From: Campylobacteraceae bacterium
GTDB taxonomy: Bacteria > Campylobacterota > Campylobacteria > Campylobacterales > Arcobacteraceae
Length of the DNA stretch: 64,000 nucleotides
Direction: 5' to 3'
Assembly (NCBI GenBank): GCA_013373175.1
Contig: JABXII010000011.1
Location: forward strand, 62,001 to 126,000
How positions within the stretch are numbered: the first letter of the stretch is position 1; each line of letters begins with the position of its first letter. A model generated the notes under the pieces. It saw only the letters and a list, made by a program, of their open reading frames with translations. It did no database searches and was not told the origin of the DNA. The position numbers and the translations under genes were made by a program. This document shows, in pieces, positions 1 through 64,000 of the stretch.

Positions 1-73
1 GATGGATATCTCCACATCTGCAAAAGCTGAGGATTTGTAAAGTATTTGCGAAATATGTGAGGACTGTTTGAAG

Positions 74-247
74 AAATAAAAGTGACTAACTCACTTTTAT
101 TTATGAGTTCCGCAACATAGCAAATAGTTTTCAAATACGAAGGCACTTGCGCCAGCAAGCTTTGAAGCCGTGGTTGCTTTTGGTGATACCTTTTTCAATA
201 AAAAGGTATCATACACTTTCTTCTTTTTTCAACAAAAAAGTATCACC
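74..247. repeat. palindrome-rich, GC-richer intergenic element
   Basis: This stretch is richer in G+C than its surroundings and full of inverted repeats. A perfect 12-bp stem lies at 74-85/91-102 with a 5-nt loop. A second 11-bp stem lies at 185-195/200-210 (arm GATACCTTTTT, loop CAAT). A third hairpin lies at 223-229/234-240. The outer arms GGTGATAC (182-189) and GTATCACC (240-247) can also pair, so the last two hairpins can refold into one structure. On the minus strand 97-216 is open for 39 codons from a GTG, but I have no coding evidence for it. It resembles a dispersed intergenic repeat or a terminator cluster of an upstream unit; no second copy is present in this window, so the repeat idea is inference. 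Positions 1-73 show nothing I can name. Confidence 0.45.
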
Positions 248-314
248 TACTTGTAATCCAAATGAAATCAACTCTTAATAAAATAATCTTATCAAATATA
301 AAAAAGGGTAAATC

Positions 315-407
315 ATGACACTAAAATATGAGAGCGGATTTTTATTTCTAAGCATGAGCATTAGCTACTTCACTACAGCATATCTAAGCTACTTTTTTAT
401 TTACTAA
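315..407 (+). CDS. 30-aa single-pass membrane micro-protein, copy 1
   Basis: A 30-codon ORF with ATG at 315 and TAA at 405-407, preceded by the purine-rich AAAAAGGG about 4 nt upstream. The product starts MTLKYES, continues with a hydrophobic stretch containing LFL and a run of S/T/Y/F residues, and ends YFFIY, so it is probably a single membrane span. It is a paralogue of the 30-aa ORF at 496-588: same length, 15 of 30 positions identical with no gap, including YES at residues 5-7, LFL at 10-12, TA at 21-22, Tyr26 and the last three residues FIY. Conservation of protein while the DNA has diverged argues that both are translated. I do not recognise the family and assign no function. Confidence 0.7.
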   Translation: MTLKYESGFLFLSMSISYFTTAYLSYFFIY

Positions 408-495
408 TAGAATAACTGAATATTAAATAGACATTTTTTCACTACCAAAGTGTATAAAAACAGTGTAAACTTTTTATATGATTAAAGGAGAAATT

Positions 496-588
496 ATGAA
501 AACAAGATACGAAAGTCAAGTTTTATTCCTAGGATTATCATTAGTTTATTATGCTACGGCATTAACAACATATCTTTTTATTTATTAG
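496..588 (+). CDS. 30-aa single-pass membrane micro-protein, copy 2
   Basis: The second member of the pair: ATG at 496, TAG at 586-588, with an excellent Shine-Dalgarno AAAGGAG ending 5 nt before the start. The product begins MKTRYES and ends YLFIY, with one hydrophobic segment from about residue 9 to the C-terminus. The aromatic residues near the C-terminus suggest an interface anchor. It has the same length as its neighbour at 315-407 and shares half its residues. The last 11 bases overlap, tail to tail, the 3' end of the GGDEF/EAL gene on the other strand. Small subunits of respiratory or transport complexes look like this, but nothing in the context identifies a partner; function unknown. 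Confidence 0.75.
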   Translation: MKTRYESQVLFLGLSLVYYATALTTYLFIY

Positions 589-2947
589 TATTAATATTTT
601 CTATTTTTTCAGGTTTTGCAAAATAGAAACCTTGGAATAGTTTACATCCTAAACTTACTAAAAAGTCATATTGCTTTTTAGTCTCTATTCCTTCAGCTAC
701 AACTTGCAAGTCTAAAGCTTCTGCAAATAGAAGAATACTTTTAACAATAGCTTCATCAGCTTTGTTATCTAATATATTACTTACAAAAGACCTATCTATT
801 TTGATTTGATTTAAAGGTAGTTCTCTTAAATATTGTAAAGAAGAATATCCAGTACCGAAGTCATCTAACGATATCTGTACTCCTAGCTTTTTTATTTTAA
901 GCATTTTATCTTTTACCTCATCAAGGCTTTTTGCAAGAATTGATTCAGTTAGTTCTATTTTTAGAAGATTTGCATTTACTTTATACTGTTTTATATACTT
1001 TTTAATAGTATCAATAAAATCCTCTTCTAGAAACTGTTTTGCACTAATATTAATAGCAATGACCCAATTTGATGTTTCTTTAGCTTTTTGCCATGTTTCT
1101 AGTTGTTTACAAGCGGTTTTTATAACCCAAGAGCCAATAGGAATAATCAATCCAGTTTTTTCAGCAGTAGGAATAAAAGCATCAGGTGAAATCATTCCTT
1201 CTTCAGGATGTATCCATCTAATTAAAGCTTCTGCTCCATATACTTGATTTTCATCATCATATTGTAGTTGATAATAAAGCTTGAAATGCTCTTCTTCAAT
1301 AGCTTTTATAAGTTGTGAATAAGTATCAAGATGGTTTTGTGCCATATTTTGTGCTTGCTTATCAAAATAAGAAAATCTTTTTTCCTCTTTTTTTGCTTGG
1401 TGTAAAGCAGAGTCTGCTTGTATTAATAGTTCATTTGCATCTTTGCAGTTTTTATTATAAATTGATAATCCAGCATAAACTATAGGATTTATAGTTTTAT
1501 CTTCAATTTGTATTTCCTCAGATAAAGTAGTTACTAAAAACTCTGCTAAAAGTTTAGCTTCAATGGAAGCTTGGTTTTTATGTTCATGGATATGAGGAAA
1601 CCAAACAGCAAACTCATCGCCTGTTACTCTAGCTATCATTGAAGCATCATTAAATATCTTTTTTGTTTTTAAAGTAATTGATTCAAGTACTTTATCTCCT
1701 ATACTATATCCATAGGCGTCATTAATCATCTTAAAGTCTTTTAAATCAAAACAAATAAGTAATCCCCATCTATACTGCTGTTTTTTGTCTAGATGGCTTT
1801 GTATCTCATTTAAAAGCATCTCTTTATTTGCTAATCCAGTTAAAGAATCATATTGCTTTAGGTATTCAACTTTTGCTTCTGTCTCTTTTTGTATAGTTAA
1901 ATCAATAAAAGAAGCTACATAATAAATAAGATTTGACTCATCATCTAAAACAGCTTGGATAGTTAGATGTTCTGGATAGATAGTTCCATCTTTGTGTTTA
2001 TTGTATATTTCACCACTCCAGTGATTATATTCATTAAGCTTTTCTTTCATCTCTTTATAGAAGTTTTCATCTTGATATCCAGATCTTAAGATACTAGGAG
2101 TTTTACCTATAACTTCCTCTTTTTCAAAGCCTGATATTTTAGTAAAGGCTTTATTTACTTGAAGAATTCTTTCATTGGCATCTGTAATCATCATGCCACT
2201 TTTTGTTTCAAAAGCAGCCGCTGCTATTTTTTCAACTTTTTGAGAGTTTTCTATTCTTTGAAGCATATAGTTTATCTCATCATAAAGTTTTCCTATTTCA
2301 TTATCTTCATTTGTTTTGGCTCTATTTTTTAGTGAGTCAATAATATCAATCTTACTTAGAAAAGAGACTAATTTTAAAATAGGTTTGGTAAATCTTTTTG
2401 CAAAAAAGTCAGCAAGGGCAAAAGATAAAAGAAGTAAAACAAAAGAAATAGTAATTAAAATAGGAATATCTCTTTTTACTATATCTGCTAGATTTTTTAC
2501 TTTGAAGTTTAACTCAACAACACCTAATTTTGTTCCTTGATATTTGGCATCTACATAGAGTTTTAAATGTTTTTCTTCTATGTCATTTATTTTTTTATAT
2601 TCATTTGGTAAAGGTTTAGCTTCAAAATTCTTATTTACTTTGCTATATTGAAAAATAGGCTTTTTATCATTTTTATATAAAACCATAAAGTCAATATCTT
2701 CAAAAGATTTTAACTTGCTTGTTATATCAGCAGCAACAGCTACTTCTTTTAGTAAAACAAGTTTTGCAATATCTTGACTTAGTACTTTAGCAACTGTTCT
2801 TGAAAGCTCGATAGTCTTTATCTGTTGAGATTTCATATTCCAGTAAACAAAACTAGAATATCCAACAATACCAGTAATTAGATTAACTAGTAAAATAATA
2901 AAAGTAAGTCTTCTTTTTATTGAGCCTCTGTATTGTTTTTTTGTCAT
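578..2947 (-). CDS. membrane-bound PAS-GGDEF-EAL cyclic-di-GMP protein
   Basis: Inner-membrane c-di-GMP turnover protein of 789 aa. Visible order: membrane span about 14-36, periplasmic sensor about 37-160, second span about 161-183, HAMP-like linker to about 235, PAS domain about 240-355, GGDEF domain about 360-525, EAL domain about 535-785. The GGDEF signature reads TGDEF (442-446), a first-glycine substitution that often goes with lost or reduced cyclase activity. The EAL domain keeps EALIRW (573-578), the DDFGTGYSSL loop and the AEGIE motif, so phosphodiesterase activity is the likelier output. The start is 2 nt downstream of the stop of the exported rhodanese gene, so the two are probably co-transcribed; a link between periplasmic sulfur or redox chemistry and c-di-GMP is inference. 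Confidence 0.9.
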   Translation of the reverse strand: MTKKQYRGSIKRRLTFIILLVNLITGIVGYSSFVYWNMKSQQIKTIELSRTVAKVLSQDIAKLVLLKEVAVAADITSKLKSFEDIDFMVLYKNDKKPIFQYSKVNKNFEAKPLPNEYKKINDIEEKHLKLYVDAKYQGTKLGVVELNFKVKNLADIVKRDIPILITISFVLLLLSFALADFFAKRFTKPILKLVSFLSKIDIIDSLKNRAKTNEDNEIGKLYDEINYMLQRIENSQKVEKIAAAAFETKSGMMITDANERILQVNKAFTKISGFEKEEVIGKTPSILRSGYQDENFYKEMKEKLNEYNHWSGEIYNKHKDGTIYPEHLTIQAVLDDESNLIYYVASFIDLTIQKETEAKVEYLKQYDSLTGLANKEMLLNEIQSHLDKKQQYRWGLLICFDLKDFKMINDAYGYSIGDKVLESITLKTKKIFNDASMIARVTGDEFAVWFPHIHEHKNQASIEAKLLAEFLVTTLSEEIQIEDKTINPIVYAGLSIYNKNCKDANELLIQADSALHQAKKEEKRFSYFDKQAQNMAQNHLDTYSQLIKAIEEEHFKLYYQLQYDDENQVYGAEALIRWIHPEEGMISPDAFIPTAEKTGLIIPIGSWVIKTACKQLETWQKAKETSNWVIAINISAKQFLEEDFIDTIKKYIKQYKVNANLLKIELTESILAKSLDEVKDKMLKIKKLGVQISLDDFGTGYSSLQYLRELPLNQIKIDRSFVSNILDNKADEAIVKSILLFAEALDLQVVAEGIETKKQYDFLVSLGCKLFQGFYFAKPEKIENINTNK

Positions 2948-2949
2948 TT

Positions 2950-3804
2950 CTACTTTGAGGGGTTTTCTATTGGAACTGCTTCATCATTTCCCCATTCTAT
3001 CCATGAACCATCATATACGCTAGCTTTATAACCTAATTCTTGAAGAACTATATAGTTTAGTGCAGCTTCTGCTCCACCATCACAATAAAGAATTATCTCT
3101 TTGTCTTTTGGAATATCTTTGTAAATAGCTTTTAGCTTATCAAGATTTTTAATCTTATTCCCTTTAGTTGTAACTTGATAATTTTGAGTACAGGCATAAT
3201 TTTCTGCTGTTGGAATATGACCAAATCTTTTTGCAATAGACTCTTTTCCTAAATAGTGAGACTCTTTTCTTCCATCAATAATTGTCTTTTTTCCAATTGA
3301 AAGTAGGGTACTTAGCTTTGTTTGAACTTTTGTATTATCTACTCTTGGAGTAAAGTTACTTTTCTTAGGAATAAATGGTTTATCACTAAGGGCAAAACTA
3401 TCTTCTTCCCAGTTTTTGTATCCTACTTTTAAGATACCAACATTATTGTGTCCTAATATTTCAAGTATCCAATAAAGTCTTGCTGACCAAATAAAACTTC
3501 CATCATCATATGCAACAACTAAAGAGTCATTTTTTATACCTGCATTAGAAAAAACCTCTTGAAGTTTTTCTATATTTGGCATAAAGAACTTTTCATCAAA
3601 AAGGTTTTCTAAGGCAGGGATATTAACCGCATTTTTTATATGGTCTTTTTCATAGAGTTCTTTTTTTCTAAGGTCCAATAATACAAGTTTTGGGTTTGAA
3701 ATATTTTGTTTTAACCAAGAGATATCAACAATTGAGGGCATATTTTTTTCAGTAGCGAAAAGTGAAATACTAAAGATAAAGATTAAGAATAATTTTTTTA
3801 CCAT
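2950..3804 (-). CDS. periplasmic two-domain rhodanese (sulfurtransferase)
   Basis: A 284-aa protein with an N-terminal signal peptide (hydrophobic residues 4-17, cleavage probably after LFA) followed by two rhodanese modules. The first, about 25-140, looks like the usual inactive one. The second, about 155-275, carries the active-site loop with Cys241 in YCDGGAEA and the closing GSWIEWG motif typical of thiosulfate or mercaptopyruvate sulfurtransferases. The family transfers sulfane sulfur from thiosulfate or a related donor to an acceptor such as cyanide or a thiol. It is the first gene of a probable operon with the c-di-GMP protein. Substrate cannot be told from sequence. Confidence 0.85.
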   Translation of the reverse strand: MVKKLFLIFIFSISLFATEKNMPSIVDISWLKQNISNPKLVLLDLRKKELYEKDHIKNAVNIPALENLFDEKFFMPNIEKLQEVFSNAGIKNDSLVVAYDDGSFIWSARLYWILEILGHNNVGILKVGYKNWEEDSFALSDKPFIPKKSNFTPRVDNTKVQTKLSTLLSIGKKTIIDGRKESHYLGKESIAKRFGHIPTAENYACTQNYQVTTKGNKIKNLDKLKAIYKDIPKDKEIILYCDGGAEAALNYIVLQELGYKASVYDGSWIEWGNDEAVPIENPSK

Positions 3805-3895
3805 CTTTGTGGCCTTTATAGTAAAATAAATATAATTATATCCACTATTTTCTTAATAGATTGTCTTTAGTTATAATAATTAATATAAAATTAAG

Positions 3896-4555
3896 TTATA
3901 ACTCTAGCTTATAACCAACACCTTTTATATTTATAATAGAATCTTTTCCAAGTATTTTTCTTATATTTTTTATATAAGTTCTAATTGTCGTATCTGTAGG
4001 GGCTTCATCATAAATCCAGTTATTAAGTGCTATTTTTTCTATAGAAACTGCTTTGTTTGAGTGTTTCAGAAGATATTCAAAAACTTTTGCTTCAGTTTTT
4101 GATAATTGAAACTTTTCATCATTGATAGTAATAGTTTTTAGGTTGTAACTATAATAGGTATCATTATTTATTTTTTGTTCTTCTTTTGAATCTATTTTTC
4201 TTAATCTCTTGATATTGTCTATTCTAAGTTTTAGTTCACTTAAGTGAAAAGGTTTTCTTATATAATCATCAGCTCCTGAATTAAAACCTTTTTCCATATC
4301 TTTTGTCGTATGTAAAGATGTGATAAAGATAGTTGGTATATCAATAGAGTTTGATTTTAAATTTTTTAATAAATCAAAGCCACTTATAGAAGGTACGTTT
4401 ACATCTAAAATAAGTAAATCAAAGTGTTGTTCAAAAATAAGTTCATAAGCTTCTTGGCCATCATAAGTTGAGACAACCTCATATTCTAATTCTTCTAAAA
4501 ACTCTTCAATAATTTCATGTAAAAGAGTATCATCTTCAAGTAGTAATATTTTCAT
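3896..4555 (-). CDS. OmpR-family response regulator of the metal-efflux locus
   Basis: A 219-aa two-component response regulator: receiver domain (about 1-115) with the acidic pair in LLLEDD and phospho-acceptor Asp51 in LILDVNVP, then a winged-helix DNA-binding domain (about 125-218) ending in the family-typical GVGYKLEL. I place the start at 4555 (MKILLLEDD) rather than at the in-frame ATG at 4567, because GGAG at 4562-4565 (antisense coordinates) sits 6 nt before 4555 and overlaps the alternative start. The gene is divergent from the histidine kinase and the RND efflux operon, so it probably activates that operon, in the manner of CusR/CzcR. Confidence 0.9.
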   Translation of the reverse strand: MKILLLEDDTLLHEIIEEFLEELEYEVVSTYDGQEAYELIFEQHFDLLILDVNVPSISGFDLLKNLKSNSIDIPTIFITSLHTTKDMEKGFNSGADDYIRKPFHLSELKLRIDNIKRLRKIDSKEEQKINNDTYYSYNLKTITINDEKFQLSKTEAKVFEYLLKHSNKAVSIEKIALNNWIYDEAPTDTTIRTYIKNIRKILGKDSIINIKGVGYKLEL

Positions 4556-4577
4556 TTTAAACTCCATAACAGAGTAT

Positions 4578-4599
4578 ATAACTTACACGTGGAAGTTAT
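4578..4599. promoter_or_regulatory. inverted repeat between divergent regulator and efflux operon
   Basis: A perfect 7-8-7 inverted repeat, ATAACTT at 4578-4584 and AAGTTAT at 4593-4599, sits in the short space between the divergent response regulator and histidine kinase genes. A related CATAAC/GTTATG pair (4565-4570 and 4595-4600) overlaps it. Its position fits an operator for the adjacent regulator controlling both directions, but a hairpin in the leader RNA is equally possible. No other copy was noticed in the window. Confidence 0.45.
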
Positions 4600-4638
4600 G
4601 TGGAAAATGTTATAATCAATTTTCAAAAGGAGTATACC

Positions 4639-5787
4639 ATAGATTTTACAAGAAGTGAGAAGCTTACCTTTATACGATTTTTGTCTTTATATTTAGGTGC
4701 TTCATTTATTTTATTACTACTATTGTCTTTATTATATTATCAAAATGAGAAAACTTTGCACCTTGATTTGGCAAAAACAAAAATGGAAAATATCTCATCT
4801 CAAATATCAGCGAAAGTAATCTTTTCACATATGATGGATTCAAAACTAGATATTGATGATTACTTAAGTATGAAGCAGTATGAAATAGCTTTTTATGATA
4901 GGCAGGGTAAAAAAATCCTTGGAAACTTCAACGAAAAAATAAAACTAGTAAATGGTTTTTATCAAAAAGATAATAACTATATTTTAGTTGATAACTCTAC
5001 TTTTGGACATTTAGGTATTTTTCACATAGTTATAAAAGATAAACTTTTTCATACTTTAGCTCAAACTACTAGAAATAAAGTGCTAATAGTATTTTTAATT
5101 ACTTATTCTTTTATTGCTATTATTGGTTTCTTTTTAGCAAAACTATTTATTAAACCTATTAAAGATGAAAGAGAAAAACTAAATAACTTTATAAAAGATA
5201 CAACCCATGAATTAAATACTCCTATAAGTGCTATTTTGATGTCTTCAGAAAGTGATAACCTCACAAAAAAACAACTTGAAAGAGTAAAACTAGCAGTTCA
5301 TAGAATCTCAGAAATCTATAGTGATTTAACATATGTTTTTTTAGAAGAGAAAGATGAAAATAGAGTATTGCATGAACTTGAACTAAAAGCTTTAATAGAA
5401 GAGCAACTTAAATACTTTGAAGTAATAGCTTTAAAAAGAAAGATAACTATTCACACAGAACTTGAAGAATTTGACTATAAAATAGATAAAAATGATTTCA
5501 TAAGATTGTTTAACAATATACTTTCAAATGCCATTAAATACAATAAAAAAGAGGGTGAAGTATTTATTTTCTTAAAAGATTCTACTCTTAGTATAAAAGA
5601 TACAGGTATAGGTATTGAAAACAAAAAAATAGATGATATCTTTAATAGATATTACAGAGCTACAAAGGAACAAGGTGGCTTTGGAATAGGATTAAATATC
5701 GTTCAAAATATTTGTAAAGAGTATGATATAAGTTTTGATGTAAAATCTCAAGAGAGAATAGGTACAACTTTTACTTTCACTTTCTAA
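4639..5787 (+). CDS. sensor histidine kinase of the metal-efflux locus (apparent ATA start)
   Basis: Membrane histidine kinase, about 382 aa from the start chosen here. It has a membrane span about residues 12-34, a short periplasmic sensor, a second span about 145-168, a HisKA dimerisation domain with the phospho-acceptor His in TTHELNTPI, and an ATPase domain with the N box (NNILSNAIKYN), DTGIGI and GFGIGL boxes. The start is unusual. AAAAGGAG at 4625-4632 is followed 6 nt later by ATA (4639-4641) and the peptide DFTRSEK. The only canonical alternative is GTG at 4600, with a weaker GGAAG upstream, which adds 13 residues containing the strong Shine-Dalgarno. It is probably first gene of the efflux operon and partner of the divergent regulator. 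Confidence 0.85.
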   Translation: MDFTRSEKLTFIRFLSLYLGASFILLLLLSLLYYQNEKTLHLDLAKTKMENISSQISAKVIFSHMMDSKLDIDDYLSMKQYEIAFYDRQGKKILGNFNEKIKLVNGFYQKDNNYILVDNSTFGHLGIFHIVIKDKLFHTLAQTTRNKVLIVFLITYSFIAIIGFFLAKLFIKPIKDEREKLNNFIKDTTHELNTPISAILMSSESDNLTKKQLERVKLAVHRISEIYSDLTYVFLEEKDENRVLHELELKALIEEQLKYFEVIALKRKITIHTELEEFDYKIDKNDFIRLFNNILSNAIKYNKKEGEVFIFLKDSTLSIKDTGIGIENKKIDDIFNRYYRATKEQGGFGIGLNIVQNICKEYDISFDVKSQERIGTTFTFTF

Positions 5788-5848
5788 TTTCCACACATCT
5801 TCCATAAATAACAACTAAACTTCTTGAAATAAAACTCAAGGAGACAAA

Positions 5849-6229
5849 ATGAAACTATTGAAAATATTTTCAATGATAGCACTTTTAATAGGTGTATTAA
5901 ATGCAGACCCAATTGATTTAAGTGGTAGCAAAGATGGATATGATGTAACTTTAAAATCTAAAAAGTCTTTAGTAGTTGGAGATAACTATTTTTATGTAAC
6001 ACTTGCGAAAGATGGAAAGCCTGTAACTGATGCAAAAGTAAAAGCAAAATTTTTCATGCCTGAAATGCCTGGAATGCCATATATGGAATATGTTGGAAAA
6101 GCAAAGTTAGTTGATGGTAAATATAAAATGTTAATCAACTTAACTATGAGTGGTACTTGGCAATATCATCTGATGTTTAAAACTGCTGATGGCAAAGTAC
6201 ATAAGCTTAGATCTAGTGTGAATTTATAA
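5849..6229 (+). CDS. periplasmic YtkA/FixH-like protein with Met-rich loop
   Basis: A 126-aa exported protein: signal peptide about 1-19 (cleavage after LNA), then a single beta-sandwich domain of the YtkA/FixH-like type. A methionine-rich loop around residues 70-80 (FFMPEMPGMPYM) is what one expects of a periplasmic Cu(I) or Ag(I) site. It lies between the histidine kinase and the outer-membrane gene of the RND system, where CusF-type metal chaperones or small accessory proteins are found in other bacteria. The stop overlaps the next start (TAATG). The metal-binding role is inference from the Met residues and the neighbours. Confidence 0.75.
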   Translation: MKLLKIFSMIALLIGVLNADPIDLSGSKDGYDVTLKSKKSLVVGDNYFYVTLAKDGKPVTDAKVKAKFFMPEMPGMPYMEYVGKAKLVDGKYKMLINLTMSGTWQYHLMFKTADGKVHKLRSSVNL

Positions 6230-7431
6230 TGTTAAAGCAATCTCTTACTATGGTTCTTTTAGTAAGTTCTATCTATGCAAAGGAAGTAGGGCAAGTAGTA
6301 ACAGAAGCTATTAATAAAAATAGTTCTTTACAGGCTTTAAATCAATCAATTCTTTTGACAAAAGAGCAAATAAATTTAGCTTCAAAGTGGCAAAATCCAG
6401 TTTTAAACTTTGGGGTAAATGATATTCAATTTGATAATGTTTCAAAAAGAGATTTAGAACCTATGCAAGCTCAGTTTATTGGTTTTAATCAAGTTATACC
6501 AATAGGGGATAAAAAAGAGTTAGAAAAAGAGATTGCAAAAGATGACTATGAACTTTCAAAGCTAGTTTTAGCTGATAAAAAAATACAACTAGAATCAAAA
6601 ATATATGAGTATATCTATAGTATAAATCTAGTTGAACAAAAAGTCTCTCTTTTTTCACAACTAAAAGAAAATGTTTTAAACCTACAAAAACTTTTAGAAG
6701 AGTTCTATAAATACAATAAAGCAAGTCAGATTGATATATTAAAGGTGCAAACTTTATATGATGAACTTGATATAAATGAAGAAAGACTAAAAAACAATCT
6801 TAAGATTTACAAACTCCAATTAGAGCAATTAACATATACAAAGTTTAAAGATATAGATATAAGTACTAAGTTAGAAAAAATCACTTTAACAAATAGTATA
6901 GAAACACATCCTAAGATTTTACAGATTAGAAAAAATATTGAAAAATTTAATACAACTTCCCAGTTTGAAAAGCAAAAGAAAAACTCTGATATAAATTTTG
7001 CAGTTAAATATTTTCAAAGAGATAATAAATATGAAGACTACATAAATATAAGTGTAGCAATTCCACTTTCTGTTTATGGAAGTGAAGATATAAAATCAAG
7101 AAAAGCAAAACATAAAGCAAATGAATACAAAAATATTTTAAAAGATTCAAAATTAAAATTTACAAATCAAATTAAGATTTTACAAAACAATATAAATAAT
7201 GCTTTTTATTCATATAGAAAATTAAATGAAAACATTATTCCAAAATACAATCAAATTCAAAAAACACTTGAAAGCTATAACAGATTTTCATCATTAAAAA
7301 AAATTGACTCCAAGGAATTGATAAGAAACCTAAATGAATTAATCAAGTATAAATTAAAAGCAATTGATGAAAAACAAAAATATTTTACAAATTTAGCAAA
7401 TTCTATTTACTACACAAAGGTTGATAAATGA
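6229..7431 (+). CDS. TolC-like outer-membrane efflux protein
   Basis: A 400-aa outer-membrane channel subunit of a tripartite efflux system. The N-terminus is a signal peptide (about 1-17, ending YAKE). The rest is long amphipathic helices and coiled-coil, with the asparagine- and lysine-rich composition usual for this phylum and the short strand segments expected for an outer-membrane efflux protein trimer. It overlaps its upstream neighbour by 1 nt and the membrane fusion protein by 4 nt (ATGA), so translation is coupled. It would connect the inner-membrane pump to the exterior. Confidence 0.85.
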   Translation: MLKQSLTMVLLVSSIYAKEVGQVVTEAINKNSSLQALNQSILLTKEQINLASKWQNPVLNFGVNDIQFDNVSKRDLEPMQAQFIGFNQVIPIGDKKELEKEIAKDDYELSKLVLADKKIQLESKIYEYIYSINLVEQKVSLFSQLKENVLNLQKLLEEFYKYNKASQIDILKVQTLYDELDINEERLKNNLKIYKLQLEQLTYTKFKDIDISTKLEKITLTNSIETHPKILQIRKNIEKFNTTSQFEKQKKNSDINFAVKYFQRDNKYEDYINISVAIPLSVYGSEDIKSRKAKHKANEYKNILKDSKLKFTNQIKILQNNINNAFYSYRKLNENIIPKYNQIQKTLESYNRFSSLKKIDSKELIRNLNELIKYKLKAIDEKQKYFTNLANSIYYTKVDK

Positions 7432-8432
7432 AAAAGTACTTACTAGTCCTATTTTTAGGGGCTTGCATATTAAATGCTGAAATTCTTGAAGTAAAGCAGT
7501 TGTTCAATAGAAAGCTTGTCAAAGTACAAAAAGAGCAAATAGGGGCATTAAAAAGCTTTTATGGGCGTCTTGCCTTTGATGAGTCTTTGACTTTTGATGT
7601 GGTAAGTAGATTTGACGGATATATAACAAAATTAGATGCTAATAAGCTTTATTCAAGAGTAAAAAAAGATGAACCTCTTTTTTCAATTTACTCCGATGAG
7701 GTAAGTTCAATAATTCAAGAAATTAATATTGCAAAAAAATTTAATAAGAATTTAGTAAAAAGTAATGTGAACAAATTAAAAGCTTTAGCAGTGAATAAAA
7801 AAGAGATAGCAAGAATTAAAAAAGGTAAAGAAGAAATCTCTGATATTTCATTTTATTCTCCTTTTGATTCTGTGGTTATAAAAAAAGAGATTAATAATGG
7901 AAGTTTTGTAAAAAAAGGAAATCTTTTACTTCAACTTGCATCATTAAAAAAACTTTGGCTTATAGCAAGTGTATATCAAAAGGATTTATCTTTTATAAAT
8001 AAAGGTCTTAAAGCAAAAGTTTATATTGATGGCTTTGATGAAGCAGTTATCTCAAGAGTTGATTATGTCTACCCTACAATAGATGAGACAAATAAAAGTG
8101 TTGAGGTAAGACTTCTTATTGATAATAAGGATTTAAAGTACTCACCAAACATGTTTGCTAAAGTTGATATAAAGCAAATTAAAGAAGAAATTCTAACTTT
8201 ACCAAAAACAGCAGTTTTACAAAAAGGAAGTAAACACTATGTTTTTCAATATCTTTCAAAAACAGAATATGAGCCAATAGAAGTTACTGCAAAAAGAATC
8301 TCATCAAACAAATATGAGATTATAGAGGGAATCCAAGAAGGGCAAAGAGTTATTAATAATGCTTTATTTTTACTTGATTCAGATGCAATCACAAATGGAC
8401 TTTATAGTTCAGATGATGATGGCGACTGGTAG
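7428..8432 (+). CDS. RND membrane fusion protein (periplasmic adaptor)
   Basis: A 334-aa adaptor of the CusB/CzcB type: signal peptide about 1-17, a barrel-sandwich (lipoyl-like) hybrid domain around residues 50-165 split by a short helical hairpin, a beta-barrel domain about 170-245 and a C-terminal membrane-proximal domain. The motif FDSVVIKKEINNGSFVKKGNLL is typical of the lipoyl half. It links the inner-membrane pump to the TolC-like channel and in Cus systems also delivers metal. It is short for the family and lacks an obvious N-terminal metal-binding Met cluster. Confidence 0.87.
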   Translation: MKKYLLVLFLGACILNAEILEVKQLFNRKLVKVQKEQIGALKSFYGRLAFDESLTFDVVSRFDGYITKLDANKLYSRVKKDEPLFSIYSDEVSSIIQEINIAKKFNKNLVKSNVNKLKALAVNKKEIARIKKGKEEISDISFYSPFDSVVIKKEINNGSFVKKGNLLLQLASLKKLWLIASVYQKDLSFINKGLKAKVYIDGFDEAVISRVDYVYPTIDETNKSVEVRLLIDNKDLKYSPNMFAKVDIKQIKEEILTLPKTAVLQKGSKHYVFQYLSKTEYEPIEVTAKRISSNKYEIIEGIQEGQRVINNALFLLDSDAITNGLYSSDDDGDW

Positions 8433-8446
8433 AGATAGGATTAGTT

Positions 8447-11400
8447 ATGGTTGAATCAATTATTTCACAAAGTATAAAAAACAAATTTTTAATTATCTTT
8501 GTAATGCTTGTATTAGCTATTGGCTCTATTTGGGCTATCAAAAATACAAGCTTAGATGCACTACCTGACTTGTCCCCTCCACAAGTAATTGTACAAGTGA
8601 AGTGGGCAGGGCAAAGTCCTAAGACTATAGAAGAACAAGTTTCTTATCCTCTTATTTCAAATCTTATGAGCCTTCCAAATATTGAGACTGTAAGAGCAAT
8701 GAGCTCTTTTCAAAATGCACTTATTTATGTGATATTTAAAGATGGAACAGACCTTTATGATTCTAGAAATAGAATCTTAGAACAGCTTTCACAACTTCAA
8801 GGAGCATTCCCCGAAGGTGTTGATGTAGCAATTGGTCCAGATGCAACTGGTGTCGGTTGGGCTTACCAATATGCTTTAAAATCTGATACTAAATCACTTG
8901 ATGAGTTAAGAACGCTACAGGACTATTATTATGAGTTTGCACTTTTGGGTGTTGATGGAGTTAGCGAGATTGCATCTATTGGTGGATTTATTAAAAACTA
9001 TGAGATTACTATTGACCAAGATAAGATGGTGCAATATGATGTTTCAATTACTGATTTGAAAAAAGCAATAGAATCTAACAACGATGAAAAAGGTGGAAGA
9101 ATCATTTTAGAAAATGGTTTTGAACATATGATTCAAGCAAAAGGCTTTTTAAAAACTGTTGAAGATATTGAAAATATTACTATAAAAACTTTTAACTCTA
9201 ATCCTCTTATGATAAAGGATATTGCAAGTGTTAATATTACTTCATCAAACAGAAGAGGTATGGCAGATTTAAACGGACAAGGTGAAACTGTTGGTGGAAT
9301 TGTAGTTGTACGTTATGGAGAAAATCCTTACTCAGTAATCAAAAGAGTTAAAGAAAAACTAGATACTTTAAAAACAGATGATGTTGAAGTTGTTGAAGTT
9401 TATGATAGAAGTTCGCTTATTGATAAAGCAATTGATACTTTAAAAAATACTCTTTTAGAAGAGTCAATTATAGTTATGATTATTGTGGCTTTGTTTTTAT
9501 TTCACTTCAGATCAGCACTTATTATTATCATTACTTTGCCACTTACAGTTATGATTACTTTTTTATTAATGAAGTTCTTTAACTTAGGTTCAAATATTAT
9601 GAGTCTAGGTGGTATTGCAATTGCAATTGGAGCAATGGTTGATGCAACAATTGTTATGGTAGAAAATGCCCATAAACATCTTCAAGGAAAAGAAGATATC
9701 TCAAATAAAGAACGAATTGATATTATAATCAAGTCTTCAAAGCAAGTAGGGCGACCAATCTTCTTTGCACTAGTTCTTGTTGTAGTCTCTTTCTTACCAA
9801 TTTTTGTATTAACAGGACAAGAGGGAAGATTGTTTACACCTTTAGCATTTACTAAAACATTTGCAATGGTAGCTGGAGCAATTTTATCTATTACTATTGT
9901 TCCTATTTTAATGATTTTTTTTATAAAAGGAAAAATCCTAAGGGAAGATAAAAACATCTTAAATAGGTTTTTTGTGAAACTTTATTCTCCTATTTTAAAA
10001 TTATCACTTAAATTTAGATATTTAATTGTTGCTCTTTTTGTTTTTACTTTGGCTCTTTCTTATCCTGTATATAAAAAGTTAAATTGGGAATTTATGCCAA
10101 TGATGAATGAGCAAACTTTTATGTATATGCCAGTAACTCCATATGGTATTGGAGTTGATTTATCAAAGGAGTTAACTCAAAAAACAAATCAAATATTAAA
10201 GTCTTTTCCAGAAGTTAATACAGTATTTGGTAAAGCAGGGCGAGCAGATACTGCAACTGATCCAGCACCATTAGCTATGATTGAAACAATAGTTACTTTC
10301 AAGCCAGAAAATCAATGGCGGGAAGGAATGACATATAAAAAGCTTATGCAAGAGATGGACCAAAAGCTAAAAGTTGCAGGACTTATTAATTCCTGGACAT
10401 ATCCAATCCGTGGAAGAATCGATATGCTTCTTACAGGTATTAGAACTCCTTTAGGAATAAAGCTTTATGGAAATGATCATCAAAAGTTAGAAGATACTGC
10501 TTTAGAGTTTGAGAAAAGACTTAAAAAACTAGATTCAACTTTATCAGTATCAACTGATAAAATAAACTCTGGATACTATTTAAATATAAAGCTTGATGAA
10601 TTAATGTTAGCTAGATATGGTATTACAAAAAATGATATTCTTTCAACAATCTCTTTAGGTGTTGCAGGTTCAAAAGTTACAACACTTTTTGATGGATTAG
10701 AAAGATATCCTGTTAGCTTAAGGTTTGAAACAAGTCAAAGGGAAGATATAAATGCTTTAAATAATCTTCAAGTAAAAACTAAACTTGGATTTCAGCCTTT
10801 ACAGATGTTTGCAGATTTAAATTATGAAGAAGGACCTTCTGTAATAAAATCAGAGAAAGCACTTAACGTTAACTTCATTTATATTACTCCTAAAGCGGAT
10901 ATCTCATCAAAACAATACAAGAATGAAGCAAAAGAGATTCTTGCTGATATGAAGCTTCCTGAAGGCTTCTATTATGAATGGGCAGGGCAGAGTGAATATT
11001 TGGAATCAGCAATGAATAAATTTGTCTTTATTATTCCATTGACTTTTGTACTTATATTTATTCTTATATATTTTGCACTTAAAAATATCACATATACTTT
11101 TATTATATTTTTTACTTTGCCCTTTGCCTTAACGGGTGGAATATTTTATTTGGAAGTTTTAAATTTTAATATGTCAATTGCAGTTGTTGTTGGTTTTTTA
11201 GCTTTACTCGGAGTTGCAGCAGAAACTTCTATTGTAATGCTTGTATATTTACATGAAGCTATGAAAGAGTTACAACAGAAGTGTGAAGAACCTGATAGTA
11301 CTCATATTTTTCATGCAGTTTATAAAGGTGCTGTTTTAAGACTTAGACCTAAACTTATGACTTTGTTTGCAATCTTAGGTGGGCTTATTCCTATTATGTA

Positions 11401-11563
11401 TATTGATGGAGTAGGAAGTGAAGTAATGCAAAGAATAGCTGCACCTATGATTGGAGGAATGACTTCTTCTGCAATATTAACATTAGTGATAATACCTGCA
11501 ATTTTTTATATACTAGCAATTAGAAAAAATGGAAAAATGGCGGAAATTGATATTTCCCATTAA
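8447..11563 (+). CDS. heavy-metal RND efflux pump, CusA/CzcA family
   Basis: A 1038-aa inner-membrane proton-driven metal pump. It has 12 predicted spans in two repeats (first near residue 12; clusters about 335-500 and 865-1025) with two large periplasmic loops. The relay region GAMVDATIVMVENAHK in the fourth span is that of the heavy-metal efflux subfamily, and the GPDATGVGWAYQYAL segment is characteristic of CusA/CzcA. Methionines in TDPAPLAM and RIDM, about 50 residues apart, correspond as I remember them to two of the copper-relay methionines of CusA; the third position appears to be isoleucine. With the Met-rich small protein this favours copper or silver over zinc or cobalt, but metal choice is inference. 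Confidence 0.93.
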   Translation: MVESIISQSIKNKFLIIFVMLVLAIGSIWAIKNTSLDALPDLSPPQVIVQVKWAGQSPKTIEEQVSYPLISNLMSLPNIETVRAMSSFQNALIYVIFKDGTDLYDSRNRILEQLSQLQGAFPEGVDVAIGPDATGVGWAYQYALKSDTKSLDELRTLQDYYYEFALLGVDGVSEIASIGGFIKNYEITIDQDKMVQYDVSITDLKKAIESNNDEKGGRIILENGFEHMIQAKGFLKTVEDIENITIKTFNSNPLMIKDIASVNITSSNRRGMADLNGQGETVGGIVVVRYGENPYSVIKRVKEKLDTLKTDDVEVVEVYDRSSLIDKAIDTLKNTLLEESIIVMIIVALFLFHFRSALIIIITLPLTVMITFLLMKFFNLGSNIMSLGGIAIAIGAMVDATIVMVENAHKHLQGKEDISNKERIDIIIKSSKQVGRPIFFALVLVVVSFLPIFVLTGQEGRLFTPLAFTKTFAMVAGAILSITIVPILMIFFIKGKILREDKNILNRFFVKLYSPILKLSLKFRYLIVALFVFTLALSYPVYKKLNWEFMPMMNEQTFMYMPVTPYGIGVDLSKELTQKTNQILKSFPEVNTVFGKAGRADTATDPAPLAMIETIVTFKPENQWREGMTYKKLMQEMDQKLKVAGLINSWTYPIRGRIDMLLTGIRTPLGIKLYGNDHQKLEDTALEFEKRLKKLDSTLSVSTDKINSGYYLNIKLDELMLARYGITKNDILSTISLGVAGSKVTTLFDGLERYPVSLRFETSQREDINALNNLQVKTKLGFQPLQMFADLNYEEGPSVIKSEKALNVNFIYITPKADISSKQYKNEAKEILADMKLPEGFYYEWAGQSEYLESAMNKFVFIIPLTFVLIFILIYFALKNITYTFIIFFTLPFALTGGIFYLEVLNFNMSIAVVVGFLALLGVAAETSIVMLVYLHEAMKELQQKCEEPDSTHIFHAVYKGAVLRLRPKLMTLFAILGGLIPIMYIDGVGSEVMQRIAAPMIGGMTSSAILTLVIIPAIFYILAIRKNGKMAEIDISH

Positions 11564-11574
11564 AAAGTAAAAAA

Positions 11575-11602
11575 TGTGTAGTTATCACACGATAACTACA
11601 CA
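11575..11602 (-). terminator. intrinsic terminator, minus strand
   Basis: A perfect 12-bp stem (11575-11586 and 11591-11602, loop ACAC). On the minus strand it is followed by TTTTTT and a further T-rich stretch, so it terminates leftward transcription from the RRM-protein gene. On the plus strand it is followed by A residues, so it is a poor terminator for the efflux operon. Confidence 0.8.
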
Positions 11603-11606
11603 AAAA

Positions 11607-11623
11607 AGAAGTAAAATACTTCT
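11607..11623 (-). terminator. second intrinsic terminator, minus strand
   Basis: On the minus strand the sequence reads AGAAGTA, a TTT loop, TACTTCT and five more T residues: a compact canonical intrinsic terminator. It lies just upstream, in the direction of transcription, of the stronger stem at 11575-11602, giving a tandem pair downstream of the inverted-repeat element and the RRM gene. Confidence 0.7.
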
Positions 11624-11636
11624 ACAGTTTTAGCAA

Positions 11637-11720
11637 ATATAATGGAACTCTAACTTACACTATAAGATATAACCAACCAACCAGCAAGAGACTTCTCCTT
11701 AAGAAGGGGTTCCATTATAT
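11637..11720 (-). ncRNA. candidate structured RNA closed by a 12-bp inverted repeat
   Basis: The 84-nt element is bounded by a perfect 12-bp inverted repeat, ATATAATGGAAC at 11637-11648 and GTTCCATTATAT at 11709-11720. The interior contains a triple AACC repeat and a small hairpin with arms CTTC and GAAG. Two minus-strand terminators follow within 30 nt, so a small RNA or a processed 3' end of the RRM mRNA is plausible. Each arm also contains TATAAT, reading inward from both sides, so the arms might instead be two convergent -10 boxes. The strand call rests only on the terminators. Confidence 0.35.
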
Positions 11721-11771
11721 AACTGTAAATTTAGATTTTATATTTTTATTGTAGTTTTCGAAAAGAGAAGA

Positions 11772-12038
11772 CTAGAATTGTCTTCTAGGTCTCTCTTCTC
11801 TAGGTCTCGCTTCATTAACTCTTAAAGTTCTACCTTCAACTTCATTACCATTCAGTTTTTCAATAGCTTCGTTACCTGCAGATGCATCTGCCATTTCAAC
11901 AAAACCAAAACCTTTTGATCTTCCTGTTTCTCTATCTGTGATAACCTTAGCGCTTTTTACTTCACCGAACTCAGCGAAAACTTTTTCTAACTCACTATCA
12001 CTCATTCTAAATGATAGATTTCCAACATAAATGTTCAT
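11772..12038 (-). CDS. RNA-binding protein, single RRM domain
   Basis: An 88-aa protein consisting of one RNA recognition motif. RNP2 (IYVGNL, residues 3-8) and RNP1 (KGFGFVEM, about 42-49) are both intact, with the aromatic residues needed for RNA stacking. A short arginine/glutamate-rich tail ends PRRQF. Such small glycine/arginine-tailed RRM proteins are common in Campylobacterota and cyanobacteria and often respond to cold. It is monocistronic, with two terminators downstream. Particular RNA targets are unknown. Confidence 0.93.
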   Translation of the reverse strand: MNIYVGNLSFRMSDSELEKVFAEFGEVKSAKVITDRETGRSKGFGFVEMADASAGNEAIEKLNGNEVEGRTLRVNEARPREERPRRQF

Positions 12039-12104
12039 TACTTTTATTCCTTTGTTTAATTAAAGAATATTATGCCTTATTATTTGTAAATATGCAAGTT
12101 TTTT

Positions 12105-13517
12105 TTAAGCTTCTTTACCAAAGTTTACACTAATTGCGTTATTTATTCTTGTTTTTGTTTCTTCAAAACCTAAAATTGCCATTATGTCATAAACAGAAGG
12201 TGCTTGCGTTCCACCAGTAAGAGCAATTCTAATTGGTTGGAAAAGTTGAGGGAATTTAAGCTCAAACTCTTCTATAAATGGCTTAGTAATTAATTCATAA
12301 TCACAAGCTAGATGAAGTGAATCTTTGTTGTCTTCAAGTAGTTGAACATAACTTTCTAAGATTTTGATTGTATTTTCTTTTACAAACTTTTTACTTCCTT
12401 TAGCTTCATACTCTGTAGGAACAGTTATTATCTTTTCAACTGCTTCTTTTAATTCAATTAAAGTTTGTGCTCTCTCTTTTGAAAGGTCTAATAACATCTC
12501 TTTTTTATCATGTCCGTCTAAGTGACAATCAAAAAATTCTAACTCTTTTGATAATCTATCATTAGAAACATTTTTAATATAGTGTGCATTTAACCATAAT
12601 AATTTTTCTTCATTATAAGAAGATGCTGATTTATTAATATTGCTTGGGTCAAATAGTTCTAACATCTCTTCCATTGAGAAAATTTCTTGGTCTTTATTTG
12701 ACCATCCAAGTCTAACTAAAAAGTTTAGAAGAGCTTCAGGAAGATAACCTTTTCTTTTATAATCCATAACATCAAGTGCACCATCTCTTTTTGATAGTTT
12801 TTTACCTTGAGGATTATTTATCATTGGAACATGGTAGAATTTTGGAACTTCAAAACCTAGTGCTTCATAGATAACAATTTGTTTTGCAGTATTTGTTAAA
12901 TGGTCATCTCCTCTAATAACATCAGTCATTCCCATTAGAGCATCATCAATTGTTACAACAAAATTATATGTTGGCATACCATTACTTCTTGCAATGACAA
13001 AATCATCTACTTCTGAACAATCAAAGTTCATAATTGATCTTACACCATCTATAAAAGTAATTACACCATCTTCAGGAGATTTAATTCTTACTACTGGTTC
13101 TACTCCTTCAGGAATTTCTGGAAGCTCTTTACCAACTTCAGGTCTCCACGTTCCATCATATCTAGGAGTCTCTTTATTCGCCATTTGCTTTTCTCTTAAA
13201 GCATCTAACTCTTCTTTACTCATATAACAGTAGTATGCATTTCCTTCATCAAGAAGTTGCTGAATATATTTTTTATAGATGTCTAATCTTTTTGATTGGT
13301 ATTCAACTGTACCATCATAAGATAAGCCAACCCAATCAAAAGCTTCTAATATTGCTGCCATTGCATCTTCATTGTTTCTTTGAGTGTCAGTATCCTCAAT
13401 TCTTAATCTAAACTCACCTTTTGTTCTTCTTGCCCAAAGGTAGCTATAAAGTGCAGTTCTTAAACCACCAATATGTAAATATCCTGTTGGACTTGGAGCA
13501 AATCTAGTAATTGCCAT
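12105..13517 (-). CDS. gltX: glutamyl-tRNA synthetase
   Basis: A 470-aa class I aminoacyl-tRNA synthetase that charges tRNA with glutamate. The HIGH signature is in PSPTGYLHIGGLRTA (about residues 8-22) and the KMSKS signature appears as KLSKRDGA. The catalytic Rossmann domain is followed by the helical anticodon-binding domain. Members of this phylum usually carry two GltX enzymes, one specialised for tRNA-Gln, whose product is amidated by GatCAB; gatB is present elsewhere in this window. Which of the two this is cannot be decided from sequence by eye. Confidence 0.95.
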   Translation of the reverse strand: MAITRFAPSPTGYLHIGGLRTALYSYLWARRTKGEFRLRIEDTDTQRNNEDAMAAILEAFDWVGLSYDGTVEYQSKRLDIYKKYIQQLLDEGNAYYCYMSKEELDALREKQMANKETPRYDGTWRPEVGKELPEIPEGVEPVVRIKSPEDGVITFIDGVRSIMNFDCSEVDDFVIARSNGMPTYNFVVTIDDALMGMTDVIRGDDHLTNTAKQIVIYEALGFEVPKFYHVPMINNPQGKKLSKRDGALDVMDYKRKGYLPEALLNFLVRLGWSNKDQEIFSMEEMLELFDPSNINKSASSYNEEKLLWLNAHYIKNVSNDRLSKELEFFDCHLDGHDKKEMLLDLSKERAQTLIELKEAVEKIITVPTEYEAKGSKKFVKENTIKILESYVQLLEDNKDSLHLACDYELITKPFIEEFELKFPQLFQPIRIALTGGTQAPSVYDIMAILGFEETKTRINNAISVNFGKEA

Positions 13518-13528
13518 TTCAGTAATCC

Positions 13529-13627
13529 TTATTTGTCTTTATTTTTGTAAGATTTAAAAAATCCAATTGCAGAGATTATTGCAACTCCTGCAATAAATAT
13601 TAGCATTGCTAAATCAAGAGGTTCCAT
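13529..13627 (-). CDS. 32-aa single-pass membrane micro-protein between rlmN and gltX
   Basis: A small ORF in the gap between rlmN and gltX: ATG at 13625-13627 (minus strand), TAA at 13529-13531. The product begins MEPLDLAM, has one strongly hydrophobic span of about 17 residues (LIFIAGVAIISAIGFF) and ends with a positively charged tail (KSYKNKDK), a typical inner-membrane anchor with a cytoplasmic basic end. The first five codons overlap the end of rlmN in another frame, and AAGGAAAC just upstream serves as Shine-Dalgarno, so it is translationally coupled. Function unknown. Confidence 0.7.
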   Translation of the reverse strand: MEPLDLAMLIFIAGVAIISAIGFFKSYKNKDK

Positions 13628-14681
13628 TTGTTTCCTTTTCTTTAAGTTGACCACATGCCGCTGAGATATCTAATCCTTTAGATTCTCTAATTGTACATAG
13701 TAAACCTCTACTAGTTAAATATTCTTGGAATTTTACCATATCATCCCTTTGTGGTCTTTGATATGATGTACCAGGATAAGGATTAAAATAAATTAAATTT
13801 ACTTTTGCCTTTATTCCATCAAGAAGTTTTAGAAGTTTTTGTGCAGATGCAATATCATCATTTTTATCTTTTATAACTAAATATTCAAACATAACTTTTT
13901 TTCTTGCATCAACTGGAAACTTTCTAACAGCATCAATAATTGATTTTATATTGTATGCTTTATTCATAGGAATAAGTTCACTTCTTAATTCATCATCAAC
14001 TGCGTGAAGTGAAATTGCAAGTTGAATTCCTAAATCTTCATTTCCAAGTTTTTCTATTTTTGATGATAATCCAGAAGTAGATACAGTTTGTCTTCTTCTT
14101 GATATTGCAAGTCCATCAATTTCAGAGAATACCTTTACAGAATGAACAAAATTCTTATAGTTATCAAGTGGTTCACCCATTCCCATAAAGACAATATTAA
14201 GTGTTTTGTTCTCTGCAATTTCATTATCTTTTTTAATTTGAACAATTTGATTTACTATTTCTCCAACTGAAAGGTTTCTAACAAAACCACCTTTTGCAGT
14301 TAGACAGAAAGTACATCCAACTTTACATCCAACTTGAGTTGAAATACAAACAGTATATTTTTCTCCTCTTTCAATTGAACCATCTTCATTTATCTTTTTT
14401 TCTTTCATAAGTAATAAAACAGATTCAACAGTATGTCCATCTTTTAATTGGAAAAGATATTTAATACTTCCATCAAGACTCTTTTCTTTTTTAACTATTT
14501 TTAGAATATCTATTTCATAGTTTTCTTTTAATTGTTCTTTTAAATCATTTGGAATATTTTTCATCTCATCATAAGATGTTACATATTTTTTGTATATCCA
14601 ATTGTAAACTTGCTTTGCTCTGAAGCTTGGTTTTAACTTTTCTTTTAATTCATCTAATGTGAAATCATAGATTGTACTCAT
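13614..14681 (-). CDS. rlmN: 23S rRNA adenine-2503 C2-methyltransferase
   Basis: A 355-aa radical-SAM enzyme that methylates C2 of A2503 in 23S rRNA and A37 of some tRNAs. The radical-SAM cluster motif CKVGCTFC follows VG at about residue 118. The GEPL segment (MGMGEPLDNY) and a C-terminal cysteine region (AACGQL, near residue 346) are the expected SAM-binding and methyl-transfer elements. Length and N-terminal domain match the family. It is upstream of a 32-aa membrane protein and gltX in the same direction. A long intergenic region with a parS site precedes it. Confidence 0.95.
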   Translation of the reverse strand: MSTIYDFTLDELKEKLKPSFRAKQVYNWIYKKYVTSYDEMKNIPNDLKEQLKENYEIDILKIVKKEKSLDGSIKYLFQLKDGHTVESVLLLMKEKKINEDGSIERGEKYTVCISTQVGCKVGCTFCLTAKGGFVRNLSVGEIVNQIVQIKKDNEIAENKTLNIVFMGMGEPLDNYKNFVHSVKVFSEIDGLAISRRRQTVSTSGLSSKIEKLGNEDLGIQLAISLHAVDDELRSELIPMNKAYNIKSIIDAVRKFPVDARKKVMFEYLVIKDKNDDIASAQKLLKLLDGIKAKVNLIYFNPYPGTSYQRPQRDDMVKFQEYLTSRGLLCTIRESKGLDISAACGQLKEKETNGTS

Positions 14682-14823
14682 AGCTTTCCTTTTAAGCTTT
14701 AAACTAATTTTGAAGTGTACAAAATCTTTTATTTGTAACAGTTAAAGTAAATAGGTTAGTTTATATTATTGTTGTAGTTTTATCGTGTAGAGTTTTTTAG
14801 TTTTCTTTTAAATCATCATTTTT

Positions 14824-14937
14824 TTAATATTGTTTCTCGAACTCTATGGCTACTTCGTATACCATCTCGTTTTCAACAGTTCTTGTGCTTGCACTCTCTG
14901 TGAGAAAAATATGAAGCAGTTCATATTTTCTTAACAT
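14824..14937 (-). CDS. possible 37-aa ORF abutting parS
   Basis: An open frame of 37 codons with ATG at 14935-14937, immediately next to the parS site, and TAA at 14824-14826. The peptide begins MLRKYELLHIF and ends EFEKQY, with charged, helix-prone composition. No clear Shine-Dalgarno precedes it: the sequence upstream is the parS palindrome itself. The segment is somewhat GC-richer than the rest of the intergenic region, which could reflect coding, a structured site or a dispersed repeat. I list it as a weak candidate. Confidence 0.25.
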   Translation of the reverse strand: MLRKYELLHIFLTESASTRTVENEMVYEVAIEFEKQY

Positions 14938-14953
14938 TGTTTCACGTGAAACA
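14938..14953. other. parS chromosome-partition site 1
   Basis: The 16-mer TGTTTCACGTGAAACA is a perfect palindrome identical to the conserved chromosomal parS consensus bound by ParB/Spo0J. It lies in a 370-bp intergenic region that also holds several other palindromes. Chromosomal parS sites usually cluster near oriC, so the window is probably in the origin-proximal part of the chromosome. parAB are not in the window. Confidence 0.93.
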
Positions 14954-15021
14954 CCGTAAAAAAAATGTAAATAGTTTTACATTTTTCGGTGTTGAAAGTG
15001 TAGTGGTGTGCAAGCTTGCAC
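14950..15021. other. hairpin and 14-bp palindrome beside parS
   Basis: Next to parS is a long imperfect hairpin: AACACCG at 14950-14956 pairs with CGGTGTT at 14987-14993, and inside it 14961-14971 pairs with 14976-14986 (11 bp) around a TAGT loop. A few bases further is a perfect 14-bp palindrome, GTGCAAGCTTGCAC, at 15008-15021. Neither has a T-run and no gene ends close by on the plus strand, so they are not plain terminators. The rest of 14682-14937 contains another hairpin (arms around AAAATATGAA and TTCATATTTT, about 14910-14930) and an inverted TGTTTCTC/GAGAAACA pair about 200 bp apart. Confidence 0.5.
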
Positions 15022-15051
15022 CCATGTAACTAGAGAAACATTTGAAAAGTA

Positions 15052-15588
15052 TTACTTGATAATTTGTTTTTCTAGTAAATATGAAGTTAATTTCTTCATT
15101 GCTTCTTTATGATTTTTCAAGAAGTCTTCGTGAGCATTTTCATTTGTATAATTTGTAATAACAAAGATTCCAGCAACTGGAATTTCAAACTCTTTGGCTA
15201 CTTGCAAAATAGAGTAGAATTCCATATTCTCTGCACCAACTCCATACTCATTAAAGTTTTTTGCTAGCTCAAAGTTTTTAGAAATATAATTAGAAGAATT
15301 AATGATAGTATCATTTCTTACCATTTTATTTTCAGACTCTAATACATTGTCTAAAGGTGTATAAGAGTTATCATCTAAAAATGATAGTTCAATATTAGCT
15401 GCTCTTTTTGATTCTACTATATCAAAGATTTCATGATTTCCATAGCTTCCTGCACTTCCAATAAAAAGTAAAAAATCAGGTTTGTCAAAAAGACATTGAC
15501 GAGTAAGATTAATTGCTGTTTCAATTAATCCTACTCCCATCTCTTTTGCAAAATTGAATCTTTCATTTCTACCTGCGCAGATTATCAT
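15052..15588 (-). CDS. nucleoside phosphorylase/nucleosidase-family protein
   Basis: A 178-aa member of the purine nucleoside phosphorylase/MTA-SAH nucleosidase fold. The segment FIGSAGSYG (about residues 40-50) corresponds to the phosphate or ribose loop, and GVGAENMEFYSI (about 115-126) to the conserved glutamate segment that binds ribose. It is shorter than the usual 230-aa nucleosidases, lacking N-terminal strands, as in the shortened homologues of this phylum. Substrate is uncertain. It overlaps the upstream SIMPL gene by 1 nt, so the two are co-translated. Confidence 0.7.
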   Translation of the reverse strand: MIICAGRNERFNFAKEMGVGLIETAINLTRQCLFDKPDFLLFIGSAGSYGNHEIFDIVESKRAANIELSFLDDNSYTPLDNVLESENKMVRNDTIINSSNYISKNFELAKNFNEYGVGAENMEFYSILQVAKEFEIPVAGIFVITNYTNENAHEDFLKNHKEAMKKLTSYLLEKQIIK

Positions 15589-16250
15589 TATTTACACTCC
15601 ATAAGAAATGAAGGGTTAATAGATATATCTTCTTTATTTGATTCAGGAACTGCAATTTTTGCATCTGTCATTTCTGCATTTGAATACATCATTCTTGCCA
15701 TTGGTCTATAATTAGAACTATTAATTGAAATATTTTTTACTTCACATTTTAGTCTTAAATCTTTTGATAGGTTTTTTGCATATCTTGTTCCCCAGTTAAT
15801 TGCTTCAAGTCTTAAGATATCATTTGCAATATCAAAAGTTGAATCTTTTACTGTCCATCTAAGATTGCTAATAACAATGTTTGTACTTCGTTCTTCTTTT
15901 AATTCAATCATTTTACTAACGAATTCATTAAGGTAACTTGCTTTATTTGAACTTACTTGATATCTTAATTCTCCTCTGTATCCTGTAATCTTTGGAGCAT
16001 TATTAGAAGTTCTATATTGTGGTCTTACTGTTAGTGTACCACTACTTTTTTCAATCTTATTGTATGTCTTTATTTTTTTATTAAACTTTTTAAGAGTTTT
16101 ATTTATCTCTTTTTCACTGTCACCTTCAACTACAACTGAAAAATATGTTGTAAGTGTATCTTCTGTTAAACTTTTTGAAAACTTTTTGTTAAAGTTTACT
16201 TCAAAAGAAAATAAGTAAATTGGTAAAATTAGTAATGCTAAAAATTTCAT
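15588..16250 (-). CDS. exported SIMPL (DUF541) domain protein
   Basis: A 220-aa secreted protein: signal peptide about 1-16 (LPIYLFSF) followed by one SIMPL/DUF541 domain, recognisable from the pattern of a conserved N-terminal strand (VVVEGDSEKEINKTLKK), the central TGYRGE segment and the C-terminal LRLEAINWGTRYAKNLSKDL helix. Members are periplasmic or cell-surface proteins of uncertain biochemical role, some linked to oxidative stress or kinase signalling. It lies between hisF and the nucleosidase-like gene; its stop overlaps the latter's start. Confidence 0.8.
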   Translation of the reverse strand: MKFLALLILPIYLFSFEVNFNKKFSKSLTEDTLTTYFSVVVEGDSEKEINKTLKKFNKKIKTYNKIEKSSGTLTVRPQYRTSNNAPKITGYRGELRYQVSSNKASYLNEFVSKMIELKEERSTNIVISNLRWTVKDSTFDIANDILRLEAINWGTRYAKNLSKDLRLKCEVKNISINSSNYRPMARMMYSNAEMTDAKIAVPESNKEDISINPSFLMECK

Positions 16251-16251
16251 G

Positions 16252-17013
16252 TTAAATCCTTACGGGAATATTGTTCTTTCTTAAATAGTGTTTTAACTCC
16301 ATGATGTCAATCTCTTTAAAGTGAAAAATTGATGCTGCTAAAGCTGCACTTGCTCCACATTCAAAAGCTTCTTTCATGTGTTCCATTGTTCCAGCACCGC
16401 CACTTGCAATAACTGGAATATCAACTATTTTAGAAATTTGCGATGTTATATCTAGTTCAAATCCTGTTTTAGCTCCATCTGTATCCATAGATGTTAAAAG
16501 GATTTCACCTGCACCTCTATTGTAAACTTCTTTTGCCCATTGTATTGCATCAATACCTGTATCTTCTCTTCCACCTTTTACAAAAACGTGGTATGAGCCA
16601 TCTTCAACTTTTTTTACATCAATTGCAACGACAATACATTGCGAACCAAACCTTTTGGCACCTTCATCTATAAAAGCTGGATTTACAACAGCAGAAGAGT
16701 TAACTGAAACTTTATCACAACCTACATTTAATAGCTTATAAATATCATCTAGTTTTCTAATTCCTCCACCAACTGTCAGGGGAATAAATACTTCTTTTGC
16801 TACATCTTTTACAATGTCAACAATAGTATCTCTATTTTCATGACTTGCAGTGATATCTAAAAATGTGATTTCATCTGCACCTTCATTGTTATATCTTTTA
16901 GCAACTTCTACTGGGTCTCCTGCATCTCTAAGACCAACAAAGTTAACCCCTTTTACTACTCTTCCATCTTTTACATCTAAGCAAGGTATGATTCTTTTTG
17001 CGAAATAACTCAA
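16252..17013 (-). CDS. hisF: imidazole glycerol phosphate synthase cyclase subunit
   Basis: A 253-aa (beta/alpha)8 barrel of histidine biosynthesis. With HisH it converts PRFAR and glutamine-derived ammonia to imidazole glycerol phosphate and AICAR. Catalytic Asp11-equivalent is in [12 protein letters not shown] (about residues 11-22) and the second catalytic Asp in VAIDVKK (about 130). The two phosphate-binding loops TVGGGIR and ASGGAG are present. hisH is not adjacent, as is common in this phylum, where his genes are scattered. The gene ends 2 nt before the SIMPL gene. Confidence 0.96.
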
Positions 17014-17102
17014 AACTTAATCCTTATTGAAATTAAGCAAAAATCTTATCTAATTGTAAGTTAAATAAAGATATACTCTTTAGTTTTTAGTAGGAGAAGG
17101 TT

Positions 17103-17897
17103 ATAGTTAAAGCAAAGAAAAAATTCGGACAAAACTTTTTAAAAGACTCTACTGTATTAGATAGGATCATCCAATCGATGCCCAAAAACGATAATAAAAT
17201 CGTAGAAATTGGGCCTGGCTTAGGTGATTTGACACAAAAATTAGTCAAGTACAAAGATACGTTAGCGTATGAAGTAGATACCGATTTAATTGGTATTTTA
17301 AAGACTAAGTTTGCAATTGACATCCACGAGAAGCGTTTTGAACTGATCCACACTGACGTTTTAAAAGCTTGGAATGAAAACAGTACACTTTATGAAGGAA
17401 GCTATGATTTAATAGCTAACTTACCGTACTATATTGCAACGAATATTATTTTAAGGGCAATTGAAGACGATAATTGCGAGAACATTATTGTAATGATACA
17501 AAAAGAAGTAGCTCTGAAGTTTGCAGCATCAGAAGGTGAAAAAGAGTTTTCAGGGCTAGGAGTTATTACAAAATTGGCTTCAAAAGAGGCAAGGATACTA
17601 TTTGATGTACCTCCTGAATCTTTTGATCCAGCTCCAAAAGTTATGTCTTCAATTTTATTTATCAAAAAAGATTTAGATGTAAAACTAGATAAAAGTTTTT
17701 TAAAGTTTTTAAAGGTTTGCTTCTCGCAACCACGGAAAAAACTTATTAAAAATCTTTCTTCTGTTTATGATAAAAAACTTTTATCTGATGTTTACAGTGA
17801 CCTTGAATTAATAGAAACTTTAAGACCTCATGAGCTTAACGCATCTTTGTATAGCCAAATGTATACAAAGGTTAAGAATGGAAAACAACGAAGTTAA
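17103..17897 (+). CDS. rsmA: 16S rRNA dimethyladenosine transferase, apparent ATA start
   Basis: RsmA/KsgA dimethylates A1518 and A1519 of 16S rRNA. From the start chosen here it is 264 aa. The family-defining N-terminus VKAKKKFGQNFL, motif I EIGPGLGDLT, and motif IV NLPYYIATNI are all present. The first ATG (17178) would delete the FGQNFL segment that forms part of the SAM/RNA site. Upstream of it in frame there is no ATG, GTG or TTG before the stop TAG at 17091-17093. Within that space AGGAG (17092-17096) is followed 6 nt later by ATA (17103-17105), so ATA is the best initiator. The 3' end overlaps the RNase J start by 20 nt. Confidence 0.9.
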   Translation: MVKAKKKFGQNFLKDSTVLDRIIQSMPKNDNKIVEIGPGLGDLTQKLVKYKDTLAYEVDTDLIGILKTKFAIDIHEKRFELIHTDVLKAWNENSTLYEGSYDLIANLPYYIATNIILRAIEDDNCENIIVMIQKEVALKFAASEGEKEFSGLGVITKLASKEARILFDVPPESFDPAPKVMSSILFIKKDLDVKLDKSFLKFLKVCFSQPRKKLIKNLSSVYDKKLLSDVYSDLELIETLRPHELNASLYSQMYTKVKNGKQRS

Positions 17898-19827
17898 AGT
17901 ACAAGTACAAGAACAAAACGAAAACAAGCCTAAACAGCAAGAACAAGAAAAAAAACAACCTACAAATAAACCAAATAATCAAAATCAAAAAACTGATAAA
18001 GATAAAAAAGTTTATAACAAAAAAAGAAGACCTGCAAACAATAGAGCAAAAACAAATGCTGGTAGATCTACAAAAACTTGGAATGCTGATTTAAGAAAAG
18101 CTTATATAGTTAATGAGAAATCTCATAAGAATAGACTTAATCCACACAATAAATTGAATCTTACAACTAATGCAAAAATTAGAATTACTCCACTTGGTGG
18201 TTTAGGTGAGATTGGTGGAAATATGATGGTAGTTGAGACTGAAAAGTCTGCAATTATTGTTGATGTTGGGATGAGTTTCCCTGATGAAAATATGCACGGA
18301 GTTGATATTTTAATCCCAGATTTCACATATATTAGAGAAATCAAAGATAAGATTGAAGCAGTTGTAATTACTCACGGTCATGAAGACCATATTGGTGCAA
18401 TGCCATATTTATATAAAGAGATGCAGTTTCCAATTTATGGAACATCATTACCTTTAGAAATGATTGGTTCAAAATTTGATGAACACAAAATGAAAGAGTA
18501 CAGAAAACTATTTAGACCTGTAGAAAAAAGAATTCCAATTAAAATTGGAGATTTTGATATTGAGTGGATTCATATTACTCACTCTATTATTGATTCTTCT
18601 TCTTTAGCTATTACAACTGAAGCTGGAACAATTATCCATACAGGTGATTTTAAAATTGACCATACTCCAATTGATGGTTTCCCAACAGATTTACATAGAT
18701 TTGCGCATTATGGTGAACAAGGTGTTTTACTTTTAATGTCTGATTCTACTAATTCACACTCTCCTGGATTTACTAAAACAGAGAAAACTGTAGGACCTAC
18801 ATTTGATAGAATTTTCTCTACAACTAAAGGTAGAGTTATTATGTCTACTTTCTCTTCAAATATTCACAGAGTTGCACAAGCAATTGAACATGGAATTAAG
18901 TACGGAAGAAAAATCTGTGTTATTGGAAGATCTATGGAGAAAAACTTAGATATTGCAATGAGCTTAGGATATATTAAATTCCCAAAAGATCAATTTATTG
19001 ATGCACATGAAGTAAATAAATATGAAGATAAAGAAGTATTAATTATTACAACTGGAAGCCAAGGTGAGTCTATGTCTGCTTTATATAGAATGTCAATTCA
19101 TGAGCATAGACATATTAAAATCAAGCCAGGTGATCAAATTATTTTATCAGCAAAAGCTATTCCTGGAAATGAAGCTTCTGTATCTGGTATTATTAACCAC
19201 TTATTAAAAGCTGGTGCACAAGTTGCATATCAAGACTTTAGTGAAATTCACGTATCAGGACACGCTGCTCAAGAAGAGCAAAAACTAATGTTAAGATTAG
19301 TTAAACCAAAATTCTTTATGCCAATTCATGGTGAATATAACCACGCAGTAAAACATGCAAAAACAGGTATTGATTGTGGTGTATTAGAGAGAAATACTTA
19401 TATTATGAGTGATGGTGAGCAAGTTGAAGTAACACCTAAATATCTTAAAAAAGTAAAATCAGTTAAAACTGGAAAAGTATATATTGATAATCAAATGAAT
19501 CATAAAATTGCAGATGATATCGTAATTGATAGACAAACTATGGCAAACGAAGGTGTTGTTATGATTGTTGGTCAAGTTAATGCAAATGATAGAAAAATGG
19601 AAAGTAGACCTAAGGTTACTTCATTTGGTCTTGTTCCAAATAAACAAGATAGAAACTTTGCAAAAGAGATTGAAGATATCTTAGAAACTTTCTTACAAAA
19701 TGCAAGAGAGGGTGTATTTAAAAACAATAGATACTTAGAAGATGAATTAAGAAAAGTTGTTAGAAAACACTGTTTCAGAAAATATAAAAAATACCCAATG
19801 ATTGTACCAACACTATTTGTACAATAA
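17878..19827 (+). CDS. rnj: ribonuclease J with charged N-terminal extension
   Basis: A 649-aa 5'-3' exo/endoribonuclease of the metallo-beta-lactamase/beta-CASP family, the main mRNA-decay and maturation nuclease in this phylum. The metal motif HGHEDHIGAMPYL and the later HTGDFKIDHTP and HVSGHAAQEE segments are the expected catalytic and beta-CASP motifs. About 90 N-terminal residues (Q, K, N and E rich) are an extension of the type that in Helicobacter precedes the catalytic core and is linked to helicase or oligomer contacts. I start at 17878 because the in-frame ATG at 17830 lies deep in rsmA. Translation is probably coupled to rsmA. Confidence 0.94.
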   Translation: MENNEVKVQVQEQNENKPKQQEQEKKQPTNKPNNQNQKTDKDKKVYNKKRRPANNRAKTNAGRSTKTWNADLRKAYIVNEKSHKNRLNPHNKLNLTTNAKIRITPLGGLGEIGGNMMVVETEKSAIIVDVGMSFPDENMHGVDILIPDFTYIREIKDKIEAVVITHGHEDHIGAMPYLYKEMQFPIYGTSLPLEMIGSKFDEHKMKEYRKLFRPVEKRIPIKIGDFDIEWIHITHSIIDSSSLAITTEAGTIIHTGDFKIDHTPIDGFPTDLHRFAHYGEQGVLLLMSDSTNSHSPGFTKTEKTVGPTFDRIFSTTKGRVIMSTFSSNIHRVAQAIEHGIKYGRKICVIGRSMEKNLDIAMSLGYIKFPKDQFIDAHEVNKYEDKEVLIITTGSQGESMSALYRMSIHEHRHIKIKPGDQIILSAKAIPGNEASVSGIINHLLKAGAQVAYQDFSEIHVSGHAAQEEQKLMLRLVKPKFFMPIHGEYNHAVKHAKTGIDCGVLERNTYIMSDGEQVEVTPKYLKKVKSVKTGKVYIDNQMNHKIADDIVIDRQTMANEGVVMIVGQVNANDRKMESRPKVTSFGLVPNKQDRNFAKEIEDILETFLQNAREGVFKNNRYLEDELRKVVRKHCFRKYKKYPMIVPTLFVQ

Positions 19828-19837
19828 GGAAATAAAA

Positions 19838-20803
19838 ATGGATTTCAATAAAATTGCAAGTGATGTATTAGAGATTGAAGCTAATGAACTATTATTAGCT
19901 GCAAAGAATATCAAGGATTTTGATATAGAAAAGGCAGTTGATTTAGTAGTTTCTTGCAAGGGAAAACTTATTGTTACAGGAGTAGGGAAGTCTGGTTTAG
20001 TTGGAGCTAAAATTGCTGCAACACTAGCAAGTACTGGAACATCATCTTTTTTCTTACATCCTACAGAAGCTATGCATGGTGATTTAGGAATGATAGGTAA
20101 AGATGATATCGTTTTAGCAATATCTTATAGTGGTGAAAGTGAAGAGTTAATTCAACTCCTTCCTCACTTAAAAAGATTTGATATCCCATTAATAGCTATG
20201 GCTAAAACTAAAGAATCAACTCTTGGAAAATATTCAGATTTCTTTATTAATATTTCTGTTTCAAAAGAGGCTTGTCCTTTAGATACAGCTCCTACTTCTT
20301 CTACTACATTAACTATGGCTATGGGAGATGCATTAGCTGTTTGTTTAATGAAAAAAAGAGATTTTAAAAAAGAAGATTTTGCTTCATTTCATCCAGGTGG
20401 TAGCTTAGGGAAAAAGCTTTTTGTAAAAGTTGATGACCTATTAAAACGTGATAATTTACCTATTGTTTCACGTGAAACAAAGTTAAAAGATGCCATTGTA
20501 ATTATGAGTGAAGGTAGACTAGGAAATGTACTTATTGTTGATGAAAACAATAGATTAAGTTCTGTTCTTAGTGATGGTGATTTAAGAAGAGCATTGATGT
20601 CAAATGAGTTCTCTTTAGATTGTGAAATAGAAGACATATCTACTAAAAATCCAAAAACAGTAAAAGATAAAAATATCTTAGCAAGTGATGCACTAAGAAT
20701 TATAGAAGAGTATAAAATCCAAGTGTTAATAGTTACGGATGAAGAGGGTAAAGTTGAAGGAATTTTACATATTCATGACCTAATTGAAGCAGGAATTAAA
20801 TAA
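19838..20803 (+). CDS. kdsD: arabinose-5-phosphate isomerase (SIS + two CBS domains)
   Basis: A 321-aa KpsF/GutQ-family enzyme converting ribulose-5-phosphate to arabinose-5-phosphate, the first step to Kdo for lipopolysaccharide. The SIS sugar-isomerase domain is about 30-165 (VTGVGKSGLVGAKIAATLAS and SYSGESEEL are the phosphosugar loops; His in TEAMHGDLGM is the family histidine). Two CBS domains follow (about 200-320). AAGGA 7 nt before 19838 fixes this start rather than the in-frame 19802. A perfect parS lies in frame inside the gene, in the linker just before the first CBS domain. Confidence 0.94.
   Translation: MDFNKIASDVLEIEANELLLAAKNIKDFDIEKAVDLVVSCKGKLIVTGVGKSGLVGAKIAATLASTGTSSFFLHPTEAMHGDLGMIGKDDIVLAISYSGESEELIQLLPHLKRFDIPLIAMAKTKESTLGKYSDFFINISVSKEACPLDTAPTSSTTLTMAMGDALAVCLMKKRDFKKEDFASFHPGGSLGKKLFVKVDDLLKRDNLPIVSRETKLKDAIVIMSEGRLGNVLIVDENNRLSSVLSDGDLRRALMSNEFSLDCEIEDISTKNPKTVKDKNILASDALRIIEEYKIQVLIVTDEEGKVEGILHIHDLIEAGIK
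20464..20479. other. parS chromosome-partition site 2, inside kdsD
   Basis: A second perfect 16-bp TGTTTCACGTGAAACA, flanked by one further complementary pair. It is translated in frame as part of I-V-S-R-E-T within KdsD, so the amino-acid sequence of this linker may be constrained by the site. It is 5.5 kb from the intergenic site at 14938-14953, a spacing typical of the parS cluster bound by ParB near replication origins. Confidence 0.92.
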
Positions 20804-21600
20804 TGAAAAAGCAAGAAGAAGAGACAACAGAATTAACTAGACTTAATAAGTTTATTTCTCATAATAGTAATTACTCAAGAAGAGAAGCGGATAAAGTAAT
20901 AGAAGAAGGAAGAGTTACTATAAATGGAAAACCAGTGACTAATCTTGCAACTAAAGTATCTGTAAATGATGAAGTAAAAATTGGAAAGAAACTTATAAAA
21001 GAAGATAAAAACAGAATGTACACAGTAATAATGTATAACAAGCCAAAGGGGGAATTAGTAACTAAAAATGACCCCCAAGGTAGAAAGACTGTATTTGATT
21101 CTTTAGATAAAAAGTATAAACACTTTATGCCAATTGGAAGACTAGATTATGCAAGTGAAGGATTAATCCTTTTAACTGATTCTGTAGATGTTGCAAATAA
21201 ATTAATGCACTCTAAACTAGAAAGAATTTATAAAATTAAAGTAGATGGTGAAATTCATCCAAAAGTAGAAGAGGCTATGTTACATGGTTTAGAACTTGAA
21301 GATGCAAGTACTGGAGCTCATGAAAAGTCTAAAATCAAATCTATGAATTTTGAGCCTTTTGTTGCTTATCAAATTTTAACAAACAACAAAAACTTTTCTA
21401 AATTAAAAGTTGCAATTACTGAAGGAAAGAATAGAGAATTAAGAAGATTCTTTGGACACTTTGGTTTAAATGTAATGGACTTAAAAAGATTTGAGTTTGG
21501 AGGAATGACATTAAACAATCTTCCTACTGGAAAAAGTAGATACTTAACTAAGGATGAATACAAAGATTTAAGATCTTTTATAAATACACAAGATGACTGA
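20803..21600 (+). CDS. rluB: RsuA/RluB-family ribosomal pseudouridine synthase
   Basis: A 265-aa rRNA pseudouridine synthase: N-terminal S4 RNA-binding domain (about 12-70; SRREADKVIEEGRVTING) then the catalytic domain with the active-site aspartate in GRLDYASEGLILLTD (about 107-121). The position of the target (23S U2605 for RluB or 16S U516 for RsuA) cannot be read directly; RluB is the usual assignment in this phylum. The start overlaps the kdsD stop (TAATG) and the end overlaps the rarA start by 8 nt. Confidence 0.88.
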   Translation: MKKQEEETTELTRLNKFISHNSNYSRREADKVIEEGRVTINGKPVTNLATKVSVNDEVKIGKKLIKEDKNRMYTVIMYNKPKGELVTKNDPQGRKTVFDSLDKKYKHFMPIGRLDYASEGLILLTDSVDVANKLMHSKLERIYKIKVDGEIHPKVEEAMLHGLELEDASTGAHEKSKIKSMNFEPFVAYQILTNNKNFSKLKVAITEGKNRELRRFFGHFGLNVMDLKRFEFGGMTLNNLPTGKSRYLTKDEYKDLRSFINTQDD

Positions 21601-22780
21601 CTTATCAAACATATTACGTCCACAAACTCTAAATGAGTTTATAGGACAAAAACATATAATCGGTAAAGATAAAACACTATATAAATTAATTGAGAAAAAA
21701 GAGATTCCACATCTCTTTTTTTATGGTAAGCCAGGAACTGGAAAAACTACTTTAGCAAAAATCATTGCAAGAAATATCAATACAGACTATTACTACTTTA
21801 ATGCAACTACAATAAAAATTGAAGATTTAAGAAAGGTATTTACAAAATACAAAAATGCTTTACTTAAGCCTATCGTTTTTATTGATGAAGTGCATAGATT
21901 ATCAAAGAATCAACAAGAAGTATTATTGCCAATAATGGAAAGTTATGAGGCTATTATTATTGGAGCTAGTACAGAAAATCCATTTTTTACTTTAACTAAT
22001 GCAATTAGGTCTAGAGCTTTTTTATATGAGTTCAGAGCCTTCACTAAAGAAGAGATGGAAGAAGTTCTTAAAAGGACTTTTGAATATATTGATTACACGA
22101 TAGATAATGAGGCTAGAGAGTATTTAATCCTATCAAGTAGTGGTGATGCTAGGGCAATGCTTAATTTGCTTAATTTCGCCGTTAAAATTGATTCTAAAGT
22201 GACAATGAAAATATTAAAAGAATTAAGAGAGTATCCAATCGGTGATGGAGTTAGTTCTAAAGATAGTCATTATGATTTAGCAAGTGCTATGATTAAGTCA
22301 ATTAGAGGTTCTGATGTAGATGCAGCGCTTTATTATATGGCAAGATTGATTGATGGTGGTGAAAGTGTTGAGTTTATAACTAGAAGACTAGTTATTCATG
22401 CAAGTGAAGATATTGGAAATGCAAATCCAAATGCTTTAACTATGGCAGTAAATACTATGGTCGCTACATCAAAAATAGGCTATCCAGAAAGTAGAATCAT
22501 CCTTTCTCAATGTATTATCTATTTGACTTCATGTCCTAAATCAAATGCTTCATATATGGGTATCAATAAAGCACTTGGTGATGTACAAAATGGTAGAATA
22601 TTAGAAATACCAAAACATTTAAAAGATAGTCATATTGGATATAAATATCCACATGATTATGGTGGCTGGGTAGAACAACAATATTTGGTTGAACCAACTA
22701 AGTATTATGATTCATTAAATGTAGGGTATGAAAAAACATTAAATGAGTGGCTGAAAAAAATCAAGACTAAAGACTTTTAG
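21593..22780 (+). CDS. rarA: replication-associated recombination ATPase
   Basis: A 395-aa AAA+ ATPase of the RarA/MgsA/WRNIP1 family, which acts at stalled replication forks. The N-terminal LRPQTLNEFIGQKHIIG signature, Walker A (YGKPGTGKTTLA, about 43-54), Walker B (VFIDEVHR) and the sensor-1 GASTENPFF are all in place. The C-terminal region ending with the DYGGWVEQQYL motif is the conserved tetramerisation domain. It fits the DNA and RNA maintenance genes around it. Confidence 0.95.
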   Translation: MTDLSNILRPQTLNEFIGQKHIIGKDKTLYKLIEKKEIPHLFFYGKPGTGKTTLAKIIARNINTDYYYFNATTIKIEDLRKVFTKYKNALLKPIVFIDEVHRLSKNQQEVLLPIMESYEAIIIGASTENPFFTLTNAIRSRAFLYEFRAFTKEEMEEVLKRTFEYIDYTIDNEAREYLILSSSGDARAMLNLLNFAVKIDSKVTMKILKELREYPIGDGVSSKDSHYDLASAMIKSIRGSDVDAALYYMARLIDGGESVEFITRRLVIHASEDIGNANPNALTMAVNTMVATSKIGYPESRIILSQCIIYLTSCPKSNASYMGINKALGDVQNGRILEIPKHLKDSHIGYKYPHDYGGWVEQQYLVEPTKYYDSLNVGYEKTLNEWLKKIKTKDF

Positions 22781-22792
22781 CGAAGGAATATA

Positions 22793-23326
22793 ATGGACTT
22801 TCTTTTAGATTACTATTTATGGATAGTAGTTTTTCATATTGTGGCAGTTATGTCGTGGATGGCAATGTTGTTTTATCAACCAAGACTTTATGTATATCAC
22901 ACAGAACATAAAGAGAAAAAAGAGTTTGTAGAGGTTGTGAAAATACAAGAATTAAAAATGTATAAATACATTGGTATGCCAGCAATGTGGGCAACACTAG
23001 CTAGTGGATTTTTAATGATAGCAATTAATCCAGATTTACTAAAAGGTGATGGATGGCTTCATGCAAAGATATTTTTTGTATTACTTCTTGTTGCTTACTC
23101 TTTTTCTTTAGGACACTATAGAAAAGAGCTTGAAAAAGGAAACTATACAAAAGAAGGAAAGTTCTTTAGAGCTTATAATGAAGTTCCTACAGTTTTAGCT
23201 GTTCTTATTGTTGGATATGTAGTAACAAAAACTTTTTCACTTAGTTTTACTCTTATTACATTATTAATAGGAAGTTTTATAATATATAAAGTATTAAATC
23301 AAAAATCAAAAGAAGAGAAAAATTAA
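22793..23326 (+). CDS. hemJ: protoporphyrinogen IX oxidase HemJ
   Basis: A 177-aa, four- to five-span membrane protein of the HemJ (UPF0093) family, which carries out the penultimate step of haem synthesis in bacteria lacking HemG and HemY. The first span contains FHIVAVMSWMAMLFYQPRL with the conserved histidine and the R of QPRL. A second conserved histidine is in WLHAKI, and the GHYRKELEKG loop holds the conserved basic residues. The stop overlaps the next gene's start region by 1 nt. Confidence 0.88.
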   Translation: MDFLLDYYLWIVVFHIVAVMSWMAMLFYQPRLYVYHTEHKEKKEFVEVVKIQELKMYKYIGMPAMWATLASGFLMIAINPDLLKGDGWLHAKIFFVLLLVAYSFSLGHYRKELEKGNYTKEGKFFRAYNEVPTVLAVLIVGYVVTKTFSLSFTLITLLIGSFIIYKVLNQKSKEEKN

Positions 23327-24741
23327 TGAGTTTTGAAAAAGTTTATGTTCTAGATACAAATATTTTACTTGAAGATGCAACAAATATTTTTAAGTTAAGT
23401 GATGAAAAAAAGAATTTAATTGTTTTACCTGAAACAGTTCTTGATGAAATTGATAGCAAAAAAGGTGGCTTTGATGAGATAAACTTCCAAGCCAGAGAGT
23501 TTGCAAGAATTTTAGAAAATTCAAAAATTATTGATACAAAGAAAGAAGAAAATTTCAAAATAGTACGATTAGAAATTCACAGTCAGAAAGAGGCTATCAT
23601 AGATATTATTTCATGTGAAGAGTATGCAATAAATACTAAAAATGTAGCTTTAAATATCATAAATGATAGAAAAATTCTAGAAGTAGGACTTTTTGCAAAA
23701 AGACATTATGATGAAAACTCAACTTTCCTTTCTTTGGATATTATGGCTAGAACTAGAGCAGTATCTTTAGATATAAATACTGATTCTTTAATTGGCTCAA
23801 ATCAAGAAGAGTTTAATTATGAGTTTATAAAAACTGTTGAAATAAAGTTTGAAGATACAGAGCATTTAGATAATACATTAATCACTGATTTAGATAGTGA
23901 ATATGCACCCCACAATTTTAACTATTGTTTTAAAGTAAAAAGTTCAGACCAAGTTATTCTTGCTACAGTTCAAAATAAAAGAGTAGTTTTATTAGATGAA
24001 GGGGAAATGCGAAATCAAATAATCACTCCTTTAAATAAAGAACAATTATTCTTCTCTTGTGGAATACTTTCACATTTTTATAATGTACTAATAGTTGAAG
24101 CAAAAGCAGGTTCTGGTAAAACCTTACTTGCTTTAAGTGGGGCTTTAAAGTTAATTAGACAAAAAAACTATCAAAGAGTAATCTATATTAGAAACTCTGT
24201 AGAATCACTTGATAAAGGTGAGGATGTAGGATATTTACCTGGTTATGAAGAGAAATTTAGAATTTATAATCATCCTCTAATGGATAGTTTAGACTATATA
24301 GTTAGAACTGAACATAAAAGAAGACAAGCAAATAAAAAGAATGCAGAGAATATTCAAGAATTAGATGATCAAGAAGTGACTCAAAGAATAGAGCAAATGA
24401 TTCAAAACTATGGAATTGAAACAATGTGGGTAGGGGAAATGAGAGGAAGAACTCTTTCTAATGCCTTTGTTATAATCGATGAAGCACAAAATATGTCAAA
24501 TAAAACTATGCAAATGGTTTTATCAAGGGTTGATAATACTTGTAAAGTTGTAATTCTAGGAAGTAACAAACAAATTGACAACTTCTATGTAAATAAACAT
24601 ACAAATGCACTAACAACACTTTTAAAATCTACGAAAAATGAAAACTCACTTGTAAATATCTTTGCAATTAAGTTACAAAAAGTATTAAGAGGTCCAATCA
24701 CAGAGTGGGCTGAACAAATATTTACTTCAAAAAATAGATAA
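23326..24741 (+). CDS. PIN-domain plus PhoH ATPase (PhoH2-type)
   Basis: A 471-aa fusion: N-terminal PIN RNase domain (about 1-150; YVLDTNILLED and PETVLDEID hold the acidic metal ligands) and C-terminal PhoH-type ATPase/helicase domain (about 235-465; Walker A in AKAGSGKTLLAL, Walker B in FVIIDEAQNM, then the sensor segment VVILGSNKQID). This PhoH2 architecture is associated with sequence-dependent RNA cleavage and unwinding in other bacteria. Here it is 1 nt from hemJ in a tight operon that includes rluB and rarA. There is no separate antitoxin ORF immediately upstream. Confidence 0.9.
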   Translation: MSFEKVYVLDTNILLEDATNIFKLSDEKKNLIVLPETVLDEIDSKKGGFDEINFQAREFARILENSKIIDTKKEENFKIVRLEIHSQKEAIIDIISCEEYAINTKNVALNIINDRKILEVGLFAKRHYDENSTFLSLDIMARTRAVSLDINTDSLIGSNQEEFNYEFIKTVEIKFEDTEHLDNTLITDLDSEYAPHNFNYCFKVKSSDQVILATVQNKRVVLLDEGEMRNQIITPLNKEQLFFSCGILSHFYNVLIVEAKAGSGKTLLALSGALKLIRQKNYQRVIYIRNSVESLDKGEDVGYLPGYEEKFRIYNHPLMDSLDYIVRTEHKRRQANKKNAENIQELDDQEVTQRIEQMIQNYGIETMWVGEMRGRTLSNAFVIIDEAQNMSNKTMQMVLSRVDNTCKVVILGSNKQIDNFYVNKHTNALTTLLKSTKNENSLVNIFAIKLQKVLRGPITEWAEQIFTSKNR

Positions 24742-24792
24742 TTTATTAAAAATTAGATACCTTTATGTATTAAAATATGTAAAGGTATTCAA

Positions 24793-25722
24793 ATGAAAAT
24801 TGTATTTTTAGACACAAAAACTTTAGGAAAAGATATCTCTCTTGATAAGTTTGAGACTTTAGGTAAAGTAATAAAATATGAAACTACAACTCCAAGTGAA
24901 ACACTAAATAGAGTTCAAGATTGTGATGTAGTAGTTACAAATAAAGTAGTACTTTCAAAAGAAATAATAGAAAAATCAAACTTTAAACTTATTTGTATAA
25001 CAGCAACAGGAACTAACAATGTTGACCTAGAAGCGGCTTCTAACGCGAATATTGAAGTTAAAAATGTAACTGATTATTCTACTTCAAGTGTTGCTCAACT
25101 AACAATAACATTGGTTCTAGAACTTATTCAAAAGATTTCTTATTATAAAGAGTATGTAGATTCTTTTAAATGGTCTAAAAGTAATCTCTTCACACATGTT
25201 GACAAACCATTCTTTGAATTAAAAAACAAAAAATGGGGAATAATTGGACTTGGAAATATTGGAAAAGAAGTTGCAAAAATAGCAAGTGCATTTGGAAGTG
25301 AAGTTAATTATTATTCTACTTCTGGTAAGAATTTAAATACAGATTACAATAATATTACTTTAGAAGAACTACTTAAAACTTCAGATATAATTACAATTCA
25401 TTCTCCACTTAATGATACAACATATAATTTGTTAAATAAAACAAATTTAAATCTGCTAAAAGAAAATGCAGTTTTAGTAAATGTAGGGCGAGGTGGAATT
25501 ATAAATGAAAAAGACTTATCTGAAAAATTAGATTCAAGTAAAAGCCTATATTGTGGGCTTGATGTTGTAGAAAAAGAACCTATTGAAGAATCAAATCCTT
25601 TACTAAAAATCAAAAATAAAGACAGACTAATATTAACACCACACATTGCATGGTCTTCAATAGAAGCTAGAACAACTTTAATGAATAAAGTATTTGACAA
25701 TATAAAATCTTTTGTATTATAA
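24793..25722 (+). CDS. D-2-hydroxyacid dehydrogenase, NAD-dependent
   Basis: A 309-aa enzyme of the D-isomer-specific hydroxyacid dehydrogenase family. The NAD-binding GLGNIGKEVAKIA (about 150-162) is in the centre, the catalytic Arg is in NVGRGGIINE, the catalytic Glu in VEKEPIEESNPLL and the catalytic His in LTPHIAW. Candidate activities are glycerate (hydroxypyruvate) dehydrogenase or D-lactate dehydrogenase; sequence alone does not separate them. It has its own short leader and a gap of 51 nt from the PhoH-like gene. Confidence 0.87.
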   Translation: MKIVFLDTKTLGKDISLDKFETLGKVIKYETTTPSETLNRVQDCDVVVTNKVVLSKEIIEKSNFKLICITATGTNNVDLEAASNANIEVKNVTDYSTSSVAQLTITLVLELIQKISYYKEYVDSFKWSKSNLFTHVDKPFFELKNKKWGIIGLGNIGKEVAKIASAFGSEVNYYSTSGKNLNTDYNNITLEELLKTSDIITIHSPLNDTTYNLLNKTNLNLLKENAVLVNVGRGGIINEKDLSEKLDSSKSLYCGLDVVEKEPIEESNPLLKIKNKDRLILTPHIAWSSIEARTTLMNKVFDNIKSFVL

Positions 25723-25741
25723 TACGTACTATAATATGTAT
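25718..25741 (+). promoter_or_regulatory. tandem 12-bp repeat over a promoter
   Basis: Two back-to-back 12-mers, TATAATACGTAC (25718-25729) and TATAATATGTAT (25730-25741), differ at two positions and each contain a perfect -10 hexamer TATAAT. They sit right before GGAG and the start of the Phd-like gene. The arrangement suggests a promoter with an operator for the Phd-like protein, since Phd/YefM antitoxins autoregulate at short repeats. That link is inference. Confidence 0.5.
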
Positions 25742-25751
25742 AGGAGTACAC

Positions 25752-26210
25752 ATGAATCTTTTACAATACAAGTCAGATGAAATGGTTTCATCTACAGAGC
25801 TAATTAGAAAAAGTAAAAATATCTTTAATAAGCTTCAAAAAAAAGAGATAGAAAAAGCAGTTATCTTAAGGGATGGAAAACCTCAATTTATGCTTTTAGA
25901 TTTTGACACTTATGAAGAGTTAATGAGTGAATATCTATCATTAAAACAACTTTTAGAAAATGGTGAAAATAAAATTAATAAAAAGAAAGCAAAAAAAGTT
26001 GAGATAGAGAAATCTATAGAAATAGAAGAGTCTTATGAAGATGAAGAAATCAAAAAAGATGATTTGGAAGAAGCATTAGCTCAGATTGAAAAACTTGGTT
26101 TAGTAGAAGAAAGTAATGAAGCAGAAGAAAAAAAAGATGATTTAGATATTGAAATTGATATAAAAGAGATTAATAAAGAAAAGCAACCTTTAAAAGATTT
26201 CTGGGAGTAA
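25752..26210 (+). CDS. Phd/YefM-like protein with long acidic tail, no toxin partner
   Basis: A 152-aa protein with two parts. Residues about 8-70 resemble the N-terminal domain of Phd/YefM antitoxins: VSSTELIRKSKNIFNKL, then KAVILRDGKPQFMLLDFDTYEEL. Residues about 70-152 are extremely charged (runs of K, E and D) and are probably disordered, ending KDFWE. No toxin gene follows; the downstream space holds a terminator and then a convergent gene. It could be a solitary DNA-binding regulator derived from an antitoxin. The tandem repeat over its promoter is a possible autoregulatory site. Confidence 0.65.
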   Translation: MNLLQYKSDEMVSSTELIRKSKNIFNKLQKKEIEKAVILRDGKPQFMLLDFDTYEELMSEYLSLKQLLENGENKINKKKAKKVEIEKSIEIEESYEDEEIKKDDLEEALAQIEKLGLVEESNEAEEKKDDLDIEIDIKEINKEKQPLKDFWE

Positions 26211-26278
26211 AAGTTATTAGAGCTTTACTTTTTTTAATAGTATAAGTTGGAATATTGTGAATAGTTTTGTATTTTAAC

Positions 26279-26308
26279 CCAATGGGAGGAGTAATCCCAT
26301 TGGTTTTT
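26279..26308 (+). terminator. intrinsic terminator after the Phd-like gene
   Basis: A perfect 9-bp stem, CCAATGGGA at 26279-26287 and TCCCATTGG at 26295-26303, with a 7-nt loop, followed by TTTTT on the plus strand. In the other direction no T-run follows, so it ends plus-strand transcription only, just before the convergent TRAP-type gene. Confidence 0.88.
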
Positions 26309-26311
26309 AGT

Positions 26312-27403
26312 CTATAGATTGTTTTTAATATATAAATAATCAGATATCTTAGTCCACTCTCTAACATCTTTCATATAAGCATCTTGGTGGTCTAAAATCT
26401 CTTTTAATTCAGGAGATTTTTTTCCTAATTCAGCTCTTAATTCAGCATTTGCTTTTTTCATTTCATCCATAATCTCTTTAGGGAATGTTTTTATTTGAAT
26501 ATTTGGATATTCAGCTTTCATCTTTTTCCAAGCTTTTGCATTCATATCATAGTTTTGAATATACATATCATAAGCAGCTGTTCTTATTGTAAGTACTAAA
26601 ATCTCTTGTAAATCTTTTGGTAGTTTTTCAAAACTTTTTTTGTTTATTAAAAACTGCATTTCAGAAGCTGGTTCATGCCAACCTGTGTAGTAATAAGAAG
26701 CAACTCTATGGAATCCCATGTTTATATCCATAGATGGGCCAACCCATTCTAATGCATCAATACTATTTCTTTCTAAAGCAGTATAAAGTTCCCCTGGAGG
26801 AATATTTGTAACTTGAACACCAAGTTTTGCCATAATTTCCCCAGCAAACCCAGGGATTCTCATTTTAAGTCCTTTTAGGTCATCTAATGTTTTAATCTCT
26901 TTTTTAAACCATCCACCCATTTGAACTCCTGTGCTTCCACCAGGAAATGAAAGTAAGCCATGCTTTGAATAAACTTTTTGCATAAGCTCTAATCCACCAC
27001 CTTCATAAAACCATGCATACTGCTCAGGTGCAGTCATTCCAAATGGCATAGAAGTAAAAGGAAGTGCCGCTATATCTTTACCTTTCCAATAATAAGAAGC
27101 TGAGTGACCCATATCATACTGACCACCTTTAACCATATCTAAAATACCTAGTGGTGACTTATGTTTATTAGCAGCATCAACTCTAATTTTTAATCTTCCA
27201 TTTGAAACAGTTTCTGCGTACTTAGCCATGTTTCTTGCTGAATCAATTAAGGGAGATAAAGTAGGTCCCCAAGTTGTAGCCATAGTAAGAGTGTAAGTTT
27301 TAGCTTTTGCTTTTGGCTCTTGTTTTGTTTCTTGTTTCTTTGTGTCATTACAACCTGTAAAAAGTATAGCTAATGAAACAAAAAGAAGTGTAAGTTTTTT
27401 CAT
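26312..27403 (-). CDS. TRAP-type (DctP) substrate-binding lipoprotein, orphan copy
   Basis: A 363-aa solute-binding protein of the DctP family with a lipoprotein signal (LFTGC, Cys18), so it is anchored in a membrane rather than free. The body matches closely the soluble DctP at 46019-47089: long identical stretches include KIRVDAANKHKSPLG and LKMRIPGFAGE, about two-thirds of positions by eye. No dctQM genes accompany it. It is the last gene of an operon with a TPR lipoprotein and a class III cyclase, separated by 12 nt from the former. A sensory role, presenting ligand state to the cyclase, is inference. Confidence 0.88.
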   Translation of the reverse strand: MKKLTLLFVSLAILFTGCNDTKKQETKQEPKAKAKTYTLTMATTWGPTLSPLIDSARNMAKYAETVSNGRLKIRVDAANKHKSPLGILDMVKGGQYDMGHSASYYWKGKDIAALPFTSMPFGMTAPEQYAWFYEGGGLELMQKVYSKHGLLSFPGGSTGVQMGGWFKKEIKTLDDLKGLKMRIPGFAGEIMAKLGVQVTNIPPGELYTALERNSIDALEWVGPSMDINMGFHRVASYYYTGWHEPASEMQFLINKKSFEKLPKDLQEILVLTIRTAAYDMYIQNYDMNAKAWKKMKAEYPNIQIKTFPKEIMDEMKKANAELRAELGKKSPELKEILDHQDAYMKDVREWTKISDYLYIKNNL

Positions 27404-27415
27404 CTTTTTCCTTTT

Positions 27416-28465
27416 CTAACGTAGTTTTTTAATTGTGTTTAGTTGTTGATTAATCTTTTTTAAATATGCATAAGCTCTTTGGTTATCAGGTTCACAAGCA
27501 ATTATTTTTTCAAATATCTTTTTTGCATCATCAAAATTTTGATTAAGATAAAGCCTAATACCTTTACTTGCAAGTTTTCCAGTTAAGTCACATTTTGCAA
27601 GAGTTGAGGCTTCTAATATCTCTTTTGCTTCTTTATTATATTTATTGCTTTTTAAAACGTTACTAGCAATTTCCTGCGCTTTTAGATACTCTTTCTTAGC
27701 TAAGTAATCTTTTGCCTCTTCTATTAGCTCTTTATGCTTAATATTATGCAAATAGTTATCTATTTTATAGTCTTCTTGATAAATAGAACTCAATATCCTA
27801 AACTCTTTTTTAGCTTTATCGTATTGTTTTTTATCATAAAGCTTTATAGAGTTTGTAAGTAGTTCTTCATAGGAGTCTTTTATTTTATTTTTTGCTTGTA
27901 ATGCAAAAGGATTATTTTCATCATATCTATTTAGTTTTTTTATTGCATTATCTAAAGCAAGAGTGTGATAAACATTTATTTTACTTTTTTGTAATAACTT
28001 TTGAAGTTCTTTTTCCTCTTTACTTATGAATACTTTTACTTTTTCATCATTAAGAAGAGTCTCTTTTAACTTAATAGCCTCAGGCAAAAATGGATTATTA
28101 CGCATAGTTAGATTTATATAGTATAAGGATTTTAGTTTATTTCTTTTTAGTTGAGCTTTAGCCTTTTTGAAGAAGTAGTTGGCATTAAACTTGGCTCTAT
28201 TTTTTAAACTATTTATATATTTTTTTGAATAAACTTCTTCTTTTTCATAAAAGTTAACTTTTTCATATGAAAGGATAGCTTTATAGTAATATTTCTTTTT
28301 TAAATAAATATCCCCTTGTTTTTTATAGTTCTTAATTTCATTCATAACTTTATGGTAAATCTCAAGTTTCTTTTCATCTGAGAGGGTATTTTTAGATGTA
28401 ACTGAACAAGCAGTAAATAAAAAAGGCAGAATTATAATAGGTAAAACTTTTTTTAGTATTTTCAT
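27416..28465 (-). CDS. TPR-like repeat lipoprotein
   Basis: A 349-aa lipoprotein (lipobox LFTAC, Cys20) with several tetratricopeptide-like helical pairs, for example about 50-75, 185-235, 240-285 and 300-340 (the last with FDDAKKIFEKIIACEPDNQRAYAYL). Lysine-rich and predicted all-helical. The start overlaps the cyclase stop by 4 nt (ATGA), so the two are translationally coupled. TPR proteins scaffold protein complexes; between a membrane cyclase and a periplasm-facing binding lipoprotein it could bridge the two. Function is not otherwise recognised. Confidence 0.75.
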   Translation of the reverse strand: MKILKKVLPIIILPFLFTACSVTSKNTLSDEKKLEIYHKVMNEIKNYKKQGDIYLKKKYYYKAILSYEKVNFYEKEEVYSKKYINSLKNRAKFNANYFFKKAKAQLKRNKLKSLYYINLTMRNNPFLPEAIKLKETLLNDEKVKVFISKEEKELQKLLQKSKINVYHTLALDNAIKKLNRYDENNPFALQAKNKIKDSYEELLTNSIKLYDKKQYDKAKKEFRILSSIYQEDYKIDNYLHNIKHKELIEEAKDYLAKKEYLKAQEIASNVLKSNKYNKEAKEILEASTLAKCDLTGKLASKGIRLYLNQNFDDAKKIFEKIIACEPDNQRAYAYLKKINQQLNTIKKLR

Positions 28466-29937
28466 GAAACCTCTCTTTTTGATAAAATTAAACTAACTTC
28501 AATAGCTTTACTAAAGCCTTTTGCATGTACAGAATCAATTGTTTTTATTTCAAAATCATCTTGTATTTCTTCTAAATTATTGTTAGCTAATAAAATTTGA
28601 TTTTCTTTTGCATTGGAGCAAAGTCTTGCTGCTAAGTTAACATTAGAACCCATTGAAGTAAAGTCCATTCGCTCGTTTGTTCCAACATTTCCAACAATAA
28701 CTTCACCTTTATTTATACCTATTCCTACACAACAAATAATTTTTCCTTCTTCTTTTCTATATTCGTTTGCAGTTTTTATACTTTTTTGAATCTCAATTGC
28801 AGCATTTGCAGCATCATGTAAACTTTTTTCCCCTGAAAAGGAAGCCATAACTTCATCTCCAATGAATTTGTCAATATCTCCATTGTTCTTTTTAATGATT
28901 TCTGCTTGAAGGTTTAAATAGAAGTTAACTATCTCTACAACTTCACTTGGAGATTTCTTTTCACTCATTTGCGTAAAGCCCCTAATATCAGAAAAAAGAA
29001 AAGTTTGAGTTCTATATTCACCACCTAAAAGAAGCTGCTTTCTTGTGTCTTTTTGTATCATATTAATAGTTGAACTTGAAACGAATTTTTCCATATGGTT
29101 TCTTTCTCTTAAACCATTTACCATACTATTAAAACGTTCTGCAAGAGTACCTATTTCATCATTACTATTGCTATCTAGTTCAATATTTAAATCACCATTA
29201 GATACTTTATTTGCTGCTTTTGTAATCTCTAGAATTGGACGAGTAAATCTTAATCCAAAGAAATACACAATAGCTGTAGCAATAAGAATAAAAATAAGTG
29301 CAGTGAAAATAGCAATATTAATTACTTGGTTAATAACTCCATAAATAGCTTGCTTATTATATTTTAAGACAACAGCACCTAAAAGAATAGTTTGGTCTTT
29401 AAATGTATAAAGAATAGGTCTTGTAAACTGATAAGCCTTGATCTTTTTATCTATAGTAATATTCTTTTGTAAAATAGATTCAGAATCTATGTTATTAAGT
29501 TGTTTTATTAGCTCTTTATCCTCTAAAAATTGATTCTCTTTAGAGACTTTAAAACCTGTTAGATATTTAAATTGATTTTTGTTTTCTTTTTTTTCACGCT
29601 CATAAATAGAAATATCTATAAACCCATCTATTTTTGATTGCTTAATTTTGTTTACAAGTTCACTTAAATTTAGTTTGTTTTCATATGTTCTTTCAAGTAA
29701 AGCTTGTCTTGAAAAGTTACTAATATGGTTAATTGAGCTTGTAACAACATCAAAGGATTTTTTTTCAATAGAGTCTGTCATAAGATTAATAATAATGGTA
29801 CTTAGAATAACTATTGTAGTAATAATAGTTCCAATAGCAAAGCCTATTAGTTTTAGTTTTATTCCGCCATTTCTTATGAGCATTAAAAATTTATTTTTTA
29901 AAGATATTAAATTTTGTTTATTAATTGAAATTTTCAC
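28462..29937 (-). CDS. membrane class III nucleotide cyclase with periplasmic sensor and HAMP
   Basis: A 491-aa inner-membrane protein: span about 31-53, periplasmic sensor about 54-200, span about 205-228, HAMP about 229-282, class III cyclase domain about 305-490. Metal-binding Asp317 (FSDIRGF) and Asp361 (FIGDEVM) are intact, as are the transition-state residues Asn434 and Arg438 (VNLAARL). Lys357 and Thr427 occupy what I take to be the base-selecting positions, a pair seen in CyaC-type adenylate cyclases, so cAMP is the likely product. First gene of a three-gene operon with a TPR lipoprotein and an orphan TRAP binding lipoprotein. No cAMP receptor gene is in the window. Confidence 0.9.
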   Translation of the reverse strand: MKISINKQNLISLKNKFLMLIRNGGIKLKLIGFAIGTIITTIVILSTIIINLMTDSIEKKSFDVVTSSINHISNFSRQALLERTYENKLNLSELVNKIKQSKIDGFIDISIYEREKKENKNQFKYLTGFKVSKENQFLEDKELIKQLNNIDSESILQKNITIDKKIKAYQFTRPILYTFKDQTILLGAVVLKYNKQAIYGVINQVINIAIFTALIFILIATAIVYFFGLRFTRPILEITKAANKVSNGDLNIELDSNSNDEIGTLAERFNSMVNGLRERNHMEKFVSSSTINMIQKDTRKQLLLGGEYRTQTFLFSDIRGFTQMSEKKSPSEVVEIVNFYLNLQAEIIKKNNGDIDKFIGDEVMASFSGEKSLHDAANAAIEIQKSIKTANEYRKEEGKIICCVGIGINKGEVIVGNVGTNERMDFTSMGSNVNLAARLCSNAKENQILLANNNLEEIQDDFEIKTIDSVHAKGFSKAIEVSLILSKREVS

Positions 29938-30036
29938 AAATTACCTTAAGTAGATAATTGACATTATAGTGTTTTTAGTTTATATTTAGGTAAATAATTT
30001 AATGTAAAATATTTTGCCTATGATTTGTTGTAAATA

Positions 30037-30112
30037 TGGTGACCATGATTGGACTTGAACCAACGACAACTACGATGTCAACGTAGTGCTCTACCAACTG
30101 AGCTACACGGTC
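30037..30112 (-). tRNA. tRNA-Val (anticodon GAC)
   Basis: Read on the minus strand, GACCGTG opens the acceptor stem and pairs with CATGGTC. The D arm is GCTCAGTTGGTAGAGC. The anticodon stem CTACG/CGTAG encloses the loop TTGACAT, giving anticodon GAC. The T arm contains GGTTCAAGTCC. The discriminator A and an encoded CCA follow. A valine tRNA for GUC/GUU codons. Confidence 0.96.
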
Positions 30113-30174
30113 AAAAAAAGACTTGAGATAACTAAAAAGAAGCTATGCCAAGCCTAAATATTTAGTGAAATATA

Positions 30175-30477
30175 TTATTTTTTAAGTTCATGAAGTTCAC
30201 TAAACAAATAAGCCTCAACTATTTCATCAATACTTCTTTGTGTAGGAGCTACTAGTACTGATATATTTTCTTGTTGAAATTGCCAAACATACTCTTGGTC
30301 ATTTTGAACAACAAGTGTTTCAATAAAAGCATCTATCTCATCTTTTTCTTTATAAAACTTACAATTTTCTATTTGTCCTTCATTTAATTCAATAAAAGCC
30401 CAATATTCTGTTGCATCAAGTGTAGTCAATAAGGCCTCATGCCTTCTATTTGAATCTACAGGGATTAGTAAACTCAT
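30175..30477 (-). CDS. small conserved-type protein, possible NifX/NifB-C-like fold
   Basis: A 100-aa cytosolic protein beginning MSLLIPVDSNRRHEALLTTL. Alternating strands and helices and the opening strand LLIPVD followed by a W-F-I-E-L strand recall the dinitrogenase iron-molybdenum cofactor (NifX/NafY/NifB C-terminal) fold, but the similarity is weak and no nif gene is nearby. It lies directly upstream, on the same strand, of the tRNA-Val gene. I cannot assign a function. Confidence 0.6.
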   Translation of the reverse strand: MSLLIPVDSNRRHEALLTTLDATEYWAFIELNEGQIENCKFYKEKDEIDAFIETLVVQNDQEYVWQFQQENISVLVAPTQRSIDEIVEAYLFSELHELKK

Positions 30478-30573
30478 ACTAAAATCCTTCTGGTTTTTCT
30501 AAACAATATTAGTTGATAAATATTATTCGATGTATTATATATTCTTGAAACTTATTAAAACTTTACTTATTTA

Positions 30574-32352
30574 CTATAAGTATGTTTTTTTAAACCATTT
30601 AGAAAATATGAAGATAGTCCAAAGATGTTGTTTAAACTTTCTTTGTGAAGAAAGAGTATAGATTTGATTTAGGTATTCATCATTAAAAAGATTTGTTTCT
30701 TTGTTTACTTCCAAGATAGTTTCCAAAATAAAGTCTTTGTACTCTTGATGAATCCATTCATTAAAAGGAGAATTAAATCCTTTTTTTGTACGGTTTACTA
30801 TTTGTTCTGGAATATATTTTAAAGCAATCTTTTTAAGTAGATACTTATTTGTATCACCAACTTTTAGCTTTGAATCAATACTAAATGCAAGGTTTACTAA
30901 TCTATAGTCTAAAAATGGAGTTCTAACCTCTAAAGAGTTTCTCATAGAAATACGGTCAACTTTACTTAGAAGTGCTTCTCCTAGCCAGATTTTTAAGTCA
31001 ATGTAACTCATCCAATCAACTGGGTCTTTTTTGGGATTCTCTGTTTTAAAAGTAGGAACTTTTTTAAATAGCTTTCTTTTTTGAATATCTGAATAAATTT
31101 CTCCAAAAGAGTTATAGATATTTTGCTTTTTAACTACTCTTCGTAAATATTCACTCTCTTTTGTATTGTTTTGAAGTGCACCAATAATAGAGTTTAAAAA
31201 CTCGTTTTGTCCACTGTCTAAGGTTTTTGCAAAATCATAATAACCTAAAAACTTAGCATAGTTGTCATATCCTAAGAATAATTCATCACTTCCTTCTCCA
31301 CTTAAAACTGTTTTTATTCCTGTTTGATGAATCTTATTAGTAAGAATATTAAGAGGAATTGCTGCACTATCTGCATGGGGTTGCTCTAAAGCATTTAAAG
31401 TGTCTTCAAAATAGTTGATAAAGTCATTCTTAGTTATTTCAAGTCTTGTATGATTTGAGTTTATATGTTTTGCTGTAATATCTGCATAGTCTAGTTCACA
31501 GTAGTTTTTATATTCACTATATCCCACAGAGAAAGTATTTATCTTTTTGTTTGTAATTTTAGAGTATAAAGCGGATACAAGAGAACTATCAACTCCACCA
31601 CTTAGTAAACTTCCTACTTCTACATCAGAAACAAGTCTTGATTCAATACTTTTAATTAAAGTCTCTTCTATCTTTTCTAAGGCTTCAGTTTCATCTTTTA
31701 CAGCTTTGTAGGTATTGATTTTATAGTATCTTTTCTTTTTTAAATCACTATTTTGTAAAGTGACGTATGTTGCTGCTTCAAGAGAATTTATATCTTGATA
31801 GAAAGTATTAGGAGATATAGGAACAAAATATTGAACATACTGGCTTAGAGCTACTTTATTTAGCTTTGGAGTTGTTCCTAATAGTTTTATAATAGAATCA
31901 ATTGAAGAAGAGAAAATAAACTTATTGTCTTTTAAATAGTAAAAAAATGGTTTCTTACCATATCTATCTCTTGCACAAAAGTATTTTTCTTTTTTCATAT
32001 CATAAAGACAAAAAGAGAACATTCCATTTATCTTGTTTAAAAACTCTTCTTGGTACTTTTGATATAGTCTTATTAAAACTTCAGTATCAGATGAGGTTTT
32101 ACACTCTAAAGCTTCTTCTTTTATAAGTTCTTGATAATTATAGATTTCTCCATTAAAAACAATTAGTATATCATCAAAAACCATAGGTTGATTGGCTTCA
32201 TTATCTAAATCAATAATAGCTAATCTTGTATGTCCAAACTCTTTATCTTTTATCTTTAATGAAGAGTTGTAATCAGGACCTCTATTATTTAAGTTCTCTA
32301 AAGCCTCTTTAAAATTGTTTGATAGAAAGTTTGAACCTAAGATACCACACAT
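30574..32352 (-). CDS. asnB: glutamine-hydrolysing asparagine synthetase
   Basis: A 592-aa class II glutamine amidotransferase/asparagine synthetase. The catalytic Cys2 follows the initiator Met (MCGILG), the glutaminase domain runs to about residue 190 (RGPDYN, then FNGEIYN), and the synthetase domain contains the ATP-pyrophosphatase loop LSGGVDSSLVSAL (about 246-258) and GEGSDELFLGYDNY. Enzymes with this architecture either make asparagine or act as amidotransferases in surface-polysaccharide clusters; no polysaccharide genes are near. It starts 2 nt after the AEC transporter's stop. Confidence 0.9.
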   Translation of the reverse strand: MCGILGSNFLSNNFKEALENLNNRGPDYNSSLKIKDKEFGHTRLAIIDLDNEANQPMVFDDILIVFNGEIYNYQELIKEEALECKTSSDTEVLIRLYQKYQEEFLNKINGMFSFCLYDMKKEKYFCARDRYGKKPFFYYLKDNKFIFSSSIDSIIKLLGTTPKLNKVALSQYVQYFVPISPNTFYQDINSLEAATYVTLQNSDLKKKRYYKINTYKAVKDETEALEKIEETLIKSIESRLVSDVEVGSLLSGGVDSSLVSALYSKITNKKINTFSVGYSEYKNYCELDYADITAKHINSNHTRLEITKNDFINYFEDTLNALEQPHADSAAIPLNILTNKIHQTGIKTVLSGEGSDELFLGYDNYAKFLGYYDFAKTLDSGQNEFLNSIIGALQNNTKESEYLRRVVKKQNIYNSFGEIYSDIQKRKLFKKVPTFKTENPKKDPVDWMSYIDLKIWLGEALLSKVDRISMRNSLEVRTPFLDYRLVNLAFSIDSKLKVGDTNKYLLKKIALKYIPEQIVNRTKKGFNSPFNEWIHQEYKDFILETILEVNKETNLFNDEYLNQIYTLSSQRKFKQHLWTIFIFSKWFKKTYL

Positions 32353-32354
32353 TT

Positions 32355-33269
32355 TTATACTCCAAAAAACTTATTTAAAATAATTATATATATAGCCATA
32401 AAACCAATAAAACATAAGGTACTGATAATTACTGAAAAGGTTGTATCTAGTGGCTTACAATTATATAGCGCAGATAGATTTACATTGTTAACAGCAAGAG
32501 GGACAATTAATTCTAAAAAGATAATTCCACCAACAAAGGGGTCAATTTTAAAGTAAATAATTACAAATAAACCAACAAGAGGTAAAACAATATGTTTAAA
32601 TAAAGTTATATTTATTGATAAATTCCAGTTTGCACTTCTTACTTTAACTTGTGACATAAAAATACCAAAAACAATTAGCTGCATAACTATTGCTGCATAG
32701 GCTCCCATTGTAAATACTTTTTCAAAGTTGGCATTTAAAGTAAAACCATAATGATTAAATAATATTGCTAAAATAGCTGCATGAATAGCTGGTATTTTAA
32801 ATATCTCTTTTAAAGCATCAGCGAATTTAAACTTCTCACCTGCAAAGAAGTAAACTGAAAAGATATAGATATAAAATATATTTGCAATATTTAAAATAGA
32901 AGTATAGGGAACTGAAGCTTCACCAAAAAGAGCAATTCCAAGTGGAATACCTAGGTTTCCTGTATTTCCCACAAGAGAGGAAGCTAAAAAGATAGAACGG
33001 TCTTGATAATCTTTAAATATTTTCTTTGAATAAAAAAAAGCAAAAAATAGAGTTATAAATACTGCTATTACATAAATCAAAGGTGAAATTATAAATTCTT
33101 CATTAATAGGAGCTCTTGTTAATCCCCAAAAAATAAGTATAGGTTGTAAGAAATATAGGTTTAGAAGTACAAAACTTTTTTCTTTTACTTCATCTTTAAA
33201 AGTTCGTTTAAAAATAAAGCCAACGATAATAAGAATATAGATTGTAGCAACTGAAATAAGAGCGTCTAT
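32355..33269 (-). CDS. AEC-family permease, apparent ATA start
   Basis: Auxin-efflux-carrier family permease for organic acids or similar anions. From the start proposed here it is 304 aa, the usual family length with ten spans. The obvious canonical start (TTG at 33080) would give only 241 aa and remove the first two spans. The frame is open upstream through DALISVATIYILIIVGFIF, a typical AEC first span, to an in-frame TAA 5 codons above. No ATG, GTG or TTG lies in between. AAGGA sits 7-8 nt before ATA at 33267-33269. The asnB gene follows after 2 nt. Confidence 0.85.
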   Translation of the reverse strand: MDALISVATIYILIIVGFIFKRTFKDEVKEKSFVLLNLYFLQPILIFWGLTRAPINEEFIISPLIYVIAVFITLFFAFFYSKKIFKDYQDRSIFLASSLVGNTGNLGIPLGIALFGEASVPYTSILNIANIFYIYIFSVYFFAGEKFKFADALKEIFKIPAIHAAILAILFNHYGFTLNANFEKVFTMGAYAAIVMQLIVFGIFMSQVKVRSANWNLSINITLFKHIVLPLVGLFVIIYFKIDPFVGGIIFLELIVPLAVNNVNLSALYNCKPLDTTFSVIISTLCFIGFMAIYIIILNKFFGV

Positions 33270-33272
33270 GAT

Positions 33273-33300
33273 AAATTCCTTTTAATTAAAAAAGGAATTT
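33273..33300 (-). promoter_or_regulatory. hairpin covering the Shine-Dalgarno of the AEC gene
   Basis: An 11-bp perfect stem, AAATTCCTTTT at 33273-33283 and AAAAGGAATTT at 33290-33300, with a 6-nt loop. On the minus strand the distal arm is the AAAAGGAATTT that serves as ribosome-binding site of the AEC gene, three bases before the ATA codon. The structure would hide the site, so translation could be conditional, or the stem could be a remnant terminator of the pit transcript upstream on the same strand. Confidence 0.5.
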
Positions 33301-33327
33301 TATCAAAATAAAGTAGTTTGTTAGCTT

Positions 33328-34908
33328 TTAGCTCATGATACCTTTAATCATGAAGAAAATAGCAGCAGATAAACAAGCAGCAGCAGGAACAGTAATAACC
33401 CACGCAGCAATAATCTTTTTTACTGCATCTCTTTTTACGTATTTAACTTTTTTAGCTAATTTGAAATCTCTTTTTTCTTGTTTTACTTGCTCAACTTTTT
33501 CTTCAATAGCTTTATAAAGTTCAGCAATTCTAATATAATCAGATTTCTTTTTCTCTTTTAATTCTTCTAGTTCTTTTAATTCATCTTCAAATTCATCAAG
33601 AATTCTTTTATCTTTTTTAAACTTCTTTCTTGTGTCAGCAATAAATTTTGATTCTGATGAATCTAGGAACTCTCTTAAGAAACCAACACCAAAAACACCA
33701 CCAACTGCAATGTGAGTTGAAGATACAGGAAGTCCAAGTTGAGAAGCAATAATTACAGTAATAGCAGCAGCCATTGCAATAGCAAAAGCTCTTATTTGGT
33801 CAAGTTCAGTAATCTCTGAACCAACTGTTTTAATAAGTTTTGGTCCATATAAAGCAAGACCAACTGCAATACCAACAGCACCAACAGCCATAACCCATAG
33901 TGGAATATCAACTTTTGAGTGAATACCGTTATTCATTACAGCATCATTAATAGCTGCTAAGGGTCCAATAGCATTTGCAACATCATTTGCCCCATGAGCA
34001 AAAGAAAGTAAGGCAGCAGCAAAAATAAGTGGAATAGTGAATAAAGAATTGATACCTTCTCTATCATTTGAAATCTTCTTAGCAGCTTTTTTAATAAGAG
34101 GTTTAACAAAATAGTAAACTGCAACTGCAATAACAATACCAATTCCTGCAGCAGTTAAGAAATCAAGTTTAATGATTTTTTTAACACCTTTTAGAATTAA
34201 ATAAGTAGAGAAAGCCCAAGACATTGCAGCAACTAATATTGGAACAAACTTTTCAGCAGAAGGGATGAGGTCCTTTTTGAAGATAATGGTTCTTTTAATA
34301 AAGTATAAAAAACCAGCAGCAATAATACCACCAAGTATGGGCGAAATAATCCATGATGCAGCAATTTTACCCATTGTTCCCCATGAAACAATTGCAAAAC
34401 CAGCAGCAGCAACACCTGCACCCATAACTCCACCTACAATAGAGTGAGTAGTTGAAACAGGAGCTCCGATTGATGTCGCAAAGTTTAACCATAAAGCAGC
34501 AGATAATAAAGCTGCTGTCATTGCCCAAATAAATATTTCTGGCTCAGAGATAAGGGCAGGGTCAATAATACCTTTTTTGATTGTTTTAACAACATCCCCT
34601 CCAGCTATAAGTGCACCTGCAGCTTCAAATACAGCGGCAATAACAATTGCCCACATTAAAGTCATAGCTTTTGAACCAACTGCTGGACCAACATTGTTTG
34701 CAACATCATTTGCACCAATATTCATTGCCATATATGCACCAAATACTGCACCAATGATTAGGAATGTATTATTTGGGATATCTCCGTGTGAAGTATAACT
34801 CCACAGAAATACTAAAACAACGAATAAAAGTGCTAATGAGAATTTAGCAAGAGTTGGTAAAGTCTCATTTGTTGCCTTTTCAAACTTGTGTATGGTTTTT
34901 ATATCCAA
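33328..34908 (-). CDS. pit: PiT-family inorganic phosphate transporter
   Basis: A 526-aa inner-membrane phosphate permease. The two duplicated family signatures are present: GANDVANNVGPAVGSKA (about 65-81) and GANDVANAIGPLAA (about 305-318). There are about 11 spans, and a charged coiled-coil insertion (about 415-490, many K and E) lies in the loop before the last two spans. The start is TTG at 34908 (AAGGG 6 nt upstream). A bulged hairpin lies in its leader at 34945-34979. Such transporters take up metal-phosphate complexes by proton symport. Confidence 0.92.
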   Translation of the reverse strand: MDIKTIHKFEKATNETLPTLAKFSLALLFVVLVFLWSYTSHGDIPNNTFLIIGAVFGAYMAMNIGANDVANNVGPAVGSKAMTLMWAIVIAAVFEAAGALIAGGDVVKTIKKGIIDPALISEPEIFIWAMTAALLSAALWLNFATSIGAPVSTTHSIVGGVMGAGVAAAGFAIVSWGTMGKIAASWIISPILGGIIAAGFLYFIKRTIIFKKDLIPSAEKFVPILVAAMSWAFSTYLILKGVKKIIKLDFLTAAGIGIVIAVAVYYFVKPLIKKAAKKISNDREGINSLFTIPLIFAAALLSFAHGANDVANAIGPLAAINDAVMNNGIHSKVDIPLWVMAVGAVGIAVGLALYGPKLIKTVGSEITELDQIRAFAIAMAAAITVIIASQLGLPVSSTHIAVGGVFGVGFLREFLDSSESKFIADTRKKFKKDKRILDEFEDELKELEELKEKKKSDYIRIAELYKAIEEKVEQVKQEKRDFKLAKKVKYVKRDAVKKIIAAWVITVPAAACLSAAIFFMIKGIMS

Positions 34909-34944
34909 TGTGTACCCTTTAATGTAACTTTTTTGTAATTAATA

Positions 34945-34979
34945 TTGTGTAGGATTTTATTGGGTAAATCCTTACACAA
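34945..34979. promoter_or_regulatory. bulged inverted repeat upstream of pit
   Basis: TTGTGT-AGGATTT (34945-34957) pairs with AAATCCT plus ACACAA (34966-34972 and 34974-34979), a 13-bp stem with one bulged T and an 8-nt loop. It is 37 nt upstream of the pit start, in the leader or promoter of that gene. It could be an operator or a leader hairpin; no phosphate-regulator gene is near. The rest of 34909-35187 is AT-rich promoter DNA with no visible gene. Confidence 0.45.
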
Positions 34980-35187
34980 CCTTTAAGTAAGCTTAATCTT
35001 TATATTACTAAACTAACTAATATATTTTATATCTCTATAATATATTCTACACTTTTTTCGAAATTTGTACGCTTATTTTTTAAATTTTCTAAAAAAATAT
35101 TGCCATTGTAATAAAAAACTTGACAAAATATACTTTTTTCTATAGAATAGTAATATATTATAGAGAAAAAACATAAAGGAGTTATAA

Positions 35188-35397
35188 ATGAGTATTAAAA
35201 TTTTAACTGCCAAGGAAAATCCAAAGGTTGAAAAACTTAAAAAAGAGTTTGATATTTTTAGAGTAATTGACATCAAAAAAGGTGAATTACAAATGATTGA
35301 GTTCTTTAATAAAGATGGAGCATTTAGAGGATTTGGTAGAGATACAAAAACAGCTTTTAGAAAAGCTAAAAAAGTTTTAAAAAACTACTACAGTTAG
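35188..35397 (+). CDS. 69-aa basic hypothetical protein
   Basis: A short monocistronic ORF with a perfect AAAGGAG 6 nt upstream of its ATG. The product (starting MSIKILTAKENPK) is strongly basic, with a run of lysine/arginine near the C-terminus (TAFRKAKKVLKNYYS), and reads as a small alpha/beta protein, possibly nucleic-acid binding. It is followed after 21 nt by the 3' end of the convergent DEAD-box helicase gene. Family not recognised. Confidence 0.75.
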   Translation: MSIKILTAKENPKVEKLKKEFDIFRVIDIKKGELQMIEFFNKDGAFRGFGRDTKTAFRKAKKVLKNYYS

Positions 35398-35418
35398 TAG
35401 TTAAAGAGAAGAAGAAGA

Positions 35419-36882
35419 TTATCTTCTTCTTGGTCTTCTTCTAGAGTCAGATTGACCGCTTCCTCCACCGCTTCTATTTCTAGAACCAGATCTTCTTTGA
35501 CCATTTCTTCCTCTTCCACCATTTTTATTTCTAGAGTCTCTTCCACCTCTATCATCTTTCATTCTTTCGAATAATCTTGTGATATCTTTTTCAGACTTAC
35601 CAATGTTGTTACTTCCTTTTACATAAGTAGTATTAGTAAGCATTGAAGCTAATTTATGAGCAATAGTAGATAAGTCATACTCTTCTTTCATACTTTCAAC
35701 TAAGTCAATTCCAGAATCATAAACTTTTTGCTCACTAATTTTTGCTCTTAGTGAATCAGTTTTTTTCTCTTTTACAGATTCAACATTAGGTACAACTTTA
35801 GCTTCAAGTTTTCCACCAGTTGTTTTTTGAATCTTTTGAATCATTCTAAATTCATGAGGAGTTACAATTGAAACTGCAACACCTTCTTTTCCAGCTCTTC
35901 CTGTTCTTCCAATTCTGTGAACATAAGATTCAGAGTCAAATGGTAAATGATAGTTAAATACGTGAGTAACGTCATTTACATCTAATCCTCTAGCAGCAAC
36001 ATCTGTTGCAATAAGTACATCAAGTGCACCTTTTTTGAAAGATTTAATTACTTCTTCTCTTTGTCTTTGTTCCATGTCTCCATGAAGACCTTTTGCCATA
36101 TGACCTTGAGAAACTAAGAATGTAGATAATCTATCAACTTCTTTTTTTGTTCTACAGAAAATAATTGATTTTTCAGGGTTTTTGAAATCATATAATCTAA
36201 TTAAAGCATCATCTCTTTCATATTCATCAACTACATAAAAGCTTTGTGTAATTTTAGAGTTAGTCATTTCAGATTTTGTTACTGTAATGAATTCTGGCTC
36301 TTTTAGAATATTTTGTGCAAGTTTTTTAATTGCAGGAGGCATTGTTGCAGAAAATAATAGTGTTTGTCTTTTTTCTGGAAGATATGTAAAAATCTCTTTG
36401 ATATCATCTAAGAATCCCATATCTAACATTTCATCAGCTTCATCTAATACAACAAATGAAGGTTTGATATTGATTTTTTTACCTTTTAAAAGATCAATTA
36501 ATCTTCCTGGTGTAGCAACAATAATTGATGCTCTATCAATATTTCTTAATTGCATAGAGTAAGATTGACCACCATAAACAGTAGCAGTGTTTACTCTTGA
36601 GTTTTTACCGAATCTGAAAAGTTCATCAGATACTTGCATTGCAAGTTCTCTTGTTGGAACAATAACTACTGCTTCAACTCCGCTATTACCTTTCATCATA
36701 TTAATCATTGGAAGACCAAATGCAGCTGTTTTACCAGTACCAGTTTGTGCTTGACCAACAATATCTTTTCCACTTAATACAACAGGAATTGCATCTTTTT
36801 GTATTGGACTAGGCTCTTTAAATCCTGCGTCATCAATCGATTTTTGTAAGTCTTCTTTGAAATTAAATTCATTAAAAGTCAT
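35419..36882 (-). CDS. DEAD-box ATP-dependent RNA helicase
   Basis: A 487-aa RNA helicase. Q motif region (PSPIQKDAIPVVLSG), motif I AQTGTGKT (about 46-53), motif II DEAD (LDEADEMLDMGF), motif III SATMPP, motif IV-VI (HGDMEQRQRE, DVAARGLDV, HRIGRTGRAG). The C-terminal about 60 residues are a glycine/arginine/serine-rich RGG-type tail that binds RNA non-specifically. Closest relatives are RhlE/CsdA-type helicases, used in ribosome assembly and RNA decay, often cold-induced; RNase J in this window would be a natural partner. Confidence 0.95.
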   Translation of the reverse strand: MTFNEFNFKEDLQKSIDDAGFKEPSPIQKDAIPVVLSGKDIVGQAQTGTGKTAAFGLPMINMMKGNSGVEAVVIVPTRELAMQVSDELFRFGKNSRVNTATVYGGQSYSMQLRNIDRASIIVATPGRLIDLLKGKKINIKPSFVVLDEADEMLDMGFLDDIKEIFTYLPEKRQTLLFSATMPPAIKKLAQNILKEPEFITVTKSEMTNSKITQSFYVVDEYERDDALIRLYDFKNPEKSIIFCRTKKEVDRLSTFLVSQGHMAKGLHGDMEQRQREEVIKSFKKGALDVLIATDVAARGLDVNDVTHVFNYHLPFDSESYVHRIGRTGRAGKEGVAVSIVTPHEFRMIQKIQKTTGGKLEAKVVPNVESVKEKKTDSLRAKISEQKVYDSGIDLVESMKEEYDLSTIAHKLASMLTNTTYVKGSNNIGKSEKDITRLFERMKDDRGGRDSRNKNGGRGRNGQRRSGSRNRSGGGSGQSDSRRRPRRR

Positions 36883-37128
36883 TTATTACCTTTTTTTTAG
36901 TTTATACTTGTGTAGTATATTTTTAAAACATACACTTATATAAACTTCTTCTATTTATATAGAACTAGATTAAAAAACTTAATGCTTAATGAATGAAAGC
37001 AGGCCTTGAAATTAGAGATTCAAAGTAAAAATAGCATATATCTGTGTATAGTTTTGCGGATTATATCTAAATAAGTATAAAGATATGCTGTAAGAATGAA
37101 ACTAAGAGGTTTTACCCTCTATAGCTTC

Positions 37129-38481
37129 TTAAAGATCATCTAGACTTTTGTAACCTTCTAGATATTTTGTATCGTAGTTATTTGCAATGAAATCTTCATT
37201 TTCCATCATTTTTTTATGGAAAGGAATAGTTGTTTTAATTCCTTCTACTTCAAACTCATTTAGAGCTCTTTTCATAATATTGATAGCTTTGCTTCTATCT
37301 CTTCCCCAAACAATTAGTTTACCAATCATTGAGTCATAGTAAGGAGGTACTACATATCCTGCATAAACATGTGAATCAACTCTTACATTTCTTCCACCTG
37401 GAACAAACCATTGTTTTACTTTACCTGGACTTGGTAAGAAAGAGTTTGGATCTTCAGCAGTGATTCTAACTTCAATAGAGTGTCCTCTAAATTTAATAGT
37501 CTCTTGAGGTGGTAATTCATCACCTTCTGCTACTTTAATCATAAGCTCAATTAAATCAACTCCTGAAACCATTTCAGAAACTGGATGCTCAACTTGAAGT
37601 CTTGTATTCATTTCCATGAAGTAGATATTTTGTTGGTCATCTGCAAGGAATTCAAATGTTCCTGCACCTTCATATTTTAAGTATTTAGTAGCTTTAACTG
37701 CTACATCATGTAAGTGCTTTCTTGTTTCGTCATTTAATAAAATAGCAGGAGACTCTTCAATAACTTTTTGATGTCTTCTTTGTAAAGAACAATCTCTTTC
37801 ACCAATGTGAATAGCATTTCCATGAGAATCACCAACAACTTGAACTTCAATATGTCTTGGCTTATTGATAAATCTTTCTAAATACATAGTTCCATCACCA
37901 AAAGCAGCTAAAGCTTCACTTGATGCAGCTGTGAAAAGTTGTTCAAATTTATCTTCAGATTCAATAAGTCTCATTCCTCTTCCACCACCACCAGCAGCAG
38001 CTTTTGCCATAATTGGATAACCAATTTCTAAGGCAACTTTTTTACCTTCTTCAACAGAATGAACAGACCCATCAGAACCAGGTACAACTGGAACACCTGC
38101 TTTAATCATTTCATCTTTTGCTTTTGATTTATCAGCCATTTTTTCCATTACTTCAACAGAAGGACCAATAAATTTGATATCGTGTAATCTACAAATTTCT
38201 ACAAAATCTTGGTTTTCAGATAAGAAACCATAACCTGGAAAAATTGCATCACAACCTGTCATTTCAGCAGCAGTAATAATTGCAGGAATATTTAAGTATG
38301 AATCAATAGATTTTACATCACCAATACAAATTGCTTCATCTGCATGTTTTAAGTATGAAGCATTTTTATCTCCAGCAGAATAAACAGCAACAGACTTTTT
38401 ACCCATTTCTCTAATAGTTCTAATAGCTCTTTGAACTATTTCCCCTCTATTAGCAATTAGAATTTTTTTAATTTCAGCCAT
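37129..38481 (-). CDS. accC: acetyl-CoA carboxylase, biotin carboxylase subunit
   Basis: A 450-aa ATP-grasp enzyme that carboxylates biotin on AccB, first half-reaction of fatty-acid synthesis. The N-terminal domain (KILIANRGEIVQRAIRT), the ATP-grasp glycine loop (KAAAGGGGRGMR, about 160-171) and the catalytic segment EMNTRLQVEHPVSE (about 286-299) are intact. It lies 13 nt downstream of accB in the usual accBC order. The 36883-37128 gap downstream holds promoter sequence for the helicase and nothing else I can identify. Confidence 0.97.
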   Translation of the reverse strand: MAEIKKILIANRGEIVQRAIRTIREMGKKSVAVYSAGDKNASYLKHADEAICIGDVKSIDSYLNIPAIITAAEMTGCDAIFPGYGFLSENQDFVEICRLHDIKFIGPSVEVMEKMADKSKAKDEMIKAGVPVVPGSDGSVHSVEEGKKVALEIGYPIMAKAAAGGGGRGMRLIESEDKFEQLFTAASSEALAAFGDGTMYLERFINKPRHIEVQVVGDSHGNAIHIGERDCSLQRRHQKVIEESPAILLNDETRKHLHDVAVKATKYLKYEGAGTFEFLADDQQNIYFMEMNTRLQVEHPVSEMVSGVDLIELMIKVAEGDELPPQETIKFRGHSIEVRITAEDPNSFLPSPGKVKQWFVPGGRNVRVDSHVYAGYVVPPYYDSMIGKLIVWGRDRSKAINIMKRALNEFEVEGIKTTIPFHKKMMENEDFIANNYDTKYLEGYKSLDDL

Positions 38482-38494
38482 AGCAAGCTTCTTA

Positions 38495-38953
38495 TTATAG
38501 TTTTTCTACAACAAACATTGGCATATCATATTCAACAGGGTTTCCATTCTCAATTAATATATCAACGATTTTGCAATCATATTCAGCTTCAACTTCATTC
38601 ATAATTTTCATAGCTTCTAAGATACATAAAGTTTGACCTTTCTTAACAGTATCTCCTTTTTTAACAAAATCAGAAGCTTCAGGTGATGGAGCAGCATAGA
38701 ATGTTCCAACCATTGGAGAATTGATAGTGTCACCAGCTGGTACAGCAGGAGTAGCTTCAGTTGCAGCAGCAGGAGCAGCAACTGGTGCAGTAGCAGGAGC
38801 AGCTACAGTTGCAGGAGCAGAAGTTGTTACAACAGTTCCTCCTTCAAAACCTTTTTGCATAGCTACTTCAAATTCGCCTTCTTTAACTTTTAATTTATTT
38901 AATTCACTTTTATCAAAAACTCTAATTAGTTCTTTAATTTCTTTGAAATCCAT
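38495..38953 (-). CDS. accB: biotin carboxyl carrier protein
   Basis: A 152-aa carrier protein. The biotinylated lysine is in the EAMKIMNEV motif (about 116-124) of a C-terminal biotinyl domain. An alanine/proline-rich flexible linker (about 43-70) separates it from an N-terminal segment. It pairs with AccC immediately downstream; the carboxyltransferase genes accA and accD are not in the window. Confidence 0.96.
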
Positions 38954-39176
38954 GTTTAACCTTTAATAATTAAATTTTTGGAAATAATACCATAAAAAAT
39001 GTTATAAAACCTAGTGCTAATTTTTCAAAATATGGTAAAATTAGCTTTTTTTTAATAAAAATATACAAAAAAATGTTAAAATATAAAGAAAAATTGACAA
39101 AATTAGAAGTTTTTATAAAATGTAATTTAAAAACAATTTTTATGAAACTAATATGAAACTATTCTAGGAAAAATAA

Positions 39177-39611
39177 ATGATAAGTGATAGAAACTTTATA
39201 AACATCGCCCATGAAATAGCAAGTGCTTCAAAATGTGTATCAAAACAAGTTGGTGCAGTAATTGTAAAAGGTGGTAGAATTCTTTCAACAGGATATAATG
39301 GAACTCCAGCAGGATATACAAATTGTAGTGCCCATTGGAAGGGAGAATATACTAAAGATCACCATGATTGGTCAAAAACTTATGAAATCCACGCAGAGAT
39401 GAATGCTTTGATTTGGGCAGCAAGAAAAGGTATTTCAATTGAAGATGCAACTATTTATGTAACATTAGAACCTTGTAGTGAGTGTTCAAAAAATTTAATC
39501 GCAGCTGGTATTAAAAGAATTATTTATGATAAAGCATATGAACATACAAACTCAGATGTTGTTTCAAAGTTCATCAAAGAAAATGGCGTAGTAATTGAAC
39601 AGATAAAATGA
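39177..39611 (+). CDS. dCMP/cytidine deaminase-family protein (ComEB-like)
   Basis: A 144-aa zinc-dependent deaminase. The zinc ligands are in HAEMNAL (His and catalytic Glu, about residues 69-75) and the later PCSEC motif (two cysteines, about 101-105). Length and motif spacing match dCMP deaminases and ComEB proteins, which supply dUMP for thymidylate synthesis. The stop overlaps the methyltransferase start (ATGA). Confidence 0.88.
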   Translation: MISDRNFINIAHEIASASKCVSKQVGAVIVKGGRILSTGYNGTPAGYTNCSAHWKGEYTKDHHDWSKTYEIHAEMNALIWAARKGISIEDATIYVTLEPCSECSKNLIAAGIKRIIYDKAYEHTNSDVVSKFIKENGVVIEQIK

Positions 39612-40186
39612 TAGGTATAGATAATCATAAGTTTTATAAGAAAGCTATAGATAAATTTGGAGTAAGTGCTAGGGGTGTTCATTGGCAATCTCAATTTACT
39701 CAATATCTTAGATTTGAAATCATAAACTCATTTATTAAAGATGAAATAAAAGATTCATCAATAGTAGATGCAGGGTGTGGTTTTGCAGAATATTTAAATT
39801 ATTTAAAAAAATCTGGCATAAAACCTAAAAATTATATTGGACTAGATGTTGAACAAAAAATGGTAACTCTTAGTAAAGAAAGATTTCCAAGTGAAAAGTT
39901 TATGGTTAAAGATATACTAAAAGATAAGTTACCAAATGCAGACTACTATATTTGTAGTGGAGCAATGAATATACTTAGAAAAAAACAGATGTTTAAATTC
40001 ATAGAAAACTGCTTAGCTTCTTCTGATAAAGGCTTTGTTTTTAACTTCCTAAAAGCTGATAGTCTAAACAATGTTTCTTGTGAAACAGTAATAGATTTTT
40101 GTGAAGGTTTAGGCAAAGAGATTTACATAAAAGATTACTACTTAGACAATGATATAACTATTTGTTTAAAACACTTGACTGCTTAG
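39608..40186 (+). CDS. SAM-dependent methyltransferase
   Basis: A 192-aa class I methyltransferase with the SAM-binding motif I IVDAGCGFAEYL (about 53-64), motif II aspartate at the end of a strand (YIGLDVEQ) and the post-motif segment DYYICSGAMNIL. There is no recognisable target-recognition domain, so the substrate (small molecule, tRNA or protein) is unknown. Translationally coupled to the deaminase. A near-parS 16-mer at 40072-40087 lies within it (see rejected items). Confidence 0.82.
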   Translation: MIGIDNHKFYKKAIDKFGVSARGVHWQSQFTQYLRFEIINSFIKDEIKDSSIVDAGCGFAEYLNYLKKSGIKPKNYIGLDVEQKMVTLSKERFPSEKFMVKDILKDKLPNADYYICSGAMNILRKKQMFKFIENCLASSDKGFVFNFLKADSLNNVSCETVIDFCEGLGKEIYIKDYYLDNDITICLKHLTA

Positions 40187-40191
40187 TTAAG

Positions 40192-40231
40192 TCATATTAA
40201 AAATATCATAAGTTTTTCATATTAAGAATAT
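40192..40231. promoter_or_regulatory. lut promoter with 15-bp direct repeats and shared lactate motif
   Basis: Upstream of lutA are two direct repeats, TCATATTAAAAATAT (40192-40206) and TCATATTAAGAATAT (40217-40231), one mismatch apart. Overlapping them, 40201-40222 matches 45954-45975 upstream of the TRAP dctP gene at 19 of 22 positions: AAATATCATA, two variable bases, then TTTTTCAT. The OmpR-family regulator encoded between the two loci is the natural candidate to bind here; that is inference. Confidence 0.55.
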
Positions 40232-40273
40232 ATACTTACATCATAATGTAAACAAAAAGTTAAGGATTAGGTA

Positions 40274-41017
40274 ATGAAAGTAGGTTTATTTATTCCCTGT
40301 TTTATGAATGAGTTGTATCCAAATAGTTCGATGGCAACTTTAAAACTATTAAAGAAATTTAATATGGATGTTGAGTATCCAATGGACCAAACATGTTGTG
40401 GGCAGCCAATGGCAAATTCAGGCTGCTCTAAAGATATGAAAACATTAGCACTTAGGTTTGTGGAAATATTCAAAAAATATGATTATATTGTTGCTCCAAC
40501 TGGTTCATGTGTAACTATGGTAAAAGATCATTACGAACCATTTTTTGATGAAGATGATAAAGACTACAATAAAGTGAAAACTTCTATTTACGAAGTGTGT
40601 GAATTTTTACATGATATTATTAAAGTAGAAAAAATTGATTCTTATTTCCCACACAAAGTAGGAGTTCATAACTCTTGTCATGGACATAGAGGTTTAAAAT
40701 TAGGAAGTGCAAGTGAACTTAATATTCCTAAAAATAATAAGCTAAAAAACCTACTTAATTTAGTAGAGGGAATAGAAATTGTTGAATTAAACAGAGAAGA
40801 TGAGTGTTGTGGTTTTGGTGGAACCTTTGCTATAACAGAAGAAGATATTTCTGTTGCAATGGGTAAAGATAGAATTAAAGACCACATTGACTCAAATGTT
40901 GAGATAATGACAGGTGCTGATATGTCATGTCTTATGCATATGCAAGGTTTAATAAATAGAGAAAATAAACCTTTAAAAGTAATGCATATAACTGAAATCC
41001 TTGCAGGGGAGGTTTAA
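40274..41017 (+). CDS. lutA: L-lactate oxidation iron-sulfur protein LutA
   Basis: A 247-aa protein with two CCG (cysteine-rich) domains, whose cysteines are in CCGQPMANSGC (about 40-50) and DECCGFGGTF (about 175-184), that bind 4Fe-4S clusters as in heterodisulfide reductase. The LutABC complex oxidises L-lactate to pyruvate in place of a flavin L-lactate dehydrogenase. First gene of lutABC, with 2 nt to lutB. The same three-gene set serves L-lactate growth in Campylobacter and Bacillus. Confidence 0.92.
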   Translation: MKVGLFIPCFMNELYPNSSMATLKLLKKFNMDVEYPMDQTCCGQPMANSGCSKDMKTLALRFVEIFKKYDYIVAPTGSCVTMVKDHYEPFFDEDDKDYNKVKTSIYEVCEFLHDIIKVEKIDSYFPHKVGVHNSCHGHRGLKLGSASELNIPKNNKLKNLLNLVEGIEIVELNREDECCGFGGTFAITEEDISVAMGKDRIKDHIDSNVEIMTGADMSCLMHMQGLINRENKPLKVMHITEILAGEV

Positions 41018-41019
41018 TT

Positions 41020-42402
41020 ATGAGTATTTTACATAACCATCCAGCAAAAGCAAAAGAGTTTGTTGCAAATGATGAAAGAATGCATTGGCATGACCAAGCT
41101 CTTTGGTTTGTAAGAGAAAAAAGAGATAGAATCTCAAAAACTATTCCAGAGTGGGAACAGTTAAGAAGATATGCTGACCAAATTAAATCTCATACTATGG
41201 CAAACTTAGATAAATATCTTTTAGAGTTTGAAAAAAATGCAAATGAAAAAGGAATAAAAGTTCATTTTGCAAAAGATGCGAAAGAACATAATGAGATTGT
41301 ACATAGAATTTTAAGTGAAAACAATGTAAAAAAAGTTGTTAAATCAAAATCTATGTTAACAGAAGAGTGCCATTTAAATCCTTACTTAGAATCAAAAGGA
41401 ATGGAAGTTGTTGATACAGATTTAGGGGAAAGAATTGTTCAACTTAGAAATGAACCTCCTTCACATATCGTTCTTCCAGCCATTCACTTAAAAAAACAAG
41501 ATGTTTCTGATACATTTCATAAAGAAATGGGAACTGAAAAAGGAAACTATGACCCTACATATTTAACAAGAGCAGCAAGAGAAGATTTAAGACAAAAGTT
41601 CTTAGATGCTGATGCTGGTATTACAGGGGTTAACTTTGCTATTGCAAATACTGGTGGAGTTGTAGTTTGTACAAATGAAGGTAATGCAGACATGGGTGCT
41701 TCTTTACCAAAACTTCATATTGCATGTATGGGAATTGAAAAAGTAATTCCTAGACTTCAAGATTTATCTGTATTTACAAGACTTCTTGCAAGAAGTGCAA
41801 CTGGACAAGCTATCACTTCATATACTTCTCACTTTCATGGACCAGTTGAAGGTGGACAAATGCATATTATTATTGTTGATAATAAAAGAACACCATTTTT
41901 ACAGTCGGATTCTTATAAGAAAGCCTTAAACTGTATTAGATGTGGAGCTTGTATGAATACTTGTCCTATATATAGAAGATCTGGTGGTCACTCATATGAT
42001 TATGTTATTCCTGGTCCAATTGGATCAACATTAGGAACATTTAGGGATCCAAAAAAGCATAAAACTTTATCATTTGCTTGTACTCTTTGTGGTTCTTGTA
42101 CAAATGTTTGTCCTGTAAAGATTGACCTAGATTCGCAACTTTACACCCATAGACAAGATTTAAGGGAAATGAATATTATCTCAAATCAAAAAAGACTTTC
42201 TATGCAATTTGCATCTTGGTTAATGAGTAAACCAGCGTTATTTGATTTTGCAGGGAAGGTAGCCAGAAAAGTGGTACCACATTTACCTAAATTTATGATT
42301 TATAATAGATTTAATGTTTGGGGAAAACAAAGGGATTTACCTGATATGCCAAAGAAAAGTTTTAAAGAGATTTATAAAGAGGAGTTTGGAAATGACAAGT
42401 AA
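41020..42402 (+). CDS. lutB: L-lactate oxidation iron-sulfur protein LutB
   Basis: A 460-aa subunit with an N-terminal LUD domain (about 60-300; the conserved ANTGGVVVCTNEGN segment) and a 2[4Fe-4S] ferredoxin-like domain (CIRCGACMNTCPIY about 308-321 and CTLCGSCTNVCPV about 359-371). Works with LutA and LutC to oxidise L-lactate, passing electrons toward the respiratory chain. The C-terminus overlaps the start of lutC. Confidence 0.94.
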   Translation: MSILHNHPAKAKEFVANDERMHWHDQALWFVREKRDRISKTIPEWEQLRRYADQIKSHTMANLDKYLLEFEKNANEKGIKVHFAKDAKEHNEIVHRILSENNVKKVVKSKSMLTEECHLNPYLESKGMEVVDTDLGERIVQLRNEPPSHIVLPAIHLKKQDVSDTFHKEMGTEKGNYDPTYLTRAAREDLRQKFLDADAGITGVNFAIANTGGVVVCTNEGNADMGASLPKLHIACMGIEKVIPRLQDLSVFTRLLARSATGQAITSYTSHFHGPVEGGQMHIIIVDNKRTPFLQSDSYKKALNCIRCGACMNTCPIYRRSGGHSYDYVIPGPIGSTLGTFRDPKKHKTLSFACTLCGSCTNVCPVKIDLDSQLYTHRQDLREMNIISNQKRLSMQFASWLMSKPALFDFAGKVARKVVPHLPKFMIYNRFNVWGKQRDLPDMPKKSFKEIYKEEFGNDK

Positions 42403-42976
42403 AGAATTAATATTAAAAAATATTAGAACTAATAATGTAGTTCAAGATACACCTCTCCCAGATTATTCAAACTTTGGAATAACTTTTGAAGATAAACACT
42501 CTTACTTTTCAACTATGCTTGAATCAGTTGGAGGAAAAGCTTTATTTATTAAAAAAGAAGAGTTAGAAGAGACAATTAAATCTATCTATCCAGATGAAAA
42601 AACTATAACTTCCAATGTAGAGGGGTTTTCTTTAGCAAACTTTGATGCAAATGAAGAGACAGATCCACATAAGTTAAAAGATATTGATTTAGCTGTTGTA
42701 AAAGGTGAATTTGCAGTTGCTGAAAATGGTGCTGTTTGGGTTAAAAATAGAGATAATAGACATAGAGCTTTATATTTTATTGCACAAAACATCATTTTAG
42801 TATTAGAAAAAAGTGCGATAGTTAATAATATGCATGAAGCCTATGAATTAATCTCATTTGGTGAGCCTTCATATGGAGCATTTATTAGTGGTCCTTCTAA
42901 AACTGCAGATATTGAACAATCCTTGGTAATTGGGGCTCATGGTCCTAAATCAGGCTATGTAATTTTTCTAGACTAG
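42392..42976 (+). CDS. lutC: L-lactate oxidation protein LutC
   Basis: A 194-aa LUD-domain protein, third subunit of the lactate oxidation complex. The conserved ENGAVWVKNRDNRHRA and the C-terminal GAHGPKSGYVIFLD signature are present. The start is 42392 (MTSKELIL), with GGAG about 11 nt and GGA 3 nt upstream; an in-frame ATG at 42314 lies inside lutB. It overlaps lutB by 11 nt, so the operon is translationally coupled. Confidence 0.92.
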   Translation: MTSKELILKNIRTNNVVQDTPLPDYSNFGITFEDKHSYFSTMLESVGGKALFIKKEELEETIKSIYPDEKTITSNVEGFSLANFDANEETDPHKLKDIDLAVVKGEFAVAENGAVWVKNRDNRHRALYFIAQNIILVLEKSAIVNNMHEAYELISFGEPSYGAFISGPSKTADIEQSLVIGAHGPKSGYVIFLD

Positions 42977-42984
42977 GGTATAAA

Positions 42985-43011
42985 TTATGTTATAATTGTA
43001 AGATAACATAA
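42985..43011. promoter_or_regulatory. perfect 9-9-9 inverted repeat before the sensor kinase
   Basis: TTATGTTAT at 42985-42993 and ATAACATAA at 43003-43011 form a perfect inverted repeat with a 9-nt spacer. The left arm overlaps a TATAAT-like -10 box, and the right arm ends in the AAGGA used as ribosome-binding site for the kinase at 43020. It could be an operator or an RNA hairpin that hides the ribosome-binding site. Confidence 0.5.
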
Positions 43012-43019
43012 GGATTATT

Positions 43020-45221
43020 TTGAGATTACTACTGATTTTATTTTTGTTTTTGAGTTCTTTATATGCTTCAAAAGAGGTTTTGTTGCTTCATTCATATCAC
43101 AAAGGATATAAGTGGAGTGATGATATCTCTTTTGAGATAGAAAAAAAACTTAAAAATGAAAAAAATATAGACCTTACTACTTTTTATATGGATACAAAAC
43201 ATATAGCTACCCCTAAGTATTTAGAAAAACTTGCCCAACTTTATAAAGAACAATTTTCTACAAGAAATTTTAATTTACTAATTGTTAGTGATAATAATGC
43301 TTTAGATTTTGTATTAAAATACCGTGATTCGATTTTTAAAGATTTGCCAATTTTATTTTGTGGAATTAACAAGTTTGATAAAAAATTACTCCTTAGAGAT
43401 GATATCAAAGACAATATGACAGGTGTTGTTGAGCAAGTTGATTTAGAGAAAAACTTTAAACTTATTCTTAATATGCAACCAAAGTTAGAAAAACTACTTA
43501 TTTTAAATGACAAGTCAAAAACGGGACTTACTGTAAAAAGAGACTTAGACCCAATAATTGAAAAGTATTCAAAAAAAATTGATATAGAATATTTAGATAA
43601 TCTGGATATTGATAACTTAAAAAAGAAAGTAGTTAATTTAGATAAAAAGAAAAGTGCACTTTTATTTGTGCTTTTATTTAAAGATAAAACAGGGAAGTTT
43701 TTCACTTATAAACAAAGTTTTAAAAAGATTTATGAAGTAAGTAAAGTACCAATTTATGGACTTTGGGATTTCTATTTAGATTATGGAATGGTTGGTGGTT
43801 TATTAACCTCTGCAAAAGCTCAAGGGGAAGCCGTTGCTAATATGGCTTTACAAGTTCTAAATGGCAAGAGTATAAAAGATATTCCCGTTATTGAAAAATC
43901 TCCAAATAGATATATTTTTGATTATAAAGAGTTAGAAAGATTTGATTTAAGTGTTGAAAATATTTTAAATGACTATGAACTAATAAATGAACCCCATGGC
44001 TTTTTTAGAAAATACACAAAATTGGTGATTGTTATAATCATCATTATTGGAATTCTTCTTATCATGGTTTTATCTATGAAAGCAAATATTCAAAGAAGAA
44101 TGAGAGTTGAAAAAGATTTACAAAATAGAATCAAGTTTGATAAGGTTTTATTAGATACTTTACCAAATGCAATTTACTATAAAAATAAAGATGGAAAATT
44201 TTTAGGATGTAATAAAGCTTTTTCTGAACTTCTAAATATTACTAAAAAAGAGGTGATTGGTAAGACAGCAAGAGATTTCTTTGCCCCTGATATTGCAAGA
44301 AAAAATGAAGCTATTGATAGAAAACTACTTAGAACCCTTGGAACAGACACCTCAGAAATAACCCTACACTTATCTGATAATCAGATGAAACATATAATCA
44401 TTAAAAAAGCAGTTTATCTTAATAATGATAGCTCAATTGGTGGAATTGTATGTATTATGGATGATATTACTGAACGAATTCAGCAAAAACAGTTTTTAAT
44501 TCAACAAGGTAAATTGGCTGAAATGGGTGACATGGTTGCTGCAATTGCCCATCAGTGGAATGAACCATTAGTTGAATTATCAGCTCAAGTTCAAGATATA
44601 CAAACATCATTTTTATTAGGGGAATTAAAAGACCATCATGTTCAAGAGTTTGTAGATGATTCTATGATACAAATTAAGTACATGTCAAAAACATTAAGTG
44701 ATTTTAGAAATTTCTTAAAACCCTCAACTAAAAAGATTATCTTCTCAATCAAAAAATCATTTGAAGAGATATTTGAAATTATTGGGAAACAAATCTTTTA
44801 TTCAAATATTAATATCAAGGTAAACTACAACTATCTAGGTGATGATTTATTAATTTATGGATATGAAAATGAGTTTAAGCAGGTTTTATTAAACTTAATA
44901 AATAATGCAAAAAATAAAATTATAGAAAAAAATACAAATCAAAAATACAATTTAACAATTAATGTAGATGAAAGTAAAAAGTATAATATAATAGAGATAA
45001 TCGATGATGGTGGAAATATTGAAGCAAATATCATTGATAAGATTTTTGAACCATATTTTACAACTAAAAAAAGAGGTACTGGCTTTGGTCTTTATATGGC
45101 AAAAGTAATTGTTGAAGATAAGATGAATGGTCAAATATCAGTACAAAATAGAGAAAAGAATGTAGTCTTTACTATAAAACTTCCAAAGAAAGAGGCACAA
45201 AATGAAAATACTTCTACTTGA
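43020..45221 (+). CDS. sensor histidine kinase with ABC-binding-protein-like sensor and PAS domain
   Basis: A 733-aa kinase starting at TTG (AAGGA about 6 nt upstream). Order: signal peptide about 1-16; a periplasmic sensor about 17-325 with a fold like ABC substrate-binding proteins of the PF04392 kind (LLLHSYHKGYKWSDDI opening); a span about 337-357; PAS domain about 370-490; HisKA-like box with His in AAIAHQWNEPL (about 515); ATPase domain with NLINNAKN, IDDGGN and GTGFGLYMAK. Next to lut and TRAP genes, it probably senses lactate or a related acid in the periplasm. It overlaps its regulator by 20 nt. Confidence 0.9.
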   Translation: MRLLLILFLFLSSLYASKEVLLLHSYHKGYKWSDDISFEIEKKLKNEKNIDLTTFYMDTKHIATPKYLEKLAQLYKEQFSTRNFNLLIVSDNNALDFVLKYRDSIFKDLPILFCGINKFDKKLLLRDDIKDNMTGVVEQVDLEKNFKLILNMQPKLEKLLILNDKSKTGLTVKRDLDPIIEKYSKKIDIEYLDNLDIDNLKKKVVNLDKKKSALLFVLLFKDKTGKFFTYKQSFKKIYEVSKVPIYGLWDFYLDYGMVGGLLTSAKAQGEAVANMALQVLNGKSIKDIPVIEKSPNRYIFDYKELERFDLSVENILNDYELINEPHGFFRKYTKLVIVIIIIIGILLIMVLSMKANIQRRMRVEKDLQNRIKFDKVLLDTLPNAIYYKNKDGKFLGCNKAFSELLNITKKEVIGKTARDFFAPDIARKNEAIDRKLLRTLGTDTSEITLHLSDNQMKHIIIKKAVYLNNDSSIGGIVCIMDDITERIQQKQFLIQQGKLAEMGDMVAAIAHQWNEPLVELSAQVQDIQTSFLLGELKDHHVQEFVDDSMIQIKYMSKTLSDFRNFLKPSTKKIIFSIKKSFEEIFEIIGKQIFYSNINIKVNYNYLGDDLLIYGYENEFKQVLLNLINNAKNKIIEKNTNQKYNLTINVDESKKYNIIEIIDDGGNIEANIIDKIFEPYFTTKKRGTGFGLYMAKVIVEDKMNGQISVQNREKNVVFTIKLPKKEAQNENTST

Positions 45222-45846
45222 AGATAATAAGAAATTAAATACAACTATTAAAAAAAGATTAGAGCTTAAAGGATACAAAGTCTTTAGCTATTTAGATGGA
45301 CAAGAAGCTTTAAACAATATTGATGAAGGCTTTTCCTGTTTTATTCTTGATATAAATGTGCCAAATATTGATGGAATAAATATCCTAAAAAAGATTAGAA
45401 GTTATTATAGTGAAGTTCCAATTATAATTATAAGTGCAACAGTAGAACTTGATATGATTAAAGAAGCTTACGATTTTGGGTGTAATGATTATTTAAAGAA
45501 GCCATTTTTTATTGATGAGTTAGAAATAAAAGTTGAAAGACTATGTCAAGTAAAAGATGAAAAAGAGTATTTTGATGAAAACTCTTATTTTGATTATAAA
45601 TCTTCAACTCTTTGCATTGATAACGAAGAACAAAGATTAACAAAAAAAGAGAGACTTCTTATGAATCTTTTTTTAACAAAGAAAAATCAAGTACTTACTT
45701 ATTCTGCAATTGAAAGTTATGTTTGGGAAGGTTCATTTGCTTCAATTGAATCAATTAGATCTTTAGTAAGAAGATTAAGAAAAGTTGTAAAAAAAGATTA
45801 CATACATACAGTTGTAGATACAGGATATATTTTTAAAACTGACTAA
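45202..45846 (+). CDS. OmpR-family response regulator of the lactate locus
   Basis: A 214-aa response regulator: receiver domain with phospho-acceptor Asp50 (FILDINVP) and the switch lysine in LKKPFF, and a winged-helix output domain (about 120-212) with the family ending VVDTGYIFKTD. Its start lies within the 3' end of the kinase gene, so the two are co-translated. The shared motif in the lut and dctP promoters on either side is its likely target. Confidence 0.9.
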   Translation: MKILLLEDNKKLNTTIKKRLELKGYKVFSYLDGQEALNNIDEGFSCFILDINVPNIDGINILKKIRSYYSEVPIIIISATVELDMIKEAYDFGCNDYLKKPFFIDELEIKVERLCQVKDEKEYFDENSYFDYKSSTLCIDNEEQRLTKKERLLMNLFLTKKNQVLTYSAIESYVWEGSFASIESIRSLVRRLRKVVKKDYIHTVVDTGYIFKTD

Positions 45847-45911
45847 ATAGTCAAAAATAGCATTAAAATAGCAATTTCTTAAAAAAACATTAAACTTATG
45901 AACATATGCTC

Positions 45912-45939
45912 AAAACCCTATATTTTATGGGGTTTTTTT
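45912..45939 (+). terminator. intrinsic terminator after the two-component genes
   Basis: AAAACCC (45912-45918) pairs with GGGTTTT (45930-45936) around an A/T loop, and the T-run continues to 45939. It separates the kinase/regulator transcript from the TRAP operon. Confidence 0.78.
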
Positions 45940-45953
45940 CTCAAAAAAAACTA

Positions 45954-45975
45954 AAATATCATATCTTTTTCATTT
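45954..45975. promoter_or_regulatory. lactate-locus promoter motif, dctP copy
   Basis: A 22-nt segment, beginning AAATATCATA and continuing TTTTTCAT after two variable bases, matching the lut promoter at 40201-40222 at 19 of 22 positions. It lies about 45-65 nt upstream of dctP, just after the terminator of the regulator gene. Interpreted as a shared regulator-binding site. Confidence 0.5.
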
Positions 45976-46018
45976 CTGGCAGTTACAATTTCTTTGAGAC
46001 ACAAAAAAAGGAGATTAC

Positions 46019-47089
46019 ATGAAGATGTTTGGTAAATCAACTAAACTACTTTTGGCTGCAGCATTAGTTGCAGGGCTAGGTGTTGATGCAATGGCAAAAA
46101 GAGTGTATAAATTAACACTTGCAACAACTTGGGGACCAACTTTATCACCATTTATCGATGCGCCTAAAAATATGGCAAGACTTGCTGAAGAGATGAGTGA
46201 TGGAAGATTAAAAATTAGAGTAGATGCTGCAAATAAGCATAAATCACCATTAGGTGTATTTGATATGGTTAAGGGTGGTCAATATGATATGGCTCACACT
46301 GCATCATATTACTGGAAAGGTAAAGATATTAATACAATGCCTTTTAGTACAATGCCTTTCGGTATGACAATGCCTGAGCAATATTCTTGGTTCTACTATG
46401 GTGGTGGACAAGAATTAATGGAAAAAGTTTATAGTAAATATAAAGTTTTATCATTCCCAGGTGGTAGTTCAGGAAACCAAATGGGTGGTTGGTTTAGAAA
46501 AGAAATTAAGACTTTAGATGATTTAAAAGGTCTTAAAATGAGAATTCCAGGATTTGCTGGAGAAGTAATGGCACAATTAGGATTAACTGTAACTAATATT
46601 GCTCCAGGTGAATTATATACTTCACTTGAAAGAGGAACTTTAGATGCATTAGAGTGGGTTGGACCAGGAATGGATATCAACATGGGATTCCACAAAATTG
46701 CACCTTACTACTATACAGGATGGCATGAACCAGGATTAGATTTACAATTCTTAGTAAATGAAAGAACGTATAAAAAGTTACCTGAGGATTTAAGACAAAT
46801 TTTAGTTGTAGCAATGAGAGTATCTGCATATGATATGTATATTCAAAATTATCACATGAGTGCTGAAGCTTGGGCTAAAATGGAAAAAGAATATCCAAAC
46901 ATTAAAGTTAAAACTTTCCCTAAACCAGTTATGGACGCTATGAAAGCTTCAAATGCTAAGTTAAGAGAAAAAATGAAAGCTGAAAACCCAATGTTAAAAG
47001 AGATTCTAGAATCACAAGAGGCTTACCAAAAGAAAGTTAGAAAATGGACAGAAATGTCTGATTATATCTACTTAAAAGACAATTTATAA
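46019..47089 (+). CDS. dctP: TRAP transporter substrate-binding protein
   Basis: A 356-aa periplasmic binding protein of the DctP family with a cleavable signal peptide (ending AMA, about residue 26). The body contains the family Arg/Asp ligand region (LKMRIPGFAGE, where a conserved arginine binds the carboxylate). Genes for lactate oxidation on both sides, and my recollection that close homologues bind lactate (often as a calcium salt), suggest a lactate or similar 2-hydroxyacid ligand. AAAAGGAG precedes the start. An attenuator-type terminator follows before dctQM. Confidence 0.93.
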   Translation: MKMFGKSTKLLLAAALVAGLGVDAMAKRVYKLTLATTWGPTLSPFIDAPKNMARLAEEMSDGRLKIRVDAANKHKSPLGVFDMVKGGQYDMAHTASYYWKGKDINTMPFSTMPFGMTMPEQYSWFYYGGGQELMEKVYSKYKVLSFPGGSSGNQMGGWFRKEIKTLDDLKGLKMRIPGFAGEVMAQLGLTVTNIAPGELYTSLERGTLDALEWVGPGMDINMGFHKIAPYYYTGWHEPGLDLQFLVNERTYKKLPEDLRQILVVAMRVSAYDMYIQNYHMSAEAWAKMEKEYPNIKVKTFPKPVMDAMKASNAKLREKMKAENPMLKEILESQEAYQKKVRKWTEMSDYIYLKDNL

Positions 47090-47110
47090 GATTGTTTTAT
47101 TCTTACGAAG

Positions 47111-47132
47111 AATCCCCTTAGGGGGATTTTTA
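47111..47132 (+). terminator. intrinsic terminator/attenuator between dctP and dctQ
   Basis: AATCCCC (47111-47117) and GGGGATT (47122-47128), loop TTAG, followed by TTTTTAT. It lies between dctP and dctQ in one operon, so most transcripts probably stop here, keeping the binding protein in excess over the membrane subunits. Confidence 0.82.
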
Positions 47133-47209
47133 TATAATGATAAGTAATGTAAACATAAAACAATAAGATATCTTTATCTTACTTATTACAACACACCCAA
47201 AGGATTTTT

Positions 47210-47836
47210 ATGTTGTTAAAACTTGAGAAAGGCTTCAATAAATTTGCGGACTTTATTGGAATGATAACTGCATTAGCAATGGTGCTAATGATTTTAAATG
47301 TATTTTATGATGTAATCATGAGATATTTTTTTAATACTGGAAGTATTGCTATGCAAGAAATGGAATGGCATCTATTTTCAGTAATTATACTTCTTGGAGT
47401 AGCATATACTTTAAAAGAAGATGGACATGTTAGGGTTGACTTAGTTTATGATAGATTTAGTCCAAAAAGAAAAGCAATGATTAATATGGTAGGGGCTGTA
47501 TTATTTATTTTACCAATTGCTATTTTAGTAGGACTAAGTTCAATTAATAATGCTCACGAAGCTTATTTATCGATGGAACAAAGTGGCGATCCAGGTGGAC
47601 TTCCATATAGATGGATAGTAAAGGCATTAATACCTTTATCATTTCTTTTATTAACAATTACAACAATTGGTTTCTTTATTAGAAATTTAAATATTTATAA
47701 AGGCTTACATCCAATGGATGAATATAATTTAAAAGGTGAAATAGAAAATCTAAAATGTGAATTAAATGACCATAAACATCATATTGTAGATATTGACCCA
47801 TATGAAAACGAAGATAAAAAAGGAGAATCTAAATGA
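47210..47836 (+). CDS. dctQ: TRAP transporter small permease subunit
   Basis: A 208-aa four-span subunit (spans about 14-36, 52-73, 93-115, 139-160) of the DctQ family. The MQEMEWHLFSVIILLGVAYTLKEDGHVRVD segment with the conserved E-W-H and H-V-R-V-D residues is typical. A hydrophilic C-terminal tail of about 40 residues follows. Overlaps dctM by 4 nt. It bridges the binding protein and DctM. Confidence 0.93.
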   Translation: MLLKLEKGFNKFADFIGMITALAMVLMILNVFYDVIMRYFFNTGSIAMQEMEWHLFSVIILLGVAYTLKEDGHVRVDLVYDRFSPKRKAMINMVGAVLFILPIAILVGLSSINNAHEAYLSMEQSGDPGGLPYRWIVKALIPLSFLLLTITTIGFFIRNLNIYKGLHPMDEYNLKGEIENLKCELNDHKHHIVDIDPYENEDKKGESK

Positions 47837-49206
47837 TTGGTATAGTAATGTTCTTTACTGCCTTGTTTATGCTAATTATTGGATTCCCAGTAGCATTTAC
47901 ATTTGCAGCAGTTTCTGTTTTCTTTGGTATTTTTGCAGGATTTTATGAGATTTTTTCTTATGCAGAAGAGGGTACAGCTTTAGCTCAACTTTTAAGTGAA
48001 GGTTGGATTGAAGGTATATCAATGTTTGATTATATGCCTTTTAGAATCTATGCTATTCAACAAAGTACTATTTTAATGGCAATTCCTATGTTCATTTTTA
48101 TGGGAATTGTTTTACAAAAAACAGGACTTGCTGAGAAGTTATTAGAATCAATGGGATTCTTATTTGGAGAAGTTAGAGGTGGTGTTGCTATTTCTACAGT
48201 TTTAGTTGGTACTTTACTTGCTGCCTCAACAGGTGTTGTTGGAGCTTCAGTTGTTGCAATGGGTGTTATTTCCCTTCCTGTAATGCTTAAGTATAAATAT
48301 AATACTGAGTTGGCCACAGGTACAATCTGTGCATCTGGTACCTTAGGTCAGATTATTCCTCCTTCAATTGTATTAATTATTTTAGGGGATGTATTTCAAG
48401 TTCCAGTTGGAGATTTATTCTCAGCTGCTGTTGGACCAGGACTTGCTTTAGTTGTAGCATATATTTTATTTATCTTAGTTGTTTCTTTTTTAAAAAAAGA
48501 TATGGCTCCTGCTATTCCAGCTGATCCATCTAGAGGAAATAAAAAGAAACAAGTAATTAGAGCTTTAATTGATATTATTCCATCATTAACTTTAATTGTA
48601 TTAGTTCTTGGTTCTATTTTTGCAGGTGTTGCAACTCCAACGGAATCAGCAGCGGTAGGTTGTATCGGTGCAATAGGATTAGCTATTTTATATAGAACTT
48701 TTACAGTTGGTATGGTAAAAGAAGCATCTTTAGAGGCTGTAAAAATTACTTCTATGGTATTTGGTATTTTAATTGGTGCAACTGCATTCTCTATGGTATT
48801 CTCTTATACAGGTGGAGAAGAAATAGTTGAACATGCAATGATGAGTTTACCAGGTGATGACAAATGGGGATTCGTAATCTTTACAATGTTAGCAATCTTA
48901 ATATTAGGATTCTTTATTGACTTTATTGAGATTTCATATATTATTGTTCCAATTTTATTACCAGTAGCTGAAACATTAGGAATAAATCCTGTATGGTTCG
49001 CTATTCTTATAGCAATGAACTTACAAACATCATTCTTAACGCCACCATTTGGTTTCTCTTTGTTCTATTTAAAAGGTTGTGCCCCAGCAGGTGTAACAAC
49101 TGGACAAATATATAGAGGAGTATTGCCATTTATCTTAATACAAGTAATAGTATTAGGAATTGTAGCATTCTATCCAGAAGTATTTGGAATGTCTACTAAT
49201 ATGTAG
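47833..49206 (+). CDS. dctM: TRAP transporter large permease subunit
   Basis: A 457-aa Na+-coupled DctM permease with about 12 spans. The family signatures LLAASTGVVGASVVAMGVISLPVML, TICASGTLGQIIPPSI and the C-terminal ILLPVAETLGINPVWFAI are present. Together with DctP and DctQ it imports an organic anion, probably lactate in this context. Confidence 0.94.
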   Translation: MIGIVMFFTALFMLIIGFPVAFTFAAVSVFFGIFAGFYEIFSYAEEGTALAQLLSEGWIEGISMFDYMPFRIYAIQQSTILMAIPMFIFMGIVLQKTGLAEKLLESMGFLFGEVRGGVAISTVLVGTLLAASTGVVGASVVAMGVISLPVMLKYKYNTELATGTICASGTLGQIIPPSIVLIILGDVFQVPVGDLFSAAVGPGLALVVAYILFILVVSFLKKDMAPAIPADPSRGNKKKQVIRALIDIIPSLTLIVLVLGSIFAGVATPTESAAVGCIGAIGLAILYRTFTVGMVKEASLEAVKITSMVFGILIGATAFSMVFSYTGGEEIVEHAMMSLPGDDKWGFVIFTMLAILILGFFIDFIEISYIIVPILLPVAETLGINPVWFAILIAMNLQTSFLTPPFGFSLFYLKGCAPAGVTTGQIYRGVLPFILIQVIVLGIVAFYPEVFGMSTNM

Positions 49207-49235
49207 TATAATACAATCTAAAAAAGGAGTATGTG

Positions 49236-49349
49236 ATGTCGATGTTTTTAAAACTTTTAACAAATCTAGTATTTAAAACCAAAGATAGAATGTACTCTTT
49301 TATAGATGACCCACAACAAAGAATATATACTGTCCCACGCCTTGAATAA
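49236..49349 (+). CDS. 37-aa small protein downstream of dctM
   Basis: A compact ORF with AAAAAGGAG ending 6 nt before its ATG and a TAA at 49347-49349, between dctM and the D-lactate dehydrogenase, in the same direction. The product begins MSMFLKLLTNLVF and ends RIYTVPRLE: a short amphipathic or hydrophobic N-terminal helix followed by a polar, basic-acidic tail. The excellent ribosome-binding site and its place in the lactate operon argue for a real gene. I do not recognise a family. Confidence 0.7.
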   Translation: MSMFLKLLTNLVFKTKDRMYSFIDDPQQRIYTVPRLE

Positions 49350-49393
49350 TATTTTTTATAAATTTAACAAAGAAAAATTTATAAGGACAAAAA

Positions 49394-52234
49394 ATGTTAG
49401 AAGGAAAATACCAAGAGTTTTATAATGAGGTATCAAAAATAATTGATACTGAAAAATTATTTACAGACAAGTTGCATACATTAGCTTATGGAACAGACGC
49501 ATCTTTTTATAGATTAATTCCAAAAATTGTGATTAAAACAGATAATGCAAAAGAAGTAGAAGAGATATTAAAACTATCAAATGCTATGGAATTAAGCGTT
49601 ACATTTAGAGCAGCAGGAACTTCACTTTCAGGTCAAGCTATTAGTGACTCTATTTTAATTGTTACATCTAGAAATTTTAGAGACTTTAGAATCTCTGATG
49701 ATAAAAGCACTATTACTCTACAGCCTGCACTTACAGGACAAGAAGCTAATAATTTACTTGCACCATATGGTAAAAAGATTGGACCAGATCCTGCAAGTAT
49801 AAATGCAGCAATGATTGGTGGAATTGCAGCAAATAATGCTTCAGGTATGTGTTGTGGTATCTCACAAAACTCATATAAAACTTTAAAATCAATGAAACTA
49901 ATTTTTGCAGATGGTACAAAATTAGATACATCAAATGAAGAATCAAAACAAGCTTTTAGGCTTTCTCATAAAGATTTAATTGAAGGTTTAGAAAAGATTG
50001 CCAATGAAACAAAAAGTGATGAAGAGTTATCTGCTTTAATATCTAAGAAATTTAAAATCAAAAATACATGTGGTTACTCAATAAATGCACTTATTGATTT
50101 TGATGATGTATTTGAAGTTTTACAACACTTAATTATTGGTAGTGAAGGAACTTTAGCTTTTATTGAAGAAATTACTTATGAAACAGTTGAAGACTTAAAA
50201 GATAAAGCAAGTGCTCTTATTTACTTTAAAGATGTAAAAGAAGCCTGTAATGCAGTTACAAAAATAAAATTAGCAAAAGAAGCAAAAACTATTACAGTAG
50301 ATGCAGTTGAACTTATGGATAGAGCAGGACTTGCAAGTATTGAAAATGATCCAGCTATGCCAGAATATATTAAAGATTTTGATGAAAATGTAACGGCACT
50401 TCTAATAGAAACAAGAGCCATAAATGATGAGTCATTAGATGTTCAAATCAAAGAGCTGGAAGAGTTACTTGAAGAGTTTGAAGTTGTAAGAGATATTTAC
50501 TTTACAAAAGATGTTGCAGAATATACTCTTTATTGGAAGATTAGAAAAGGTTTATTCCCAGCAGTTGGAGCAGTAAGAGAAGTTGGAACAACTGTTATTA
50601 TCGAAGATGTTGCATATCCTATTGAAGTGTTAGCCCAAGCTACTTTAGAACTGCAAGCATTATTTAAAAAACATGGTTATAGTGAGGCTTTAATTTTTGG
50701 ACATGCTTTAGAAGGAAACTTCCACTTTGTATTTACTCAAGACTTCTCAATTGAATCTGAAGTAAAAAGATATGATGAGTTCATGAATGATGTAGTTTCA
50801 TCAGTTGCAGTAAAATATCAAGGAAGTTTAAAAGCAGAGCATGGTACAGGAAGAAACATGGCTGCCTTTATTGAAGTAGAGTGGGGTAAAACTGCTTATT
50901 CAATGATGAAAAGAATCAAAGAAGTATTTGACCCTAAAGGACTTTTAAACCCAGGTGTTATTATAAATGATGATGCAGAAGCTCACTTAAAGAACCTAAA
51001 AGCAATGCCTGCAACAAATGAGTTAGTTGATACTTGTATTGAGTGTGGTTTCTGTGAACCTACTTGTCCTTCAAATGATATTACTTTAACTCCTAGACAA
51101 AGAATTGTTATAAATAGAGAAATCTCTAAGCTTGAAAGAGAAGGAAACTTTGAAGAGGCTAAAGAGTATAAAGATTTATATCAATATGATGGAATAGAAA
51201 CATGTGCAACATGTTCTTTATGTTCAACTGCTTGTCCTGTTAAGATTGATACTGGAAGTTTAACAAAACATTTAAGAGCTGAACAAATAAGTTCAAGAGC
51301 TGATAAGGTAGCTTCTTTTGTTGCAAATAACTTCTCAACAACACTAAAAGGAATGAAGTTTGGTTTAGGAAGTGCTAACTTACTTCATAAGATTATTGGA
51401 ACATCTAGTATGGAAGGACTTACTTCTTCAATGAGAAGTTTAAGTAAAAACTCTATGCCAAAATGGAGTGCAAGCTTACCACGACCAACTTCTATTGATA
51501 CAAACTTTGAACAAAAACTTGTAAATAAAAAAGTTGTATATTTCCCTTCATGTATAAATAGAACAATGGGAAGAGATAGTAAAACGACAGTTGAAGAAGA
51601 ACTATTTGATGTAACAGTTAGCTTACTTCAAAAAGCTGGTTACCAAGTATTATTCCCTGAAAATATTGATAGTTTATGTTGTGGTATGCCTTTCTCTTCA
51701 AAGGGATTTAACAAACAAGCTAAACAAAAAAGTGATGAGTTAGAGCAGGCTTTAAAAGAGATTAGCAACTTTGGTGAATATCCAGTACTTTGTGATACAA
51801 GTCCTTGTACTAAAAAGATGATTGAAAGTTTCCAAGATGGAATGAAAGTTTATGAGCCAATTGAGTTTACTTTAGATGTATTAAAAGAGAATTTAGAGTT
51901 TACCCAAATAGATGAACCAATTACTATTCACACAACTTGTTCTTCAAGAAAAATGGGATTACATGAAAAGTTTATTGAGTTAGCAAAAATGTGTTCAACA
52001 AATGTAATTGTTCCAGATAATGTAAAATGTTGTGGTTTTGCAGGGGATAGAGGTTTTAATTTCCCTGAACTTAACCAATCTGCATTAAGATTTTTAAAAG
52101 ATGATGTAAAAGGTGCAAAATATGCATTTTCTACTTCAAAGACTTGTGAAATAGGTTTAAGTGAAACTTCTGGCTTAGATTATAACTCTATCTTCTATTT
52201 AGTGGATAAGTGCACAGTTTCAAAAAATAAATAA
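49394..52234 (+). CDS. dld: respiratory FAD/iron-sulfur D-lactate dehydrogenase
   Basis: A 946-aa membrane-associated oxidoreductase: FAD-binding PCMH domain (about 20-270; the KKIGPDPASINAAMIGGIAANNASG segment), FAD-linked oxidase C-terminal domain (about 270-540), a 2[4Fe-4S] ferredoxin-like domain (CIECGFCEPTCPS about 549-561 and CATCSLCSTACPV about 605-617), then two CCG domains (CCGMPFSSKG and CCGFAGDRGF). This one-polypeptide design is that of the Campylobacter D-lactate dehydrogenase and related Dld-II enzymes. With LutABC it lets the cell oxidise both lactate enantiomers. Its reaction partner is probably quinone or cytochrome. Confidence 0.92.
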   Translation: MLEGKYQEFYNEVSKIIDTEKLFTDKLHTLAYGTDASFYRLIPKIVIKTDNAKEVEEILKLSNAMELSVTFRAAGTSLSGQAISDSILIVTSRNFRDFRISDDKSTITLQPALTGQEANNLLAPYGKKIGPDPASINAAMIGGIAANNASGMCCGISQNSYKTLKSMKLIFADGTKLDTSNEESKQAFRLSHKDLIEGLEKIANETKSDEELSALISKKFKIKNTCGYSINALIDFDDVFEVLQHLIIGSEGTLAFIEEITYETVEDLKDKASALIYFKDVKEACNAVTKIKLAKEAKTITVDAVELMDRAGLASIENDPAMPEYIKDFDENVTALLIETRAINDESLDVQIKELEELLEEFEVVRDIYFTKDVAEYTLYWKIRKGLFPAVGAVREVGTTVIIEDVAYPIEVLAQATLELQALFKKHGYSEALIFGHALEGNFHFVFTQDFSIESEVKRYDEFMNDVVSSVAVKYQGSLKAEHGTGRNMAAFIEVEWGKTAYSMMKRIKEVFDPKGLLNPGVIINDDAEAHLKNLKAMPATNELVDTCIECGFCEPTCPSNDITLTPRQRIVINREISKLEREGNFEEAKEYKDLYQYDGIETCATCSLCSTACPVKIDTGSLTKHLRAEQISSRADKVASFVANNFSTTLKGMKFGLGSANLLHKIIGTSSMEGLTSSMRSLSKNSMPKWSASLPRPTSIDTNFEQKLVNKKVVYFPSCINRTMGRDSKTTVEEELFDVTVSLLQKAGYQVLFPENIDSLCCGMPFSSKGFNKQAKQKSDELEQALKEISNFGEYPVLCDTSPCTKKMIESFQDGMKVYEPIEFTLDVLKENLEFTQIDEPITIHTTCSSRKMGLHEKFIELAKMCSTNVIVPDNVKCCGFAGDRGFNFPELNQSALRFLKDDVKGAKYAFSTSKTCEIGLSETSGLDYNSIFYLVDKCTVSKNK

Positions 52235-52248
52235 TCTTTTTTTATAAC

Positions 52249-52290
52249 AAAACAGATATTTACCATTAATTTGGTAAAATGTCTGTTTTT
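52249..52290 (+). terminator. intrinsic terminator after the D-lactate dehydrogenase
   Basis: A two-part stem: AAAACAGA (52249-52256) pairs with TCTGTTTT (52282-52289), and inside it TTTACCA (52259-52265) pairs with TGGTAAA (52272-52278). A T-run closes it. It ends the lactate transcript and excludes an upstream start for the next gene. Confidence 0.85.
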
Positions 52291-52332
52291 ATATCAAATA
52301 AAAGTTTGATAGTTACAAAAAGGATTAAAATT

Positions 52333-53157
52333 ATGACTAAACTACTTCTTGTTTTCTTAACATTCACTACTATATCTTTTGCACAACTAGTAGATGCAAT
52401 TGCTTTAACTGTAAATGATGAACCAATTACTCTTTATGACATTGAAAAGAGAAAAGCACAGGCAAACCTTCCAAAAGATAAAGCCGTAGCACAACTTATT
52501 GATGAGGTTTTATTTGACCAGTTAGTTGAAGAGCACAATATCACAGCAGATATTTTTGATGTTAACAACTACTTAGAAAAAATCGCTGCATCAAATGGTA
52601 TGGATTTATATACATTTAAATCTTTAATTAAACAAAAATACCAAGATTACAATGCCTATGAAGAACAAATCAGAAAACAAATTATTACACAAAAACTTAC
52701 AAGAAAGCTTGTTAGAGGAAATATAAAAGTTGCAACTGAAGAGGATTTAAAAATTTTCTATGACAATAATAAAAATCTTTTTTCTACAGCATCAACTGTA
52801 AGAGCTGTTCAATACTCTTCTGTTGATAATGCAGCATTAAAAAAAGCTATTAGCAACCCAATGGTAAATGTAAAAGATGTAAATAAAGCAGCTATTGAGT
52901 TAAATCAAGCTAATTTAAATCCTCAATTAAAATATATTTTAAATGAGACAAAAGTTAATGAGTTTACTCCTATCTTTACATCAAATAAACAGTATGTTTC
53001 TTTATTAATTAAAGATAAAGGTGAGCAACAAGTTTTAGCTTTTGAAGATGTAAAAGATAGAATTTTTAACATGATTATGCAAGATAGAGAAAAAGAATAT
53101 TTAAAAGACTATTTTGAGAAATTAAAACTATCTGCAGATATTAAAATAGTAAGATAA
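52333..53157 (+). CDS. periplasmic SurA-N-like chaperone/PPIase-family protein
   Basis: A 274-aa exported protein. Signal peptide about 1-18 (ending FAQ), then a SurA/PpiD-type N-terminal chaperone domain (VDAIALTVNDEPITLYDIEKRK) with a long helical region. The region about 140-250 is where a parvulin domain would be, but the characteristic parvulin His/Phe motif is not evident, so it is a chaperone-like relative of PEB4-type proteins rather than a sure isomerase. Start at 52333 (MTKLLLVF; AAAAAGGA upstream), not 52279, which lies inside the preceding terminator. Confidence 0.8.
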   Translation: MTKLLLVFLTFTTISFAQLVDAIALTVNDEPITLYDIEKRKAQANLPKDKAVAQLIDEVLFDQLVEEHNITADIFDVNNYLEKIAASNGMDLYTFKSLIKQKYQDYNAYEEQIRKQIITQKLTRKLVRGNIKVATEEDLKIFYDNNKNLFSTASTVRAVQYSSVDNAALKKAISNPMVNVKDVNKAAIELNQANLNPQLKYILNETKVNEFTPIFTSNKQYVSLLIKDKGEQQVLAFEDVKDRIFNMIMQDREKEYLKDYFEKLKLSADIKIVR

Positions 53158-53167
53158 AAGGAAATAG

Positions 53168-54595
53168 ATGTTTGAAGTAATTATTGGATTAGAAGTACAC
53201 GTTCAATTAAATACAAAAAGTAAGCTGTTTTGTTCTTGTGCAACAAGTTTTGGAGAAGAACCAAATACAAATGTATGCCCAACTTGTTTAGGACTTCCAG
53301 GAGCACTTCCTGTATTAAATAAAGAAGCAGTGCATAAAGCAATTATGCTAGGGACTGCTTTAAAATCAGAGATTAACCAGAAATCTATATTTAATAGAAA
53401 AAATTACTTCTACCCAGACTTACCAAATGGATACCAAATTTCTCAATTTGAAGTTCCTGTAGTAGGACTTGGTGAGTTAGTAATTGACTTTGAAGATGGT
53501 AGTAGTAAAAAAATTGGAGTTACAAGAGCTCACTTAGAGAATGATGCAGGGAAAAATATCCATGCAGGTTCTGTTTCTCATGTGGATTTAAACCGTGCAG
53601 GAACACCACTACTTGAAATCGTTTCTGAACCAGATATGAGAACAGCAGAAGAAGCAATTTTATATCTTAAAAAACTTCACTCAATTGTAAGATATCTTGG
53701 AATTAGTGATGCAAATATGCAAGAAGGTTCATTTAGATGTGATGTTAACGTATCAATTAGACCAAAAGGTGATGATAAGTTATACACAAGATGTGAAATT
53801 AAAAATATGAACTCATTTAAGTTCATCGAAAAAGCAATTAAATATGAAGTAAATAGACATATTGAAGCTTGGGAAGATGGAATTCACGATACAGAAATTG
53901 TACAAGAAACAAGACTATTTGATCCAGAAAAAGGTGAAACTCGTTCTATGAGAGGTAAGGAAGATGCTGCTGATTATAGATACTTCCCAGACCCAGACCT
54001 TTTACCAGTAGTTATTACTGATGAAATGATGGAAAAATATTCAAAAATTCCAGAGCTTCCAGATGAGAAAAAACAAAGATTTGTAAATGACTTTGGTATT
54101 AAAGAGTATGATGCTTCAGTTATCACTGCTTCTTTAGAGACTGCAAACTTCTTTGATGAAATGATGAAAGAAGGAATTTCTGGTAAAAATGCTGCAACTT
54201 GGTTAACTGTTGAGTTACCAGCAAGATTTACAGAAGGGATGTCTATAGAGAATTCACCTGTAGGAGCTAAAAAGCTTGCAGAAGTTGTAAAAGCTATTGA
54301 AGAGGGAACTATCTCTGGAAAGGCAGCTAAAGAAGTACTTGATTACTTAATGGAAAAACCTGAAAGTGAAATAGATACTGTAATTGATGAGCTTGGATTA
54401 AAGCAAGTATCTGATGATGGTGCTATTTTAGAAATCATTGATGGAATATTAGCAGCAAATGAAGATAAAGTAGAACAATACAAAGGTGGAAAAGAGAAAC
54501 TGTTTGGATTCTTTGTAGGTCAAACTATGAAAGCTTCTAAAGGTAGTGCAAATCCACAAAAAGTAAATGAACTTCTAAAACAAAGATTAGGGTAA
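53168..54595 (+). CDS. gatB: aspartyl/glutamyl-tRNA amidotransferase subunit B
   Basis: A 475-aa subunit of GatCAB, which amidates misacylated Glu-tRNA-Gln (and Asp-tRNA-Asn). The GatB signature [18 protein letters not shown] is at the N-terminus (about 5-22), the segment [14 protein letters not shown] is the conserved kinase-site region, and the C-terminal YqeY-like tail (about 330-475) closes the protein. Its presence shows that glutaminyl-tRNA is made indirectly and that a GltX must charge tRNA-Gln with Glu. Confidence 0.97.
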
Positions 54596-54598
54596 TAT

Positions 54599-55495
54599 AT
54601 GGCTGAAAAATCTATTGCAGTAATTGGAGCAGGAAAGTGGGGACAAGCCTTACACTTCGCTCTTAGTCAAAACCAAAAATGCTTAATAACTTCAAGAACA
54701 AAAAGAGATATTGAAAATTTTGTAGATTTACAAACTGCACTAGAGTGTGAATATTTAATCATAGCTATTCCTGCTCAAGAAGTAAGAGAATGGTTACAAG
54801 AAAACTTTGTATTTTCAGGACAAAAAATACTTGTAGCAGCAAAAGGTATTGAAGCTAGTACAGGTGAATTTTTAAATGAAATCTATGAAGAGTTTGTACC
54901 AAGTAAAAACATAGGTTTTATTTCTGGCCCATCTTTTGCAAGTGAGGTTATACAAGCTTTACCAGCAGCTATTGTAATAAACTCAAAATCAAAAAAACTT
55001 TATGACAAATTTGCTCCTTTATTTCCAAGATTTTTAAAAACTTATTACTCAGATGATGTAATAGGTGCAGAAATTTGTGGTGCATATAAAAATGTACTAG
55101 CAATTGCAAGTGGAATTTGTCAAGGTTTAAAACTTGGTAATAATGCAAGGGCTTCACTTATCTCAAGAGGTCTTGTTGAAATGCAAAGATTTGGAAAAAG
55201 CTTTGGAGCAAAAAAAGATAGTTTTCTTGGTCTTAGTGGTGCAGGGGACCTGTTTTTAACTGCAAGTAGTGAGCTAAGTAGAAACTTTAGAGTTGGACTT
55301 GGACTTGCAAAAGGGAAAAGCTTAGAAACTATTTTAGAAGAGCTAGGAGAAGTAGCTGAAGGTGTGAAAACAGCTGAAGCCGTATTTAAACTATCTACCA
55401 AAAATAAAATATATACTCCAATTGCAAATGAAGTTAAACTTATTCTTGATGGGAAGAATCCTCAAGATAGTTTGAAGGATTTATTAAGAAGTTAA
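54599..55495 (+). CDS. gpsA: glycerol-3-phosphate dehydrogenase [NAD(P)+]
   Basis: A 298-aa Rossmann enzyme that reduces dihydroxyacetone phosphate to sn-glycerol-3-phosphate for phospholipids. The dinucleotide loop VIGAGKWGQALH is at the N-terminus (about 6-17), the GPSFASEV segment and the catalytic lysine in GAYKNVLAIASG (about 162-173) are present, and the GLSGAGDLFLT segment is conserved. It starts 3 nt after gatB. Confidence 0.95.
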   Translation: MAEKSIAVIGAGKWGQALHFALSQNQKCLITSRTKRDIENFVDLQTALECEYLIIAIPAQEVREWLQENFVFSGQKILVAAKGIEASTGEFLNEIYEEFVPSKNIGFISGPSFASEVIQALPAAIVINSKSKKLYDKFAPLFPRFLKTYYSDDVIGAEICGAYKNVLAIASGICQGLKLGNNARASLISRGLVEMQRFGKSFGAKKDSFLGLSGAGDLFLTASSELSRNFRVGLGLAKGKSLETILEELGEVAEGVKTAEAVFKLSTKNKIYTPIANEVKLILDGKNPQDSLKDLLRS

Positions 55496-55498
55496 AAA

Positions 55499-56191
55499 AT
55501 GAGTACAATTTCATTTTTTAACTTATCCCTTTCTTTTCTTCCCTTAATTTTTATATGGTATTTTTACTACAAATGGACAAAAGATAAATCTGATATTTTA
55601 ATAGCAAGTATAAGAATGATTATACAACTTATTGCTATTGGATATCTTCTTGTTTTTATATTTAAATCAGATGATATAAAAGTAGGTATATTTATTGTTT
55701 TATTTATGATTGTAGTATCTTCTTGGATTACTCTTAGAAATACCAGTGATAAAAGTTTAAAACACTACTTTCAAATAGTTTTAGCAGTAGCCCTTGCAGG
55801 TTTAGTCAATCTTATTTTAATAATAGGTTTTGTATTAGAGTTAGAAGATTTATACGAACCACAGTACGTAGTACCACTTGCAGGAATGATTTTTGCAAAT
55901 ACTATGAATGCCCTTTCTTTAGCTGTAGAGCGCTTTGAAAAAGAGATTGAGAGGTCAAGCTTTGAGGAAGCTAGGCAAATAGCTTTTAAAGCTTGTATGA
56001 TACCTCAAATTAACTCTTTACTAGCAGTTGGTTTAGTTGCTCTTCCTGGAATGATGACAGGTCAGATATTAAGTGGAGTTGATCCTTTAATAGCAGTAAG
56101 ATACCAAATTATGATTATGGCTATGACTCTTTCAAGTGCAGGACTAAGTGCAATAGTCTATTTTCTTTTGAAAGGAAAGTTCTCTAAATAG
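55499..56191 (+). CDS. FetB/UPF0014-type ABC transporter permease
   Basis: A 230-aa membrane permease of the FetB (YbbM, UPF0014) family with about six spans and the conserved PLAGMIFANTMNALSLAVERFE and GLVALPGMMTGQILSGVDP motifs. In other bacteria FetAB exports iron. The ATPase gene fetA is not adjacent: gpsA lies upstream and a convergent gene follows, overlapping by 34 nt. It therefore pairs with an ATPase encoded elsewhere, or acts alone. Confidence 0.86.
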   Translation: MSTISFFNLSLSFLPLIFIWYFYYKWTKDKSDILIASIRMIIQLIAIGYLLVFIFKSDDIKVGIFIVLFMIVVSSWITLRNTSDKSLKHYFQIVLAVALAGLVNLILIIGFVLELEDLYEPQYVVPLAGMIFANTMNALSLAVERFEKEIERSSFEEARQIAFKACMIPQINSLLAVGLVALPGMMTGQILSGVDPLIAVRYQIMIMAMTLSSAGLSAIVYFLLKGKFSK

Positions 56192-56997
56192 TTTTGAACT
56201 AAACTTTCCCAACTCTTTTCCCAGCCTTTTTGATGAGTAAAATCTTTTAAAACAACATATTTAATATTTGACTTATCTTTAAAATAAGAGTTATAAGAAT
56301 CAAAAATTGTTTTATCGATAACTCTATCTTTTTCACCTATTAAATGAACTTGTTTTATTTTTTGTAATTCTTTTGCAAACTGCGGTGGATTTAAAGAAGC
56401 ATATAAAGAACTTATATTATGTTTATTCGTCCAGTACTTGTGATCTAAATTTCCTGCAACTGTTACTAAAAAACTTATGTCATCTCTTTTTGCAGCTGCT
56501 AATGAAGCAATAGCTCCTCCCCCTGAATACCCTATAATTTCAAAATCTTTATTTGTAAATTTTTGTTTTAATAAATCAAAGGCATCTAAATAAGAAGTTA
56601 ACACTTCTTTTGAGTATCTATGGCTAGTCCAATATCTCTTTTGACACAAACTATCTTTTGTGTATTGACAAGGTCTTGCTAAGTAGACTTTACAAGGATT
56701 TTTATCTTTTAAAAATAGTTTCATAGCAAGGGGATTTATTGGAGTAGGGTTATTTGAAACTTTTGTTCTACTTACCCATGATAAACCATCCCCTTCAATA
56801 TATACTCTTAAAGTATTGCATGAAGATGTTTTTTGCAAAGAGTACAAAGAGAAAGTACTTGTATGAAGAACTTCCTTTTTTATTTGCTTATCTTTAATAA
56901 GTTTATTTGAAGTGTTAATTCTCTCTTCCACTGTTGGAATAGAAGCACAAGCAATAAAAAATATAACAATAAATAAAAGTACTGAAAATGATTTCAT
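56158..56997 (-). CDS. alpha/beta-hydrolase-like lipoprotein
   Basis: A 279-aa lipoprotein (lipobox FIAC near residue 17) with an alpha/beta hydrolase fold: nucleophile elbow GYSGGGAIASLA (about 157-168, Ser nucleophile), the acidic residue probably in IGEKDRVID and the histidine in DFTHQKGWE (about 258). It could be an esterase or similar surface hydrolase. Its 3' end overlaps fetB by 34 nt on the opposite strand. It lies 4 nt after the HxlR gene on the same strand, so both may share a transcript. Confidence 0.78.
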   Translation of the reverse strand: MKSFSVLLFIVIFFIACASIPTVEERINTSNKLIKDKQIKKEVLHTSTFSLYSLQKTSSCNTLRVYIEGDGLSWVSRTKVSNNPTPINPLAMKLFLKDKNPCKVYLARPCQYTKDSLCQKRYWTSHRYSKEVLTSYLDAFDLLKQKFTNKDFEIIGYSGGGAIASLAAAKRDDISFLVTVAGNLDHKYWTNKHNISSLYASLNPPQFAKELQKIKQVHLIGEKDRVIDKTIFDSYNSYFKDKSNIKYVVLKDFTHQKGWEKSWESLVQNYLENFPFKRK

Positions 56998-57001
56998 CTA
57001 T

Positions 57002-57349
57002 TTATGAATTAAACTTCTCTTTATGAATTTCTCCCCATAAATACATCTGTTTTAATATTGGTTTTAATGTTTGTCCATACTCAGTTAAAGAATATTCTAC
57101 TTTTGGTGGGACAACAGGATAAACCTCTCTATGAACTATTCCATCTTCTTCTAACTCTCTTAATTTTTGAATTAACATCTTTTGAGTTGTTCTTGGAAGA
57201 AGTTTTTGTAATTCACTAAATCTTTTTGTTTCACTTCTTAAATACCATAAAATTAGTATTTTCCATTTTCCTGCTAAAGCATCAAGTGCTGTTTCTACAG
57301 GACATTTTACAATGTTCTCCTGAAAGTCTGTTTCTATTCTTTTAGTCAT
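57002..57349 (-). CDS. HxlR-family transcriptional regulator
   Basis: A 115-aa winged-helix regulator: [14 protein letters not shown] (about 23-36) and the recognition region [20 protein letters not shown] with the beta wing [13 protein letters not shown] are diagnostic. A single cysteine near the N-terminus (VKCPVETAL, about residue 15) matches the redox or electrophile-sensing cysteine of HypR/YodB-type members. The start is 57349 (GGAG 6 nt upstream) rather than 57361. The gene is divergent from dddY and is the likely regulator of the DMSP genes; its ligand might be acrylate or another electrophile, an inference. Confidence 0.9.
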
Positions 57350-57361
57350 AGTACACTCCAT

Positions 57362-57403
57362 AGTATCTTTTTGGTAAGTACATTTATTTTTAGTAAGTTC
57401 TTG
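57362..57403. repeat. DMSP-locus 42-nt element, copy 1 (HxlR/dddY space)
   Basis: A 42-nt element between the divergent HxlR regulator and dddY. It reads AGTATCTTTTTGG, two variable bases, AGTACATTT, one variable base, then TTTTTAGTAAGTTCTTG. The second copy, upstream of acuI at 58741-58782, has the same three parts with only three differences. Candidate regulator-binding site and promoter core. Confidence 0.8.
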
Positions 57404-57458
57404 ACCTTTTAAGATATTTTAACTAAACTTTCTAAATGTTAACTTTAAAGGAGTAATG

Positions 57459-58739
57459 ATGGGGAATGCAAAGATTTTAAAAGACAACTGTATCAAATGG
57501 GGAAGTATGCTATTAGTAGCTGTTAGTTTAACAGCAAATGCAAAAGCAAGTGAATTACCAACTTTCTTGGATAAAAAAGACATTGTAAATGCAGAGTTTA
57601 AATGTCTAGGAAAAACAACTAAGTATTCAAAGGAAGAACAAAAATATGTAGATATCCTTTGGGATGAAACATTGGAGTATTTAAATGCTTATGCAATAGC
57701 ATTAACTAATTCTAAGAAGAATAATTGCCGTAATTCAGATGAAGCCATGTATGAAACAAGCTCAGGCATCAAAAAAATGTGTATTATGGATAGAAGAGAT
57801 ATGAAATTAATGGTAAAAAACATTTACCAAGTTATTAATAATCCAGATAAAGCAAAAGAGTGTTTTAGTGCAAGGGAAGATGTGAACTGGATATATAGTC
57901 CAGGAAACGAATTAGAAGAAAAGTCTCCAGTTGCAAAATGGTTAAAAAGAACTACTTTTGAAGAGTTCTTTGATAAAAAGGTAACTAATAAAGAAGTAAA
58001 AAAACTAGGGAAAGAGTTTACAAAGAACTTCTATAAAATGGTAACAGGGGATGAGGTAAAGATGCCTTTAGTTTTTCCTTATGACGTTAGTGCAAACTCA
58101 CTTCCAAACCTTTGGGCATCAGTTGGTTGGTTTCCAATGTATGCAGAAGAGAGTAAACGAAATGATAAAAACTTCTTAAATATAAGAGGTGGTTATGCTT
58201 ATGGAGAAGTATTTGGACCTTGGGGTTTATTAAGAATTGATGAGATAAATGGACAAAAAGTTGGAGCAGAAGTAGGTATGACAGTTCAATCTGTTAATAC
58301 TTTTTACCCATATCATAACCATGCTATTTCAGAAATGTATTATAACATGAGAGTACCAGCTTGTGTAAAACAGTTTAATAGTTTTGCAATAAGAGAAGAT
58401 TCTCCTTTATTAAAAACAGTAGAAGAAAATGACAAAATGAGAAAAGTTCAATTTGATTCAGGACATGTACATGAAAAAGATATGTGGTTAGATAGTAGTT
58501 ATAAAAAAGATCCACTTATGTATTTTCACCAAAATACAATCCATGCATTTGAAATTGATGGGGATTGTGAAGCAAAACCAGAAGAAAGAGCTATAGTATC
58601 AGTTTGGGCAAGAAGTAATGCTCATGATAAAAGAAATGATTACGGAACAACATTATTATGTGAATCAGCAAAAAATCCTCAAACTCCTGCAAAAAGAGGT
58701 GAGGTTATTCAATGTGAATTAACACACACAAAATGGTAA
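57459..58739 (+). CDS. dddY: periplasmic DMSP lyase DddY
   Basis: A 426-aa exported enzyme cleaving dimethylsulfoniopropionate to dimethyl sulfide and acrylate. A signal peptide covers about residues 1-33 (ending NAKAS). The cupin-type metal site is visible as YPYHNHAISEMYY (about 283-295, two His and a Glu) and FHQNTIHAFE (about 356-365, with further His). Order and spacing of these motifs match DddY as I remember it from Arcobacter, Shewanella and Acinetobacter. AAAGGAG is followed 5 nt later by the second of two ATGs, so I start at 57459. Between an HxlR regulator and acuI the assignment is well supported. Confidence 0.88.
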   Translation: MGNAKILKDNCIKWGSMLLVAVSLTANAKASELPTFLDKKDIVNAEFKCLGKTTKYSKEEQKYVDILWDETLEYLNAYAIALTNSKKNNCRNSDEAMYETSSGIKKMCIMDRRDMKLMVKNIYQVINNPDKAKECFSAREDVNWIYSPGNELEEKSPVAKWLKRTTFEEFFDKKVTNKEVKKLGKEFTKNFYKMVTGDEVKMPLVFPYDVSANSLPNLWASVGWFPMYAEESKRNDKNFLNIRGGYAYGEVFGPWGLLRIDEINGQKVGAEVGMTVQSVNTFYPYHNHAISEMYYNMRVPACVKQFNSFAIREDSPLLKTVEENDKMRKVQFDSGHVHEKDMWLDSSYKKDPLMYFHQNTIHAFEIDGDCEAKPEERAIVSVWARSNAHDKRNDYGTTLLCESAKNPQTPAKRGEVIQCELTHTKW

Positions 58740-58740
58740 T

Positions 58741-58782
58741 AGTATCTTTTTGGATAGTACATTTCTTTTTAGTAAGTTCTTG
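58741..58782. repeat. DMSP-locus 42-nt element, copy 2 (dddY/acuI space)
   Basis: A near-identical copy of the 57362-57403 element, 2 nt after the dddY stop and about 50 nt upstream of acuI. Same orientation and three differences in 42. Its presence before both genes indicates a shared promoter or operator rather than chance similarity. Confidence 0.8.
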
Positions 58783-58832
58783 CCAGAAGATAATATTTAT
58801 GATAGACTAAAAAAAACAAATAAAGGATAATT

Positions 58833-59807
58833 ATGAAAGCATTCGTAGTAGAAAAAATAGAAGATAAAAAATTTGATTGTGGAATTCAAGATATAGAGGT
58901 ACCAACTTTAGAAGAGAATGAAGTTTTAATTAAAGCAACATATTCATCTTTAAACTATAAAGATGCATTAAGTTCAGTAGGTAACCCAGGAGTTACAAAA
59001 GTATTCCCTCACGTTACAGGTATTGATGTAGCAGGAACAGTAGAAAAATCTACAAGCCCTGATTTTAAAGAGGGTCAAAAAGTTCTTGTAACAGGTTATG
59101 ACTTAGGAATGAATACAAATGGTGGACATAGTGAATATGTAAAAGTACCAGCATCATGGGTAGTTACTATGCCAGATGGTATTTCTGATAAAGAGATTAT
59201 GACTTTTGGTACAGCAGGTTTAACAGCAGCACTTTCTGTAAATGAGCTTTTAAACAATGGAATTACAAGTGGTAATGTGCTTGTTACAGGTGCAACTGGT
59301 GGTGTTGGTAGTATTGCAGTTGCAATATTAAGTAAACTTGGATTTGAGGTAACTGCTATTTCTGGAAAAGAAGATAAAATTCCTTTCTTAAAAGATTTAG
59401 GAGCAAAAGATGTTATCTTAAGAGCAGATTTTGATGTTGAAAATAAAAGACCAATGGGAAGTGAAAAATACGATGGTGTAGTTGATACTGTTGGTGGAAA
59501 TATTTTAGCAGAAGCTTTAAAAGTAGTAAAATATGACGGTGTAGCAACTTGTTGTGGTTTAACTTCATCTCATAACTTACCAACAAATGTTTTCCCATTT
59601 ATCTTAAGAGGTGTTAGATTAATTGGTATTGACTCTGTTGAGTGCAAAAGAGAAAAGAAAAAAGCAGCTTGGGAAAAAATTGCAGGTGATTTTGCAATTG
59701 ATTCTTTAGATTCATTAACAACAGAAATTGGTTTAGATGATGTAAAAGCAGCTTATGAAAGCTTATTAGCAGGAAAATCTGTAGGAAGATATGTAGTTAA
59801 AATATAA
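58833..59807 (+). CDS. acuI: acryloyl-CoA reductase AcuI
   Basis: A 324-aa medium-chain dehydrogenase/reductase of the YhdH/AcuI family that reduces acryloyl-CoA to propionyl-CoA with NADPH. The N-terminal signature NYKDALSSVGNPGVTK (about 46-61), the nucleotide loop TGATGGVGSIAVAIL (about 152-166) and the ATCCGLTSSHNLPT segment are typical. It detoxifies and assimilates the acrylate released by DddY. Activation of acrylate to its CoA ester is not encoded in the window. Confidence 0.9.
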   Translation: MKAFVVEKIEDKKFDCGIQDIEVPTLEENEVLIKATYSSLNYKDALSSVGNPGVTKVFPHVTGIDVAGTVEKSTSPDFKEGQKVLVTGYDLGMNTNGGHSEYVKVPASWVVTMPDGISDKEIMTFGTAGLTAALSVNELLNNGITSGNVLVTGATGGVGSIAVAILSKLGFEVTAISGKEDKIPFLKDLGAKDVILRADFDVENKRPMGSEKYDGVVDTVGGNILAEALKVVKYDGVATCCGLTSSHNLPTNVFPFILRGVRLIGIDSVECKREKKKAAWEKIAGDFAIDSLDSLTTEIGLDDVKAAYESLLAGKSVGRYVVKI

Positions 59808-59816
59808 TATATAAAA

Positions 59817-59841
59817 TATTAGCAACTTTTAGTTGCTAATA
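59817..59841 (-). terminator. terminator overlapping the end of mocA
   Basis: A perfect 10-bp stem (TATTAGCAAC and GTTGCTAATA) with a TTTTA loop, overlapping the last codons and stop of the minus-strand mocA gene, followed on that strand by a T-rich stretch. It probably also stops acuI transcription from the other side. Confidence 0.65.
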
Positions 59842-60409
59842 CTTTATCAAAATCCTCTTTGGTATCAATATCAAGAGTGTATTTATCCTCTAAAACAACA
59901 TAATCTTTAGCATACTCTTGTAAAATCTTTTTAGCACCCTTATCTGCACTTAACTTTTTAAATAACTCAAAATACCTATTAGGGAAAATTGCAGGAACTA
60001 AAAAATTTTCTTTATATTTAGAACAAACTATTCTCTTTTTATTATCTGAATAAATCTTTACTAGGTTTTCATAATGAGAAGAAGGAATTAAAGGCATATC
60101 ACATAACATAACTAAAGCATCTTTATTCTTTTCAACTTTTGAAATTCCAAGCTTTAAGGAGCTTGCCATTCCAGATTCAAACTCTTTATTTATGTAGTAT
60201 TTTATATTAAAGTTTTTAATCTTTTCAATACACAAATCAGCAGATGCACCCAATATAACATTTACATCATCACTTACAATTAATGCTTTTTTTACTGATA
60301 TTTCTAAAAGTGTTTGCTCTTCTATTTTAAGAAGTTGTTTTGCTTCACCTAATCTACTTGACTTACCAGCTGCTAAAATTACAACTGATAAACTGTTAGA
60401 TTTTTCCAT
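59819..60409 (-). CDS. mocA: molybdenum cofactor cytidylyltransferase-like protein
   Basis: A 196-aa nucleotidyltransferase: nucleotide-binding LAAGKSSRLGEAKQLL (about 11-26) and the metal aspartate in LVMLCDMPLI (about 100). MocA-type enzymes attach CMP to molybdopterin, giving the cytosine dinucleotide cofactor of xanthine/aldehyde oxidase-type enzymes. I start at 60409 (MEKSNSL), overlapping the xdhC 3' end by 14 nt, and not at 60493. Its place in an operon with a molybdenum hydroxylase supports the assignment. Confidence 0.85.
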   Translation of the reverse strand: MEKSNSLSVVILAAGKSSRLGEAKQLLKIEEQTLLEISVKKALIVSDDVNVILGASADLCIEKIKNFNIKYYINKEFESGMASSLKLGISKVEKNKDALVMLCDMPLIPSSHYENLVKIYSDNKKRIVCSKYKENFLVPAIFPNRYFELFKKLSADKGAKKILQEYAKDYVVLEDKYTLDIDTKEDFDKVLATKSC

Positions 60410-61283
60410 TTTTTCTAGCCTCAATTTGAGAACATATAGATAAAGCGATAGTTTCAGGAGTATTTCCTCCAATATCAAACCCAATAGGAGCAAAAAACCT
60501 TTTGTCCTTTTCTAGGGAAAACTTTTCTATTTTGTTTTTCATACTTGTTTTATTTCCCATTATTCCTATATATTCCACAGAAGACTTAAGTAAAGCTTCT
60601 AAATAAACATCATCTTTTTTAGGAGAATGACTTAATATAACAGAAGCATTATAAATGCTTAAATCTAAAGAGAATATCTCATTTAAATTTTTTAATTCTA
60701 TTAAATTATCTGCATCTTTTACATTTTCATTATCTATTTTCATATCAATAACTGTTGTTTTCCAACCTAAAAGATTGCACATAGAGATAAAAGAACTAAC
60801 ATGACGTCCTGAACCAAAAATTAAAATAGAATAGGGCATTTGTATATATTGATAAAATATACCATTCTCAAATTTGTTCTCTTTTTTATCAATAAAACTA
60901 AACTTTTCACTATCAATTGACCTAAGCCAAGTTTTTCCATAACTATTTAAAGCTTTCCCTAAAGCGCCATACTCCTCTTCATAGAAAAAAGCTTGTATTA
61001 TATATTCACTTACTCCATGTCCAGAGTTTTTATCTATTGGTGTATTTTTATGATAAATTGTCTTTTTATTTTTAAAAGCTTCTTTTGAAACTTCTAAAAA
61101 TCTATTATGCAATAAAGCACTACCTAATACACCAATAGATTCACCTTTGTTATTTATAAGCATCATATTTCCAGCTTTTGCATAAGTAGAGCCTTGTGTT
61201 TTTATAACACTTACTACTACTATATCTAAGCCTTTTGTTTTAGATTCTTTTATAAAATCAATATACTGCTTATTTGAAAACAT
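60396..61283 (-). CDS. xdhC: XdhC-family molybdenum cofactor insertion chaperone
   Basis: A 295-aa protein of the XdhC/CoxI family. The N-terminal CoxI-like segment (VVVSVIKTQGSTYAKAGNMMLINN) and a Rossmann-like C-terminal half (ILIFGSGRHVSSF, then GIMGNKTSMKNKIEKF) are characteristic. It binds sulfurated molybdenum cofactor and delivers it to the hydroxylase subunit encoded just upstream. Adjacent to mocA, which overlaps its end. Confidence 0.85.
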   Translation of the reverse strand: MFSNKQYIDFIKESKTKGLDIVVVSVIKTQGSTYAKAGNMMLINNKGESIGVLGSALLHNRFLEVSKEAFKNKKTIYHKNTPIDKNSGHGVSEYIIQAFFYEEEYGALGKALNSYGKTWLRSIDSEKFSFIDKKENKFENGIFYQYIQMPYSILIFGSGRHVSSFISMCNLLGWKTTVIDMKIDNENVKDADNLIELKNLNEIFSLDLSIYNASVILSHSPKKDDVYLEALLKSSVEYIGIMGNKTSMKNKIEKFSLEKDKRFFAPIGFDIGGNTPETIALSICSQIEARKNGKI

Positions 61284-61284
61284 A

Positions 61285-63414
61285 TTAAACTTCTTTTATA
61301 GGCATTGAGCTATAAACTTTTCCTGTAGCATCAAATAAAGCATTTGGAACAGCTGCTAAAATTGGAGGAACACCAGGCTCTCCGATACCACCAATTTTCT
61401 CCCCTGAATTTATAATACTTACTTCAATTTCTGGGGCATCAGATATTCTAGAAACCCTATAATCATAGAAGTTACTTTGTTCTGTTGCACCATTTTTGAT
61501 ACTTATTTCTGAATATTTTAAAGCTGCTATACCAAAATTAATGGCACCAACCATTTGATTCTCTACATTTTGTGGGTTAAATGCAAAACCACAATCAACG
61601 CTACACCAAACTTTTTCAACTTTAAAGTCTTTATCAATAACTCTAACCTTTGCTATTTGAGCACATATAGTTCCAAAAGATTCAACTAAAGCTACTCCGT
61701 AACCTACATTCTTTTCTTTTTTTCTATTTTTCCAATTGGCTTTTTTTGCAACATCATTTAAAATATCTATAAATCTTTGATTGCTTAACATTCCTATTCT
61801 ATACTCAATAGGGTCTTTTTTTGCAAGTGCTGCTGCTTGGTCTATCATACCTTCAACACTTAGTGATGTTTGAGTATGTCCCACTGATCTCCACCATAAT
61901 ACAGGAATAGGAGATTCTACAATTTTTGCTTGCATATCATGGTTATCTATATTATAAGGATGGTCAACTAATCCCTCTTTTTGCGCCCCATCAACTCCAT
62001 CTTTGTAACCAAATCCTTCTAGGGCAGTTCCTTTAAAAATAGATTGAGAGATAACTTTTGCATCAAAAGCAGTTATTTCTCCATGTTCATCTAAAGCCAT
62101 TTTTACACTATTTTTATACTTAGGTCTATAATTACCCATTTTAATATCATCTTCTCTTGTCCATATAGTCATTACAGGAAAATCTTCCCCTTTTGCACTA
62201 TATAATCCATCTAAAACAAAGTCCATGTTTAAGGTTCCTCTTCTACCAAAAGCTCCACCTAAATAAGGAGTATTATAAGTGATATTATTAAAATCTACAC
62301 CTAAAACTTCTGCTGCTTTTTTTTGTGTAAGAGTTTGAAATTGTGATGATGACCAAATAGAGGCAGAATCTTTTTCATGTTTTACAAGAAAATTTAAAGG
62401 TTCCATTGCTGCATGGGATAAAAAAGGAAAATTGTATTGGGTTTCTATTGTATTTGTTGCTTCTTCAAATGCTTTTTTACTATCACCATCTTTTCTCATT
62501 GTAGAAGCAGGTTCTGAAAGTAACTCTTTATACTCTTTATCTATGTCTAAACTACTTGTGTTTTCAAAATCTAAATTTTCCCAAGTTACATCAATATCTT
62601 TTAATGCTTCTTTTGCAAGCCACCAATAATCAGCAATAACAGCTATTCCTGAAGGAATTTCTTTTACTTTTACTATTCCATCTCTTTTTAAAACTTTTGA
62701 AGCATCATAAGATTTAACTTTTGCTCCAAAAACTCTTGGATGTAATATTGCTGCATACTTCATTCCCTCAATTCTAACATCAATACCAAATTGGGCTTTC
62801 CCTGTTACTTTAGCTTCCATCTCTTTTGGATGTCTTGATCTTGGTTTTCCAACTATTTTACAATCTTTTAAATCTTTGATTTTAGGATTTGTTGGTACTT
62901 TAATATCTGATAAAGATGAAACAAGTTCACCAAAACTAATTTTCTCTTTTGTTTTTTTATTTATAACATATGAAGAGTCTGTATATACATCATAAGTTCT
63001 AATCTTCCATTTTTTTGCAGCAGCTGTTTTTAACATCTCATTTAAAGCAGCACCAACTTTTCTCATATCTTGTTGTTTTGCTAAAATAGAAGAAGAACCA
63101 CCTGTAAACATCATAGGTGCCCAAGCATGGTTATATTCTGGTGCAACAGGAGCTGCTACAATATTTATTTCATCCCATTTTACATTTAACTCTTCTGCTA
63201 TACACATAGCTAATGTTGTGTAAGTACCTTGACCCATCTCTACTTGACCTATTACAAAGTCTATAGTATTATCTTCACTAATTCTTATAAAAGCATTTGG
63301 TTTTAATGCCTTTTTTTTAGGTTCTTCTGCTCTAGATTTAGTAGGGATATAAAACCCAATAACAAAAGATGAAGCAACCATTGAACTTGTTTTTAAAAAA
63401 TCTCTTCTTTCCAT
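61285..63414 (-). CDS. molybdenum hydroxylase large subunit (IorB-type aldehyde/isoquinoline oxidoreductase)
   Basis: A 709-aa catalytic subunit of the xanthine-oxidase family. The N-terminus has a twin-arginine-type signal (ERRDFLKTSSMVA), so the complex is probably exported folded to the periplasm. Cofactor-binding segments GQVEMGQGTYTTLAMCIAEEL and GGAFGRRG, and the catalytic glutamate in GGIGEPGVPP near the C-terminus, are visible. Related IorAB-type enzymes oxidise aldehydes or N-heterocycles. The substrate is not determined by sequence; with DMSP genes next door an aldehyde is an attractive guess. Confidence 0.88.
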   Translation of the reverse strand: MERRDFLKTSSMVASSFVIGFYIPTKSRAEEPKKKALKPNAFIRISEDNTIDFVIGQVEMGQGTYTTLAMCIAEELNVKWDEINIVAAPVAPEYNHAWAPMMFTGGSSSILAKQQDMRKVGAALNEMLKTAAAKKWKIRTYDVYTDSSYVINKKTKEKISFGELVSSLSDIKVPTNPKIKDLKDCKIVGKPRSRHPKEMEAKVTGKAQFGIDVRIEGMKYAAILHPRVFGAKVKSYDASKVLKRDGIVKVKEIPSGIAVIADYWWLAKEALKDIDVTWENLDFENTSSLDIDKEYKELLSEPASTMRKDGDSKKAFEEATNTIETQYNFPFLSHAAMEPLNFLVKHEKDSASIWSSSQFQTLTQKKAAEVLGVDFNNITYNTPYLGGAFGRRGTLNMDFVLDGLYSAKGEDFPVMTIWTREDDIKMGNYRPKYKNSVKMALDEHGEITAFDAKVISQSIFKGTALEGFGYKDGVDGAQKEGLVDHPYNIDNHDMQAKIVESPIPVLWWRSVGHTQTSLSVEGMIDQAAALAKKDPIEYRIGMLSNQRFIDILNDVAKKANWKNRKKEKNVGYGVALVESFGTICAQIAKVRVIDKDFKVEKVWCSVDCGFAFNPQNVENQMVGAINFGIAALKYSEISIKNGATEQSNFYDYRVSRISDAPEIEVSIINSGEKIGGIGEPGVPPILAAVPNALFDATGKVYSSMPIKEV

Positions 63415-63415
63415 C

Positions 63416-63871
63416 TTATGACTCCTTAATAGCAGATTTAATAGCTGTTTTTATTTTATTATAGGTACCACATCTACAAATATTTCCATCCATAGCTGAA
63501 ATAATCTCTTCATCACTAGGGTTTGAATTTGATTTAAGTAAGCCTGCTGCATTCATTATTTGTCCAGACTGACAATAACCACATTGAACAACGTCTTCTT
63601 TTATCCAAAATTTTTGAAGTTTTTGAACTGTTTTGTCCTCTTTTGTCTCAATAGTAGTAACTTTTCCATTTTTTATTTCACTTAAGGGAGTTTGACAACT
63701 TCTTTTTGCCTTTCCATCAACTAACACGGTACAGGCTCCACATTGGGCAACACCACACCCAAATTTTGTACCAGTTAAATTTAAATGATCTCTTAATACC
63801 CATAATAAAGGTGTATCTAAAGAGGCCTCAACGCTATATTCTTTATTATCAACTATTATTTTAGTAGCCAT
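63416..63871 (-). CDS. molybdenum hydroxylase 2Fe-2S subunit (IorA-type)
   Basis: A 151-aa electron-transfer subunit with two [2Fe-2S] clusters: the plant-ferredoxin-type motif CGVAQCGACTV ending at Cys about 60, and the helical domain motif CGYCQSGQIMNAAGLL with GNICRCGTY. It pairs with the large subunit immediately downstream (1 nt gap). First gene of the operon iorA-iorB-xdhC-mocA, with a palindrome upstream. Confidence 0.92.
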   Translation of the reverse strand: MATKIIVDNKEYSVEASLDTPLLWVLRDHLNLTGTKFGCGVAQCGACTVLVDGKAKRSCQTPLSEIKNGKVTTIETKEDKTVQKLQKFWIKEDVVQCGYCQSGQIMNAAGLLKSNSNPSDEEIISAMDGNICRCGTYNKIKTAIKSAIKES

Positions 63872-63907
63872 TGTTTTCCTTTTTAAATTTTATAATCTTT
63901 TTATCTT

Positions 63908-63930
63908 ATAAACTAAACAGTTTAGTTTAT
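63908..63930. promoter_or_regulatory. 10-3-10 palindrome, TetR-type operator candidate
   Basis: ATAAACTAAA (63908-63917), CAG, TTTAGTTTAT (63921-63930): a perfect palindrome 36 nt upstream of the iorA start codon. TetR/AcrR-family regulators usually bind palindromes of this size. A regulator gene may lie just beyond the window. The remaining bases to 64000 show no gene. Confidence 0.6.
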
Positions 63931-64000
63931 TATAAAATAATAATCTAAGATTTAATATGTATTGTTACAAAATAAATCAAAGTTTTCTTTAATACTAAAC

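Follow-up and report, generated by a model that had tools for sequence, protein, structure and literature searches.

The spacer between rlmN and a nucleosidase-like gene carries a 16-bp palindrome set among other inverted repeats, which raises the question of whether it is a chromosomal centromere site, whether it would be the leading one, and what the structure around it is. The 16-bp palindromic parS consensus is common to the ParABS (Soj/Spo0J) systems of Bacillus subtilis, Pseudomonas aeruginosa and Caulobacter. Within the window, by which we mean the whole 64,000-nucleotide stretch of DNA analysed here, the 16-mer TGTTTCACGTGAAACA occupies positions 14938..14953 (site A, intergenic and unstranded) and shows no mismatch to that consensus. 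It lies between rlmN (13614..14681, minus strand, with RlmN_N and Radical_SAM domains) and a gene of the phosphorylase superfamily (15052..15588, minus strand, PF01048), to which we give mqnB as a working label. The end of the rlmN start codon at 14681 and the stop of the nucleosidase-like ORF at 15052 delimit a spacer of 370 bp.

A pair of perfect sites near the origin

The initial annotation had read this 16-mer as a parS, and the 16-mer is indeed real, but a second perfect parS at 20464..20479 (site B, unstranded, likewise with no mismatch), about 5.5 kb from the first, had been overlooked. No other perfect copy exists in the 2.76 Mb genome (38 contigs), for which Markov models of order 1 to 3, derived from the window, give an expectation of 0.00024-0.00029 exact copies per 2.76 Mb; with no mismatch and a copy number far above chance, the identification of site A as a parS holds. 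When up to two mismatches were allowed, three further matches appeared in the genome, two of them inside the window. The window matches at 23421 (in phoH) and 40072, with two mismatches each, and at 34375, with three, were set aside as parS candidates; no 2-mismatch matches are listed at those places in 15 genus relatives, and one 2-mismatch match occurs in phoH of locus L069.

Across the genus both sites are kept in all 16 genomes, separated by 5.4-5.6 kb and with the 14-bp core intact, and in the family as a whole 87 of 104 genomes carry at least one site at no more than one mismatch. The core of site A, GTTTCACGTGAAAC, is perfect in every one of the 16 genus rlmN-nucleosidase spacers, which are 52-638 bp long and in whose flanking columns, taken singly, the most frequent base has a share of 0.38-0.93. 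Sister genomes thus keep the site in place, as had been envisaged: it stands between homologues of rlmN and the nucleosidase gene in all 15 genus relatives.

A location near oriC had also been proposed, and the relatives bear this out. The origin distances come from them, the genome's own dnaA being on a separate contig (C24). Distances between the sites and dnaA span 33-177 kb in 26 of 27 single-contig relatives, or at most 5.7% of genome length, in a tabulation that leaves aside G094 (sites 69-76 kb from coordinate 1), the 1-mismatch sites of G032 (47.8 kb) and G083 (distant, at 1.51 Mb), all two-mismatch sites and multi-contig genomes. The GC skew agrees in the one complete relative for which it was computed (G056, 20 stretches), with a sign change at the dnaA end: it stays about zero or positive over roughly the first 1.1 Mb from dnaA, after which it is mostly negative.

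The genome encodes a canonical ParA and a canonical ParB, adjacent on contig 12. The best solved match of this ParB is the Helicobacter pylori protein (4umk, E 1.4e-69), and in the alignment R159, N164, K190, R215 and E218 (numbering counted by hand), the five parS-contact residues given for H. pylori ParB (PMC11229316), are identical in the two proteins. Two weak ParB-like domains occur elsewhere in the genome (L037 at C25:51758 and L038 at C3:86964), and a parS-like site with two mismatches (C25:48015) lies 3.7 kb from the former.

Other palindromes are present in the region of site A, so one might ask whether the 16-mer is palindromic by chance or serves as operator for a different regulator. 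We regard this as extremely improbable, given the roughly 0.0003 copies per genome expected by chance, the conserved pairing with site B and the presence of a canonical ParB. Instead, we are confident that sites A and B constitute a pair of origin-proximal chromosomal parS sites of Arcobacteraceae, putatively loaded with ParB, with the flanking repeats falling outside the minimal centromere. Extrapolating binding, clamp loading and segregation at both sites from the ParABS family, a ParB dimer would bind the parS palindrome, close as a CTP clamp and then slide into flanking DNA; ParA would move the ParB-parS complex, which would probably also recruit SMC, and the origin region would segregate first because of this ParA-driven movement. 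The likeness to ParABS extends to the same 16-bp palindrome, the few copies, the origin-proximal location and the chromosomal ParA-ParB. Such a pair is largely expected, as ordinary bacterial centromere sites; the new information lies in the kdsD partner and in a structured repeat at zero gap from site A.

Codon constraint in kdsD and the choice between the two sites

Site B lies inside a SIS-CBS sugar-phosphate isomerase gene (19838..20803, plus strand; SIS at residues 39-168 and two CBS stretches, the best at 264-318), which we take to be kdsD from this domain make-up. There it spans the codons GTT TCA CGT GAA ACA, that is, V210-T214. The site is inside kdsD in all 15 genus relatives fetched, and among the 84 family genomes whose kdsD was examined the core is perfect in 63, a close variant in 16 and missing in five, so that 79 have the core or a variant at the orthologous position. 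Outside the family none of 90 Campylobacterota loci has a match at four mismatches or fewer, the best having five, and a phylum-wide kdsD parS was consequently ruled out.

A protein-coding location calls for an alternative in which selection acts on the peptide VSRET, which is conserved in most family members, and there is no DNA site at all. To compare codons, we picked the carriers by this peptide and not by DNA, which gave 59 distinct carriers among 72 distinct sequences. The arginine codon is CGT in all 59, even though CGT accounts for 3.9% of the arginine codons in 34 window ORFs and AGA for 88%. Furthermore, of 141 conserved positions in the 59 carriers seven have an invariant codon, and GTT, TCA, CGT and GAA account for four of these; the carriers are related by descent and these counts are therefore not independent events. 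In genus g6 the kdsD site of two genomes reads GTTCCATATGGAAC, still a perfect palindrome, both halves having changed jointly with the amino acids following, and at the 90 loci outside the family, where the site is absent, ordinary residues are found. Selection on the peptide is thus a very unlikely explanation; the fixed CGT, set against its rarity among arginine codons, indicates that selection acts on the DNA at site B. In P. aeruginosa nine of ten predicted parS sites are reported to be inside coding sequences (PMC4368675). What differs here from ParABS as generally described is that two perfect sites are 5.5 kb apart, the codons of the kdsD site are constrained throughout the family, and the intergenic site adjoins a structured repeat.

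Site A, or its core with one mismatch, was found in genera g1, g3, g4, g7, g10, g15, g17, g18 and g20, and a variant, GTTCCACGTGGAAC, is present upstream of rlmN in one g12 genome. In the genomes fetched from g2, g5, g16 and g19 the partner site is on the opposite side of kdsD, and on the rlmN side the 19 genomes searched yielded no additional core with at most one mismatch, this side having been read from the kdsD strand in 18 of them (G028 being the exception). The initial annotation had suggested that site A might be the main nucleation site. This does not fit well with a site B that is equally perfect and kept across more of the family, nor with the missing rlmN-side core in those 19 genomes. 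That site A leads and the kdsD site is secondary seems doubtful to us: site A has an intergenic position and no mismatch in the window, and in G060 it is perfect while site B has one outer mismatch, but in G054, G055 and G057 it is site B that is perfect and site A that has outer mismatches, and site B is kept in more genera while its partner shifts place. As the two copies are equally perfect in this genome, a main site is not distinguishable by sequence. The distribution across genera nevertheless suggests that site B is probably the anchor, with site A as its partner in several genera including this one.

The structured repeat beside site A

The hairpin next to the parS, the 14-bp palindrome and the 370-bp gap that the initial annotation described are all real, and so is the richness in palindromes; however, the structures are repeat copies, and this repeat is dispensable for the parS. 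The repeat unit is about 87 nt long and has two hairpins, and inverted copies face each other across site A. The right copy (14954..15043, minus strand; 98.6 bits with model R1 and 50.5 bits with model R2) adjoins the parS with zero gap and contains hairpin 1, whose stem is the 14-bp palindrome GTGCAAGCTTGCAC (15008..15021, unstranded), and the adjacent hairpin 2. The left copy (14828..14937, plus strand; 43.1 bits with model R1, nhmmer E 1e-15) is inverted relative to the right one, degenerate and interrupted by an insertion, and ends at the parS. The right-hand hairpin has a folding energy of -17.3 kcal/mol on the plus strand (z -4.7) and -15.9 on the minus strand (z -6.1), and its outer stem includes the last four bases of the parS, while the left-hand hairpin spans 14898-14940. 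Fifteen aligned copies yield two hairpins that comprise 21 pairs, with 96% of cells paired. Changes on both sides occur in seven of the 21 pairs, and none of 500 shuffles attained the covariation score; the structure had been derived from the same alignment. The number of double-change pairs was reached by 20 of the 500 shuffles and that of further pair types by all 500, so these two measures give the structure no support. No RNA family of Rfam was matched in the spacer; the window's sole Rfam match is a tRNA gene at 30040-30112 (minus strand).

Genome-wide, the 15 matches of at least 60 bits all fall in the rlmN-mqnB spacer, with the nearest copy at zero gap from the parS, the model behind them having been built from spacer copies. 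A dense generic repeat was ruled out, since R1 gave no match with E below 0.01 outside that spacer when applied to the window together with 40 related loci (651 kb). With model R2, built from dispersed copies and none from the spacer, we found 121 copies in all 39 family genomes searched, with 1-11 detected per genome. Seventeen of these copies, from 14 of the 39 genomes, accompany a parS and in most cases leave no gap to it; they belong to g1, g12, g15, g17 and g20 (the genes around the G103 copy being taken from its sister G100), and a parS-adjoining repeat is also found in g4. In five of the 16 genus spacers the parS core is kept with no repeat detected, which indicates that the repeat is not required for parS persistence.

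P. aeruginosa ParB is reported to bind half-parS sites (PMC10419367), and the dispersed repeats end in TYTCAY, which is similar to the half site GTTTCAC. The difference is that an exact GTTTCAC was found in only one of 68 dispersed-repeat tails, so that exact half-parS tails are unsupported. The weaker TYTCAY tail ends 43 of the 68 copies compared with 132 of 5796 control windows, and 24 of 40 among the copies fetched after the idea arose; the 68 include duplicates (e.g. L270/L292 and L283/L295), two site A copies (L321 and L322) and the out-of-register L280. These tails are compatible with a composite intergenic centromere in Arcobacteraceae, in which a parS would be formed and maintained at the tail-to-tail junction of two inverted repeats with half-parS-like tails, the dispersed repeats seeding new ParB sites. 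We consider this improbable; if it were true, the repeats would perhaps shape neighbouring ParB loading.

A better candidate, and in our judgement a fairly probable one, is that the repeat is simply terminator-like or REP-like and adjoins site A by chance. Its make-up of A-tract, stem and T-tract, the dispersed copies in all 39 genomes searched, the several copies after groEL-like gene ends, and the five of 16 genus spacers in which it was undetected all speak for this, while the parS-associated copies (17 of 121, from 14 of 39 genomes, most at zero gap) and the tail similar to half a parS speak against it. The repeat is hairpin-forming and dispersed, and in the examples inspected it lies outside genes. 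A simple terminator scan that required three or more GC pairs and a loop of 3-8 did not call the spacer hairpins, because their stems are AT-rich; a T run is present there. REP and BIME elements are short hairpin-forming intergenic repeats, characteristically of high copy number and linked to a RAYT transposase, and sometimes occur as inverted pairs or tandem arrays; the repeat described here is likewise short and hairpin-forming and sometimes an inverted pair or tandem array, but differs in its low copy number, with 1-11 detected per genome. A terminator-like or REP-like role is thus the most likely one. Dispersed copies were seen directly after the ends of groEL-like genes in several genera (L263, L290, L318, L319, L326 and L329). 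At L057:9573-9988 a tandem array of about seven shortened 60-bp copies is found next to site A.

Relation to other centromeres

The parS pair is a known kind of site, and the unusual part is the repeat adjoining site A. The 3parS locus of megaplasmid pAMI4 is described as non-coding parS repeats with recurrent neighbouring sequence types (PMC9040568). Compared by description, it shares with site A a parS in non-coding DNA with recurring neighbour sequences, but it belongs to a plasmid repABC system. The zero-gap repeat raises the question of how new parS sites arise. Arcobacteraceae gain a defined, putative centromere pair, and kdsD offers a clear case in which selection on DNA overrides codon usage in a sugar-phosphate isomerase gene. 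Searches of open-licence PMC listings turned up no paper on a parS of Arcobacter or inside kdsD, and the two locations may be new.

The half-site variants provide a natural series for the evolution of ParB specificity. H. pylori belongs to the same phylum and has the closest solved ParB (4umk); its parS is given as TGTTCCACGTGAAACA (PMC11229316), with one half-site reading TTCC. Among the places listed here, G069 is the only genome in which all sites carry this variant: its three sites (L242, at 3576, 4647 and 9679) all have the H. pylori-like sequence TGTTCCACGTGAAACA, as if ParB preference and sites had changed together. In two g3 genomes a further parS-like sequence, TGTTTCACATGAAACA, is present inside rarA (L235:8944 and L236:8971), which gives these genomes extra intragenic sites.
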